DNA of 64,000 nucleotides. Source: Nitzschia sp. DOCU1. Its lineage: Eukaryota > Bacillariophyta > Bacillariophyceae > Bacillariales > Bacillariaceae. The translations under genes and the position numbers were made by a program. This document shows positions 1 to 64,000 of this stretch, one piece after another (within the stretch, counting starts at the first letter, position 1; each line of letters starts with the position of its first letter). The notes below the pieces were generated by a model. It made no database searches, was not told where the DNA came from, and saw only the letters and a program-made list of their open reading frames with translations. The stretch is taken from the NCBI GenBank assembly GCA_951394045.1, contig OX595989.1:2418001-2482000 (forward strand), in the 5' to 3' direction.

Positions 1-1608
1 TGCAGAATGGAGAAGAAGGAATCGGCACGGCACTGGGAGAGTTGCCGATGTATCTTTCTCGAAATGTGAAAGCGAGCCATCATGAAATAAATACAACACG
101 CCACCACACCAATGGAAGAAGAAAGGGAATGACATAAGCCACCAGCAAATCCAAGTTCCGCACATTTAGAGGGAAATGAACGGTAACGATGATGCCAACG
201 CGACTTTTCTGGTTCCGGCGGATCATTGGTGCCGGAAGTGTTCCCTTCCACAAAACTTGCGGCATTTTTGTCGTCACGCAATCTCATCTGTCGTCGCAGG
301 AAATCATTCGCATACTCACAATACATATATATGAAAACCTTCCGGATCTTAAAGGATCGACTCGCTGGAATGAATCATGCCAACGTTCTTCTTGCTGAGT
401 AGAGTACTATTTTATCAAGAACGTCGTTCGACCCAATCTTTTGACGACAAGCATCACTCATGTACTGGCGTTCCACCTAGCGTGGTACAATCAAAGCCAA
501 GGTAACAGGTAGTACTGTTTCACCGTCTCTGTAGTTCTCGTGCAGGAGGAGCTCAGGCTCGTACTACTAGTAGTAGTGTAGCGCTGCTGCTGAGGATCCC
601 TACTAAGAAAAACGGGGACAGGGTCAGAGGAGTCGCAAGACTCCTACCGTGCGTAGTACAGATAGTGTTGCTGCGTTGCTTATTGAATTATTCGAAAACG
701 GAGTTCCGAAGAATATATTCGTCCTTCACAACTTTGACTGGAGAACCGCAAAGGGGGGACTTTTTCAAGAAGAGAGATGCTGGAATAAAAGTCGCGGCCT
801 CAGCAAGAAGTGCTGGTTGGGCGGGCGGGGATAAAGTACTCGTCCTCTACGACTAGAGTACTAGTATTCTCGTTCTTGATGTCGTTGGTGCTGCTTGTTC
901 TTGAACAGGGCGGGGGGAGGAGGACTTCTTGAGACGGGACTTCTTCTTCAACGAAGTCGAGTACCTGTCCAGCTACTCCGAAGTAGTAGCATCGACGCAT
1001 CGTTGTAGTACATGCGATCTCTGACGACATCGACAAAGATGCAACTGAAGAACGAGAAATTGTTCGTAGTAGGCAGTGACAGGTTCTGTCTTATTCTCCT
1101 TTTCCCTTTTTTGTGAGACGCCGCCTTGTTCCACACGTGCACTATCTTCAGGTGCTACTTTTACCCTTCGCCGCCTTTGTTCCACAAGCGAGCGTATTGC
1201 ACTATCTTGACGCGCTAGTCGAAGGAGAGTGTTCTCGAAAGCAAGGAATTTCGTTTGCATGGAACAAATGGCGCCCTGTGAAAATGTCGAGACAAATTTA
1301 ATAATAGGCCCACAAAGTCAGACACTGAAGGCCCAACGAAAAACACCACCAGAGCAATAAAGCCTTGGAATGGTGGAACTTCAAGGGCGCGATGATTCAG
1401 TCAATTTATTCATCGTGACCCGCCCCGTTGTAGCCCAACTCTACGGCGAATCGGTCAAGCAATGCTCAGGCCGGCTTCAGCACGGTCGTACTCTTTTGCT
1501 GGCGCTTCGCATTTGTGCTTCATGTTTTGCATACTACGTGATTTGAACCCAACGGGACAAGAAAAGTGGCCTAAAGAGCCCGCGGACTAACTGCCCTCTA
1601 TTTAACAG
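1..1608. other. No supported gene; AT/GC-mixed intergenic DNA
   Basis: The short open frames here overlap one another on both strands and show no recognisable protein motif. Short CT/GA-rich and agta/gtag-rich runs occur around 540-1000. The last 30 bases (about 1585-1608) look like the 3' end of an intron: a CTAAC branch-point-like motif, a pyrimidine-rich run and a final AG. That suggests an exon follows. Confidence 0.5.
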
Positions 1609-1897
1609 GGATTCGCAGTCGTTTGAAAGTTTCGATGAATCATCGTCGAAGTTCCACACGTTTGATAATTCAATCAGCGATACCAAAACGAATATCGAAG
1701 AACAGGATGCGTTGAAAACGGCCTATCGAGCTCGGGCATTTTTAAGAGAGAACCAACGAATTCGCCCTGATCTTGATGTGGCGCTTCTGGTTCGAAACAA
1801 CGTCGGTCCTAATCCAATTTCTCCAACCTTTTTCGCTACTACGTATTTTTCTCATAGGCACTTCATCTTCTCATATTTACACAGTAGAGCTTTGTGA
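1609..1897 (+). CDS. Possible orphan 3' exon of an unrecognised gene
   Basis: An open frame begins right after an intron-like acceptor (CTAAC, then pyrimidines, then TTAACAG at 1602-1608) and runs to a stop at 1897. Its first part is acidic and Ser-rich, followed by a helix-like segment containing RARAFLRENQRIRPDLDVALL. The composition looks protein-coding for about 65 codons, but the frame has no ATG and I found no clear donor or upstream exon. It could be the end of a gene whose first exons lie before position 1500, a decayed gene fragment, or chance. The next gene starts 43 bases downstream. Confidence 0.25.
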
Positions 1898-1940
1898 TAT
1901 TCCAACCAGACTAACATCATTAAAACACTTGCAAATCAAA

Positions 1941-2552
1941 ATGGCCCCTCTGCAACACAGAATCAGCTTCGAAGATGCCCCGGAAATCTTGATCCGTTCC
2001 CGGCCTTCGACTGCAACCCCCGAGAAGAAGGGAATTTCATTCTCTCCTCGAGTTAACGTTAGATTTATTCAAAATCTCGACATGTGGACAGAAAAAGAGA
2101 AGAATAATACATGGTATACTCGAGCCGAATTGCATCAGATGAAGGTTGGAGTGAGAAACCAAATCCAAATGCTCAGCAGCCAAGAAGCTACAATGCTGTC
2201 TCCTCAAATCGAACTTCGCGGGTTGGAATCCTTCCTCCCAGAAGGCCTCACCCGCAAAATGCGAAACAGAGAAACCGCCCGAAATGCTGTTCTTGATGAA
2301 CAAGAATACCAATGGAAGAACAATGTCGACGACCCTCAGCTTCTCGCAGACATCTACTTTGACCATACGCGGGAGAGTGTTGCCGCAGCTCGAGTGCAAG
2401 GCATGGCGGATGAATCTGCTGTGGCCCTGGAGAGGAGTGGTTTGCCCAGCTCCCCATCCACCAAGGTGGATGACCAACAGCTCTTCCGATCAGGAAGTAT
2501 CGGTTCTCTGCATGCCAGACAACCTCGAGGGTTCTCCAGTAGAGCGGCATAA
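1941..2552 (+). CDS. Small WY/RGLES-motif protein, paralogue of the gene at 38553
   Basis: The product has 203 residues; no function is known to me. The chosen ATG (MAPLQHR) is preceded by AT-rich, apparently untranslated sequence; the same frame is open further upstream to 1773 but that part is hydrophobic and unlike the family. Seen in order: an SFSPRVNVRF segment, an acidic Trp motif, a WYTRAEL motif, a long helix, then the block RGLESFLPEGL and a Glu/Asp-rich helical tail. The gene at 38553-39212 has the same order (NVSFADN, WYSRDEI, RGLESWLP), so both belong to one family. From memory, proteins with this WY...RGLE pattern are numerous in diatoms. No membrane helix or targeting signal is visible, so a soluble protein is likely. 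Confidence 0.75.
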   Translation: MAPLQHRISFEDAPEILIRSRPSTATPEKKGISFSPRVNVRFIQNLDMWTEKEKNNTWYTRAELHQMKVGVRNQIQMLSSQEATMLSPQIELRGLESFLPEGLTRKMRNRETARNAVLDEQEYQWKNNVDDPQLLADIYFDHTRESVAAARVQGMADESAVALERSGLPSSPSTKVDDQQLFRSGSIGSLHARQPRGFSSRAA

Positions 2553-2712
2553 GCTGTTGCTATGATTAGGTGCTAGTACTGTGCCGTGCGGCCAAGTGCA
2601 TCCTCAATTTTGAACCATAAATTTTTAAGACACATAAAGATACATTAGAAGCTTTCTTAATTGCACCTACGATCCCAATAATGAAGCCATAGTCAATAAG
2701 ACGAGCATTGAT

Positions 2713-4850
2713 TCAACTAGCCAGGAATTCCTCCATTGTGGAGTGCTTGGATTTGGGGGCGGCGCTTCTCGTTTCTTCCAACTCCGAGGACCACATTCGG
2801 CGTTTTGTCATCGCCTTCAACCTGAGTCATTGTCTCAAAGAAAGATCGCCGCAAAAGACTGTTTGAGATTAGCCATCGTTCCCACTCACATTGAACTACC
2901 GTTCACAGTATACACTCGTTGATCTCGACTCAGATTCGAGTAGTGGCGAAGGATCGTTTTTGTAGACAAGTTCATGTTGGTATCATCTACTTCGTCATCT
3001 TCGTCTGCCCCGCCGTCTTCTGAGACAAACATGTTCTTCAAGGTTTCCCTCAAAGCTTGCATCCTCGGGGATCGCAAGGTTGACCCCGTCTCTTTCACGA
3101 AAGGATCCATATCCCAGAGGCGCGCCTTGACCACCGCTCGATGTTCTGCCATTGATACAAATTGACCGCAGGCAAAAGCATCGAGTCGACCACAAAGCAG
3201 CAAAAGGCTGGGTCGATTGCCGTCTGAAGTGTTCTCCCATGTGTTCAACGTTGCATCAGAAAGCGTGCTACTACCACTACTCATGCTGCCGGGCAAGTTG
3301 GGTATCAAGAAACCAGCACCCCTTTCATCGAGGGTGCTACTTCCAAACGCTAGTTCATCGGCATGTGCAAACAGTGAACATAACAGAGCATCTTGCGCCG
3401 CATGAACCTCCTCAATATCCACCAAACCGCCAGCATTAGCTGCAATCTGAGAATCCAAAGTCATGACCAGTTCGGCAGGTTGAACCTTGTTGGATTGATA
3501 GAGGGACCGATCGTACGCGTGGTGAAGGCCACCATCGATAACTTGCGGTCCCACAAAGGTCATAGTAGAAGCACCCATGCTTACATTTCCACATGTCTGC
3601 GATTCCATGGTAGCACAAAACGCGGGATAGGCAGCAAAGGCGTCGGTAAATGGAGTCACCACACGCCCACTGGACTGTAGAAAGGATTCATTCCAAACAT
3701 CTGTCAACGCCAGCAACACTGGTAGATTATGTCGAGGATTCGTTTCCACAAAATGAGAATCCATATCATGGGCTCCTTTTAGGTATTGTTCCACAATGGG
3801 CCATCCAAAGACAATGGCCAAGGGAAGCAGTGTGGTGGCAGTGAAGCTCGAGAATGCTTCGCATCTAGAATGTTCTGGTAGTACAAAAATTGTTTCTGGT
3901 TTTCGTTCCAGGGCGAGGCGTTCATTGCCTGTAATAAAGATCATGTGTTTGGACAAGATTTGATCCGCCGGACGACGTCCTTGATTGGCACCAAGCGCCT
4001 GAAAGAGCCAGTTTTGCAACAAGCTGGTAGCCACCATAATCTCTTCGCGCCCCGTCAATGCCAATGTCACAACCACTGTCGTGGCAGGATCAAGATCTCC
4101 CACTATAGCAGCGACTCGGACGGGGTCGACGGATGTGACAAATTTCATTCTCCGTTGTCCCGCCGCTTGTTTTCGCCTCGCGTCCGTCATTCCCGCCCGT
4201 CTTCCTGTCGTCGCTTGTTCGTCTTTGCAGAGCGCCAAATAGACAAAACGCAGCGCCATAATGGAGACTCCCTGGCCAACTATAACGACATCCCGAATCA
4301 TCTGACCCGTCACACCGGAAAGCAGCCCTCGTCGTAAACTTTCCGACAATCGTTCTATCCGATCCCATTCTCGGTGGATGCTTGTGACCGCGTTTGTTCC
4401 GTCTTGCAGTAGCATTTCAGCCCCTTTTGGTGCTCGTAAACATAAATGATATGACGGAATGATGGAGCTGGTAGGTACTTGTCGTCCTGCCCCTTGGTCG
4501 GCCTCGTCTTCTGGTCGATTATTATTGTTTCGAGCCCGTTTGGGGAGAATCGGGTTGTTAGGATCGTTTCCAGGGCCCCAGGCGAGCCGTGATATGAATT
4601 CCTTTACATTCCGGGCTCTTGCCAATCGCAACAAGTGATTCAGTGTCTCTAGAGTCATTCTTTGTCTGGATAGATCGACCATGAGCATATGTTGATCGTC
4701 ACTGGAATTGTAAACAGTCACCAACGAGGAAACCCGATCATTGTCGCGGCACAGTTCCAGCAATCGAAGCGGAGTGATTTCGTCCCGGGCATGACGCTTC
4801 AAAATGGCCCAAGCTTGAGAGGCAGTCGCACCCGTTCCTGAACTATTCAT
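2713..4850 (-). CDS. Glucose-6-phosphate isomerase homologue with degraded active site
   Basis: I read two exons, 4850-2890 and 2821-2713, giving 689 residues. The 68-nt intron (2889-2822) has a GTGAGT donor and a CTCAG acceptor; unspliced, the frame stops at 2886. The fold is recognisable throughout: the N-terminal segment MLMVDLSRQRMTLETLNHLL, the pair TGQMIRDVVIVG and TSVDPVRVAAI, the domain VEQYLKGAHDMDSHF, the MES motif (Glu about residue 416) and a GLHHAYDRSLYQ segment with the His. However, the phosphate-binding GIGGSDLGP motif of the family is GQGVSIMAL here (about 192-200) and the GGRYS signature is SRCEAFS. Insertions make it longer than the usual 550 residues. No organelle presequence is evident from the chosen start (MNSSGTG). 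The Glu and His are kept but sugar-phosphate binding is probably lost, so it may be a pseudoenzyme or act on another ligand. Confidence 0.7.
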
Positions 4851-5349
4851 GGCAGCTGGTGAAAGATTGTCTATACTAGAAATGTGGAAGGCAACCAGCA
4901 CATTGATGGATACCGGTAAACATGGAGTGGTAAAATAATACAAGAGAGCGGCATTGGAGTTTTTGCCACCAACGTCAACGTAACGTTCGTGGGGAATGGC
5001 GCGCGCGCTTTCCTGGAACGGCAAACTCCCTCCAAGACTCCCAAGTCACGAATAAGACTCGTTCGAACAAACTGTTGACCTTACCCCTACGTTTGATACC
5101 ATTTTCGTAGCTAACCTCTATTGCAAAGAGTATTGGCAAGGTGAACTCCACGCTAGCTAATGCAGTTGTTATTCCTCTCAAGCAAAGTTTTACCATAAGG
5201 CGGCCGGCGGCATCATTTTCAAAGGGGGCATTGGACCATTTCTTTCTACACTTCGTTCAATCTTTTCGCCGCAACCGCGAACAATCTGCCCTGGGCCATG
5301 GCGACTATCATAACTCATGGACGACGTATTTCCTTTATCCGACTCTTCT
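4851..5349. other. Intergenic region between two minus-strand genes
   Basis: This 499-bp stretch separates the SNARE gene (3' end at 5350) from the isomerase-like gene (start at 4850), so it should hold the former's terminator and the latter's promoter. The isomerase frame stays open for 58 more codons upstream of the chosen start. I searched the part after 5350 for a transmembrane exon of the SNARE and saw none. Confidence 0.5.
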
Positions 5350-5889
5350 TCAAAACCATTTCCGCATCATCCCCTTCAAATGGCCATTGGCCTGATCCAT
5401 CATCCCTGAAAGTTTACCCACTTTGCCCTGGGCTCGTTGGATGGTCTCTCGATTTCGACCTAATTCTTCGCCGATTTCTCCCGCCACCTTTTCTGTTTCT
5501 CGGATCGATCGAAGAGCATTTTCTAGTTGTAAATTTTGAGACCCCACTCGATCTTGGGTCGCCCGTAATCGGTCGCGTGGATTATTACTGTCCGATACAT
5601 TCCGACCGCTAAAGAGTTCGTCCTTTTGGGAATGTAGGGTTTCGTAGCTTGCCAGTTGCATTTGACATGCTTCATAAATATCCATTAACTCGCGTTTGAG
5701 AGAGGATCCAGGAGCGCCACGGGCTTCGACCTTCATTTGTAATAATAATTCTTGGCATTGCCTCAGCAGCGTCGACAAATCGGTGGTGCTGGCCTTGTCG
5801 TCGGAGGAATGCAGGCATTCTTCAATTTCACGAATCAGACTACGAAACTCGGTATTATATTCATCGAAAGGAGCATATCCTGATGCCAT
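5350..5889 (-). CDS. VTI1: Vti1-like Qb-SNARE lacking a visible membrane anchor
   Basis: Vti1 proteins act in vesicle fusion at Golgi, endosome and vacuole membranes. The 179-residue product shows the family layout: an N-terminal three-helix region starting FDEYNTEFRSLI with LLLQMKVEARG, a linker RDRLRATQ, and a C-terminal SNARE helix (about 120-175) including IRETEKVAGEIGEELGRN. At the central ionic layer, where Vti1 normally has Gln or Asp, the alignment EELGRNRETI places Asn. The frame ends MMRKWF-stop just where the transmembrane helix should begin; no hydrophobic helix appears in the next about 200 bases in the frames I translated. Either a further exon was missed, the end is truncated, or the protein is anchored through partners. 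It diverges from the SAP gene at 6305. Confidence 0.7.
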   Translation of the reverse strand: MASGYAPFDEYNTEFRSLIREIEECLHSSDDKASTTDLSTLLRQCQELLLQMKVEARGAPGSSLKRELMDIYEACQMQLASYETLHSQKDELFSGRNVSDSNNPRDRLRATQDRVGSQNLQLENALRSIRETEKVAGEIGEELGRNRETIQRAQGKVGKLSGMMDQANGHLKGMMRKWF

Positions 5890-6304
5890 GTTGAGTTATT
5901 CTTGGTGTAGTATTAGGAGCAATGATGTGGTGTGTGAGCGAGATTGCTTGAAAAAACAAAAAACAAATGAATGGATCGAACGGGGGACTGTCATAGCTTT
6001 GGATCGACTGGGTCATGTTGGTAGGGCCAGCGCGCGTGACTTGGCTCGGGGCTGGATTGAAGCGCGCCAACCCATGCGTCGTTGAATTCTACCTGGTACC
6101 AGTACGACATTCAGTACAAAACTTGCCGGCTCGCGTTTTCCTTCCATGACAAAACATCGAACATCGCGAAAATCGCATTTTTCATCGATCATTTTTTGTG
6201 GAAGCAACTTTCCATGAAAGCCCAGTAGAGTGTTGTTGCAAATTGCAGTTGAGCACTATTTACATTGTCAAAAGTTCCCTGTGACTATTCAACATTGAAG
6301 AAAC
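5890..6304. other. Shared upstream region of divergent SNARE and SAP genes
   Basis: A 415-bp gap between head-to-head genes. It should contain both promoters. I see no clear TATA box or repeat in it. Confidence 0.5.
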
Positions 6305-7057
6305 ATGTCCTCCAAGAATCTTCCCAAGAAGAAGAAGGCTGCTGCTGTCGCTCCAGCTCCGCTTGTTGCTACCAGTGTCGCCGCAAGCAAGGCTTCGCAC
6401 TCTGCCATGGCGAAATCGTCCTTCTCGCCTCAACAAGACTACAAACGGTTCTCTCGGATGACTGATTCCGAATTGAAAAAGGTCTTGCAAGATCGTGGCT
6501 TGGGAAGCGGCCGAAACAAGGTCGAAATGTTGGAGAAGCTCGGTTTTCCCATGTCCGAGTGGCTCAAGATCAACGTGATGAAAGTTGTCGACCTCAAGAA
6601 GAAACTCAAGGCCCAGAACATGCCCGTGACTGGCAACAAGGGCGAACTCCTGCTTCGTCTAGGACTTCCTGTCGGCTTTGTTGACCCTTCTGACGAAGAA
6701 CTACTTCGCAAGTTGAAAGAAAACCTCGCTTCTGCCCAGCCAGTCAACAACAAGAAGCAAGCGCCTGCTGCCGCCAAGCGCAGCAAGAGCAAGAATGCCG
6801 CCAAGAATCAGAAGAAAGAGGAGCAGCTAGACCCTGAAGATGATTCTGATGATGAGAGCAATTGTTCATGCTTCTGCTGCAGCGAGCCCGACCTTGGTGT
6901 ATTCCTTCCACCAGGTGATCGGTTTGTTGGCTATGGTGGCCCTCCTCGAATCATGCTGCGCCGCGCTCCTGCTAACGATGAGGATGATTCCGAGGAAATG
7001 ATGTTGATCTTTCCTGGTATGGATTACCGTCCTCGACAAGAGTGCAGTCTCATGTAA
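6305..7057 (+). CDS. Double SAP-domain protein
   Basis: The 250-residue product carries two helix-extended-helix SAP-type modules in tandem: residues about 52-80 (MTDSELKKVLQDRGLG, then GRNKVEMLEKLG) and 92-120 (MKVVDLKKKLKAQNM, then GNKGELLLRLG). SAP modules bind DNA, often at matrix or scaffold regions, so a nuclear role is likely but inferred. The N-terminus is Lys/Ala-rich, followed later by a basic linker with AAAKRSKSKNAAK, an acidic run DPEDDSDDES, a compact CSCFCC cluster (about 190) and a Pro/Gly-rich, acidic tail. The Lys-rich segments could serve as nuclear localisation signals. The Cys cluster is too tight for a normal zinc finger. The start (MSSKNLPKK) is the first ATG of the frame. 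Confidence 0.75.
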   Translation: MSSKNLPKKKKAAAVAPAPLVATSVAASKASHSAMAKSSFSPQQDYKRFSRMTDSELKKVLQDRGLGSGRNKVEMLEKLGFPMSEWLKINVMKVVDLKKKLKAQNMPVTGNKGELLLRLGLPVGFVDPSDEELLRKLKENLASAQPVNNKKQAPAAAKRSKSKNAAKNQKKEEQLDPEDDSDDESNCSCFCCSEPDLGVFLPPGDRFVGYGGPPRIMLRRAPANDEDDSEEMMLIFPGMDYRPRQECSLM

Positions 7058-7447
7058 TGGCTGCTGCCGCATGGTGCACTACGTCTTCTTTTGCTGCGAA
7101 CAAAGGCATCCACAAGAACCTGTCGGTCTTGAGCATGCGTGTTTCTCGGTATGCTGCGTACATCGCCACCGTGACCTTTTCCCTCCTAAAACATTTCAGC
7201 CCAGTGGCATTTCTCTCGAGAAGTCATTGTGATGGGCCTGTCTCCTCCAGTAGCCAGTCTTGTTTGAACAGCTGCGCTCCTTGGAAGATCTTGAAATGAA
7301 GACACAGTTCGCCTCGTACATCAATGCATCGAGCATTAGTACTGGATTTGATGTATGTTCGATTTGTAGGTAGTAGGTACCTCTAATAGTAGCATATAAC
7401 TCGGTGTAGCAAGGTTGTTTATTATCGTGTGAATTATGAAATAACGA
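7058..7447. other. Convergent intergenic region
   Basis: This 390-bp stretch lies between the 3' ends of the SAP gene and the minus-strand ORF at 7448. It should hold both terminators. No repeat or RNA gene is visible. Confidence 0.5.
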
Positions 7448-8008
7448 CTAGATTGTTGGAAGCCGCAATCTTTTGAAGAAACGGGTTACAACCAAAACAT
7501 CCTTTTCCGAACCAGCGGCGGTGCTGCCGACGGGTACCACAGACGTGGGCGAGGAGGGAGGAGATGCGGTCTTGATCTCGGATGAATAAGAACTTTGTAC
7601 TTGTTGATTGTCTGGCGATGTGGATGATGGATTGTCGTGGTACTTTGGTGAAGAAGGATATGTACGTAGCTGAACGCCCGAGTTCATGGCCCAAAATGAG
7701 CCGAGTTGCAGCTTGTAGCTTTCAAGTGCCATTAGATGTGCCCCGTCTTGTTTGTTGTATTTTTGTTGTTTTTGTTCACCTTCTTGTTGCAAGTCGTTGG
7801 AAGTATTAACATCATGAACAATCCTGGTGATATCCTTTTCAAACTCTTGAATCAAGTCTTCCACCTGGCGGATCAATTCCGTGGCGTCTTCGCCACAGAG
7901 TAACCGCCTGCGACACCTTGACAGCAGCCACGTTATTTTGCTCATTTGCTGCTGAACATGCTGATGATTCGTAGTATTAGTAGTAGCTTGAGAAGAAATT
8001 GTCATCAT
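7448..8008 (-). CDS. Unrecognised 186-residue protein
   Basis: I do not recognise this protein. The N-terminus is Thr/Gln-rich, followed by a helical stretch WLLSRCRRRLLCGEDATELI and a likely coiled coil QVEDLIQEFEKDITRIVHDV (about 50-70). The second half is Ser/Pro-rich and probably disordered, ending in a basic-hydrophobic tail RFFKRLRLP. There is no signal peptide or membrane helix. It is convergent with the SAP gene and shares its strand with WDR12. The single open frame in both order and composition argues for a gene, but only moderately. Confidence 0.5.
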   Translation of the reverse strand: MMTISSQATTNTTNHQHVQQQMSKITWLLSRCRRRLLCGEDATELIRQVEDLIQEFEKDITRIVHDVNTSNDLQQEGEQKQQKYNKQDGAHLMALESYKLQLGSFWAMNSGVQLRTYPSSPKYHDNPSSTSPDNQQVQSSYSSEIKTASPPSSPTSVVPVGSTAAGSEKDVLVVTRFFKRLRLPTI

Positions 8009-8553
8009 TTGTACTGTGTTCGAGGTTCTATTTGTTGATACCAGAAGGTTTATGATCTCGTTCTTTCAAGTTGAAAGTCGACTTTTGCTTGCTTGAGTGA
8101 GGTTTCGATGAGGTTACCCGGCATAAAAAGACTGGGTTTCGTTCTCTGGCAAGACTCGGGCTCACCATCTTTGTTAAGTCGCAGTTCCTAATCTGACCAT
8201 CCTACATAGGATTTGGTACTATTTGTACGCCGTCGAAATGGTATCTTTTCAGTCATTTGGGGGAGTCTTGCGTGAGGACGAAAGCTTGCTTGCCAAAAAC
8301 CCACTCTTGGCATGCAGGGTCTGGGTCAGACATCAACAATGATCGAAACGATGAGAATCCGCTCTTCCCCCGAGAACCGCAAAGAGTTCAAAATAAGATT
8401 GGTCTTAGAGCTCATGTGAAGAAAGGGCGACCTTAAAGATCTCAGGCCGAGTACTGCATGCACGAATGGGGGACAACGTTGCGGCTACCTACCGTCTAAC
8501 AACATGGACTGATCTTTATAGTGATGGAAACTACTCATACCAGGTAGATGATA
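8009..8553. other. Intergenic region downstream of WDR12
   Basis: A 545-bp gap holding the 3' flank of WDR12 and the presumed promoter of the minus-strand ORF ending at 8008. I see no further gene. Confidence 0.5.
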
Positions 8554-10020
8554 CTATAGTTGCATATGCTTGATAATACGATCCGTACCACCCGCAAATA
8601 TTCGTTGCTTTTGGTCGTCTTGACCTGGTGCCCACACAAGGCACATTCCCTTCTCTTCTTTTGGAAACACTCGTACTGTATGCAATGGATTGCTGGAGCG
8701 GATGTCCCACAACTTCACTGTTCCATCATGACTGGTAGAAGCTAGCTGATATGGATTGGTAGGGCACCATTGAACGTCCGAAACCCACGCCTTGTGGGAC
8801 GGTCGGAACGTTGTATCAGCAATCACCGCAGCTTGATTGCCTGTTTGAACCCGCACGTCCCATAGTCGGATAGTACAGTCGGGGTGACCAGTAGCTACCA
8901 CGCCTTCGGTCTGATACGAGGTGTCCATGCAGGCTACTACTCGAGATCCATTGAGTGTCAACAGGCAATCTTGCTTTTCCACATCCCACAATTTGATGGA
9001 ATGATCCCAACTTCCACTAATCAAATGCGTCATGTTGTTCGTCGAATGATTTCCCCACGACAATCCACTGACCAGTTGTGTATGCGCAGATTCAATGGTT
9101 ATTCGAGGCCTGATTTCTCTGTTGTTAAGACTCTTTGTCCCGCCGGGTGTCTTTTGTTTCTTCTTGGTGCCATTTTCAGAAGACTCAACCGAGGATTCTG
9201 CCGAATTCAAAACATTCCAAATTCGAATCGACCCGTTTCCATCCCCACTTGCCAGCATCACCAAATCAGCAGAAGTAGTAGCCTTGCAAAAGTCCAAGCT
9301 GGCAATTGAGGATGACGTGTCTTCTTGAGTACACTTGCCGTAGGCTTCCAATCCGCTTTCTGGTGAGTATTGGTGCAACGACAAGGACTGATCGAGCGAG
9401 GCAGCGGCAATCCAGAGGCGTGACTGATTTTCCGACTGAGGAAGAGTTGCCAAGGCCTTGATGGGACCCGTGGCAACGGATGCAGAATCCGTCTTGTTTA
9501 GCGAAGAGCCATCTTGACTGAAAATGTGAATGGTGCCGTCATAACATCCCGTACAAAGAATGGAAGGTTTGTTGTAGGAGAGGCACGAAACCCAATCGGG
9601 CAATTGCTCTTCTTCGTCGGAGAGATCTGGGGCAGAAGTAGCAGGAAAGTAGGTGATAGAAATAGCCTCTTCCAAACTAATTCCGTATTGTCTGGCTTCT
9701 TTTTCAACTCCCTTTCGCAATAATCGATTGTTCGTCCCTGCCACGATGAATTCAAACGGAATCGGCGGCAACTTGTCGTCGTCGTCGTCATTGTCACTAT
9801 CCGACGATTCGTCCTCACTGTCTTCGTTTTTCTCTTTTGTAACGGACCGACCCAGCAAGTGATTCAAGACGGCTGACAATCCCTTGCGTCCAATGTCGGC
9901 AGGAACGGCAATCGGCTCGGTCGGAACTTCCAGAGAACGGTCTGGGACAGAGGCGGCCAATTTCAGTGAAACGCGGACCTGCACTCCTAGTTCACTTTCG
10001 TCCGAATCGGAATCTGACAT
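8554..10020 (-). CDS. WDR12: WDR12/YTM1 ribosome biogenesis WD40 protein
   Basis: The protein is the homologue of WDR12 (yeast Ytm1), a subunit of the PeBoW/Nop7-Erb1-Ytm1 complex needed for 27S pre-rRNA processing and 60S maturation in the nucleolus. The 488-residue product starts at MSDSDSDESE; the frame extends 56 codons upstream but without family similarity. An N-terminal ubiquitin-like (NLE) domain is visible around residues 13-100 (VQVRVSLKLAAS, then FEFIVAGTNNRLLRKGVEKE), with an acidic insertion (EDSEDESSDSDNDDDDDK) inside it. Seven WD40 blades follow; clear repeat ends include GSIRIWNV, HSIKLWDVEK, CTIRLWDVRV and GTVKLWDIRS. The acidic insertion is longer than I would expect for the family. 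It is head-to-head with the PPR gene at 10360. Confidence 0.9.
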   Translation of the reverse strand: MSDSDSDESELGVQVRVSLKLAASVPDRSLEVPTEPIAVPADIGRKGLSAVLNHLLGRSVTKEKNEDSEDESSDSDNDDDDDKLPPIPFEFIVAGTNNRLLRKGVEKEARQYGISLEEAISITYFPATSAPDLSDEEEQLPDWVSCLSYNKPSILCTGCYDGTIHIFSQDGSSLNKTDSASVATGPIKALATLPQSENQSRLWIAAASLDQSLSLHQYSPESGLEAYGKCTQEDTSSSIASLDFCKATTSADLVMLASGDGNGSIRIWNVLNSAESSVESSENGTKKKQKTPGGTKSLNNREIRPRITIESAHTQLVSGLSWGNHSTNNMTHLISGSWDHSIKLWDVEKQDCLLTLNGSRVVACMDTSYQTEGVVATGHPDCTIRLWDVRVQTGNQAAVIADTTFRPSHKAWVSDVQWCPTNPYQLASTSHDGTVKLWDIRSSNPLHTVRVFPKEEKGMCLVWAPGQDDQKQRIFAGGTDRIIKHMQL

Positions 10021-10359
10021 GGTTCTCAAAGAGTAGTAGCAGTCTAAGAATGTCGTGGTGGTCGCCAAGATAGGGGTCGACAAAGATAATGTGGCATCCG
10101 GGTGGTAGTGGAGGGAGATTTTGTGCTCATCTCTTTTGTTTTCAGGTCGCGAGGCGACGGATGGTGGTGGATTGCAATTATGGCTCATAGCCTATTCGAA
10201 TCGATGGACCAAACTATTCGCGCGCAAAAAATACGAGGCAGAAAAATCGCTGGCAAAAAGCAGCAACTGCCGATGACCATGGGACTACACCGCAGACACT
10301 TTGTTGCCCCCGGCATCTGTGGCAATGGCAAACATTATTAGAACATTGCAATAGAAAGG
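10021..10359. other. Shared 339-bp upstream region of WDR12 and the PPR gene
   Basis: The two genes diverge from this interval, which must hold both promoters. No obvious motif stands out. Confidence 0.5.
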
Positions 10360-12726
10360 ATGAACTCCCTCCCGAATATTCGGTGGGCCGCGTCCAGTCT
10401 CGCACGGCGACAAGCCACTTTGTCGATTGGAGGCCAGTTCTCCCTCCGACCGTTGCATTTGGCGCCCTTTCGAATAAATCATCCTGCAGGCGATGGTATT
10501 ACCTCCCGCAGCGATTTTCGACGACAAATGCCCTTATCTCTACAGTACTGTGTATTTTCTACTGATTCCACATCCAGCACTGACGCTGCAGCAGCAGCAG
10601 ATCCCGACCTTTCGACACTCTCTCATTTACAGCTGGAGCAACTCGCATTGAAGTATGCCCGACAAATCAATCCAGTGCAATCGCAGCGAGTACTAGAGCA
10701 TATTCAATCCACATCCGGCGCTGATGCCGAAGAATTAGCGATTTTACGAACGTCGGTAGTCGATGCTTGGCTCGAGTATCAAAGACAGCAAATGACAACC
10801 CTAACCGAATTGGTGCAACATCCTTCTTCTCCTGACTCCTCGGTATTGCACCTCGTGCGTGATCGGCTCGAAGAAATTTGTCATGCAGCCGAATCGGCAT
10901 CGGAACTAATCGAAGCTGAACTACAAAAAAAGAGTTCCAGTGGTGTCACACAGCATCACATCTTGGCAATCCTTCGTGGCTGGGCAACGGCTTGTGAGGC
11001 GACTCGCATGATGGCAGGCTTGACGACGAGCCGACCTGGAGACTGGTCCGGAATCCCACAACGAATGCAACACATTTTGACCAAGTATCAACAAGTTTCT
11101 GGAACTACTACTACTGCTCCATCCGTAGAAGCCGTCAATCAAGTTCTCAAGGCATGGGCACACAGTCGAGAGCATTTGCGTGGGACCATGGCAGAACAAT
11201 TCTTTCAAGAAAAGACTCCACCATATAATGGTGACACTTTTCGGTATATGATTCGAGCGTGGAGTTGGAGCAAAGAAAAGCGTTGCGCCTTTACTGCGAC
11301 GGGACATTTTATGCGTATGATGCGACTGCTCGAGACGACGGGAAAACCAGACATGGAACCCTCTCTGGAGGACTATCGGATTCTATTCCAAGCGTGGACG
11401 ACTGCCGAGTAAGTTTATCCATGATGATCCATTGTAGATGACTCAAAGCAAACCCAAGAGAAAGCTGATGCAATTGTTTTGTTTGCCTATAGAGACAAGA
11501 ACGCTCCTTCCAAGGTACAGACACTGCTTCAACTGGCGGACAGTTCCTACCGGAAAGGTCTTACTAAAGTACGACCAGACTTGAAGTGTTACACGTATGC
11601 TCTGCAAACAATGTCTCAGCGTGTCAATGTGCCCGAGGTGGGAGAGCAAGCCGATCAAACCTTATCCGAAATGAAAAAGGAACGAATGATCATACCCAAT
11701 ACCGAATGTTACGGGAGCGCCATTTTAGCTTGGAAACACGTGGCCATGGGCCGCGAGTGCGATGACCGGGAGGGGGCGGTCCAAAGGGCGTTTGATTTGT
11801 TGCGGGAAATGATCGCTGCCTTTCATCGGACAACCATTGTGACGGTGCGACCAACGACGGAGCATTACAATCACGTGTTGGAAGCCTTAACGGTGTCCAA
11901 ATCATCCCGAGCGACGCAAAAGGTTGAGAAGTTGTTGAGTGAATTGGAAAAGGCTGGGGGTGAGGAGGATCTTGAAGAAGACGAGGAAGAGGATACACTT
12001 GAAGATTCACCAAGACTGATGTCCAACGACAAGCAAGTAGTCGACCTGGCTCCAAATGCTGACAGCTACAAGTTTGCGCTCATGGTTTGGCGAAACAGCA
12101 AATCACCACACAAGTTGGACAGTGCAAGAGATCTACTCGCCCGTTTTACATCTCGCATTGAACAGCTCCGTAATGTCTCGTCTGAAAAATCATTGGTCGA
12201 AGTCATGAGTGCCTTTATCTCTGTCTGTGCTCGTGATGGATCAAACAAGGATCGCGACGAGAAGATGAAAGTTATGCTCACAGCCCTTCGCACCCTCGAA
12301 AGTATGCGAGCATTGGGTTTGACGCCAGACTCTACCACCTACGCAGCACTCTTGGAAGCTTGTGATAGTTTGGTCGACGACGGTCAGGATCGACAACGTA
12401 TCTTGGAAAACATCTTTGGGCGAGCGTGCAACGAAGGATATGTCGACCAGGCTGTGTTGCAGCATTTCAAGGCGGCCGCGTCCACATATTTGTATGCCAA
12501 GCTATTGGTTGCTCCCAGTATGGAAGTGGAACATATGAAGGTGGTGCCAGAAGGCTGGACACGAAATGTGCAAGGTTTCTCGGTCAATAGCAAGGGTGGA
12601 CGTAAAGTGTTACCTCTGACCATTGATGGCCAATTCACCTTTACGAAAGCTGCTGCTGAATTCAAGATGCGAAAACTGCGGAAACAAGCCAACAAGAAAA
12701 TGTTACAAGGAGGGCGAATGAAATAG
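10360..12726 (+). CDS. PPR-type organelle RNA-binding protein
   Basis: Two exons, 10360-11408 and 11493-12726, joined by an 84-nt intron (GTAAGT donor, TATAG acceptor), encode 760 residues. Pentatricopeptide-like helical hairpins are visible, for example PNTECYGSAILAWKHVAM, RPTTEHYNHVLEALTVSK, PNADSYKFALMVWRN and PDSTTYAALLEACDSLV. The first 60 residues are rich in Arg, Ser and Ala with few acids (RWAASSLARRQATLS), typical of a mitochondrial presequence. Such proteins bind organellar transcripts for processing, stability or translation; the actual target cannot be read from the sequence. An acidic insertion (GGEEDLEEDEEEDTLED) interrupts the array. The basic tail KMRKLRKQANKKMLQGGR may contact RNA. 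A plastid location is less likely because no signal peptide precedes the basic segment. Confidence 0.8.
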
Positions 12727-12757
12727 ATTCTATGTTTACTAGAGTGTTATAATACTA

Positions 12758-14639
12758 CTATAGATCCTTGCGTGGCAATGCCGAGGCAAACCCTGCGTGC
12801 TCCTTGAACCATTTTCGATTGGCCTCCCGAACGCGGTCCTTGTTCGCGTCAGGATTGATCAACTCCATGCTCGTACTTTGTGAAAATACAACGCTGCTCG
12901 CCAGTCCATCCTTGTTTTGAGCTCGCTGTGCCAACTGTGCCGCTCGCTTTCGGGAAGCTTTCGTGTTGGCCTGTCGCATCTTTCGTGTTTCCGTCGTCTT
13001 TCGAATGTTCCCCCCACTGTCTGCGGAATCCAATAGACCCATGGTAATGCCCATGGCGTCATCTCCATACTCACCTTGTGCGCTGGAAAAGGCACGTGTG
13101 TTGGCCTTTTTCATGAGAGACGTTTCTTCGAATCGTTCCTTCCATCGACGCATACGTTTACCCCCACGACGCTTTTTGACCTCCAAATCGGGCCTGTGGA
13201 AGAAACAAACAACAAAAAGCAAAAATTAGAACATGCTGGATTGAATACAAAACGCAAGTGGCGTCGTCGGTGTCCCAACTTTGAGTGGTTGTACACAACA
13301 CTCCTGGTTCTTCCAACAGCGATTGAATCTAGCAGACAACAATGCTACCCTCCAACAGCAACCACATGTCCACATAATATGGAATGCCGCTGCTGCAGAG
13401 AGCAATCAATGATGACAGGTGTCTTCGCTCGCTGAAGGAAAAACAGTTGAGACCACGTGCTCCAACAAACATTTTTTGGGCACCAAACAAACAATCAACA
13501 AAAACGACAACTTACTTTGGTAAAGCCTTCAATACGGGTGCCTTGTCAGGTTCTTGTAACTTTTCGAACTTTTGTTCCAGTTCATGCCGTAATTGAAGCC
13601 CCGTCGAAGCACTGCGAGGTCGACCCGTATCGACATTGACAAAGTCAAATCGTGCCGCCAATGCCAGCTTGGCAGCGACCACCTTGAGTGCCTTTTTCTG
13701 CAAGGGCTTGGGTGTATTGCGAACGAGATCACATTCCGCCAAAAGGCCCACATGCTGCTTCGTATTGGCAGCCGACAAGCCCGCACGAGATGCACTGTTT
13801 TGCTTGACTTGTCCCAGAACTTGCAAGTTGCAGGCCGGAATCTTGGTGAGTTCGGCCAGGCCTCCAGCGAGTCCCAGCAACTTGGCAGCCGTCGAAGGTC
13901 CAATCAGAGCACAAATACTGGGAGCCAAGGCTTCCATACTTTGTTCTACAAAGTCTACCAATTCCGTTTGGACCTGTAAGAGTTCATTCATATAATGAAT
14001 AAGGTCATCGACTCGAGCCAATTCCGCCGCCGTCAGAGGCCGCCCCGAAGTCGTACTGCCCGAAACCGAAATAGTAATGATTTGATTCGAGTTAAGAATC
14101 TCATTCAATTCATCATTGACCTTGGTCAAATCCATTTCGTTTCCTATGCAACGAACGGCATTTTTGTACTGCACATAATTCGGCAATAACTCTTCCAACT
14201 CGGGAAACTTGGGCTTGTAGGCAGTCGCCAAAGCTCCATGGGCCCGACCGAGTTCTTCAGCAATAGCTGCCAAGTGTTTGTTGGACTGAACGACGAGCTG
14301 ATGATCTTCTTCTTGTTGCTCTTTCGAGTCGTTGTGTTTCATGTCGTCGGCTGCCGCCCGCTGTTTGGCCTCGAGGCGCAGACGAACTCGGCGAAGATGC
14401 TTTTGTAAATTGCGGTTTTCTAAAAAGACTCTGGAAATGAGCGAAGAATTCGATGAAGCCACTGCCGGAGGCTTCGAATCGTCTTTGTCCTCGGCAAACT
14501 CGGGCATGCCTGCATTTCCACCACTGTTGCTGGGTGCCGCATCGGCAGGCTCCTGCTGCTCTTCATCTTCGTCGTCGTCCGAACCAAGGTCATCCAAATC
14601 ATCCAACAGGGTATCCGCGAGGGTAGCAGTGGCCTCCAT
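12758..14639 (-). CDS. PRPF31: PRP31, U4/U6 snRNP splicing factor
   Basis: Two exons, 14639-13516 and 13193-12758, with a 322-nt intron (GTAAGT donor, CCACAG acceptor), encode 519 residues, close to the 490-500 usual for the family. PRP31 bridges U4 snRNA and the 15.5K protein and is needed to form the U4/U6.U5 tri-snRNP. Seen in order: an acidic N-terminus, a coiled coil, the Nop domain with the block ALIGPSTAAKLLGLAGG and the RNP-contact segment GLLAECDLV, then across the splice junction the PRP31 C-terminal domain RRGGKRMRRWKERFEET, and near the end SSVVFSQSTSMELINP. The intron is the longest I could define in this window. The 3' end is convergent with the PPR gene, only 31 bp away. Confidence 0.92.
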
Positions 14640-15183
14640 GGTGCTCCTATAGATGTATAGACTGTAGTTGCTTACTCGGGTGCTCTAGATGGCAAAAGTG
14701 ATGTCCGCGTTTGAAAACTATGTGGGGTGATGATGTCGATGAGGATGAGGATGGACGCTGGCTGTATCTCACGTACTATGCGCTTCCACGCGATTGGTGA
14801 TGCGCGGGGGTTGTTACCCCACTCCCCAACGGGCGTACCATGTCTTTCCGCCGGCAAATAGTGGGTTCAAAAGAGCCTTGTGAAAAAGGCCGAGCCCAAA
14901 AGGCCTGCTGATGCGCAAGGAGGTTTTGATGGGAGTCGGAATAGTCAAAGACTCGAATCTACTACGCATTTTTGGGATGCGGCGGCGAGAGTCTCGTTTC
15001 CATTTCATGGATTGGGGCATTGAAAGTCTCGCAATGGCAGTAGGACCTAATTCTACTGGCATACACATGATAACGTCGTTCTTGGAGTAGCTCGTTGTGT
15101 TGTCGATTGTGGAACAGTCAGTCAGCTCTCGAATGATGACGATTTTCGCGCTTTCTTCCGCGGCCATACATATGCTGCCGATT
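14640..15183. other. Upstream region between PRP31 and the helicase gene, with a decayed repeat copy
   Basis: This gap separates two divergent genes. From about 15120 a decayed copy of the 127-bp repeat seen downstream can be followed (matching GATGACGATT, CTTCCG and GGCA blocks). A minus-strand open frame of 133 codons and a short plus-strand frame (14928-15090) cross it; neither resembles a known protein. Confidence 0.45.
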
Positions 15184-15484
15184 GAAATTTTCAGCGTCCA
15201 ACCAGGGCATACCAAAATAGATCCTTTGTCAGACGAGGAGCAGTGAAAATATTCAAGGATGACGATTGTCGCGTATCCTTCCGTGGCAAGGGGCAGAAAT
15301 TCTACAAAGTGAAATTTTCAGCGTCCAACCACACCATACCACGAGTAGCTCTTTGTCAGACGAGGAGCAGTGAAAATATTCAAGGATGACGATTGTCGCG
15401 TATCCTTCCGTGGCAACGGGCAGAAGTTCCGGCCATTGAAATTTTCAGCATCCAACCACACTATACCACGAGTACGTAGATCCT
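15184..15484 (+). repeat. 127-bp direct tandem repeat at the 5' end of the helicase gene
   Basis: The block beginning GAAATTTTCAGC recurs at 15184, 15311 and 15438, an exact 127-bp spacing. Copies 1 and 2 are complete and nearly identical; copy 3 runs into the helicase frame at 15485. A decayed partial copy lies upstream. In one frame the unit reads KIFKDDDCRVSFRG followed by KFSASNHTIP, which looks like real protein. Because 127 is not a multiple of 3, the copies cannot all be read in one frame. The repeat may be a duplicated 5' exon or leader. Confidence 0.8.
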
Positions 15485-17404
15485 TTGTCAGATGAGAAAC
15501 AGTACGGAGCTGCTGCTGCGAAGTTGACTGTATGGTCTCCGCCATTCATTAAACGGTCCGTGGTGTCCTCGGTGGAACCAGTTACTATGTTTTTGTCTTC
15601 GGTTCACCCAAAGGCAATTCAAAATTTGGACGATGAACATTGGTGGCTCCTTAGAAAATGCCGGGAGCTTTGTGATGGTTGGAAAGCAAGAACTTCCATC
15701 AAGCTTGCTTCCGTTCCCTCGTTCGAGAAGGATGGGGCCATTTTGACAGTGCGAGACATTGAAACTCTACAACAAATGGTGCAAGTCGACTTTGTGGCTT
15801 CCATCAAGAAGGAATTAGAAATGAAACCCACATCCGAAGGTAACAACGCTCGGCCCTTTGATATATACATAACCTACGCCAAATGGGCGAAGCATGGATC
15901 TATTCTGGTGTGTCTGCCATTTGATAATTCACTATATTGGTGGAATGGCAAGTCGAGCGAAGATGGAGGAATCTGGTGGCCAGTGAAATCATCGTCTGGG
16001 GTTAAGAATCGTCTACCAGGTCGAAAGATCACCAACATTATGGGTACTGTCCGGATTCTACAAGGTCTAAAAACAGCCAGATTGGCTTGCAATAATTCTA
16101 CTACACAAGATCACGAGCAGCACAATCTGGTTCGCTGGACCATGAACCGAGAGCAGATCGTATCCGTCCCCGATATTGTTCGAAGGAGTACCAGCACGAC
16201 CAGTGGTCCAATCCTGGATGATGCTGTCGTTACAGATCTGAACACATCCCAGCGTCAAGCGGTCGTGGCAGTGGCATCGTTCCAAAGTGGGTTCTTGTGC
16301 ATTCAAGGGCCTCCGGGAACTGGAAAGACCAGCACCATGGTAGGAATGATTTTGACAATACTCCAAGGCGGCGGCTCCGCAATTGTCACTGCGCCTTCCA
16401 ATGCTGCCGTTGCCAATGTGGCCTTGAAGCTCTACTCGACAGGGCGCGTGCCCTATGGTGAAATGGTCGTCTATGGAAATAACTGCGACAAGTCGGTTCA
16501 CTTCCTTCACCCCATGTATCGTAGTATTTGCTTTCAACAATTTTTGAAAAAACTTGGCATTGGGCCGATCGTTAGAAAGAAAATGAAACTTTCCAAAAGC
16601 GCGCTGGCAGCAATGAACGTTATGGTACGTTGGCTGCACCTGGACGAGACCAAGCAGTGGTCCATTGATGATCTCCAGGAGCAGTGCCCGTTTGTGGAAG
16701 TGAATGGGTCTTCTCCCACAAAAACAGGGCGAGATACGATCGAGGAATTGATATCACAAGCCAAGGTTGTATTTTGCACCTTGAATAGTTCGGGTTCAGC
16801 GGTGGTGCGAAAGGCAGTTTCTGAAAAGATTCAAACATTTATGCTGGACGAAGGGGGGCAGTGCAGTGAAGCGGAGTTCTTTCTCGCCGTTACCTTTCCA
16901 GGTATCAAACGAGTTGTTGTTATGGGCGACCCCAAGCAACTTCCACCTACAGTTATTGCAGAACAATGTTTGGCAGCTGGTTATGGAAACTCGTTCCTTG
17001 GTCAAATCTACAAGTCCCGTCAAGAGAGTGTGCATTTGCTGGACACTCAGTACCGCATGGACCCTAAGATTCTTTCGTTCCCCAACCAGCGTTTTTACAA
17101 CAATCTCATTCAGTGCGGGGGAAACATCACGAGAAGGAGTCCAGATGTCGTTACCCCATTTTGCTTTATAGACACCACTGGGCTCGGACGAGAGAAAAAG
17201 GTCGAAAAGTCTTGGCAAAATGAGCACGAGATCGCTGTCATCAACACCTTACTTCAGACGGACGAGGATGTGAAGCGCCTACTTTGCGCTCACGACAAGA
17301 TTCAACCAAAGATTATCATCGTTACTCCCTACAAAGCACAGGTGAGGATTTTGCAGGAACGCGTTATCCTGCCAAAAAATTGCAAGGCCCTGCTTTTGAT
17401 ATCT
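15485..17404 (+). pseudogene. UPF1/SEN1-like SF1 helicase, 5' part, split by a gypsy insertion
   Basis: Superfamily 1B helicases of this type unwind RNA or RNA-DNA hybrids. Seen in order: the Q-type motif DLNTSQRQAV, Walker A GPPGTGKTST, TAPSNAAVANV (motif Ia), Walker B as DEGGQ where most relatives have DEAGQ or DEAAQ, GDPKQLPPT (motif III), LDTQYRMDP (motif IV) and VTPYKAQV. The frame then enters the gypsy LTR at 17405 and stops at 17548, losing motifs V and VI. These sit beyond the retrotransposon at 33716-34092. The first ATG is at 15587; the frame is open further upstream into the 127-bp repeats, so the true start is uncertain. No other damage is visible, so the gene broke recently or the insertion allele is one of two in the genome. 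Confidence 0.85.
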
Positions 17405-18020
17405 TGCCATACCCCACAGAGACGCATAAATAGTTTAGTCCTTTTAGTCACATACGTTGGTAGTCTTAGTAGTCATAGACGAACAGCGTCGTCCGTTGTA
17501 CGGATGACGTACAGACGGCTAACGGACACGAACGCGAACGAACGATGACGTCGTCGCTGACGGCGCACCGACGCAGCGATCAAAGGAGTCGCAGCGTTAC
17601 ACATGGAAGCGCTCTGTAGTGTATTGCATAGTAACATTCGACTAACTCATAGAGTCCCTTGCCAACGGCATGCCTACAATCTAAGTAGTAAATATTCATC
17701 GCCCAATAGAGGAGATGTATTTAGGGCAAGGAAATAATTCAGACCATGGGTATCGAGGAGTCGTAGCTAGCCAAGACTTGGGACGCCTAGTTACAGGCGA
17801 CGCTATCGGCGAATCGACATATTCGAATAGATAAATATATGCGCGTTATTTACGCGCAGGGAGAGTCGTTCACAAAATGAACGACCGGTCGCAAATATTT
17901 GAAAGACAAAAATCTTTCCTCTCGTCAATCTTGTTGTTGGAAGTCAAGCGATAGAACATAACATAGGTCTCACAATTACAATTGTCTTTATTTCTTTATC
18001 GTCACCCCCGGGATAGGGCA
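17405..18020 (+). repeat. Gypsy 5' LTR (616 bp)
   Basis: Direct repeat of 33100-33715 with TG...CA ends. It holds an AT-rich ATAAATATAT stretch (about 17831) that could be a TATA region, and two TGACGT motifs (17505-17510, 17546-17551). No tRNA-complementary primer site that I recognise follows it at 18021. Confidence 0.95.
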
Positions 18021-18045
18021 CAGTTTTAAAACTCCCGTCTAGGTT

Positions 18046-18903
18046 ATGAAGACGGCCTACAACAACCACGAGTACGCCAAGAAGGTTGCGTTTTTGTTGA
18101 CGCAAGCGGCGCATGTTAACCCTCCGCCGATTCCGTTCCGCCGTGAGAAACCGAAGGAGGACGACGAGATCGTTGGAGAGGACGAGAAGGTCAAGAAAAT
18201 CAAGATCAAGCTCGACCCCAAGGACAAGGACTCGGAAGAGTTCGAAACCCGCTGCTTTATCTTCGAGAACGGCGACGCGGAGCGATGGGCCAAGTGGAGG
18301 ATCCAGTTCGAGGAACTCATTCGCGATGTTCCCCTGGACACCGGCGATAAGAAGATCAAGTACGCCCAGATGCTTTTGGGTGGAACGGCAAGGGAGAAGT
18401 TCACGAACAAGGTGGCGGACCTGCGATTCAACAACGAAGAGATGCGACCTGAAGACACGTTCAACGAGACGATCCAAACGATGTCGCGAGACTACTTTGG
18501 GTCGGAACACGCCTATCGCAGGCAAAAACAATATCTACGCTACCATGTTTTTATGATGGAGATGTCCCTAGCCGACTTCCGCGCCGAGCTCCTACGACAA
18601 AACAGGATGTTGGCCCACTTTCCGATCCCTGAAGACAAAACGACATGTGAGCCGTTCGACGATGACGAGCTCGTGGAAATACTTGATCGGGCGAAGAGGA
18701 TTGAGTGGCAGAGAGACCTACTCACCTCTAACATCGACCCTTTCAGTATGAGGCTCGATGAGTACTACAAGTACCTCGAGAAGCTCGAAGCCAAGCACGT
18801 CTTTGACGATGCGATGCGGCAAGAGAAAAAGAACAAAGAAAAGAAAAAAGAAGCCGGCAAGTCCGACAGCGAAAGCAAGGACGGCGGCAAGAAACGAAAG
18901 TGA
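18046..18903 (+). CDS. Gypsy gag-like protein ending in an in-frame TGA
   Basis: The 285-residue product is a capsid-type gag: an acidic/basic N-terminus, then a helical capsid-like core with RWAKWRIQFEELIRDV and AQMLLGGTAREKF, and a Lys-rich tail. The frame ends in TGA (18901-18903) but stays open in the same frame after it. The missing zinc knuckle (CKHCGRFHP, then DDKC, CX2CX3HX6C) lies right behind this stop. Either gag-pol is made by stop-codon readthrough or this copy carries a nonsense mutation; TGA here could come from CGA by a CpG transition. ATG at 18046 is 26 bp from the LTR. Confidence 0.85.
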   Translation: MKTAYNNHEYAKKVAFLLTQAAHVNPPPIPFRREKPKEDDEIVGEDEKVKKIKIKLDPKDKDSEEFETRCFIFENGDAERWAKWRIQFEELIRDVPLDTGDKKIKYAQMLLGGTAREKFTNKVADLRFNNEEMRPEDTFNETIQTMSRDYFGSEHAYRRQKQYLRYHVFMMEMSLADFRAELLRQNRMLAHFPIPEDKTTCEPFDDDELVEILDRAKRIEWQRDLLTSNIDPFSMRLDEYYKYLEKLEAKHVFDDAMRQEKKNKEKKKEAGKSDSESKDGGKKRK

Positions 18904-19056
18904 GGAAAAGACCGCAAAAAGGGCGAGAAGGGGGACCGAAAGGAACCCTGTAAGCATTGCGGCAGGTTCCATCCGGCCCCTGACGACAAGTGTTGGAGTC
19001 TCCCTGGCAATGCCAAAGACCGTCCGAACAAGCGTCCGAGAGGCAACGGTGAGAAC

Positions 19057-21450
19057 ATGTTTTCGGCGCTCCAAATGGAGACGGTCGTCAAAGCCCTCGC
19101 CAAGAAACAGTCTAAGAAAGACAAAGGTAAAGAAAGAACCAAAAGGCAAGTAAGCTTCCAGCTGCACAAACAGGCAGATAGTAGCAGTAATGAAAGTAGC
19201 GATTCTGATAGCGACTACATGGACTACAATAGCGAAAATGAGCATAGTTTTGCTATTCGAACGTCACGCCCTGGAATAGAGCCGAATAGGGAAATTGCCA
19301 GGCGGCTAACTACAGAAATAGTCGTCGAAGCTTTAAATCCTAGAGGTGAATCCTACGTCCTTAGAACTCTTCTAGATACGGGTACTAGTCGTTCCATCGT
19401 TCTTAAGAACTTTGTGACGCTTAGCCAGCTCGTTCCTACTGGAAAACGAGTTACTACTTGGACGACTATGGGCGGCAAATTCAAGACGGACAAAGTCGCA
19501 AAGATACGCTTCAGAATCCCCGAACTCTCGACTAGCAAGGAAATTCATTGGCCATGTCACGTCGACGAGCATACAGATCGCGAAGATTCACCCTACGACC
19601 TGATTCTAGGACTTGACCTATTAGCCGAATTGAAGTTTGTACTCGATTTTGAGAAACGAACGGTTCGATGGGGCGATAGCGAAGTCGAGATGAAGGAACG
19701 TGGTGTTGTGACGGATCCAGAGGCCCTACAGCTTCTGTACGAGATGTCTCAAGACGCCCCCGTTATCCAAGCGGCGGAAGAACGACAAGCTAAGATCCTT
19801 GACGCCGACTACTCCAAAGTCGAGATGGAAGAGTTCGTTGACTCACTCGACTACCTAACTAAGGAGCAACGAGCGGAGCTACTAGCCGAACTGAAGCAGC
19901 ACCCCACACTATTCGGTGGAGGATTAGGTAAACTTAAAATAGATCCAATTCGTCTAGAGTTAAAAGAAGGAGCAAAGCCGTATCATGCAAAGCCATTCGG
20001 CATTCCTCATGCGTACGAACAAACGACGCGAAAAGAGATCGAACGATTCGAAAAACTTGGAATCTGGAAGCGTGTCAACCAATCCACATGGACGGCCGGC
20101 ACGTTCATTCAACCGAAGAAAACGGGCGATGTGCGCGTACTTACGGATTTTCGGAAACTCAACGAATATCTTGTGCGCAAGCCGCACCCACTGCCAAAGA
20201 TCAATGAGTTATTGCAAAAACTCCAGGGCTTTAAATGGGCAACGGCTATTGACCTCAGTATGGGCTATTACCACATTCCAATGGATAAGTACAGCCAAGG
20301 CCTCCTTGGTACTGTAATGCCGTGGGGCTTATATCAGTACCAGGTGCTGCCGATGGGTATATCCAATGCCCCTGATATTTTCCAAAGTATCATGATGCGT
20401 CTCCTTGGTGACCTGGAGTACGTACAAGTGTACATGGACGATATCTTGATAACGAGCAAAGGCACATTTAGCGACCACGTCGCCAAGCTCAAAGAGGTCC
20501 TCGCACGACTCGAACAAGCCGGTTTCCGCGCTAACGTCCGCAAATGCAAATGCAAATTTGCTGCCGACCGCGTTGAGTACCTCGGCTACGAGATCTCCCG
20601 TGACGGTATCCATCCCCAACCTAAGAAAGTGGAAGCGATACTAAAGATGCAGCCGCCGCGAACGAAGCGACAACTGAGACGTTTCTTAGGCATGGTAAAT
20701 TACTACCGTGATATGTGGCGGAAGCGATCGCACATACTAGCGCCGCTAACGGCGTTGTGTTCCAAGTCAGTCCCGTGGAAATGGACTCCCGAATGTAATG
20801 AATCATTCGAATCGATTAAGCGAGCAGTAGCGCGAGAGACGCTGTTGAACTTCCCCGACTTCAATAAAGAATTCCACATATATACGGATGCTAGCGATTA
20901 TCAATTGGGCGCCGTAATTATGCAAGATGGCAAGCCATTGGCGTTCTATAGTCGGAAGTTGAACTCCGCCCAGAAGAATTATACGACAGGCGAACAGGAA
21001 CTGCTAAGTATAGTTGAAACGCTTAAGGAATTTAGGAATATTCTCCTTGGTCAAAAGCTGGTAGTACACACGGACCACCTAAATATTCTGTACAACAAGA
21101 TGCCGAGTTCCCGAGTGGTTCGCTGGCGTCTCCTGTTGGAAGAGTACGGTGCTAAGTTCGTGCATGTCAAAGGCGAAGACAACGTAGTCGCGGACACACT
21201 GTCGCGACACCCGAATAGTGACCCAGACGACGAGTCAGCAGAGGATGTTCCCATTGGGAAACAAATGTCGTACTGTATGGCGCATCACCCAATTGATGAC
21301 GACGACTACGAGATCTCCTATGCAGACCTCGTGACCGCGGAAGATATCGCGGCCGAAGAAGGATTCGCACTGAGTCCGAAGGTAGTAGCCTACTACCAAA
21401 ACAAAGACCTCGATCTAATGCGAAAAGCCAGACGAGCTCCCTCCATCTAG
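19057..21450 (+). CDS. Gypsy pol, protease-RT-RNase H part (in frame with gag)
   Basis: The reading frame continues from gag through 18904-19056 without another stop, so 19057 is only the first ATG after the TGA. Domains in order: aspartic protease with LLDTGTSRSIV (Asp at 19375), reverse transcriptase with QPKKTGDVRVLTDFRKLN and the catalytic YMDD (20431-20442), then RNase H with IYTDASDYQLGAV, TGEQELLSIV and a DNVVADTLSRHP segment. It ends after APSI at a TAG supplied by the first bases of the nested DNA transposon. The integrase part resumes at 32010. Removing the transposon together with one AT gives APSMSKYTK without a stop. Confidence 0.92.
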   Translation: MFSALQMETVVKALAKKQSKKDKGKERTKRQVSFQLHKQADSSSNESSDSDSDYMDYNSENEHSFAIRTSRPGIEPNREIARRLTTEIVVEALNPRGESYVLRTLLDTGTSRSIVLKNFVTLSQLVPTGKRVTTWTTMGGKFKTDKVAKIRFRIPELSTSKEIHWPCHVDEHTDREDSPYDLILGLDLLAELKFVLDFEKRTVRWGDSEVEMKERGVVTDPEALQLLYEMSQDAPVIQAAEERQAKILDADYSKVEMEEFVDSLDYLTKEQRAELLAELKQHPTLFGGGLGKLKIDPIRLELKEGAKPYHAKPFGIPHAYEQTTRKEIERFEKLGIWKRVNQSTWTAGTFIQPKKTGDVRVLTDFRKLNEYLVRKPHPLPKINELLQKLQGFKWATAIDLSMGYYHIPMDKYSQGLLGTVMPWGLYQYQVLPMGISNAPDIFQSIMMRLLGDLEYVQVYMDDILITSKGTFSDHVAKLKEVLARLEQAGFRANVRKCKCKFAADRVEYLGYEISRDGIHPQPKKVEAILKMQPPRTKRQLRRFLGMVNYYRDMWRKRSHILAPLTALCSKSVPWKWTPECNESFESIKRAVARETLLNFPDFNKEFHIYTDASDYQLGAVIMQDGKPLAFYSRKLNSAQKNYTTGEQELLSIVETLKEFRNILLGQKLVVHTDHLNILYNKMPSSRVVRWRLLLEEYGAKFVHVKGEDNVVADTLSRHPNSDPDDESAEDVPIGKQMSYCMAHHPIDDDDYEISYADLVTAEDIAAEEGFALSPKVVAYYQNKDLDLMRKARRAPSI

Positions 21451-21457
21451 ACCCCTG
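21447..21457 (+). repeat. Left terminal inverted repeat
   Basis: CTAGACCCCTG. It matches the right end in reverse complement except for A versus G at base 5. Its TAG provides the premature stop of gypsy pol. Confidence 0.8.
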
Positions 21458-22439
21458 ATAAAAGCCCCCGCCTTGCCCCAGCCATAATTTCCCCCAAATA
21501 CAGCCTAAGGACCCCCAATACTGTCTTATTGCGCCCCTCCATGCCAGCAAGTGCATTCCTTAGGGTAACTGCACTATTGCCCATCGGGATGCATCTATAT
21601 TCTCCCATGCCAATATTTAGACTGGTAGTGCCCTTCATACACTGCCTGTGCCCTACTTAAACTGTAAACGTTCTCCATAAACTACAAATACCAGTGATAA
21701 ATTGTCATTACATTTATATAGTGGAAACCCTCTAAATAAACTCAATATAGCCTGTACACTCCACTGAAAATCCTGGAAACTCAGAAACTTCAACTTGAAC
21801 TTAGGGCAGGCAATTTATTTACAGAAAAATCAATTATGAAAAGAGAACACTACCTATACTCTATTCGAGATGCATTTGTAAATGGATATCCATTCTACAC
21901 AAGTGTAAGTAGCAATTGTACACCTTCCTCGAGTTCTCATTCTGCACCCACGGAGGATAATTGTAGCACCCACATGGGAATGTTAGGAGAAACTTTTCAC
22001 TCCCAAAATTCTTCTACCAGTTCCCAGATACCACTTTTACTGTACATTCACTGCATATATACCCAGGCAGCAGCTGCAACACTATGGGGCTGCATCCATC
22101 TTCTTTCACCCCAATGAAAAAGTAGGGGTGCACACTTTGCATAAGTTGTCTTGCAGCTCCCAACACCCCACTTCCCTGGCATGTGGTCACCATCCTTCGA
22201 GACCATGCCATTGACCCCTATTGCTCAGAGGCCAGTTTCTTCTGCCACAGTACAACTTCTCCGTAGCATTTTTGTGTAGAAACTCCTGAACAAGCGCCCA
22301 CTTGCAAGTTTCCCACCCATATGGCTACTGAGAAGTTGTACCACCAAGCAATCCACACTGCAACTAATGACAGGGGCCGGGAAAAGCAACAACATTCCCA
22401 CCGAAAGCAATTGTTTGAGCTGATCTTGCTGTTACTACC
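21458..22439. other. Left subterminal non-coding region of the DNA transposon
   Basis: About 0.98 kb without a convincing gene. C-rich runs (CCCCC or CCCC in several places up to 21545) give way to AT-rich sequence. Short motifs of the form TAAACT recur at about 21657-21740 and again, same orientation, in the right end at about 31900-31930. CACTA-type elements use such subterminal repeats as transposase binding sites; that role is inferred. Confidence 0.5.
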
Positions 22440-25400
22440 ATGCCAAAGCATCGCAACCACATTAGAAACCACATTGATTCCCTGGCAACGACTGCAGTGA
22501 TCAATATGGGGGGAGTGCCAGGCCTCTTGCGTTCATTTTCCCCCATCAAGCCCACCGAAAGAGCTGCAATTTCCTCCAAGGCTGCAAGAACCAAGGAATC
22601 ATTGCGGCTTCTTCCTGCCCCAACTGATCCTTCCTCTGTGGAAAATAATATGAAGTCAATTGAACAATTTACTGTATCTGGTCAGACTATTCATTTGGGT
22701 GAAGCTGCTTCTCGGGGAGAAGTAGGAGAAGAAGAAGATGGAGGAAAAAGCAAGAAGATTGCAGCCATGCCTCCGAAGAATGCACATCACCTCATCACAG
22801 AGGGCCTCAATTTACATCTCCTTGAGGACCGTCCAAAACGCATGGTGGAGTCAACAACTAGCAAGATTGCTACATTCAAACACCTGGACAGGATGGAATA
22901 CCATCCTTCCAATGCAATGTATGTCAGTATGATAATGTTATTCTCTCGGAAAAGAAGAGCACATTTCTTTGAGCAGGGGACTTATTTCTTGCACGCCTTT
23001 GCAGAAGAAATGCAATGCACCTTCACTCGTCTGGTATACCTGCGATCCTGGGTTGCATTTGCTAGTAGTGGCAACTGCTACAAGATAGAGTATAGGAGAC
23101 TCTCATCTTCGGTGGCAGAGCTTGATCCCAAATTGAAAACAAACTTCCATCGAGCCCACGGAATGTTAGAATATATTCTAAGGCAGATGGACCGAGATCA
23201 TTTGGAGCTGCCTTATGACCAGGAACAGCAGTTTCACAAGAAGTTTAGTCAAACTATTGGTAAGTTTCAAATTGTTGCTCCCCGTATTTCATATTCTACT
23301 TTCTAATTCTTTGCTTTTGTCCAGTTAAAACTAGACGACACTACACAAAGGAACTTTCCAAAAAGGAACAGAGTCGTCCCAAAGCATCAAAAGACCCCTC
23401 TCCTGATAATGACGCGACCACAGCTGAAGCCAAAGAACTTGCTGAAAAGTACGGAGAGTTGGAGGCCAGCTCCAAATCCTCAGCAGCCCGGAACATCCGA
23501 TTGAACGACTACATGGCACTCAATTCCATACTTGGTCGTCTGGTCACCTTCCTTCGTGCATTCCAGCCTTGCCTCTCTGTTGTTGTATTCATTTTTTCCA
23601 GAGTCGTTACCGGCAATATGAAGAAATGCCCCAACTTTTACGAGAAACTCTTCTTGGTGATCTTCAGTCGGTGTTCCACCAAGCGCATGATGTTCGAAGG
23701 GGCACAAACTCTTCTCTATACTTTCTATAGTATTCAAAGAATCCAAGACAACATTCATTTGCCCGAAGGTTGGCTCGTCAACCCAGACCGTTGCCTACCT
23801 GATGCAGAGGAGCTTGCCCAAAACACATCAAAAATGCGGTACCAGGAAGAAATGCTTGCAACCTTTCACAAGGCATTTGGTGGCAAGAGCCGTTTCCCCA
23901 AGTGCCCATCCGATGATCAGAAGCTGATTGGAATGCGGGTGATGGTTTTTGTCGAGCTGACAAAGCTTGAGGATGCAACTGTTGCTGGACAAAAGAGGAA
24001 AAAGTTTCAGAGCAAAACAGCAACGTATCGGAATGTTAGTACCCCTGTTGAAGACATGCAGCAAGATCTTGCTCGCTGTCACTCTTCCATGCCCAAACCC
24101 TCGGCAAAGGCCATGGAGTCAATGAAAAACTCACGGTCACTTTTGGATGGGCCACTGGCAAAAGAACTGCCTCAATTGATCCGGGGAGCCAATGAACTGC
24201 CAAGTGCTAATCCACTTCCAAACAAAGAGCCCGTAGCTTTGGAATTGCTTATTCACCAAAATGCCACATGCAATGATATCGAGTCCCTCTGTATTGCAAC
24301 CCTTGATGAATGTCGAAGCTTGGATTCAAGATTGATCCTCGAATTTGGTGACTACACTCTTGTGCTCCGTCATCCTCCCCTGGATTTTTATTTGACTTGG
24401 GGATTGCACCGTGTCTTCCATCATTACGAAAACCTTGGCCCAGTTCCATATGAGAAGCGTCTGCCAATCATTCGGGACAAGCCAATACTGTCCATTCCGG
24501 ACACTGGAGGCTTCCATAAAAGCCCAGATGTATCATTTGCTGTTGTCCGACCAGGAAATGACATCTTCAACGAGTCCTTTACACCTGAGGTCTTCAAGGC
24601 GGATCATGTTCGCATTATCAAGTTTATTATGCGTCATGGCAAGGCTGATGCAACACGGTCTGGTGGCTGGCGATTTGAATTTGGGTGTGCGGGAAATTCC
24701 TTCGAGAAGGATGTTAACAACTACATCCGACCACGTACATTGGTGGGATTCAGGGTATTTCTGGAAGATGATGGCGACATTGTATTAGAGTGGCTGGGCC
24801 GCATGATGAGTGCAATGTCTCGCTGCATGGGGAGACTGACATCAGATCTTGGCAAGCCGAAGTATCTAAACTACCGTCGGTACAGAGAGTATGCATTGGA
24901 GATGGCAAAGAAGTGCTTTGCTCAAGATTGGGAAATGGAGCACCTGGGTGTACAACTACTAAACGAAACGGATGGACAGACTGGCTTTGGTCATGAGGAT
25001 GGCCAGAATGACCCCCGTGCATCGACTGACCGTTGCTGTTGTGTGGTAAGTGGGTGCTAGCCGATTGATCAATGTGACAGGATTCTAAGTCTTCGTGTTG
25101 TTGTCTGTATGCCACAGGCCATGAAGCTTGTTGATAACAATGGAAGTATATACTCCCTCAAATTGATTGGCTCATTTCGTCGAAAAATAGGAGACTATTA
25201 TTCGGTTGCCATGTCAAAGGTCGAAGGGATTCTTGCAAACGTGAAGACCCAAATTGCTGCTGTTGATCAGTGTTATCGCCGCCTGGCGGACCATCGTCAA
25301 GGGAGCATCCGCACTATGGAAGTCCCAACTTGGGCCAACATATCAGATATGTTTTTTGATGAGTACTCTGGTTGGCCGGAAGCAACAATGATTGGGAAGA

Positions 25401-26314
25401 ACAATGATATTCCTCATCAGTTCATTGAGTTGCTTACAGGTCCACGACATCTCTGGTCTTCAACAGCCTACAGTGCAATCTACCGCATGTCACCATTCAT
25501 GACTGAACGAGGGATGGTGGAGATGATGATTGTGGCAGGTTGGCAAGACAACTATCATCATTTCTATGAGGTTACACAGAGAATGCAGATGAACCAGCCA
25601 TGGTCCCCGGCATACGAGTTTGACCGAGTTGCTTATGATTGCTTTTGCTGTCCAGGGATGGAAGAAGGCCAATATCTGAATGGAGGACAAGACCCACGTT
25701 TTAGTCGATCACATGTCGCCTTTCGAAGTATCTTCGGGAAATACGATGACCCAGAAGACAGTCCCCAGAGACAAAAACTATCGGCACTTGTTGACATTAT
25801 TCTTGAGGGATGCAATTGGCTGAACCAATTCATTGAAGCAGGCAATCGACTGGGATACACCGAAGTGAAGGAATTTTACTCAACAACAAAGAAGAAAATG
25901 ACCGATGTGGGACCATGTCAGCTAGCAGAATTCCGTCTGATGATCATCTTCAACGGTCTTGCAATGTTGCTTGTGCGTCTGCATTCAAGTGCTTCCCTCT
26001 GCAGTCTCTGTCAACCCCTTCCTGGGTGCGGATCCTGGGACCATCTGATTGAACAGGGAATCCCTCCTGAAAGGATTCCTGATGTTTTGGAAGATTTGCA
26101 ACGTGAGCTTTCAGCTGTGGTCAAGAGGGAAATCTGCCATGATGAACTGGAGACTGCACTTTGTGAGTCCAAGCCAAACCGCTTGCTACAGAAGAAGGAC
26201 ATCATTGTCAAAGGACAGTCGATTTTTGATTGGGACTTGGAGGGACGGTCACGCATGAAAGCATTTGGCAGGGTTGAGTGGGAGCCGGTGAAAATATTAT
26301 TCAAGAAATTCTAG
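22440..26314 (+). CDS. 1245-residue unknown protein carried by the DNA transposon
   Basis: Three exons, 22440-23259, 23325-25045 and 25118-26314, are joined in frame by introns of 65 nt (GTAAGT, CCAG) and 72 nt (GTAAGT, CACAG). I do not recognise the family. Seen: an N-terminal disordered, Lys-rich segment; a helical region with Arg/Tyr-rich HFFEQGTYFLHAFAEEM; a region with NMKKCPNFYEKLF; a beta-rich centre (ILEFGDYTLVLRHPPLDFYL); and at about residues 827-840 the motif GFGHEDGQND, in which H830, D832 and N835 resemble the HxDxxN iron site of 2-oxoglutarate oxygenases. The second half has Trp/Tyr-rich segments and CSLCQPLPGC. No membrane helix is clear. It lies in the position of accessory genes of large DNA transposons, convergent with the transposase 35 bp away. 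Function unknown. Confidence 0.7.
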
Positions 26315-26349
26315 GTACTTTTGTAAGTTTGTTATTGCATTGTGATGGA

Positions 26350-29300
26350 TTACTTCCATCTATTTTCATCAAGGATGTTGAGTGCCCAAGACTTTCTGTC
26401 ATATGTCTCATCAACAACGTATTTGCGCTGCTCTTCTACACAGGTGGGTTCAGTCGGAATACATTCTCCTTTCTTTGTTTGGAAGTGTTCGAAGGCATAC
26501 ACGCATTGTAGTAAATGCTCCATTGGTATAACGGAGAGCTTGGGTAAGTGCGAATCAGGATGGAATGGCAATGACCACCTGGCACTTATGTTCGTCTCTT
26601 CCTTTCTTTCAGCAGCAGTTGTTGCTTTCGTTTTCCAGACAATGGCAAAGGGATTGCCCTCCACTTGATATAAGAGACAAACCTTGGCAACCCTGTAGTC
26701 CATGTCGTTGGCTCCAACATGACACCAGTCATAGTACTCGCCAAGTTTGTCGTAATGTTCGGCTGCCCGTACCAAGTGGTGACTGCCTTCTTCATTGATT
26801 TTGATACGTACTTCCTTGTAGATATCAAGTGTCAAGCGGGCATTGCCATGGTATGTGGAGACGACCTCTAGAAGATGAATGCTAAGCTGGTTCTCACATG
26901 TCTCTCCAGGTTGTTCCGATTCTTTTCCATATGAATCCAGGCACTGCAGTTGTTTGGTTCCTGTATGAAAGCGATAATGACATTCCTTTCTGGTGAATTC
27001 CCATTTACCCTTGTTTACAACTTTTGGCGGTTTTGCAATCTTGCCATCTTTGTTCATTATTCGGAGCGTGTTATCCAACATTAAAAAGTCACTGACTCGA
27101 TCCGCCGTTTGAACAATGAAGACTCGTTCCCCACACTTCCGTGCCGTCTTGCTGACAGACTTGGCCCATCTCTTCAGTCCTCTCTCACCTTTTGATGCAT
27201 CATAGTTCATTGGGCTACCATACTCTTGTGTATCACGAGCCAAATGGGCATGAGAATGGGCCTTGCATATTTTGAAGTCGCATGTCTGGTCACCACGATA
27301 TATGACTGAAGTCACATCAACCATGATCTCATTGACCACCCCTTGCATCCTGGAGAAGTTGCTCTGAAGCTTGTTCTCAAGCATATGGTGCTCGTGCACA
27401 ATGCCATAGAAGCAGAGTAGTTTGCCAATTACTTTCCTGAAAGTGGTGACATCAGTCAATATTGCTGATGTCTCACCACGATTATGGATGATGGGTCTGT
27501 CTTCATAATGTTTACAGCAATTCACCTCGATGGTAGGCTTGGGTCTTCTCTTCCATTTACGGTCATCAGTCCGATGGCGTAAATTTTGGTAAAGATGAAA
27601 GGCCACCCTCTGTTCACACGACCTTTCTTCTACTACCAGGTGACACAACAAAGAAAGATCAAGACTTTGTGCTGATTCACGGATGTCTTCATTGTCCTTT
27701 TGTCGAGTTGCCAGGTCCCAAACTGAGGAAATCAAATATTCAGTTTGTACTTCATCTAATGGACAATCTGGATTGACGACAAAGGCCAATCCCAGAAGGT
27801 TGAGATCTTTTGTGATTTCATTGATTGTCTTCTTTGTACGGGGGATTTGGATGTTAATTGGATTGTCATTTTTCTTCCCGTTGCTTGAACGGGCTTTTTC
27901 TGCAGCCTTTTCTGCAGCCACCTGTCTTCGCACATCCTTGAAAAAGTGTTTGTCCCCAAACTTGGGAAACCCGCACGAATCCTTACTTTCGCATTCACTG
28001 TACAGTTTCAGTTGACGCAGAAGACTAGCCTGGTAAATCCTCTCAAGTCTTTCAGTTCCAAGTGAAAGGTATAATGCATGCAGTAGCCCAATGCGCTCTG
28101 TTGATGTCAGCAAGGTACAGTTACTGAATCCGGGTGAAAATTTCCCACGAGGGAAATCATAGCGTCTGGATGATCGCTTTGCAAAATCCTCACGCATTAT
28201 CTTTTCAACTTGCTTTGCCTCACCTGGCTTCAAATGCCCAAACGCCACCTGTAAGACATAGTCGACAACACCAGAACAATGGTAGTGCATGGGATCATCA
28301 AGTGTGGCACGGTATATTCCATTTTTATTTGACCCAAATGAAATGGAATGCCAGGCATTCTTAATTGGATGGAGCGAGTATGTCTTTTCAAGGACATCCT
28401 TGGCAATGGCTGATCGTCGAGTGAGCAACTTCTGAAGTCTGGCACGGAGCAACTTGGTTTGACGGACTTCGGGTGACCGGGGGGTCCCATTGAGTGGTAA
28501 AGGGTACGTCTGTTCGACAACAATAGAACCTTTATCATCCCCCTGCTCAATGATCTTGAGAAGTTGCTTGACTATTGTCACATCAAGGTCGTGACATATG
28601 TGGTCGTGGGAAAAAACATCTGCATTCATGAATGATGTCATACAGGAGCGGTGAAGCCGAGCAGCTCCAGATCCATTGTTTGCTTTCCTAGCACAGTGCT
28701 TATCTTGTGATTCTTGGTCACCCATGAGATAGGCTACTTCCAAAATGAGCCGAACATTTACCCTTGAGCCAAAAAGAGTTACATCTCTCAGCAAGGGTGG
28801 TTGCCTCTGGAGAGTTGCCACGTCTGAAAGAATAGCGGAGATGCATTCATGGTATCGCTTCAGGTTTGTAGTCCCATCATCCTTTGGATGAGTGTAACTT
28901 GGGACAAATCCCAGGTGGCGCCAGGCATCATCCTTCTCTCTTACGCTCTGCCTCAAAGTTGCAAGTGTGAACATCATTGGTTCAAGGGTGTATGCACCTT
29001 CCATTGCACCCACACCTGTCTTATCAATGTAGAAGATTAATGGTGTCAACCAGTTGAAGTAAGTTGTGTTGGTGGCCGGGTCTGTATAAACTGCATTTTG
29101 ATAACCAATCTTCTTCTCATACGTATCCTTATACCATTTTGCACCAAGTACCTCTTCCAAACCCTCGTGTTCAGGTGGAATGTATTGATGAAATCTGATG
29201 TTTGGTTCGGAATTGACAACAGCATGCTCTATTTTCTGAAAATACAGGGATGATAGAAGATCTTTCAGTTGGTCAAGTAGACTATACTTGGGTACAAGAA

Positions 29301-29934
29301 GTTTAGACTCGGTAAGCAGAAGAGCTGCTCTCAGATGGGGTACTTTCTTCCGAAGCGACTCCATGAAGTTCTGACGAGATGGCACCTTCAGAATGTTAAA
29401 TCCGTTTGCCGCATGCTTCTTCAAAATTTGCAAAAAGTCGTCAAGAAAGCCGATGGAGGTACCAGCACGGAAACATGCTTGGATCATGTCAGCCATTGCA
29501 TGATCAGTAACCGAGAACTGGGTATTAGGAAGCCCCTCAGCCTCCTTGTCTGCCACAACCAGAATTGGCTGAAGATGGTTTAGGTCTGCATTGGTGGGAA
29601 TGTCGTACTGGTTGGCTAGATCGTGTTGTGTGGTTTCTTGGCATTCTTCTCCGTTCTGGGTGTGGTTATTGTCTTCTTCCTCAGACAAGTCTGCAAGCAC
29701 TTTGTCAGTATTCAGCAAAGTCACGAGTGTGGTGGGATCAATGGGAGTGGCGTTGTCATATGAGACTTGCACCAATACAGGATCATTGCAAGAAGAACGT
29801 TCCGGAGCATTGACTGTATCTGCTGCAACCGAATTCAAGCTTGAAACACAAATTTGACCATGGCGGCGAGCAATCTTGGATAACCCTGTTTCGTAGGCAG
29901 ATGGAATACCATATCGCCATTTGCGTATGGTCAT
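26350..29934 (-). CDS. Transposase of the Plavaka/KDZ-CACTA type
   Basis: The product has 1194 residues from MTIRKWRYG; the frame is open 27 codons further upstream, but that extension is hydrophobic and unlikely in a nuclear protein. Features consistent with the KDZ/CACTA RNase-H-fold transposases, by recollection of the family: IFYIDKTGVGAMEG (first acid, about D304) followed by an EPMMFTLATL and DDAWRHLGFVP block, then LMGDQESQDKHC with Cys/His residues and HRSC (second acid, about D406), and DDPMHYHCSGVVDYV (about 546-560). The C-terminal half contains RGLKRWAKSVSKTARKCGERVF and a CX-rich HYRFHTGTKQLQC segment. It would cut and join the inverted-repeat ends. The uninterrupted frame suggests it is or was recently functional. 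Exact family is less certain than its being a transposase. Confidence 0.65.
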   Translation of the reverse strand: MTIRKWRYGIPSAYETGLSKIARRHGQICVSSLNSVAADTVNAPERSSCNDPVLVQVSYDNATPIDPTTLVTLLNTDKVLADLSEEEDNNHTQNGEECQETTQHDLANQYDIPTNADLNHLQPILVVADKEAEGLPNTQFSVTDHAMADMIQACFRAGTSIGFLDDFLQILKKHAANGFNILKVPSRQNFMESLRKKVPHLRAALLLTESKLLVPKYSLLDQLKDLLSSLYFQKIEHAVVNSEPNIRFHQYIPPEHEGLEEVLGAKWYKDTYEKKIGYQNAVYTDPATNTTYFNWLTPLIFYIDKTGVGAMEGAYTLEPMMFTLATLRQSVREKDDAWRHLGFVPSYTHPKDDGTTNLKRYHECISAILSDVATLQRQPPLLRDVTLFGSRVNVRLILEVAYLMGDQESQDKHCARKANNGSGAARLHRSCMTSFMNADVFSHDHICHDLDVTIVKQLLKIIEQGDDKGSIVVEQTYPLPLNGTPRSPEVRQTKLLRARLQKLLTRRSAIAKDVLEKTYSLHPIKNAWHSISFGSNKNGIYRATLDDPMHYHCSGVVDYVLQVAFGHLKPGEAKQVEKIMREDFAKRSSRRYDFPRGKFSPGFSNCTLLTSTERIGLLHALYLSLGTERLERIYQASLLRQLKLYSECESKDSCGFPKFGDKHFFKDVRRQVAAEKAAEKARSSNGKKNDNPINIQIPRTKKTINEITKDLNLLGLAFVVNPDCPLDEVQTEYLISSVWDLATRQKDNEDIRESAQSLDLSLLCHLVVEERSCEQRVAFHLYQNLRHRTDDRKWKRRPKPTIEVNCCKHYEDRPIIHNRGETSAILTDVTTFRKVIGKLLCFYGIVHEHHMLENKLQSNFSRMQGVVNEIMVDVTSVIYRGDQTCDFKICKAHSHAHLARDTQEYGSPMNYDASKGERGLKRWAKSVSKTARKCGERVFIVQTADRVSDFLMLDNTLRIMNKDGKIAKPPKVVNKGKWEFTRKECHYRFHTGTKQLQCLDSYGKESEQPGETCENQLSIHLLEVVSTYHGNARLTLDIYKEVRIKINEEGSHHLVRAAEHYDKLGEYYDWCHVGANDMDYRVAKVCLLYQVEGNPFAIVWKTKATTAAERKEETNISARWSLPFHPDSHLPKLSVIPMEHLLQCVYAFEHFQTKKGECIPTEPTCVEEQRKYVVDETYDRKSWALNILDENRWK

Positions 29935-30362
29935 GGTTGAGTGATGGCAGAGGTATAAAATAGAATGCCAAGACAATAGGTAAGCAAAAAAGATTGCCCA
30001 AAAGAGAGATGGCATATTGGCTTACAACTTTGTTCCAGGTCGTGCCAGTTTACCAGGAGATTTTGAAATTTAACCTGCCTATTTAGAAATGGAGGGGAGG
30101 GATGGTGCAATTGAATTTTGAACTGATAGACAGCAATTGGGCTGCAAGAGTTTGACGAGAGGGGCTGGGGTCTTGTGGCATTGGGTTGCTGATGGTGGGA
30201 TGGATTCAAAACTATACATTGAGGAAAAATGTATTGGGAAGGCCGGCGTGAAAATTGAGGGGAGAGTATGAGTGTGTTGGGGGGCAGGCGTGTCTGAACG
30301 GAAAAAAGTAATTTGAATCGAGATTGCAAGTCAAATTTGCATGAACAGGTTCTCGACATAAA

Positions 30363-31632
30363 TTGAAAATGAATGAAAATAATCCAAATCAACAACTGGA
30401 AGTGCAAGATGCGGACCTTGCCATCCTGAAGAGGTGGGTAAGAGAAGAGCTCTTTGATGAAGTGAAAATTGTGTACAATGCTAGTGAATTGGAGGTTGAA
30501 AAAGATTTGTATTGGATGTTCATCAAAGCGTGCAAGGACAAATTGCTGGGTTTGAAAGGATTGCCTGGTGAAGCAAACAAACAGCTGCGGAAAATGTATG
30601 TCAACATGTTGTGGAGAGAGGCAAACAAACCAAAGGTCAACCTGGTGACAGATGGTATCTCTACCCGTAGGAGCACAGTGTATACGGCAATGTCAAATAA
30701 ATTTTCAGGTGAGAAGAGGATGAGGAGCATCAGATTGCAAGATTGAGGCAAAACTCATCAGTCTATTGGAATCACATGACAAAGAATTAGCAGATTTTTG
30801 TGCTTCAAACAATACTGTCTTTCCTTCCCTTGGAGCTCTCACAGACGGACCAAAACTGCCAACCATCTACTTTGTCTTCTATGATTGCTTTGTCAAGGCT
30901 TGCCTGGGGGAATCCAAGTGGAGGTGCATGTGCTTGGATGAAAGTACCGACTGGAAGCCTCTGGTTCCATTGACAGAGGAGGCATTTGCCACTGTTGCTC
31001 TTCGCAACAACTACTTTGCTTGGCTGCTGGAGGCAAAGGAAAAGTTGAAGGGTAATCTTGTTACTGACTACGACAAGCCTTCTCTAATCAAGAACAAGAG
31101 AAACATCAATGTTACTTTGGTGAAGCGTGAATTTGATGTCTTGGAAAACATGTACCCTGACAATGAGGACAAGCCTACAGTGGTGTTCAAGGAAGGGGAT
31201 GCTCTTTTCCCTGACATGCAGAAAGCCACTGCTCAGGCTCTGAAAGATCTGAGGGATTCCATTTCCCAAGATGAACGCACTAATTATGCTGAAGTACTCG
31301 AGGCCCTTGGGGAAGCAAACGCCACGGATGATACCAAGGAAAGGAACACAAAAAGGAGGAAGGTGATCAAAGGTTTACGACGTTACACCACCCCTAAGGA
31401 TGGAGAAGCTAAGTTCAAGGGGTGGTCTCCAAGGGCAGCAACAGATATGGTATGGTTACGGAATATGCTGAAGAAATGTGAAGGTAATATGACACTGTTT
31501 GGTCAAGCATATCGTCAGGTTTACAGAGAAAGGAATGAACCAAGTAGAAGAGAGGAAAAGAAGGATGGAAAAGTCCCAGAGGAGACTGTGAAGGAATTGT
31601 GGGGGATTGTTGTTGAACGGGTAGAAGTCTAA
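30363..31632 (+). CDS. 394-residue basic unknown protein of the DNA transposon
   Basis: Two exons, 30363-30708 and 30794-31632, give 394 residues if an 85-nt intron (GTGAGA donor, TTAGCAG acceptor) is removed; without it the first frame stops at 30746. The N-terminal 110 residues are helical and charged (ILKRWVREELFDEVKIVY, LLGLKGLPGEANKQLRKM). The C-terminal part is basic, with TKRRKVIKGLRR and ARG/LYS-rich RQVYRERNEPSRREEKK. No membrane segment or known enzyme motif is seen. By position it may be the DNA-binding accessory protein found in many two-gene CACTA elements (TnpA-like), which is inference. The two exons could instead be two separate frames broken by a frameshift. Confidence 0.55.
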
Positions 31633-31998
31633 TCTCTAGTGGTAAATTGGTTTGGTATGGACATTGAACTGCTAGCCTCCTCTTTTACTCCCTTGGAATA
31701 CAATTGTCATGATGGCATTTGATAGAGCATATAGTGCATTGCTGCTACTCAGAAAGCATGGCTTGTGGTATGAAGATCCGTATGTTGAGATTTGAAGTGG
31801 TGGGTTGCGTTTTGAACTGAGAGTGGCCGGCTTGACTGACTGCACGTGGGGGATTCTCAAATTGGTATCTGGTTCCATATATTCTAAATTAGGGACAGTA
31901 AACTGGTCTTTACCTGTATATAAACTGTGGGGCCAGGTTTATAAATTGATGCGTATGAATGGGGCAACCAATATAGGACCAAGCTCCGAGTGGTCAGC
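31633..31998. other. Right subterminal non-coding region of the DNA transposon
   Basis: G-rich on this strand (GTGGTGGG, GTGGGGGA, TGTGGGGCC), mirroring the C-rich left end, with TAAACTG-like motifs at about 31898 and 31920. No gene is visible. Confidence 0.5.
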
Positions 31999-32009
31999 CA
32001 GGGGCCTAG
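31999..32009 (-). repeat. Right terminal inverted repeat
   Basis: CAGGGGCCTAG, followed by AT and the resumed gypsy pol frame. Confidence 0.8.
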
Positions 32010-33715
<1,706 letters not shown>

Positions 33716-34092
33716 TATCTACAGTTGATGCCTTCCAAGGACAGGAGGGTGACATTGTTGTTGTATCGACTGTTCGTACCGAGAAAGTGGGCTTTACCGA
33801 TGATCCACAGCGACTCAATGTGGCGTTAACGCGTGCAAAGCGAATTTTGCGTGTGGTTGGTCATCGCTTGTTCTTTGAAACATTGTGCAATAAAACCTCC
33901 ACCCTCAAAGCGCTTGTTGGACACGCAAGTCGTGATACCTCGTCCCTTCACAAACACACTCAAGCGCCTGTTGGACATGCCAGTCACGATACCTCATCCT
34001 TTCACAAGCACGCTCATGGTCGCTCGTCGCAGCAAATCAGAAGAAGCAAAGGAAAATGGAAGGGTGGCCACGGCGGACAGTCGCGAGGGTAG
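33716..34092 (+). pseudogene. Helicase 3' part: motifs V and VI and tail
   Basis: After the target duplication the frame reads [12 protein letters not shown] (motif V) and [10 protein letters not shown] (motif VI), precisely the parts missing from 15485-17404, so this is the severed 3' end of the same gene. With one TATCT removed, the fused frame from the ATG at 15587 would be 729 codons. The tail carries an imperfect tandem duplication of about 19 residues ([14 protein letters not shown], then [14 protein letters not shown]) and a basic end [13 protein letters not shown]. It has no promoter of its own other than the LTR immediately upstream, which could drive a short transcript. Confidence 0.88.
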
Positions 34093-34807
34093 AGCTCATC
34101 TTTGAGCCTCGCCAAATATTACTCTACGACGGAACTACAGCCTTTAAGCTAGAAGGATATATACAAGTCCTAGTGGACCATACTATCTACTCTTTGGTCG
34201 GGTTTCATGCTCGATAAATAAGGACCTAGTAGAGGCTCGACTTGCTGTACGACCTCATTCTTGAGCTGCTGAAGTCTACAACTACTAGTACTATTAGGAC
34301 TGCTTCCTTGCTGGCGGCGATGCCGTGCTGCTTCGGCAAGCAATAGGACTTGCCGAAAACACAAGAACGGTACTAGACTACTACTGCAAACCTTGTTCCA
34401 AACTTTACAGACTGCCGCCGGCAACTACCGGTAGAACTCGAGCCAGCTACCCTAATTTCTTCAAGCTACCGGTTGCTCCAAATAAGGTGCAGGTGTGCTC
34501 ATGGATGGGTGGGCCGGCTCGTATCCAATCCGGGTGCGCCAGCTCGAAAAGTCCGGACCCTGTTTTCACGTGGAATGGACTACCACAGGCTACGAAGCAG
34601 CAGTCCGTAGCCTAAGCCGATTGATTCCTTCATTCCACCCCCCTCAAAGTTCGCTCGATGCCTCCATACACCTCACAATTCTCTTTCGGTATTGTCAGCA
34701 AACGATCACCGTCAACAAGTTGTAGTTGCATTGCTATTAGAGGAGGTATATTAACAGTCGTTGGTGAGGAAAGTGATGCTTTCTCTGTGTACTGCATAGT
34801 CCCGAAG
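34093..34807. other. Intergenic region before the HSF-like gene
   Basis: 715 bp without a convincing gene. Overlapping frames on both strands resemble no protein. The region must hold the promoter of the HSF-like gene. Confidence 0.5.
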
Positions 34808-37676
34808 ATGCGGCGAGCTTCCTATCACCACGATGACCCGAACAGCGTCGATGTTACCGAGGTGGATTTGGACCGTCACGTACAAAACCAAGAAGATCAG
34901 CAGCATGCATTGCAACATGCACCACATGGGTATTATGATCCCACCCCTTATCATTACTTGACAGTGCCTCAGCAGCCGCTGATAGATCATCACGTTCACC
35001 AGCAGCATCCACATCAGCACCATCAAGTTCCGCCCCACCACCACCAGCAACAGCTCACAATGACAGTCGATGCTCATCAACATCATCAGCGTCCCTTGGT
35101 GGATCCCGCATGGCATGCAAACGTTACCAACGATGCGTATCTTCACATGGATCCGACAGCTGTGGATTATCACTTGCACCATGCAGCACCAGCGGCACCT
35201 TTGGAGGACATGATGTTGCCTCCTCCACCTCAAGCGCCCATGATGGCGGCGCCTGCTGCTGCTTCGGTTGCTGCCCGAGCATCCACCCAGGCATTGTCGC
35301 TATCCAAGCGAAGATCTACTACTAGCCGGGCAAGAAAGAGAACCCCGAAAAGCAGCGTTGCCTCTCCGCGTAAAAAACGGGTCTCGTCTGCAGACGGCGG
35401 AGGTGGTCCCGGCAGCAACGACAATTATTTATCGCTGATTCATCAAATGCTCGAAAATGTGCAAAAGGACGGGAACCAACACATCGTCAGCTGGCAACCA
35501 CATGGCCGTGCCTTTCGCATTCACAACGAGACTCTCTTCATCGAGCATGTTATGCCCAGGTACTTCAAAGCAAAAATTGGAAGCTTTCGTCGCTGGTTGC
35601 GGGCCTGGGGCTTTGTGCGAATGACAGAGGGGAAGGACCGTGGATCCTGGTATCATAGGTACTTTGTTAGGGGCGTAACCTCGCTCTGCAAAAATATGAC
35701 CCGACAACAAATGGCGGATGCCATGCTGAACTGGCCACCATCGGGACATGTTCCGGATTTCTATAGTGCGGCAACCGGAAGTACGCTATCGGAACAGCTC
35801 CAGGAACACGAAGAGCAGACAGTACCATATGGTACACCAATTGCAACACAAATAAATCACGGCCAAGATCCTCTTGCCGCGAATCCAAAGCTATTGCGGG
35901 GCACAGTTTTGGAAGGTAAGATGGCGTTATCATGTTGGACGTGAATCTCAACTGCGGCCACCCTCTCACAGAGATTTGTAGATCTGAGGCAATTGTTGGA
36001 TGATGCCGAAACCGAAGGGCATACTCACATCGCTAGCTGGATGCCACATGGCCGAGCTTTTAAGATCCACAACAAGGCCCTTTTCCAGGGACTCATGGTC
36101 AGATACTTTCGAACAAACAAGATATCCCATTTGAATGATACACTACGTTTATGGGGATTTCGTCGCTTGAAAAAGAGTGTATCCGATAAGGGCGCCATGT
36201 TTCACATCAAATTTGTCAAAGGAGATCCTGCGCTAAGTCGGCATTTGACTCGGGTACACATGAAGGCCTGCATGGAAAATTGGCCTCCTCCTGAGGGGGA
36301 ACCAGATCTTTATATCCAACCAGCAGCGGCAGCCACCAATCCCGGCGGCATCCAGACTATACCGGGAGCGGCAGGATTACACCCAGCGCTCCACGGGGGG
36401 TATGCTCAGGCTGCGTATCCACGACCTCCGAATCTAGCTGCCAGGGAACAAGCGAGGGACAGCAGTCGTAGTAGTGGCGGCGACGGCACCTACATCAAGA
36501 AGCTACACGAAATGTTGGAGGACGCCGAGAAAGACGGCAACCAGCGAATTGTTAGCTGGATGCCTCATGGAAGAGCTTTTCGTGTCCACCAAGAAGATGA
36601 ATTCGTGGAGCAAATTATGCCAAAGTACTTCAAGGTGAGTCGTATCTGGTGTTGAACTAGAACGGATCCTACGATGACCTCTCATGACTTATTCCACTTT
36701 TGCAGGCTAAAATGAAGAGCTTTCTGCGATGGTGTCGGGCATGGGGCTTTGTCCGAATGACTGAGGGCCCGGACAGAGGAGCGTGGTATCATCGGTAAGC
36801 GCGTGCAGTCTCTGACATCATAGTATTGATATCATTTCTCATTTTCGTGTTGCCACCTGCAGGTACTTTGTGAGAGGCGTCACTTCACTTTCTCGGAACA
36901 TGACGCGTCAACAAATGCTCAAGGCCATGGAGGATTGGCTGCCCCCAGGGCATGTGCCCAACTTTTATGCATCTGGTACAGGCGAAGTCTTGTCGGAAAC
37001 GCGGCAAGAACCGTTAGAACCGCCCCCCAATGTAACGTGCAAGAACCCTAAGCAATTGCGAGGGACGGTTCCAGAGGATTTGAGGCAAATGTTGCTAGAA
37101 GCCGAATTGGAAGGCAATACAAGAATCGTTGGATGGCTGGAACATGGACGAGCCTTCAAGGTGTTTGACAAAGCGAGATTTTGCAAAGAAATTCTCCCAA
37201 GATATTTCAAGGCCACCAAGTACAGCTACTTTTCGGACGCATTACGAATGTGGGGTTGGCATCGACTAAAGCAAGAAGGAGAGTCGAAGAATGCGTACTA
37301 TCACCGTTTGTTCATTAGAGGGCAGCCTCAACTCACACGACATCTAACCAGGACGCAGATGAAGGCCAGCATGGCGCCATGGCCGCCTCTGGAGGGAGAG
37401 CCGGATTTATATGCTCCACCTCCTCCACCAAACCAAACCGACGCACAAGAAGGAAACAGCACAGGAGGCTTTCAAACGATAGACGAATCTCCGGCCGCCG
37501 CGATGTTGCCAGCCCCGGTAGGGCCCGCTGTAGATACTGCCCCCATCGAACCTACCACTGCCCCGGACGCGGATTTTGATACTGCGGTCATCCAACCTAC
37601 TGCTGCCCCGGACACTGAATTTGAAGATTCTTCTGAACTTAAGGACAGTAACATCCTTTGGCAAACAGCGGTGTAG
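34808..37676 (+). CDS. HSF-type DNA-binding protein with four tandem domains
   Basis: I read four exons: 34808-35915, 35982-36634, 36706-36794 and 36863-37676, with introns of 66, 71 and 68 nt, giving 887 residues. The first 200 residues are His/Gln-rich, followed by a basic nuclear-type segment (KRRSTTSRARKRTPKS). Four HSF-like winged-helix domains follow at about 205-315, 370-460, 538-650 and 690-790. They share IVSWQPHGRAFRIHN, VMPRYFKAK and WGFVRMTEG type blocks. Domains 1 and 3 resemble each other (VRGVTSL, NMTRQQM) as do 2 and 4 (EGEPDLY), so a two-domain unit was duplicated. HSF families are greatly expanded in diatoms; a canonical heat-shock factor has one such domain and a coiled coil, which is not seen here. 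Targets are unknown. The tail repeats a TTAPDADFDTAVIQPTAAPD-like motif. Confidence 0.85.
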
Positions 37677-38552
37677 GAAATGAGCAACATTGATGGTTAG
37701 CCTTATTCGCGGGCTCGCAAAGCAGTCCTATTCGCAGGGATTGGGACGATCGCAAAAATGAGCCTGTGTGTCGGTATTGCGCTTGACGTTCGCCCAGCAG
37801 ATGGCAGGAGCCAACGTATCCACACGATTAATATCTTCTAGAGTATTGGAAAGTCCAGAAGCCCCGACAGAACAGCCATCTGGTGATCTTGTTGGTATTG
37901 ACACGAGGACTTCGATGCTAAGAAGCGGGGAGCTCAATAAATACGTACGATACTACAGATTGCCCGTGGGCAGCAGTTTAGTGCAGTTGCTACCTGGTAG
38001 GGTGATTCAATCGTTCTATTACTAGAGCTACTGTAGAGTAGGAGCAACGAAACTCCGCTGAGAGAACAGGGGCAGCGAATCATTGCATTGACAAGAGTGC
38101 AATGGCCAAAAGACCCGCCAAGTTTTCGCGTTATTCGTCACAAGGTAGTTATTTGCGCCCGCGTGTTGAACTTTCGTCATTTTTTCTCCTTTCGTGACAG
38201 GTCCAATGGCCAAAAGATCCGCAAAGTTTGACCGAAAATAGATGGCAAGCATGTAGGTTGGTATTCCGCTACAGGAACTCGGAGTTTTCTGAGATTCGCG
38301 CATCATAGAAAGTTTCTCCTTTTTGGTTGCATCCACGTCTGAGACCCAACAACTTTCCCCGCGCCTCCCTATTCGGAGATTCTTGAGGGTTCATTGGCAG
38401 GGTCTTGTCCGAAACATTACTAGAGAGCCCTCACAAAACGCTCGGGCTCCACAAAATTAGTACAACGCAAATCTTTTCGACTCTCAGCATCAGCCGAACT
38501 GCAACAAACCAAACCAGAGCTAGAGCAACAGTTTAAACCAACAATTCCAAAA
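37677..38552. other. Intergenic region
   Basis: 876 bp between the HSF-like gene and the WY/RGLES gene. Two near-identical phrases (AATGGCCAAAAGA followed by CCGC) occur at about 38100 and 38205 in direct orientation. No gene is supported. Confidence 0.5.
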
Positions 38553-39212
38553 ATGATTAATCAGTGTGAGAACGACAGACCAGAGAAGGACATGCTCCTT
38601 TCGTTGCCCGACGCATTGAAAGTGGTTGCGTGGAAGTCTCCCACTTCGGCAGTCGATCCGCTGCATTCCGTTGAGGCAGTGCGAAGGCCAGCAAACCCTG
38701 AGATCTTCGCAAGGATGCGTGATCAAATCGGCTTTGAGAACTTATCCGCTGACGAGAAAAAGCCGAAACAAGTATCGAGACGAAGAAATGTTTCCTTCGC
38801 TGACAACCTTGTTGCCGGGGAGATTCCGCATATGTTTTTCTTGGACGAGCTCACGATCGACCAGCAATGTTGGTACAGCCGTGACGAGATTCGCACAATT
38901 CGTCAGGAATGTGAAGAAACCATTGAGATGGTTCGAAACAATGAGGCACTCCTGCTCCCAAGAAGAAACTATTGCAAGCGTGGATTGGAGTCTTGGCTTC
39001 CTAATTGTTTGACATTCCTGGAGAATGTTCATGAAATCAGGAACCAGATTCTTGACCTCCAAATTGAGCTCTGGATCTGTCGCGAAAATGATGACATCAT
39101 TGCTGCAAAGCTAGCGGAGGCCTATAGATTAGATACCGCCCAGTATGTCATGAAGGCACAAGTAATGGGCGTTTACGACTGGAAGTCTGCCCAAACGGAC
39201 GCCGAAGATTGA
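38553..39212 (+). CDS. Small WY/RGLES-motif protein, second paralogue
   Basis: The 219-residue product shows the layout of the protein at 1941: NVSFADN, an acidic hydrophobic stretch, WYSRDEIRTI, a long helix with LLLPRRN, then RGLESWLPNCL and a Glu-rich helix ending near MGVYDW. The N-terminal 80 residues are unlike the first copy. Identity outside the motifs is low, so the two are old paralogues rather than a recent duplication. No targeting signal or membrane helix is visible. Function is unknown. The copia element inserted 115 bp downstream of its stop, probably within its 3' flank. Confidence 0.75.
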   Translation: MINQCENDRPEKDMLLSLPDALKVVAWKSPTSAVDPLHSVEAVRRPANPEIFARMRDQIGFENLSADEKKPKQVSRRRNVSFADNLVAGEIPHMFFLDELTIDQQCWYSRDEIRTIRQECEETIEMVRNNEALLLPRRNYCKRGLESWLPNCLTFLENVHEIRNQILDLQIELWICRENDDIIAAKLAEAYRLDTAQYVMKAQVMGVYDWKSAQTDAED

Positions 39213-39331
39213 GGTGTGATCTTCCCAGCTAGGACGCAGCAGATAACAACATTAGCTACTATCAGCAACTACCACTAATCAACTGGCCGTATGATTCCTA
39301 GCTAATTTAGGGCACGTCCTCCCAGCATCTC

Positions 39332-39733
39332 TGATAGAAAATAAGGTAGACGAGCGACGGACGGGCGGCCCGCGCGTGACGTCATTAGTGTGTTAGTCAA
39401 GGTAGTCTTTCGCTCCGAGTGGTCGAACGACGCGCGCCATGCGCGAATGGCAACGAGGAGTGATGCTCGAAGATGAGTGACCGCCGTCGGCGGCAGACGT
39501 AGATAACTCACAATATTTAGAATCACTTACGTGAACGTATTGTCACCCAATCCCCCCCAAAAGCTAAGTATATCGAGCGCCTCTAGCGTAGAGAGGCATA
39601 GTGTAGTTGTTGCTGGTTCTCCCTGGTCGTTTGAGGAGAATCGTCAGCATAGTTGAGCAAGCGCCGCCACATTTGTTGATTGTCGTCGCGTTTGCCGTCG
39701 CGTTTCTTAAGAGTCCTTGCCGGATTCTTGTCA
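39332..39733 (+). repeat. Copia 5' LTR (402 bp)
   Basis: Direct repeat of 47039-47440. It contains a perfect TGACGTCA palindrome. Open frames within it on the minus strand are present in both LTRs and are not genes. Confidence 0.95.
39377..39384. promoter_or_regulatory. CRE-like palindrome TGACGTCA in the 5' LTR
   Basis: TGACGTCA is the classical bZIP (CREB/ATF) site, and ACGTCA/TGACGT elements mediate cAMP and CO2 responses in diatom promoters. It lies 45 bp into the LTR, where the U3 promoter is expected. In the 3' LTR the same site is TGATGTCA. Regulatory use is inferred. Confidence 0.45.
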
Positions 39734-40922
39734 GATTAACAGTCGCAGTTTCGCCCCGCTGAGACTGCGTTTATCGTTTGTGACTTGTGACTGGTACGCC
39801 CTGTATCAGTCCACCTGAGCCCCGTCGCGGAGCCCCCGATCGTCATCGTCGTCGTCGTCGACGGCGTGTTTTCTTGGTTTGTTGATTGCGTAGGGCGCCG
39901 TAGGTTCCCTACCAGAACTGGTTTTTCCCGCGCTTTTACGCGTTGTTAGGCCCCTTTTGTCCGATTCGCCGAAACTTCGGTTGGTTGCTGTGTTGTCGGC
40001 TTGTCTGTCGACTGTAGTCTAGAGCAGCCGCGCGTACCGCGCACCCGCGAAACAACTCTCTCCCCCCTGCCGACGGACGGCCGAGCTCGAAGGCGCACCA
40101 CACCGATTCGAAAAGAGCTCGTTAAACAAAAGTGGCATCAGGTATTGGTAGCCTGCATACTGGTATCGTACTGAACGTGCAGGCCCAAGCCCCGAGTGGC
40201 ATTTGGATTGCTTGCCTTACGACAGTACGTTACACAGTGCGGTCCATACCGGGAGAAGGAACCTCCTTTATAAAACCCCCTAGTCGACTGTACATTCTCT
40301 TGTGTGAGTGTACACTAGACAGGGACGACAGCGTCCACGCGCTCAGTGTATACATTGGAGAGTGTATCCTGGCTGTGGTAAGAGGGTCACAGTGGAGAGC
40401 GATCTGCCTGGCAAAGCAGCGTGCCTCGTGACTAAAGCCCGACGTAACATCGGCAGCCACTCAGCGCAGGACAGATAGCTGCTCGCTGTTTTAGAGGCGG
40501 TTCCAAATATTCGCGCTAAACTACGTTGGTTGATAGGCCAGTGGGCAACGTACTGCCAGCTCTTGTACTACGTGTACCGATAAGAGTGTGCTTATAAAGC
40601 CCTATCTCAAACCAATTGCCGGACAGTGCACGGAGTAGGACACCCTTCTGTCCGAAGTACCTGTTGCGAGCTTGCCGTATCGTTCGGCAAGGCCTTCGTT
40701 CGCTTCAGGTGACGTGTTGTCATTGGTATACAGTTTCAGTGCATCTTACTGAGGTTGTGAGAGTGATAAGGCCTGATTTAATCAGCTCTTTCCCCTTAAG
40801 TGCGTAATCCGAACCCTTTCAAAGTCCGGGTTACTGCGCTATAATACCTTTATCTGGTGAGAGTTCCTAGTGTTCTCTCTCTTTGACCTGTTCTCTAGAA
40901 AGCTTTAAATCTAAAAGTCATT
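39734..40922 (+). other. Long untranslated leader of the copia element
   Basis: 1189 bp separate the 5' LTR from the gag-pol ATG, unusually long. A CGT/CGA trinucleotide run occurs at about 39843-39865. A 99-codon frame at 40132 resembles nothing and its codons look unselected. The primer-binding site should start at 39734 (GATTAACAGTCG); I cannot match it to a tRNA by eye. Confidence 0.6.
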
Positions 40923-43900
40923 ATGGCCGACGATTCCACCGCCGGCATGGCATCATTGCCCATCCAATTGGATGACCCATCCGGGATTGATACCTCGCTC
41001 GCTGGTATGCAGGTTGGCATTGGCATCGATGTAAGCTCAGCCGGAACGCCACGTAGCGCCGGTAGCACCGTTGTGCATATGCCCAGCCCCCCTGCGAACA
41101 GTGTGAATAGCACCCCTGCGCCTAGCACCACGTCATCGCATCATCCCAATGTCACGTCGCGTAGCCGAGCGGCGTATGACCACGTCATGGGTATCATCGG
41201 TGTTAAGCCCAATCATTGGGTGTACCGCGCACTCGTGGAACAGGGTATCTGTTCCCTCGCCGACCTGTTCGCCCTATGCAGGAATGACTTCGCGAACCTG
41301 TCCTTCGTCGACGAGAATGCAACTGTACACATACCTAAGCTCGTTGATATTAACCGCTTAATGCGAGCGAAGGGTTTCGCCGTCCACAAGATGGCCGATG
41401 GTGTACACATGACTAACGCCGCCTGGCTGGCGACGACCCCACTCGAGTACGAGGACTGGCTTGCTTCCCCCGCTTACGTATATTGGGGTAACAATGCACA
41501 CGAGATGGCACAGAGGGCTATGCACCCCCCGAATGACCCGAACGCACGTGCCCGCGCGTACTACGCCTCCGTAGTTAACTTTCAGCGTGGTATGAAGCGT
41601 GACATGAATGTGTACCCTAAGTTGAAGCTTGTAGAGAACTTCCAAGACTGGGATCGGCAGATGCAAATCCATACCCGAGCCCAAGGCGTTTACAACGTCA
41701 TTGCGGATGAGCGCGACCATATCCGCCCTGTCACTGACGAAGACCGTGCCCTGTTCAAGGAGCAAGAGGTCTACGTTATGGCTGTACTGAATAACTGTGT
41801 GCTTACTAATTATGGTAGAACCCTAATTACTAGGTATGGCGAACGTTCCTCCGCCCGCCTCCTGTACCTAGACTTGAAGAAGGAAGCGACCACGTCCGTC
41901 GCAGCGCGCCAACAGGCAAATGCGTTGATGAAATGGTTATCAGCCACCAGACTGACTGCTGATTGGCCGGATACCACGCACACGTTCGTCCTGTACTGGC
42001 ACGCTCGCTACGAGGACTACCAGCGTCTCTCGCCGCCTGACATGCGCATGCCCGAACACCTCGCCGTCAACCTGCTCCAGTGCGCCGTAGAAGGCGTACC
42101 GCGCCTCAACCAGGTTCGCGTGACGAGCGAGACGTACCATGTACACGCCTCGCTCCACATCGGCCAGCTCGTCGACCCGAATGACGTTACTGCGCCCACG
42201 CGTTCCCTCCCGTACGAGACGTACCGGCAGCTCCTGCTCGCCGCCTGTGAACAGTATGACCAGGAACGCGCCATGCACGGACACCGCGCCGCCGGCAAGC
42301 GTCGCACCGCACGCGTCTACGCCACGGATGTCGCCTACGACGACCCCGAGCCTATCTACGGGGAGGTCTACGACGTCGCCGATGACGCGCCTGCCTTCGA
42401 GGCCTTTAAGGTCTCGATTAACACCCCGATCACTGAGCTCCAGCGCTACCAGGCCTACCAGGCGCGCCTCCAGGCTTCCACGTGGCATGCACTTTCGCCC
42501 GACGGACAGCGCGCATGGGACACACTGACAGACGCTGATAAGGAGGTGATTATCGCCAACCAATCAGCCGCCAGTCGTGGGTCCGGGTCCAGTCGTACCC
42601 CAGGACGCCCGTCTGGCCGTCCACCCTATCGCGACCGGCGCGCTTCCCGCCTGCCCACCCCGCGCACCGCCATGTATGCCTCGTCGTATCCGCCTAGCAA
42701 TACGGGGAGCGATGATGATACTGATGATATTGCGGCAGCGGAAGACGAGCAGACCGACGACACGGTAACGGCTATGTCTATCCAACAGAAGAAGCCGAAG
42801 TCGCCTGCCAACCTCTCTAACATGATGTCCCCAAGCAAGGCACGCCCTAGTAATAGTAGTCGTAAGGTTAATACTTGCGAGATTACCTATACTGTTTCTA
42901 AGGTTCAACGGAAGACCAACGGACAAGCACTGGTCGACCGTGGTGCGAACGGCGGCATAGCAGGGAACGACATGCGCGTCATCCACATACAGCCGTACCG
43001 ATCTGTCAAGGTAGAAGGTGTGGGTAAGCACCAACTAGTCGACATACCTGTAGTTACCGCCGCCGGCGTCCTTAGTACCACCGACGGGGAGGTCATAGGT
43101 ATCTTCCATCAGTACGCGCATATCAACAGAGGACCTAGTATTCTGTCCGCCGTACAGATGGAGGCCTACAAGCAACAGGTAGATGATAAGTCTTCTAAAG
43201 TCTCTGGTATCAAGCAACGTATTACTACTGTAGATGGATACGCCATTCCGATTAGTCTACGCAACGGTCTGCCATACGTCCACCTACGCCCGCCCAGTGA
43301 TACCGAGCTGGCAACGCTTCCACATGTTATAATGACTAGTGACGTCGACTGGGACCCCACCGTCCTAGACGATGACGGGGAGGATCCAGACGGCATGCGC
43401 CCATGTGTGAAGTCAACGGCCGAGCGTGCCATCCACGACGGTTTCGACGAGTATGGTAACTACGTAGACGAAGACCGTTACGTTATCTCAACTGCTATAC
43501 TCCACGAGGACGCCCTGCTGCGTGAGTTCTCCAATCGTTATGTAGTATCCGCAGCCAACCTCTACCGGGACTACGCTATCATTGACAAGGCACCCCTCCC
43601 AGATCACCTCATGTACGTCGATACACATGAGCCCTTCGACGACTCCGAGGGCCCGGGAGATCCCGAACCCGAAGCCGCGAAGTCTCCGCACCCGGACACT
43701 GGCGATCCCGACGTTGAAGTCAATAAGTCCGGCGGTCGCGCAGTGAGGCCCGAAGAACCCGACTACGAGAGCAAAAGGCCACTCTTCGCTTGGTTGCCTT
43801 CCGAGGTCGTTAAACACACCTTCCGGAACTCAACCCAGTATGCCCGAATGCCAGTAGGTACACATTTAAAGCGTACTTTTAAATCTCCGTTTCCCGCTTT

Positions 43901-46900
43901 GAATGTACGTAGGCGAGAAGAACCGGTGGCAACGGATACCGTCTATTCCGATACGCCAGCTGTTGATAACGGCGCCACACAGGCACAGTTCTTTGTCGGC
44001 GTTCACACGGGCGTATGTGATGTGTTTCCGCTTCGCAACGAGCGACAGTTCAAGAAGGTTCTCGCGGACATTATCCGTATTCGCGGCGCGCCGACCAAGC
44101 TAATTAGTGACTCGGCTAACTTAGAAACTAGTCAGGGCGTTAAGGACATACTTAGAGCCGTATGTACGCAGGACTGGCAGAGCGAACCACACCAGCAGCA
44201 GCAGAACGCGGCCGAGCGTAGGTACCAAACCGTCAAGCGACTGACCAACACGGTATTGGACAGGACCGGCGCGCCGGCATACTGTTGGCTACTGGCACTC
44301 ACGTATGTCTGCTTCGTCCTCAACCACACGGCGTGTAAGGGGCACGGCTGGAACATCCCGATGCGCCTGCTCACAGGAGTCACCCCTGACATTAGCCCGC
44401 TCCTACGCTTCCGCTTCTACGAGCCCGTCTACTACGCCGTGAACGAGCCCGCCTTCCCATCCGAGAGCCGGGAGGCCCGCGGACGGTTCGTGGGAATCGC
44501 GGATAACGTAGGACACGCCATGACGTATCGCATACTAACGGACGATACTCTAAAGATAATCGATAGATCCTTAGTTAGATCTGCTGAAGACCCTCTAGCC
44601 CCCAATATACGCGCCGACGACGCGGCTAAGGGACCAGAGCAAGTAGTTAGGTCTAGGTCTGACGAGTCCAACCCTAGTCCCGACGACGGTCACGCCGCCG
44701 AGGCTGACGCCGCGAAGCCGTCGTTGTCGCTTATCGACTACACGGACTTTATCGGACGCTCGTTCCTGCTCGACAAGGACGAGAACGGGGAGGTCCATCG
44801 GGCGACCGTCACCGAAGTCGTCGACTCCATCGACCGCCACCATTATGACCTCGATCACGAACAAAAGCCAGTCATGTTCAAGCTCCGCATCGGCCAATCA
44901 GAGAAGGAGGAGCTGATGACGTACGACCAGGTCATTTCGCATATCGAACGAGAGCTCGAGGGAGACGTACTCTGGAAGTACAAGGGTATCGTATCGCACG
45001 AGGGACCTCTCACCGCGGGTGACCCAAGGTACAAAGGCTCTATGTACAACGTCATGGTCGAATGGGAGAACGGGGAGATCACTAGCGAACCCCTCACGAC
45101 GATGGCCGCAGACGACCCGATCCCCCTAGTAGAGTACGCGATTAAGAATAACCTACTAGAGCTACCAGGTTGGAAGCGTTTTCGCAACCTCGCTAAGCGG
45201 CAGAAGAAGCTTTACCGTATGGCGAACCAGGCGAAACTCCGCTCGTTCAACAACGCTCCTAAGTATAAGTACGGGTTCCAGATTCCACGGAACTACAAGG
45301 AAGCCGTCTGGCTCGACAAGATGAACCGGAACTCGAAGTGGGCAGACGCCACCAAATTAGAGCTCGCACAGTTGGACGAATACCAGACCTTTCAGGATGT
45401 AGGTAAGGTAGTACCGACTGGTTATAAGAAGATTCGCGTACACCTTGTCTTTGACGTGAAGCACGACGGACGACACAAGGCCCGGCTTGTCGCCGACGGA
45501 CACCTGACAGACATACCTGTAGACAGTGTGTACTCTGGAGTAGTCTCGTTGAGGGGAATTCGTATGATCACGTTCCTCTCTGAGCTTAACGGACTTCAAC
45601 TCTGGGCTACTGACATAGGTAATGCTTACTTAGAGGCCAAGACCAAAGAACGTGTCTGCATACTAGCGGGACCCGAATTCGGGCCCGAAGTTGAAGGGCA
45701 TATATTGGTCATCAAGAAGGCCTTATATGGACTCAGGACCAGCGGATTACGATGGCACGAAAGATTCGCCGAGTGTCTCCGAAACGAAGGGTTCTTTCCA
45801 TGCAAAGCAGAGCCGGACATATGGATGCAGAAGAACGGTGACGTCTACGAGTACATAGGGGTATATGTAGACGACCTCGCGATGGCTATGCTGGACCCTA
45901 AGTCCTTCACTGAACGACTCATGGAGACCTATAAGTTCAAGTTGAAGGGAACCGGGGCTATAAGCTTCCACCTCGGATGCGACTTTGCCCGTGACTCCGA
46001 TGGCATACTGTGCCTCAAGCCTAAGAAGTACATCTCGCGTATGGTCGACACGTACAAGGACCTCTTCGGGCACATGCCGAAGCATCGCGTACGTTCCCCG
46101 CTTGAGAAGAATGACCATCCGGAACTCGACACTACTCGCCTATGTAACGATAAGGAAACTAAGGACTACCAGTCTGTCGTAGGTTCCCTACAGTGGGCTG
46201 TGTCCCTCGGACGCATTGACGTCACGACGGCGGTTATGACCCTGTCACGCTTCCGTGCGCTTCCCCGGATCGGGCATTTAGATAGAGCGAAGCGTGTCGT
46301 CGCGTACCTCGCGAACATGTCCGACGCATGCATCCGTATCCGCACACATATGCCCGACTACTCTGGGATACCAGAGGTAGAGTACGATTGGACGACGTCC
46401 GTCTACGGGGAGATCGAGGAGATGGTCCCCTATGATGCCCCCGAACCCCTCGGGAAGTATGTCCTATTAACCCACTACGTAGACGCGAACTTGTACCACG
46501 ATATGTTAACTGGTCGTTCGGTCACTGGGATACTCCACTTCCTTAACGCCACTCCGATCGATTGGTTCTCCAAACGCCAAGCGACCGTCGAGACAGCGAC
46601 CTACGGATCGGAGTTCGTCGCCGCGAGAACATGTGTAGAACAAGTAATGGACCTACGTAACACGTTGCGTTATTTAGGTGTCCCAATTCTTGGCAAGAGC
46701 TACATGTTCGGTGACAACGAGTCGGTGGTTAACAGTTCTGCTAAGCCCCACGCCAAGCTACATAAGCGGCACACTGCACTTAGCTTCCATCGCGTTCGCG
46801 AGGCTATTGCAGCGGGCATAGTTGGCTTTTATCATATGCCTGGGCCTGAGAACCCCGCCGACATTCTCTCTAAGCATTGGGGATACCAGCAGATTTGGGC

Positions 46901-47051
46901 ACAGCTCAAGCCACTTATGTTCTACGCTGGTGACGTCGCCAATATGGGAGAAGTAGAATATGAGGAAGAAGAAGAAGAGGGAGAGGATTTGGAGGAAGAC
47001 GGAAGGGAGGTCACCACCCCGAGCGCGAAAGAGGGGAGTGATAGAAAATAA
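40923..47051 (+). CDS. Copia gag-pol polyprotein, single frame
   Basis: The 2042-residue polyprotein begins MADDSTAGMA. A gag region fills about the first 600 residues. Next comes the protease with ALVDRGANGGIAG (Asp 672), which has DRG where DSG or DTG is usual. The integrase core follows with VYSDTPAVDNG, LISDSANLE and QNAAERRYQ; it is preceded by VVKHTFRNSTQYA instead of an HHCC zinc finger. The reverse transcriptase includes VFDVKHDGRHKARLVADG, ATDIGNAYLEA and the catalytic YVDD (about residue 1648). RNase H has YVDANLYHD, ETATYGSEFVAAR and GDNESVVN. The tail is acidic (EYEEEEEEGEDLEEDG). The last four codons and the stop (47049-47051) lie inside the 3' LTR. No frameshift or internal stop exists, so the copy may be active. 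Confidence 0.95.
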   Translation: MADDSTAGMASLPIQLDDPSGIDTSLAGMQVGIGIDVSSAGTPRSAGSTVVHMPSPPANSVNSTPAPSTTSSHHPNVTSRSRAAYDHVMGIIGVKPNHWVYRALVEQGICSLADLFALCRNDFANLSFVDENATVHIPKLVDINRLMRAKGFAVHKMADGVHMTNAAWLATTPLEYEDWLASPAYVYWGNNAHEMAQRAMHPPNDPNARARAYYASVVNFQRGMKRDMNVYPKLKLVENFQDWDRQMQIHTRAQGVYNVIADERDHIRPVTDEDRALFKEQEVYVMAVLNNCVLTNYGRTLITRYGERSSARLLYLDLKKEATTSVAARQQANALMKWLSATRLTADWPDTTHTFVLYWHARYEDYQRLSPPDMRMPEHLAVNLLQCAVEGVPRLNQVRVTSETYHVHASLHIGQLVDPNDVTAPTRSLPYETYRQLLLAACEQYDQERAMHGHRAAGKRRTARVYATDVAYDDPEPIYGEVYDVADDAPAFEAFKVSINTPITELQRYQAYQARLQASTWHALSPDGQRAWDTLTDADKEVIIANQSAASRGSGSSRTPGRPSGRPPYRDRRASRLPTPRTAMYASSYPPSNTGSDDDTDDIAAAEDEQTDDTVTAMSIQQKKPKSPANLSNMMSPSKARPSNSSRKVNTCEITYTVSKVQRKTNGQALVDRGANGGIAGNDMRVIHIQPYRSVKVEGVGKHQLVDIPVVTAAGVLSTTDGEVIGIFHQYAHINRGPSILSAVQMEAYKQQVDDKSSKVSGIKQRITTVDGYAIPISLRNGLPYVHLRPPSDTELATLPHVIMTSDVDWDPTVLDDDGEDPDGMRPCVKSTAERAIHDGFDEYGNYVDEDRYVISTAILHEDALLREFSNRYVVSAANLYRDYAIIDKAPLPDHLMYVDTHEPFDDSEGPGDPEPEAAKSPHPDTGDPDVEVNKSGGRAVRPEEPDYESKRPLFAWLPSEVVKHTFRNSTQYARMPVGTHLKRTFKSPFPALNVRRREEPVATDTVYSDTPAVDNGATQAQFFVGVHTGVCDVFPLRNERQFKKVLADIIRIRGAPTKLISDSANLETSQGVKDILRAVCTQDWQSEPHQQQQNAAERRYQTVKRLTNTVLDRTGAPAYCWLLALTYVCFVLNHTACKGHGWNIPMRLLTGVTPDISPLLRFRFYEPVYYAVNEPAFPSESREARGRFVGIADNVGHAMTYRILTDDTLKIIDRSLVRSAEDPLAPNIRADDAAKGPEQVVRSRSDESNPSPDDGHAAEADAAKPSLSLIDYTDFIGRSFLLDKDENGEVHRATVTEVVDSIDRHHYDLDHEQKPVMFKLRIGQSEKEELMTYDQVISHIERELEGDVLWKYKGIVSHEGPLTAGDPRYKGSMYNVMVEWENGEITSEPLTTMAADDPIPLVEYAIKNNLLELPGWKRFRNLAKRQKKLYRMANQAKLRSFNNAPKYKYGFQIPRNYKEAVWLDKMNRNSKWADATKLELAQLDEYQTFQDVGKVVPTGYKKIRVHLVFDVKHDGRHKARLVADGHLTDIPVDSVYSGVVSLRGIRMITFLSELNGLQLWATDIGNAYLEAKTKERVCILAGPEFGPEVEGHILVIKKALYGLRTSGLRWHERFAECLRNEGFFPCKAEPDIWMQKNGDVYEYIGVYVDDLAMAMLDPKSFTERLMETYKFKLKGTGAISFHLGCDFARDSDGILCLKPKKYISRMVDTYKDLFGHMPKHRVRSPLEKNDHPELDTTRLCNDKETKDYQSVVGSLQWAVSLGRIDVTTAVMTLSRFRALPRIGHLDRAKRVVAYLANMSDACIRIRTHMPDYSGIPEVEYDWTTSVYGEIEEMVPYDAPEPLGKYVLLTHYVDANLYHDMLTGRSVTGILHFLNATPIDWFSKRQATVETATYGSEFVAARTCVEQVMDLRNTLRYLGVPILGKSYMFGDNESVVNSSAKPHAKLHKRHTALSFHRVREAIAAGIVGFYHMPGPENPADILSKHWGYQQIWAQLKPLMFYAGDVANMGEVEYEEEEEEGEDLEEDGREVTTPSAKEGSDRK

Positions 47052-47440
47052 GGTAGACGAGCGACGGACGGGCGGCCCGCGCGTGATGTCATTAGTGTGT
47101 TAGTCAAGGTAGTCTTTCGCTCCGAGTGGTCGAACGACGCGCGCCATGCGCGAATGGCAACGAGGAGTGATGCTCGAAGATGAGTGACCGCCGTCGGCGG
47201 CAGACGTAGATAACTCACAATATTTAGAATCACTTACGTGAACGTATTGTCACCCAATCCCCCCCAAAAGCTAAGTATATCGAGCGCCTCTAGCGTAGAG
47301 AGGCATAGTGTAGTTGTTTCTGGTTCTCCCTGGTCATTTGAGGAGAATCGTCAGCATAGTTGAGCAAGCGCCGCCACATTTGTTGATTGTCGTCGCGTTT
47401 GCCGTCGCGTCTCTTAAGAGTCCTTGCCGGATTCTTGTCA
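47039..47440 (+). repeat. Copia 3' LTR (402 bp)
   Basis: Matches 39332-39733 except for four substitutions, one of which changes the TGACGTCA site. A purine-rich tract (GAAAGAGGGGAG, 47027-47038) precedes it. Confidence 0.95.
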
Positions 47441-47445
47441 ATCTC

Positions 47446-48572
47446 CTCCTCCTCATCGTACTAACAACGGCCCTATCATGTTCCCTACAGCGGCATTCTT
47501 ACTGCTGCGTTTTGCGTTACTCCGGAATGTATGCTGTGTACGAGCATCTATCATTGGCAGCATGCTCGAGTACCTTAGCTAGGAGGATAGGGAAGCTATG
47601 TACGACAGTGGTCTTAGCCACATTACGCACGATCGAAGGACTGACTCGGCCGGCTAAGGTAGGTACAATATTACTCATGTACATGTAGTAGTCTGGATAC
47701 GTTCATAGCGGATCTTGCACGACCGTGACGGCGGTAGATGTGATGGATTCGATTATCCCAGCATGCCCCCGTGCCGGTTTGCAAGTTTCCCAGCATGCCC
47801 ATGCCGGTTTCCAAGTTTCCCAGCATGCCCCCATGCCGGTTTCCAAGTTTCCCAGCATGCCCCCATGCCGCCGGTTTCCAAGTTTTAATTAAGTCCCGTT
47901 GCCGCCGCTTCCGCTTCCGCTATAATCGCCAAGACAAAAAACGCAGTGAGTAAAGGAGTTGGTGAGCGATTCCATCCACCTTCATCCCACTACTGAATGT
48001 GACCCAGCACGCTTACCTTTGGTATAACCCAATAGTTGTTCAGATCAAAACACTATTTCCCGCCGCCAACTTTTATGTTGACTGGACTTGACCCAGGGCA
48101 TTGGTGGTCATTGGTGGAAACTTTCATGCCTTTGGTCTTGTAGTAGAAAGCTGGCGGGGAGGGAGTAATTGGCCCGAATCATGCACATGGCTGTCCCCTT
48201 CTAATAAACACTGCAAGCACAGCAATTTATCGTCTTGCATTCAAACATTATCAAGATGGCAGTCCATAATAATAATGATGATGACAAGATGATTGTGGTT
48301 GTGGTTTTTGTGTGATTGAGATACACGTAAAATATAGCTCGCAGCGATTCTCCTCTATGGCAGTTCTCAGCAGTAAGTTCTAAGAACTTGTAATTATTCC
48401 GATCCATCTCCTCTACATATACCTAAGTAGTAATAACAGTATAACACATACTGAAAATTCTTGTACGATACTCGGACGCTCCTACGTCCTTCGGACATTT
48501 TATTGATCGCTGCGATAAAGGATTGCGTTCACTGAATTCCCACCACCCAACATTTCCAACAGGCGTTTGCTG
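47446..48572. other. Intergenic region with a minisatellite
   Basis: Between the copia element and the GST gene. Besides the 30-32-bp repeat at 47757-47885, I see no gene. An AT-rich part with AATAATAATGATGATGA lies at about 48268. Confidence 0.5.
47757..47885. repeat. Four-copy minisatellite of 30-32 bp
   Basis: Units starting CCCAGCATGCCC and ending CCGGTTT(C/G)CAAGTTT begin at 47757, 47789, 47819 and 47851. Units vary by CC or CCG insertions. There are no spacers, so this is a simple tandem repeat. Confidence 0.9.
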
Positions 48573-49460
48573 ATGAAACAGCGACAGATCTACCGGTTGT
48601 TGTGCCTGAGCTACCCGCGTTTATTGTTGGCAAAGCAAGATTTATACCCACTGGGTGCAAGAAAGATGACGGATGCGACTGAAACCAAGAAGCCTGCCGA
48701 GTGGACTTTGTTGTACCACGGGGGTGGCAAATCATTCAAAGGTCGAGGTGAACTCATTCGTTTGATGTTTGAAGACAAGCAAGTTGAATTTGATTACATT
48801 GGGGATAATCTGTACGGTCCAACCGGCATAATGGATTGCTTTCGAGGCTCTGCTGAAGCCGTTGCCAAAGTGGATGGCGATGTTCCTATTCCAAATCCCG
48901 TGTTCTTTCCGCCCGCCATTTGGCACCGACCTCCCGACGGAGAAGAAGTCCTCGTCAACCAAGTAGCCGCTTGCATGATCTACGTGGGCGACATACTTGG
49001 ATACTCTCCTGCTTCAGCTGCAGAAAGGGCGATCGCGAATGCGATTATTCTGAATGCGATGGACTACATCTCGCGTGGTCGAAGCAGCTTTCACCCAGTC
49101 AACGACAGCATGTCGTATAACGATCAAAAGGAAGAGGGTGACAAGGCGTCACTGGCGTGGACCAAGGAGAAAATGCCGATTTGGTTGGCTCATTTTGAAA
49201 AGGTCGTGAAGAAACACGGAGGCAAAGCTCCTGTAGCCGGGGGATCGTCTGTAACCTATGCAGACTTTGCACTTTTCCATGTTCTTGATGCTACGGTGGC
49301 TCAATTCAATAACGAGAAATATGAGATGGCATGGGATAACCAAGACGTTCCGACTTTGAAAGAATACTACGAATGGATGAAATCCAGACCAAACCTAAAG
49401 GCCTATTTTGAATCGGACCGGGTAGCGCGTAAGTTCTTTTATCCCATCGTTCTCACTTGA
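48573..49460 (+). CDS. Glutathione S-transferase-like protein
   Basis: From the first ATG the product has 295 residues; from an internal ATG at 48666 (MTDATETKK) it has 264. The 31 residues between are basic and hydrophobic (RQIYRLLCLSYPRLLLAKQ), so they could be an organelle presequence, and alternative starts would give two locations. The thioredoxin-like N-terminal domain is visible as WTLLYHGGGKSFKGRGELIR, a soluble-GST pattern in which the helix after strand 1 begins GRGE. The helical C-terminal domain contains WLAHFEKVVKKHGG, then SVTYADFALFHVLD, the conserved D-x-x-L-F segment of GSTs. GSTs conjugate glutathione to electrophiles or act as isomerases. The second half of the thioredoxin fold is hard to match, so substrate class is open. 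Confidence 0.75.
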   Translation: MKQRQIYRLLCLSYPRLLLAKQDLYPLGARKMTDATETKKPAEWTLLYHGGGKSFKGRGELIRLMFEDKQVEFDYIGDNLYGPTGIMDCFRGSAEAVAKVDGDVPIPNPVFFPPAIWHRPPDGEEVLVNQVAACMIYVGDILGYSPASAAERAIANAIILNAMDYISRGRSSFHPVNDSMSYNDQKEEGDKASLAWTKEKMPIWLAHFEKVVKKHGGKAPVAGGSSVTYADFALFHVLDATVAQFNNEKYEMAWDNQDVPTLKEYYEWMKSRPNLKAYFESDRVARKFFYPIVLT

Positions 49461-49680
49461 CACCCGCAGATGCTCACAAATTCCACGTGCTTTGCCTTCT
49501 GCAGCTTGGGCTGGGGATAGTATGATGTAACATCACTGGTGTGGGCTGCAGAGCCCTTTCTTTCAAACGTTGCTCCACGGTCATTTGGCTGTAGATAGGA
49601 AGGTTCGTAGTCATTGGCTCGAACATAGACAGCATTTTTTGTAGACAACACGGACTGTAAGAATCCTTCTGTGCTAGGTC

Positions 49681-50122
49681 CTATAATGATGCCAGCTGCG
49701 CCCTAGGCCCCGTGTCGTTGACGTCCAAAAGCAAGTTATCGTGATCGTCCATATGCCGACGCCTAGCCGCAGAATTGTTTGTTCGTCCCCCCATTAGCAG
49801 ATTTTGCTGGTCTTCGTTGAATTGCGTGCTCGCTGTGGATTGATCTGATCGTGGGGAATCTAAACCTACCACGCCATTGCCGGCATGACCAGACAGGCGA
49901 GCCAGTCGCTTCTGCTTTTGGCGTTCCATGGCCTTTTTTGCTCTGTAGTAATTTCCAATGCATAAAACTGCGACAAATCCTATCAAAAAACACACGAATC
50001 CGACCGCCTAACATGATGAAAAGGGTAAGCAAGGAGATGCCCACTGGCAGTTGCTGATATATAGGTAGTCAACTTACCACAACGATTTCTGTTAGCGAAC
50101 GTCCCCTGGAATTGTATGTCAT
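49681..50122 (-). CDS. Small single-pass membrane protein, unknown
   Basis: Two exons, 50122-50078 and 50007-49681, with a 70-nt intron (GTAAGT donor, TGTTAG acceptor), give 123 residues. Without the first exon the frame lacks its natural start. A short polar N-terminus (MTYNSRGRSLTEIVV) is followed by one strong membrane helix AVGFVCFLIGFVAVLCIGNY and a basic stop-transfer segment RAKKAMERQKQKRLARL. The rest is polar, Asn/Asp/Arg-rich and probably disordered. The charge pattern predicts the long C-terminal tail on the cytosolic side. I know no family for it. It diverges from the TPI gene. Confidence 0.6.
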
Positions 50123-50867
50123 TTTTTACGCGATTCGTTCGTTGAAATGTACAAAGTCGCAGTGGACAATCAAAGTATATGCGTCCAAGCAGACAAATAG
50201 AGAGAGTGGCTTTCGTGTGAAGTAGAACCAAGTCCTCGATCTCTTGTCATCATCGGGTAGCCTCCAGTGCGCTTTCTGGCGCGGCGTCATTGTCAACACG
50301 TTGGTGGGTGGGCGTTGTTGCTATCTCGGATATGGGGTTTGCCGCCGTTGCAATTGGGGGAGGAGGGAGATTTTCCCGCTAAGAATTCCGGGTGCACCGA
50401 CTGACGGTAAATTCGATTTTGGAAGGCATGACGTGGCTGGCTCCCACCACATTCCATCGGCGAGGATCGATTGGCCGGCTGGCTCGAGCTTTCCTCATTT
50501 TGTTGAACTCTGATTTCTGTTCCTTGATCTAATATGAATAGTTATGATGGAACATGATGTTATGTTTCACGTATCTTGCCTACGGAGAAAACGACTTTTT
50601 ACATGCGTCATCAAGGGTACTGCCTGTAGATACGTGTTGCAATACTGTACCATTCAGTCAATTGACGTACGTGTTCTCAACAGAGCAGTCCCTCTATCTA
50701 TTCCGCCGACCAACTTACGCACAACACCTTTCCCTCCGACAGATTCTCGCAACGACCGAATCTAACTACGTTCCCAACCACCACCACTCTTCATTTTATT
50801 TGTGAACTTAACAATTTTCTCGTCCGAGTTTAGGACAAACTTACATCGAACCCATTACTCATCGACA
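50123..50867. other. Shared upstream region of the small membrane protein and TPI
   Basis: 745 bp between divergent genes, containing both promoters. No supported gene; several overlapping frames look random. Confidence 0.5.
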
Positions 50868-51818
50868 ATGAAACTCTCTGCTTCTCTTCTACTTGGTGTT
50901 GGATCTACGAGTGCGTTCGTCGCTCAGAAATCGACGTTTAGCACCAGTTCGACGGAATTGTTTGCTCGCAAGCCTTTTATTACTGGAAACTGGAAGCTGA
51001 ACCCACAAACAAAGGCAGAAGCTGTCGATCTCGCTCGAGGTATTGCGAATGCTGTCACGAGTGAATCGCCATGCAATGTGGGACTTTTCGTCCCATTTCC
51101 GTTTCTTGAAACTGTCCAACAAATCGTTGGCGACAAAATGATTGTAGGAGCAGAGGTATGTTGCCCGCATTTTATTTTTATTACAAAGGTTTTTGCTTGA
51201 TGGCCGGAGTCATCTCACATGATTTTTACGTAGATGGTTACCCCTGAAATGAAGGGAGCCTTCACTGGTGGTGTGTCACCAATTATGCTAAAGAGCATGG
51301 GAATCAAGTGGGCACTTGCCGGTCATTCAGAACGGCGAACGATCAACAAGGAATCAGACAATTACATCAATTCTCAATGTAGAATGCTGATTGAGCAAGA
51401 CATGAACGTTATTTTGTGCATTGGAGAAACTCTTGAAGAATTTGAAAAGAACCTGGTTGGACCTGTGTGTGAGATTCAGCTCAAGAAGGGACTAACTGGA
51501 ATCGCTGCACAGGATATGAAAAAAGTGGTCATTGCCTATGAACCGGTATGGGCCATTGGAACTGGAAAGGTTGCCACCCCCGAAATTGCTCAAAGTGTGC
51601 ACGAGAAAATCCGATCTATCCTAAAGGACATGTATGGAGATCAGATTGCGGAAGATACCTTAGTATTGTATGGTGGAAGTGTGAGCCCTGATTCAGTCGA
51701 CGGCCTTCTAGCGAAGCCGGATATTGATGGCGCCCTGGTGGGAGGTGCATCGCTAAGCGCAGAAAGCTTTGGACGTATTATCAACTTCCAAACTGTTGGG
51801 TCGCCAGTAGGAGTGTAA
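50868..51818 (+). CDS. TPI: Plastid triosephosphate isomerase
   Basis: Two exons, 50868-51155 and 51234-51818, with a 78-nt intron (GTATGT donor, TACGTAG acceptor), encode 290 residues. The enzyme interconverts dihydroxyacetone phosphate and glyceraldehyde 3-phosphate. All catalytic parts are present: TGNWKLN (Lys), AGHSERR (His), YEPVWAIGTGK (Glu and flexible loop 6) and VLYGGSV with GALVGGASL (phosphate binding). The N-terminus is a signal peptide (MKLSASLLLGVGSTSA) followed by FVAQKSTFSTSST, the Phe-at-plus-one pattern (ASAFAP-like) that sends proteins into the diatom secondary plastid. It would thus serve the Calvin cycle and plastid glycolysis. Confidence 0.93.
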
Positions 51819-51987
51819 GATTAGCTTGTATGTTTTTTATTTAGCGATATACCGATGAAAGCTACCATGTGGGGTGGATTGAGCGTGCTCGAAAAATTCC
51901 TTCATCTTTGATTTCCTTGCTTATGCCGCTTAGCGTCGTAGTATCTGTGGGAATCTTGATCGCTGTAAGGGCGTCTTCGGGCCAGAT

Positions 51988-53133
51988 TTAAAATGGAGGG
52001 AAATCATTGAATACTTTGAAATGAAGAAATTTGAATCCAATATAAGCTGTCACCCAGAGAACCAGCGATTTACCAACGAACAAGTCAATGGCATCAAGGA
52101 CTTCGCGAAGAACCTGTACATGAAATCATGGTTTTAGAAAACTCAGTTGTGTGTCGTCCATGGCATCATTTCGGTCTTCCCAACCGCTAGAACTCACCTT
52201 GATTGCCGACCCCACGGCTTTGGCCCCTCCACTGACGACAATGATCGCTAGATCAGCCGGGCTAGTCTCGCCAAGGTCAACACTCCAATCATTGTCGTTT
52301 GTGATGTCAACATTCTTCGGTCCAATGACTCGAGTTTTGAAAGGTCCAAACCCAATGTCCAAAACAACGGGCTTGCCACGAGCACGATCGAATGCGAAGC
52401 CGCCAATGAGCCTAAGCGGGCCACCGATCAGGAAATCAACATAAGTAAAGATAACAGTCAATATCTTGGTGGACCCCACAAGAATAAAGGTTGTGGCAAG
52501 CGCAAAGACAGTTCCAGCCAGAAACGTTTCAACCGTCTCATGTAGGGGTAGCACCCACGAAAGTCCATTCTGCCGGATAAAAGGGCCGACGGCTTCATTG
52601 AAAAAACTTTCCACAACGCAAAGTTCTAATCGCACACGAAGCAATCCACTAGCAATCAATGGACCATACTCCTGAAAGTTTTCGTCACCCACAATGGCCT
52701 TGGCACTTCCTTGCAAAATCCGATAGAAATTGTCCGACGCGGCACACACCGGAACAAAATTTTTCGGATCAAAGCTCCCAGATGAGAGCATCAGCTCTTT
52801 AGGCATTTGAATGGCGGCGTTGGCGTTCTCTGTAAACAGAGTCAATGCCGTAAAGAAACCGGAAGCGCCGAGTACTTGGGCCAGCCCATCAGCCCGCCGA
52901 TCCATGTCATCGCTGAATGTCGAACTTTCACCGTGAGACAGGGGTGGGGACTCCAGCCGCCCAAGAACCAATTCAGTTTTCTCTTCGTTGCGTTCCTTGA
53001 CTTTTATAGCTCCCAAAAACGAGGAGTGCCTCTGTCCCAGCGACGGTACGGCAGGGCGCGACAACGACGAAAAGCCTTGGGCCGTCATTAACGCTGCCAA
53101 GGCGATTATGGACGGAAACTGACGTCTCAACAT
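51988..53133 (-). CDS. Plastid-targeted membrane protein of unknown function
   Basis: Two exons, 53133-52198 and 52113-51988, with an 84-nt intron (GTGAGT donor, TGTACAG acceptor) give 353 residues. Without splicing the frame stops at 52126 and loses a C-terminal membrane helix (SLVLWVTAYIGFKFLHF). The N-terminus is a signal peptide followed by AQGFSSLSRP, a plastid presequence with Phe at plus one. Further in, TENANAAIQ resembles a thylakoid processing site (A-x-A). Hydrophobic helices include TFLAGTVFALATTFILVG. The conserved-looking part is ASDNFYRILQGSAKAIVGDE to FIRQNGLSWVLPLHETVE. I do not recognise the family. A thylakoid membrane or lumen-facing role is inferred. Confidence 0.7.
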
Positions 53134-53637
53134 TGTTGATTATACCAAGTTGTAACCTTCTGTTAGGTGATCTTCCAATCGGGTGGATGCTTTTGCAGGG
53201 TTCCAATGCCAGTACTTGGACCGAGTTAGAGACGCCGATGGGCTAGAGCTGTCAACCCTTTTTGGGCGTCATCGTCGCGATCCTTTGGATCTCGTAACGG
53301 TTCAACGTGTCGAACAACAATATTCAAAAGATTTGATCCAAGTAGTCGTAACAATATTGCGCGCTCGCTTGCGCGCTGGCCGGCGGCGGCGGCCTTGTTT
53401 TTTTGACTGACTGACTGACTGACTCGACTCCAAGGACTTAGAAACTCATCGCCTTTCCGCCGATCGTCATCACAACGCACACATTTTATGCGAGAACCTC
53501 AAAAAGCTCCATTTACACACATAAACAACAATTGATATCAAGAAAGGTATACTAGGGTTCTGCCCTTCCTGTCATTTGCTTGGTGCCTCATTACTGCAAG
53601 TGACGACCGCGGCGTAGAAGGGAGACCGATTGTAACG
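53134..53637. other. Shared upstream region of the plastid protein and INTS7, with a (GACT)n tract
   Basis: 504 bp between divergent genes. A GACT tetranucleotide run of about five units lies at 53404-53424. No gene is visible. Confidence 0.6.
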
Positions 53638-56600
53638 ATGAGAACGTCCGTCCCTTCTTTGATCCAGGAGCTCCAAGAGGCTTGCCGTCAATCGCTCTAC
53701 AATGGAAATTCGATGGGTCTCATAGGCTTCAATAATGCAAGTCTTCCGGAGTCAGTGCAGTCTCCTTCGAAGCGACGGCGACGTGATAGAAACGAAACGA
53801 AAAGGAGCTGGGAAACGGTGAGAAGTTTTTACATTTTGTCAAACTATCCGATGTGGCATCTCTCACTTAACATATTTCTTCTCTTTTGCAGATCCTGGCC
53901 GATGCTGCTGCGATGCTACCATACATGACAGAACAAGAGCACGGCCAGATTTCCAGACTTGCATCGATATTGCTATTGGGGTTTCTCCTTCCCCGGTCTA
54001 CCGGTAACGAATTTTTTGTGCTTCAGAACATCTCGTCCCGCACCCATCTGGGGCACCATCAGGCCGCTGGGTCTCAAACAAGTGAATTAGCCCCATCCTC
54101 CAGCGAAGCAATGGGAGATTATATTATCTACATGCCACTGGCAGAACGTTTGGCATCGATTCCGCACAAATACTGTTCCGACAATTTTGGAGAACTAGAA
54201 TCGATCGTTGAGGAACACATGGATGCCGCTTTCTGTTCCTTTTTGAAACGAGGCCTGGAACCATTGCTATTCGCCCGGCCCGCACACACTCAACAGGTCG
54301 AGCTTCTGCATGTAATTGCAATGGCGATTCATCCGCATCCATCCGAGCAACCTTTACGGGCTACAGTTGCGGAGCTGGAGGATGCGGAAAGTGAGATTTG
54401 GACACAGACGCAACGTCTCATGTCCAGTTTGGTAGCGCACAACTTTCACGTCAACTATCGGCATCGTTTACTGCTTGTCAAACTGGTGGCCGAGAGCTTG
54501 GTCTTGCCTGCTTTCAACAAGGAGCAAGCGGCCATTGATGCTCCGCTCTTTGAAGGGGCCTTGCCACACTTGCGTGCGTCCATGTATGCCTTCGGGATGG
54601 CCGCAATGAGCCCGTATGACTCCCATTGGGCACAGTGTGGAATGGTGTCCATTGCCGTTCAGACTGGAATGAAGGTGGTACTACGTGAAGAGTGGGGCCG
54701 TTTGCTGAATCGTCTCATGGATGATCGCACGCATTACCACTGTTGCCATTCCAAGGATGTCAAGCCGTGCCTATCCTTCATGACGGAAGATCAAGTCTCG
54801 TTTTGTCCCCACCGTGCTCGCGGGCGACTACTGGAAGTTTTCCTGACGCGGTTCAGTGAAGCTAGACACTTAGCTGACAATGACTTTTTGCACCACGCTT
54901 TGGGGTCACTAGCGGACGCGATTGAATTTAAGGTGGATTGTTGGACCCAGGATGACGACGATAGTGACGAGGGCGAAAAGTCAGATGGAGAAGAACCAAA
55001 CGAGGACACAGAGAAGGGTACGGAATCAAAGGAAGAAGAATGTTCGAAAGAGAACGACGAGGCTCGAGACGAAAGCATGGACGTTGACGACAAGGACGGC
55101 GCCAAGACCAAGGTTGGAAAGAATTCCAAGGCAGAGCAAAATAAGCAAGCGGAAGTCGAGACCAATCACACTACAAATGAGCCACCATGCATGTTAGCTT
55201 CCCTACTTGTTGCTGCAAAACCACTCTTCTACTTCCTGCTGCCGGTGATTCATCGGGGTGATGGCGATGAGGTGGAAGAAAATGAAGATGTTCGGCATCG
55301 GGACATGCTCGTGAGCTGTGGAATCCAACTCTTACATCATGGGAACAATGAAATCGCAACGGAAGCCTCCAAGCTTCTAGTCCTTGCCTTTAGCTATGGT
55401 CCCGAAAAGATGGTGAAGGACTACGTGAAGGCTCTGTTTGCAAGCGTCAACGTTGCCATAACCAAATCACTCGACAACGCCGACGGTCGGTCGTATTTCG
55501 CAATCGGTGGCTTGGTAGCCACAATCTCCAGATTATTACCGACCCTTGGTGAAGCAATTCTGAAGCTTTTGCTCCGGGTGAGTGTAAACAGCAGTCCGGC
55601 TGGAGCAAAGCTGATTACACGACTAGTCGCAGGGGTCGTCACTGCGTGTCCCGCGGCTGCAAAAGAGCACACCCAAAGTATCGTCGAGCTCTTGCAACAA
55701 AAGAATGGTACAAAAGAAAGCCAATCTCAGCTACTGGCGGCTTTGCTGGCACTTCGGAGGGCATATTTCTTTACTGATGGCAACGACGAAGCATTGGTAC
55801 AGGTGGAGAAAGCAATTGCTGCAGGAACTGATGGATGGGATCTATACTTGCTCGGACGACAGGCGCTCATCTCTGGCAACTACAATGCAGCAGAAGCAAT
55901 ATATCATGAATTGACTCTTTTGTCAGACTCTGAACGCACGTTCATTTGGCTCTCTGCGCTGCAGAACATTGCTTCAGCGGAGTCCTATCTACTTTCTAAC
56001 GGCGCGAAGGGCCTTCCCAAATCAACGACGCAGCTGCGCACCGCAGCCTCCTCTATTCTCTCATTGCCAACTTTTCTCGACTCCATCAATGCAGACTTTC
56101 GATTTCAACAGCAAATGTTGGATCTACGCTTGGACTTTCTGGATCTCATTTGCACTATTCGGCAAGTAACAAGTGAGATGCGATTGACGAACGAAGGTCC
56201 GAAAAAGTTTACAAGACCCATTCTTCATTTGAAAGGTGCCGTCAAACTACTCAAAGTGTTGGGCACCAAGTATCTCGCTCTTTACAGGCAGCACGGTCTC
56301 TTTCTCTGCCAACAATCCCGAACGGCCATTCGAACACTGCACGCCTTGTGTCGATTTGTCTCAGAGGCATCGCGGAGCACGTTCATCGACGAGCTACCGG
56401 AGCCGACCATGGATACCTTTCAACTGATCGCCATCAATGCACTGACTCAGCCAAAAGGCGATGCTTCACACCCGTTGGTGATTCTGATGCAACGTCTCGA
56501 TTCTCAGATACTGAAGGATCTGAGTGGAGCGGTGGAACCAAAAATACGAGCTGCTGCCATGCTACAGGTGATTGACGGAGTCTTGAAGGTACCAGTTCTC

Positions 56601-57176
56601 TTTCCGCGTGCTTTTTTGCGAACGGAACTCGTGTGTTGCGCCAGATACCGTTTGTTTTTGGATTCGGAAATTCTCGACGATCATGGAGACATTGAGGATG
56701 AGCTGGACGAAGAAATCGAAGTATCTGCTGGCACCCTTGTAACATTTTATGCCAGTGGATCGTTGCCCAGAGCATTGGTTGAGCGTGCTAGTCTTCCCTT
56801 TTACGTTGTGCTGTTGTGGCATACTGTATCTTTCCAACCCAATCCTTCCAAGCACAATAACGACGCAGAACAAGAGAAACAACAAGACGATGACAACACG
56901 AACGCCCCCTCCATTGCCAGCGAGTCCCGCAGTATGTCAAGCTCGTTGAATTTTGGTGTGCTGGGCGGTGGCGACAAGAACCCAGCACCATCCGCTGCTG
57001 TTTCCCTGTCTCCAAGTGGTCAATTTTTCCTGAAAATAGATTGTGAAACGATCTTGAACGAATCTGGGCTCTACACCATTGAAACTCGGCTTGGGTGTCG
57101 TGATGTTCGAGGTGGCGAGTGGGAACTTCCAGTCGAGAAGTGTCCGCAACATTCCATCCCGATTCGAGTAAGATAG
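53638..57176 (+). CDS. INTS7: Integrator complex subunit 7
   Basis: Two exons, 53638-53817 and 53892-57176, with a 74-nt intron (GTGAGA donor, TTGCAG acceptor), encode 1154 residues, longer than the 962 of the human protein. Integrator binds RNA polymerase II and cleaves nascent snRNA and other transcripts; INTS7 is a helical-repeat scaffold subunit. The match is clearest in the middle and end: LYLLGRQALISGNYNAAEAI, FIWLSALQNIASAE, then FRFQQQMLDLRLDFLDLI and YLALYRQHGLF, and a C-terminal beta-rich domain with SLPFYVVLLWHTV and SGQFFLKIDCETI. An acidic, Lys/Glu-rich insertion of about 80 residues (54946-55180) interrupts the helical array and accounts for part of the extra length. The N-terminal 60 residues carry a basic KRRRRDRNETK segment. 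Confidence 0.8.
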
Positions 57177-57783
57177 GCTATTCGCGTTTCTACTACTTAG
57201 CTTCTAACTGGATAGCGAGCACTCTTCGCTGCTTATAGCAGTACTTTCCTTTTCGATCTTACTCGCCACTACCTTACTCTAGATAAAGAATAGAAAAACG
57301 GCGCGTCTTCGTTGGTAGTAAAGAGCTCTCAATACAGATTTAAACGAAACTAGAGAGAGGAGTGTTATTCGCTATGGTAACAGGGGTACTACTAACGAGA
57401 CCCCAGTTACAAGTCGGAGGGATCGTCCCTTAGACGTCACCACCCACGAGACAGACAGACAGACAGACAGTGTCGTCCACGACCCAAAGGTCATTTGAGT
57501 CGAGTCATTTCAATTTGATACATGAGTCGAAGTGGTCTAACCGTGCTGTTCCTAGAGGGCCTCTATCTTCGTGTGCCCATACGCGCGCGACGAGAGATCT
57601 CGCGTCGACATTTCACCGTCATTTGAACGGTCATCGTTTCAAAAAAACACAAACGATTTTTGTCACCGTCATTCCTGATCCGATCCCCGTCCTCCATGGT
57701 CTTCAATAACAATTAAGACCAGAAACGACCTAGCATCATCGATACGCCTCTCCCCCTTCTTCCTCAAACACGCAAAAGACAAT
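57177..57783. other. Intergenic region with an (ACAG)n tract
   Basis: 607 bp between INTS7 and the sulfotransferase gene. An ACAG run of five units lies at 57451-57470. No gene is supported. Confidence 0.6.
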
Positions 57784-59211
57784 ATGGACGTTGTATCGAC
57801 TGGCAGTGGGGGCAAATCTTCCTCCCGAAAAACGACAACCACTGGCACTCGAAAACCACGGCGGGCCAAAAAGCTGGATCAACGGTTTAGTGACTACATT
57901 TGGTTTGGCTTTCAGTCGACAGTTTGTTTGGGGATATTTGTCGGATGCTATGCTCTGGTGTTGATTGTTGTGTGGCCTTTGTTATTGGCGGAGAGTCCGC
58001 CACCAGTTCCTGAGCAGCAGCAACAGCAAGAATTTAACTTGCATCATATGCACATGCCAGCAGTACTCAAGCAAGTTGCTCAACACGATAAAGAAGTCGT
58101 TTCTGAATTTGCGGGAGCTGTGAAACAACGATTGCATCAACTACGACAGGGACGGGGCGTAACAGACGCAGCATTGCTAGATCAAGCGAAATATGAATTT
58201 GAGCAACTGCGAAAGCGAAAGCAAAAGCAAGAAGCTGCCGCTCAGGCAGCCGCTAACGCCGTTCAAAAACAGCAAGCCGAAGTTCCCGCTGTAGCAGGAA
58301 ACGGACATCGGCAGGGATTTATTGTGCTGGGAATGCATCGAAGTGGAACGAGCATGTTGAGTGGACTCTTGCATACATCGTGTGGGTATACTGTGGGAGG
58401 TCCACTAATCGGATCTGCATTTGATAATGAAAAGGGGTTCTTTGAACGAGTCGATATTGTACTTCAAAACGATGAATTCATGAGAGCGCAAAAGGTTTGG
58501 TGGGCTTCAAATGTCATTAACTATGACTGGAATCAGGCGTTGAGGGACAAAGAGGATGGTACCATTGACTTTGAAGAGCACGGAAAGACCGGACTGGCGT
58601 TTTTGAACAATCCGAACAATGCTCCCTGGCTGCAGAAGGATCCTCGCATGTGCATTACACTTAAGACGTGGTTGAAACTCATGAATAATGAGCCTGCTAT
58701 CGTCTTTACGTATCGCCATCCATTGGAGGTGGCAATGTCGCTCAAACACCGTGAAAAGAACTTTTCTCTCGAACACGGCTTGCGTTTGTGGATTGTCTAC
58801 AATATGCGGGCTATTCAAAACTCTCAGGGCCTGTGTATAGTACGCTCCAGTAATGAAGCAGTATTGGCCGACCCATTGAATGAGATTCAACGTATTTCCG
58901 ATGAACTAACGAGCAAATGCAATGTCCCCGAGCCCCCGTATCGACTCAAGCAGGAGGATGTTGACAAATTCATTGATCCAAGTTTGCAACACAACAAGAA
59001 TCGACGGGCTGAAGAAGAAAAAGACATGGAGATTATCGCCACTTACAATGATGGCAAGTGCGTTGTTCGTGCCTATGAATCGGAAGAGGAGGAGGGATCC
59101 AAGTCTCGCGAACGAGAAACGGCGTTGTATGGCTGGGCTATGAAAATCTACTGCGACTTTCAATCCGGGAAGGCCTACGAAGAATTCTACGAATGGCCTG
59201 ATCTTCCATAA
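57784..59211 (+). CDS. Type II membrane sulfotransferase-family protein
   Basis: The 475-residue product has a cytosolic basic N-terminus, one membrane helix at about 41-69 (STVCLGIFVGCYALVLIVVW), a Gln-rich coiled stem and a luminal catalytic domain. PAPS-binding motifs are visible: the 5'-phosphosulfate loop GMHRSGTSML (about 182-191) and the 3'-phosphate motif TYRHPLEVAMSLKHR (about 310-324). This architecture is that of Golgi carbohydrate or tyrosine sulfotransferases, which transfer sulfate from PAPS to glycans or proteins. Diatom cell walls and mucilage are rich in sulfated polysaccharides, so a glycan acceptor is plausible but inferred. The C-terminal 60 residues carry an acidic insertion (ESEEEEGSKSRERE). 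The acceptor site cannot be predicted. Confidence 0.82.
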   Translation: MDVVSTGSGGKSSSRKTTTTGTRKPRRAKKLDQRFSDYIWFGFQSTVCLGIFVGCYALVLIVVWPLLLAESPPPVPEQQQQQEFNLHHMHMPAVLKQVAQHDKEVVSEFAGAVKQRLHQLRQGRGVTDAALLDQAKYEFEQLRKRKQKQEAAAQAAANAVQKQQAEVPAVAGNGHRQGFIVLGMHRSGTSMLSGLLHTSCGYTVGGPLIGSAFDNEKGFFERVDIVLQNDEFMRAQKVWWASNVINYDWNQALRDKEDGTIDFEEHGKTGLAFLNNPNNAPWLQKDPRMCITLKTWLKLMNNEPAIVFTYRHPLEVAMSLKHREKNFSLEHGLRLWIVYNMRAIQNSQGLCIVRSSNEAVLADPLNEIQRISDELTSKCNVPEPPYRLKQEDVDKFIDPSLQHNKNRRAEEEKDMEIIATYNDGKCVVRAYESEEEEGSKSRERETALYGWAMKIYCDFQSGKAYEEFYEWPDLP

Positions 59212-59242
59212 TAAATCAATACAAGAAGTATTGTAGAAGTGC

Positions 59243-60865
59243 TTACATGTCATCAAAGCTATAGTCCTCCGCTTGAGCAAGCTTGGCTCGAGCCGCTTTG
59301 GCTTCGTCCATTTCCATTTCTTCTTCGCTGTCCTCTTCCTCATCGTCATCATGCATTTCGTCGTCATCATCATCACTGCCATCATTCTTCAAAAAGTTTG
59401 CGAGCTCTTGCGCCGTTTCGCCCATTCCACCAGCTGAAGATGATTCCTTGAGTGCTACAAAATCCATCTCATCGCTCTCCTTGAGACTCTGGAGCACTTC
59501 GTCATCAAATTTGGACAAATCAAATTCCTCAGCAAACTTGGAAACGATAACTGCGCCACCCTTTTCAACTTGAGGTTCCGCGTCCTTGGGTGGCACGGTG
59601 TAGTATGGAATCTTGCCGTGATTCCAGTCCTTCAAGACGGCTCGGGCCGCGCCAATCTTGTCCGGGACACCTCCTTTCAGAACGCGGCCATAGCTCTTCG
59701 CCACCATGGCCAAGAACACCATAGTGTCTCCCGGCGGAAAGGCGGGGATGTTATATGTCATGATGAGGGATTGGGGATTGCATCTCTTCAAGAGGGCGTC
59801 CACGGGAGGAATCGGGTCCTCGATCGATTCGGCATCCACACAGTTGCCCAGTAGGGCGGTGCTATCGTCAAAAACTACCCCAGGACTGTCCAGCAGTCGA
59901 ACATTGCGATCCAACACCACTTCTTGCATGCTTGTCGTAAAGCCTGGACGAGGGCTAACACCAACCGCTCTGCATCGTTTTAGGGCATTGATAATGGACG
60001 ACTTGCCAACATTTGGGTATCCAATCACTCCGACGACAATGGTCGTCTTAGCTTTGGCATTCGCTCCACCCGTTCGCGCATAGTTCTTCAACAACTGCAA
60101 CAGAGCCTCCATGCCCACTGGGACATTGGAAGTGGTAGCGTCCTTCTCGGCATCCTCGTTTCGTGAGGCCATATCATTGCTAGCTTTGATGGCAATGGTG
60201 GGGTGAGAACGACGCAACACCGTCAACCATCGCCCCACAACTTCTTTGGGAACAAGATCAATTTTGTTCAACACCAAAACCATGCGCTTATCTGCCTTGC
60301 TCAGAATAATGTCTTCCAGCGTCTGATGGATCCTGGAACCGATCGGGTCACGACAGTCCAAGACTTGCAACAAAACGTCGGCATTATCGACAACTTTCTT
60401 CAGTTCACGGAGATAGGCTCGACGAGACTGCTGACCAGCCGCGACGGCTCCATCACTTTTTGATTGCACATCATTCGTAGCAACCCCTCTTTCATGTTTG
60501 GCCTGAAATGCTTGCCGATCTTGAGTGGCACGTTCCATCAGCTCCTGAATTGTTCGCGCCGTTCCACCGGACTCCTGATGTTCCCTCAACATATTGAGTT
60601 CCTCTCTCCTCTTGTCCTTCTTTTCTTGTTGTTGCTGCTGCTGGCGTTCACGGGCTCTCTGGATGTCCTTTAGCAAATCTTGCTTAAAAGGCCAGGAATT
60701 GGGAATGCCAGGATCCCGCTTGTCTTGCTTCACTTTGACGGTGCCATTCTTCACAGCGCGCTTTTCTTCTTTCTTTCGCTTACGACCTGTCTCCGCCACT
60801 CGTCGTTTGATCTTATACTTGTCTTTTAGCGTGATACGCTTGGACTTTCCCTTTTTCTTCACCAT
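59243..60865 (-). CDS. GNL3: Nucleostemin-type circularly permuted GTPase (GNL3/NUG1)
   Basis: The start MVKKKGKSKR at 60865 is chosen because the 49 upstream codons of the same frame do not resemble the family. The product has 540 residues. A basic N-terminus with RITLKDKYKIKRRVAETGRK and a coiled coil (RERQQQQQQEKKDKRREE) precede a GTPase domain in permuted order: G4 LVLNKIDLVP (about 197), then G1 GYPNVGKSS (about 280), then G3 DSPGVV (about 325). Members act in the nucleolus in 60S subunit maturation and export. The C-terminus is strongly acidic (DDDDDEMHDDDEEEDSEEE). It is convergent with the sulfotransferase gene (31 bp) and divergent from the membrane protein at 61536. Whether it is the GNL3 or GNL3L branch cannot be decided. 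Confidence 0.88.
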   Translation of the reverse strand: MVKKKGKSKRITLKDKYKIKRRVAETGRKRKKEEKRAVKNGTVKVKQDKRDPGIPNSWPFKQDLLKDIQRARERQQQQQQEKKDKRREELNMLREHQESGGTARTIQELMERATQDRQAFQAKHERGVATNDVQSKSDGAVAAGQQSRRAYLRELKKVVDNADVLLQVLDCRDPIGSRIHQTLEDIILSKADKRMVLVLNKIDLVPKEVVGRWLTVLRRSHPTIAIKASNDMASRNEDAEKDATTSNVPVGMEALLQLLKNYARTGGANAKAKTTIVVGVIGYPNVGKSSIINALKRCRAVGVSPRPGFTTSMQEVVLDRNVRLLDSPGVVFDDSTALLGNCVDAESIEDPIPPVDALLKRCNPQSLIMTYNIPAFPPGDTMVFLAMVAKSYGRVLKGGVPDKIGAARAVLKDWNHGKIPYYTVPPKDAEPQVEKGGAVIVSKFAEEFDLSKFDDEVLQSLKESDEMDFVALKESSSAGGMGETAQELANFLKNDGSDDDDDEMHDDDEEEDSEEEMEMDEAKAARAKLAQAEDYSFDDM

Positions 60866-61535
60866 CTTAGCTAGTAGATACCTCTGCCGATTCCCGTTGG
60901 TATTGAAAGGCAATGCCAGACAGAAAATTGTTGACAAAGAAACAATATTGGTGTGTTGGGTGGAAGGCAAAAACGATCTCGTTCGGCGGGAAAGGATTGG
61001 CGGTGGTGGCAACCATTCTCGAAAAAGAAAAAGATTCCGGATTCCTCAACCCTGTCAGTCTTCGTGAGTGAGTCGTCGGCTCGCGCGCGAATTCTAGGCG
61101 AACGGTGATCCTTCCGACCCTCGGAACGAAATTCCGAAGAACCTTTTGCGTATGTACCGAATGGTGCCCTCCTTGTTTGAAAGGCAGTAGGAAATCGTAG
61201 CGGGATTACGGAAGCTACAAGATCTTTGGCCACCAACCCGGCCGGAAGCAGTTGGCAACGCAACCGCCTGTTCCGCTGCCGAAAACACCGTCTCATGCTG
61301 GGGTAACGACCGAAAAACTCGGCCTAGAAAGGTGAGAACGATACGCAGTGGTATTTGAAATTACTCTCTTTCCTGTCCACCAAGACGTCCTGTGACCAAA
61401 AGTCGAGTTGTCTCGTCCTCAGTGATATCCTTGGTCCGACTCTGCTCGTGGCGATCGGCGGCATTAAAAGAATAATATCGATTTTGGGACGGAAGACTAG
61501 GTATCGCATCTTCATTTGAAGATAAACCACGAAAG
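60866..61535. other. Shared upstream region of the GTPase and the membrane protein
   Basis: 670 bp between divergent genes. Frames crossing it on both strands overlap and show no protein similarity. Contains both promoters by inference. Confidence 0.5.
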
Positions 61536-63269
61536 ATGGAGTCCAAGTCGCACGAGCAACATCCCGACAACAACGCATGGGCGAGTCTTTTAGGCTTGCT
61601 TTCTCCGTCCGAGTATTTTATGACGGTTGACCACTCTGTTCTTTGGTACCGACATGTGGCATGGGCCAAGCCCAAAGGAGAAGATCTCAAAGCCTATGTT
61701 ACGCAGAGATTTTCCTCCAACATGGTGGTCCTGTCTCTGATGCTGGGGGCTCAGATTAACGTGTTTTTCAATAGTTCAGTGGAAATGACTCAAATGAGAT
61801 CTTTGATGGCGCAAGAAGCCTATGGGGATCTCAAATTCTGGATCGGATTTGTCATTGCATTGGACGCCTGTGTAACCATCATGGCGCTTGTGGCAACTTT
61901 CACTCTCTGGGGTATGATCAGTGCCATCTCAGATACCAACGCCCATGCTCTTCTCAGATCGAGCATTGGGCAGTATGTGATCAGTATGCCCCCTCGATTT
62001 GTTGTGGCGGCGTTGTATCTGTTCGTCTTCTGGTTACTCTTGGCATTTCTCGATATGACAAATGGTCCAGCTCGTATCGTTTTGGCCACAATGGTATTTT
62101 TCCTTTTCTTTCAGGTGGTTGTTCCTTTGTCTGCATTTGGGAGGTTGGTTATTCATACAGGTGCCATGTCATCGCGTCGGGTGTTGGATGAAGAATTCGA
62201 GAAGGAGCTTTTGCCAAGTGGGCTACATGCGTCTTTATTGATCCGCGCGACTGGACAACGCAACAAATATGCAAGCGTCGTTCATCAGTATCAGAAGAAG
62301 TCGAAGAAGAGCCCTTCAAGCTCCACCCGTGCACTTCAAATCAACAATATCAATGCGATTCCATACGAACGAAGCGAATCAGTCAGGTCTCGGATGCAGT
62401 CAGTTCGTTCAGAAGATGGCGAAAGGATGTCTGTGATGAGTAATACAGGCAATAGTGGTAGTGGTGATGCTGATGTAAATGGAGGAATGGGCATATTCTC
62501 GCCACATGATTCACATTCAGAGCGACTTGACTCGTCTGAAGGCCCCGATTCGCGCCAAAGTATTTTTGTAGCTTATCCTCGAGCATCCATTTTAAATTCT
62601 GTCGGCGATTCAAATGAGTTGAGGGAGGTAGTCAAACAAGCTCTCTCGGAGAGTGAACAGCGGACGAGCGATCAAGCCACTTTGGAGACTAAGATTGGTG
62701 AAGAGGATCACGGAACTCTGTCAGAGTTGCCGGTCATCAAACCTCGCCCTGGTGGCAGACATCAGAGAGAATCAATAACATTGTTGCGCCGCCCCAACAA
62801 ACGAGATTCGAATGTTTTGATCAATGAATGGGCAGAGGAGAACACAGTTCGGCATCTTTACGACGAAACTCCGGCCGCTATTTTTATCATCCCCGAAGAC
62901 GAAGCAGGTAGAAAGGCCGTAGAAGAAGGATCGAATCGCCTCCGCCCTTCCACCTTAAATCGTGCTGGGGATCTGCAATCGTTGGCGGACCTACTAAAAG
63001 AGGGCTATCTCGCGACACCAGACTCTTCCATTGGAGACCAGGAGGAGTTGTTGCGGGACCATAGCACTTGGGGTGGGATCTTTGCCACGAAAAGTGATCA
63101 ACCGGGACCCGTTGACACCGCGCTAAATGTCGAGCAAAGTACTGTTGTTATGCAGCAGAACGACATTGAGTCGGCGGGTGGCATTCACTACGGAGGTGAG
63201 AAGCAAAGTCTTCTAGGAGATGACTACAAGCGAAGCCAGAAGAGCAGTTCCTATTCAAAACAAATGTAG
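61536..63269 (+). CDS. Four-helix membrane protein with long polar tail, unknown
   Basis: The 577-residue product has four hydrophobic helices in its first 205 residues: NMVVLSLMLGAQINVFF (about 62-78), WIGFVIALDACVTIMALVAT (about 102-121), FVVAALYLFVFWLLLAF (about 154-170) and IVLATMVFFLFFQVVVPL (about 180-197). The remaining 370 residues are Ser/Arg/Glu-rich and probably disordered, ending QKSSSYSKQM. Arg and Ser clusters (SESVRSRMQSVRSEDGERMS) look like kinase targets. No signal peptide or plastid motif is seen at MESKSHEQ. I do not recognise a family; transport, scaffold and receptor roles are all possible. Confidence 0.7.
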   Translation: MESKSHEQHPDNNAWASLLGLLSPSEYFMTVDHSVLWYRHVAWAKPKGEDLKAYVTQRFSSNMVVLSLMLGAQINVFFNSSVEMTQMRSLMAQEAYGDLKFWIGFVIALDACVTIMALVATFTLWGMISAISDTNAHALLRSSIGQYVISMPPRFVVAALYLFVFWLLLAFLDMTNGPARIVLATMVFFLFFQVVVPLSAFGRLVIHTGAMSSRRVLDEEFEKELLPSGLHASLLIRATGQRNKYASVVHQYQKKSKKSPSSSTRALQINNINAIPYERSESVRSRMQSVRSEDGERMSVMSNTGNSGSGDADVNGGMGIFSPHDSHSERLDSSEGPDSRQSIFVAYPRASILNSVGDSNELREVVKQALSESEQRTSDQATLETKIGEEDHGTLSELPVIKPRPGGRHQRESITLLRRPNKRDSNVLINEWAEENTVRHLYDETPAAIFIIPEDEAGRKAVEEGSNRLRPSTLNRAGDLQSLADLLKEGYLATPDSSIGDQEELLRDHSTWGGIFATKSDQPGPVDTALNVEQSTVVMQQNDIESAGGIHYGGEKQSLLGDDYKRSQKSSSYSKQM

Positions 63270-63410
63270 ATTTCAGCCATATGTACCGGCTTAGGAGCCG
63301 ACTTCAATAAAAAGCTCTCTTTGCTCTCTTTTCCATCCATCGCAGTCTTTCTTGACACTAATTGCAAGCTCGTTGCGAACGCAACAATATATTGAGCATA
63401 CCGGGATACT

Positions 63411-63995
63411 TCAACCGTTTCTACGCTTCGTAGCTACCTCCACAATCAGAGGTGGTGTGGCTTCTTTCGTGTCCCTCGAAGGCTTGTGGAGTTGATCGGG
63501 GATTTGAAGCTCTACTATCGTACCTTGAGAAACAGCCGCACTGTTGCCATGTAACTCGTCAGCAGACTTCCAAGACCGAACCCAATCCATCAAATCGTTT
63601 TTGATAACGTCACCGAATACGGATTTCGCTTGCTGTCGTTGAGACCAGGTGAGAAAAAAGTCCAACTTCTTCCGAAGCTGACGCAATCGTAGAATGGAAT
63701 CTTTTCTGGATTCTTGATCTGCCGCCGAAGGATCTTCTTTTGTTTTTAGATACTGAATGGCAGCCTTGAGCAAATCATTTGCTTCTAATAACGCTCTCCC
63801 AACGAGTCGATGAGAGACGAGAATGAGTGCACAGTCCTCAACAAGGACTTCCCACTCAGCGTTGCATCCGTGGGGAAACACTTTGGTTGACAAAGTGGTA
63901 CATTCTGAGATAACTTGCTCCAACGACGTGTATCGAGCGTCCTTGTTCAAAACAGCAGAGTGCTGGAGAAATGTAGCGGCGGCATCAACCGCCAT
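63411..63995 (-). CDS. Helical protein of unknown function, possibly incomplete at the window edge
   Basis: A 194-codon frame starts at an ATG at 63995; the codon before it is open to the window end, so the true start may lie outside. The product is mostly helical, with LEQVISECTTLSTKVF, a long helix AALLEANDLLKAAIQYL-like segment, and LRLRQLRKKLDFFLTW. No membrane segment is seen. Its 3' end is convergent with the four-helix membrane protein, 141 bp away. I do not recognise it. Confidence 0.6.
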   Translation of the reverse strand: MAVDAAATFLQHSAVLNKDARYTSLEQVISECTTLSTKVFPHGCNAEWEVLVEDCALILVSHRLVGRALLEANDLLKAAIQYLKTKEDPSAADQESRKDSILRLRQLRKKLDFFLTWSQRQQAKSVFGDVIKNDLMDWVRSWKSADELHGNSAAVSQGTIVELQIPDQLHKPSRDTKEATPPLIVEVATKRRNG

Positions 63996-64000
63996 ATCAT

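Follow-up and report, generated by a model that had tools for sequence, protein, structure and literature searches.

What kind of transposon interrupts the gypsy retrotransposon at this locus of a diatom genome, and what do the two further proteins that it encodes contribute? In the 64-kb window (the whole stretch of DNA that was analysed, C5:2418001-2482000 of a source genome of 52 Mb in 63 contigs), the open frames reveal a gypsy pol frame split by a DNA transposon of ~10.56 kb. A preliminary description had placed this element at 21447..32009, with CTAG ends and an AT duplication, as a possible new lineage with two cargo proteins of unknown function (here cargo 1 and cargo 2). Diatoms are rich in silicic acid transporters and HSF-type genes, and some other protists also have such transporters. 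In keeping with a diatom source, the genome contains 18 silicic acid transporter matches, all over the Pfam cut-off, and three neighbouring open frames of the window (34625-37676) each encode an HSF-type DNA-binding domain (PF00447, 57–75 bits), forming a local heat-shock-factor-like cluster.

The boundaries were determined from empty sites, by querying the genome with window DNA 21200-32300. Thirty-eight places match the right flank from 32013 on, and in each the left-flank match (short in one of them) ends at 21443, such that the two flanks overlap by 2 bp. The reading of empty sites covered 29 of these gypsy places (L004-L032). The flanks are joined without a gap in all 29, as CTCCCTC|TAAATAC in 28 and with a substitution in one. 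Therefore, the target-site duplication is TC (left copy 21442..21443, right copy 32013..32014) and the element occupies 21444..32012 (10,569 bp), between the left (18904..21443) and right (32013..33074) portions of the host pol, both on the plus strand. The right end is independently given by a second copy (L003, contig C1), which is 93% identical over 29594-32012, ceases to be similar at 32012 and lacks the left part of the transposon. By eye, a copia-like gag/RT stretch (L003:1-1500, C1:3140705-3142204) directly adjoins this truncated copy. The terminal inverted repeats are CATCTAGACCCCTG at the left (21444..21457, plus strand) and CATCTAGGCCCCTG at the right (31999..32012, minus strand), i.e. 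14 bp with one mismatch and the consensus CATCTAG[A/G]CCCCTG.

Thus, the insertion into pol stands as first described, and its ends do not, each lying 3 bp further out. The supposed 11-bp repeats (10/11 paired) with CTAG termini become 14-bp repeats (13/14) with CATC...GATG termini, and the pol frame, thought to be restored as APSMSKYTK by removing the element plus one AT, reads APSKYTK when uninterrupted. A different duplication at empty sites, named beforehand as an observation that would speak against the proposed element, is what the 29 gypsy copies show: TC, not AT. A clean host reading frame can therefore mislead; APSMSKYTK was plausible, yet the real empty sites shift both ends by 3 bp, and the shifted ends turn a supposed new lineage into a known group. 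Other features of the ends were correctly recognised. The left subterminal zone is C-rich and the right one G-rich, and TAAACT recurs three times at the left (21658, 21678 and 21737; 21658..21742) and twice at the right (31899 and 31921; 31899..31926), all on the plus strand. These five occurrences in the outer 400 bp of both ends compare with 0.58 expected, and none of 5000 order-1 simulations reaches five, for a motif that was picked after looking.

The transposase (1194 residues; 26350..29934, minus strand; start taken as the Met at 29934, picked by alignment to P0003) is the sole product of the element with a Pfam match over cut-off. The HMM search suggested in the preliminary description assigns it to Plavaka (PF18759) with 27.5 bits versus a cut-off of 26.3, a narrow margin. 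A six-frame search of the genome with PF18759 identified 10 places, 8 of them over cut-off, with the window element at 30.2 bits. A database search, which scored the 7992 candidates with the most words in common, returned 14 relatives of 22–44% identity, one of which is named a Plavaka transposase by its source; the viral contigs searched contained no relative of P0003. Between the second D and the E of their DDE triad, Plavaka transposases are described as carrying C(2)C and H(3-4)H motifs. Residues D333, D435 and E946 (numbering of the open frame 26350-30021) are invariant in 10/10 aligned transposase rows. A histidine replaces the first C of C(2)C in 8 of these rows and a serine in P0015, P0016 having the cysteine, while C460 and H579 are invariant in all 10; no conserved second H was seen for H(3-4)H.

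The same genome harbors a second family, whose transposase is 33% identical to that of the window. Its copies on contigs C3 and C8 share 99.5% identity over 10,510 aligned bases, start with CATCTAGACCCC and finish with CTCTAGATG (CATCTAG...CTAGATG ends), and have, by eye, TG on both sides on C3 and TA on both sides on C8; the left end is missing from a third copy, on C11. Thus, 2-bp duplications and CATC..GATG ends are found in three insertions. PlavakaB of fungi is reported to have a target-site duplication of 2 or 3 bp and termini CATCA..TGATG, and an earlier placement of Plavaka near KDZ has been corrected in favor of a grouping with CACTA/Transib (CMCT), according to the available part of Kojima 2025 (PMC12730594). 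The TC, TG and TA duplications lie within that range. The termini CATCT..AGATG of both diatom families agree with PlavakaB in the first four bases and differ in the fifth, T instead of A.

Accordingly, the earlier comparison of the transposase with Plavaka and KDZ-CACTA enzymes holds for Plavaka and fails for KDZ. Membership in KDZ (Kyakuja-Dileera-Zisupton) is ruled out by the 2-bp duplication in three insertions, as against 7–8 bp. EnSpm/CACTA elements share CA..TG ends and a short duplication; however, the terminal bases are CATCT rather than CACTA in both families, which rules them out as well. The CTAG ends and AT duplication had suggested a new superfamily of DNA transposons, which would accord with the weak Plavaka similarity, the histidine in place of the first C of C(2)C in most rows and a host outside the fungi. 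However, the actual ends and duplications agree with PlavakaB apart from the fifth base, and the Plavaka cut-off is passed in most of the matching places; we regard a new superfamily as very improbable. The element fits an ordinary, albeit new, member of the Plavaka group, and no new superfamily is needed. It may also resemble fungal PlavakaB in its possibly oxygenase-like cargo, since some fungal members carry a TET/JBP oxygenase gene (PMC12730594, available part). It differs in that the host is a diatom, the cargo is not recognisable as TET/JBP by sequence and an extra protein of 394 residues is encoded.

Both cargo genes lie on the plus strand, with splicing predicted from sequence alone. 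Cargo 1 consists of exon 1 (22440..23259), exon 2 (23325..25045), which encodes most of an oxygenase-like domain (see below), and exon 3 (25118..26314); the predicted protein has 1245 residues, as previously proposed. Cargo 2 consists of exon 1 (30369..30654) and exon 2 (30734..31632), separated by a 79-nt GT..AG intron (30655-30733), which replaced a 25-nt intron (412 residues). It is indeed predicted to be a spliced protein of 394 residues and, with a pI of 5.9, is not a basic one. Its second exon has weak PHROG matches of unknown function (best E 0.0044). Cargo 2 is conserved beside the transposase, and our guess is that it is an accessory protein, perhaps a binder of the subterminal TAAACT repeats.

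To examine the layout, genome-wide protein searches with the transposase, cargo 1 and cargo 2 (the last as the 412-residue model) were overlaid; the resulting counts are lower bounds. Among 32 match rows there are at least 24 distinct transposase loci. At 11 of the 24, there is a cargo 1 match no more than 1 kb away, in every case convergent to the transposase, and at 9 of those 11 a cargo 2 match lies on the other side (3 of the 9 weak, E 9e-4). The remaining 13 loci (2 fragments and 11 more divergent, 23–29% identity) have no cargo 1 match in the protein search; one of the two fragments (C9:147898, L059) did yield cargo 1 remnants in a later profile search. As the layout is repeated, the three-gene structure is a property of the group rather than a chance capture in the window element.

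The cargo 1 family retains a small set of residues. In an alignment of 21 rows, which are about 20–62% identical to P0001, an HxD motif (H830 and D832; 24992..25000, plus strand) has H in 20/21 and D in 20/21 rows, and an arginine is present in 21/21 (R868, in exon 3; R303 as the candidate 2OG-binding Arg). A downstream metal-binding histidine was not found in all rows, the best candidate being present in 15/17. Two very divergent relatives (L067, C9:2523000-2525500, and L071, C16:1567400-1570200), ~20% identical to P0001, keep both the HxD and the invariant arginine. At C1:3182538 and C1:3614826 only residues about 122–266 are matched, so the N-terminal domain may occur alone; at C1:3180161, which is similar to these two, a match to residues 324–407 lies close by.

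No Tet_JBP or other 2OG oxygenase Pfam family was matched in hmmscan of the cargo 1 relatives and 13 alignment members, and PF12851 (Tet_JBP) has no match in the genome. PF20515 likewise has no genome match, but its control also matched nowhere. Searches with cargo 1 gave no match in NCBIfam, the PDB sequences or, with P0001, the viral contigs. Sub-cut-off Pfam matches of cargo 1 (UPF0262, DUF2947, Med15_N, Clavanin, DUF3240 and TraF) were rejected. The same applies to two sub-cut-off matches of the acidic stretch of L068, Rpc31 (E 6e-4, 20.3 bits versus a cut-off of 30.2) and NOA36, and to an unusable PHROG match (E 0.024) whose family has no assigned function.

Cargo 1 relatives on C8, C4, C7, C3, C1 and C5 adjoin a different, recombinase-like gene. 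The pieces of this gene on C8 include HSLRRT...RHKDTATALGY, by eye a Crypton-like tyrosine recombinase (HxLRR...H...Y); two recombinase-like pieces have no match in Pfam. A DNA search with its C-terminal piece yielded six full-length matches of 99–100% identity, one partial match of 94% and two of 67–68%. A cargo 1 match lies 1.1–2.5 kb away at 7 of these 9 matches (the six full-length ones and C5:2793973), and an Ulp1 (C48) peptidase gene (PF02902, 22.7 bits versus a cut-off of 20.7) lies on the far side at 6/6 full-length matches, at one of them as two separated pieces. The multi-copy Crypton-like element on C8 (C8:913457-924000; L079:1558-2610, L077:2-1522, L068:213-4088 and L078:145-2511) thus combines a recombinase-like gene, a cargo 1 relative and an Ulp1-type peptidase. 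CryptonS elements, reported from oomycetes and one diatom, in some cases also include a C48 peptidase (PMC3212892, available part). The bearer described here is similar in having a recombinase-like gene and a C48 peptidase gene, and differs in carrying an oxygenase-like gene and in that its recombinase is recognised by eye rather than by Pfam.

In an unrooted tree of 20 cargo 1 rows (P0024-P0026 were left out as too short), both Crypton-borne rows fall into a supported clade of 17 rows, together with 5 of the 6 Plavaka-borne ones. We claim no direction of transfer, since the tree lacks a root and two of its rows, including that of the window, are long. Judged from sequence, the cargo 1 gene is common to Plavaka and Crypton-like elements of one genome.

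Structure comparison offers a clue to what cargo 1 may be. For the better of two models, 2OG oxygenases fill all seven top places, above a gap from 6.0 to 3.5; FTO comes first, tied with CcTet, and TET2, CcTet and CMD1 are among the best rows. The first model showed no gap to unrelated rows, and Foldseek against PDB and viral structures returned nothing at E≤0.001. Cargo 1 possibly contains a divergent domain like that of TET/FTO-type 2OG-Fe(II) oxygenases, as indicated by a structure match below formal significance and the conserved HxD, and would thereby add a possible function to one of the two proteins first described as having none assigned. If an oxygenase, the family may represent a new branch of nucleic-acid oxygenases. 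In fungi, TET/JBP genes are reported on eleven transposon lineages, with escape from silencing as their proposed role (PMC12730594, available part). Cargo 1 resembles these dioxygenases in its near-invariant HxD, in its best structural rows and in being common to unrelated transposon classes. Unlike them, it is not matched by PF12851, has no conserved downstream histidine that we could find and possesses further N- and C-terminal regions; in addition, the eleven lineages in the available part of that report do not include Crypton-like elements, to which one of its bearers belongs.

Two other readings of cargo 1 need to be weighed. The element could be an ordinary Plavaka transposon in which the 1245-residue protein serves as an accessory, for DNA binding or structure, and lacks an oxygenase fold, its HxD being structural. 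The failure of Foldseek to reach significance, the missing third metal ligand, the behavior of the first model and a large helical C-terminal part all favor such an accessory, and its position beside the transposase at 11 loci fits a transposition partner. However, the same protein family beside an unrelated recombinase-like gene is unexpected for a dedicated Plavaka subunit, and the gap below the seven oxygenases in the better model also argues against it; we consider this reading somewhat unlikely. If the oxygenase fold is real, cargo 1 might still be a pseudo-enzyme, or act on RNA or protein in the manner of FTO, rather than on DNA methylation. The rank of FTO and the lack of a distal histidine are consistent with this, whereas the retention of H and D at such divergence argues for metal binding and the best rows include TET2, CcTet and CMD1 as well; we view it as unlikely.

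The whole is best explained, with a probability of about one half, by a young Plavaka element with TET/FTO-like cargo that counters methylation silencing and whose gene also occurs in a Crypton-like element. The element would be young, possibly autonomous and mobile in the diatom genome by cut and paste; its DDE transposase would act on the CATC...GATG ends and insert with a 2-bp duplication, an anatomy that is observed and a chemistry that is presumed. Its 1245-residue partner, through the putative oxygenase-like domain, would most likely oxidise a modified base in the DNA of the element itself or of its target, and this oxidation would counter silencing by cytosine methylation. The gene would be shared with the Crypton-like element as TET/JBP genes are between fungal transposon superfamilies. 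DNA_methylase matches are over cut-off at 7 places of the genome. In Phaeodactylum, where the cytosine methyltransferase DNMT5a has been lost, methylation is depleted and young transposons are overexpressed (PMC9998398, available part). By analogy, the anti-silencing logic of fungi may fit the diatom cargo.

In the open-licence literature, the matches listed show no report of Plavaka or of TET-like transposon cargo in diatoms, although two of the listed papers mention both Plavaka and diatoms. We tentatively propose, with less confidence than the reading above, that DDE Plavaka and tyrosine-recombinase Crypton-like transposons of a diatom both carry undescribed, highly divergent TET/FTO-like DNA oxygenases that erase host methylation from the transposon DNA, possibly with an altered metal site that lacks the canonical distal histidine. 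Such anti-silencing cargo would have evolved or been traded in stramenopiles in parallel to the TET/JBP transposons of fungi. The occurrence of an oxygenase-like cargo across two transposition mechanisms is the part worth following: if cargo 1 is an oxygenase, transposon-borne anti-silencing enzymes would be a recurrent strategy that reaches diatoms, rather than a peculiarity of fungi.
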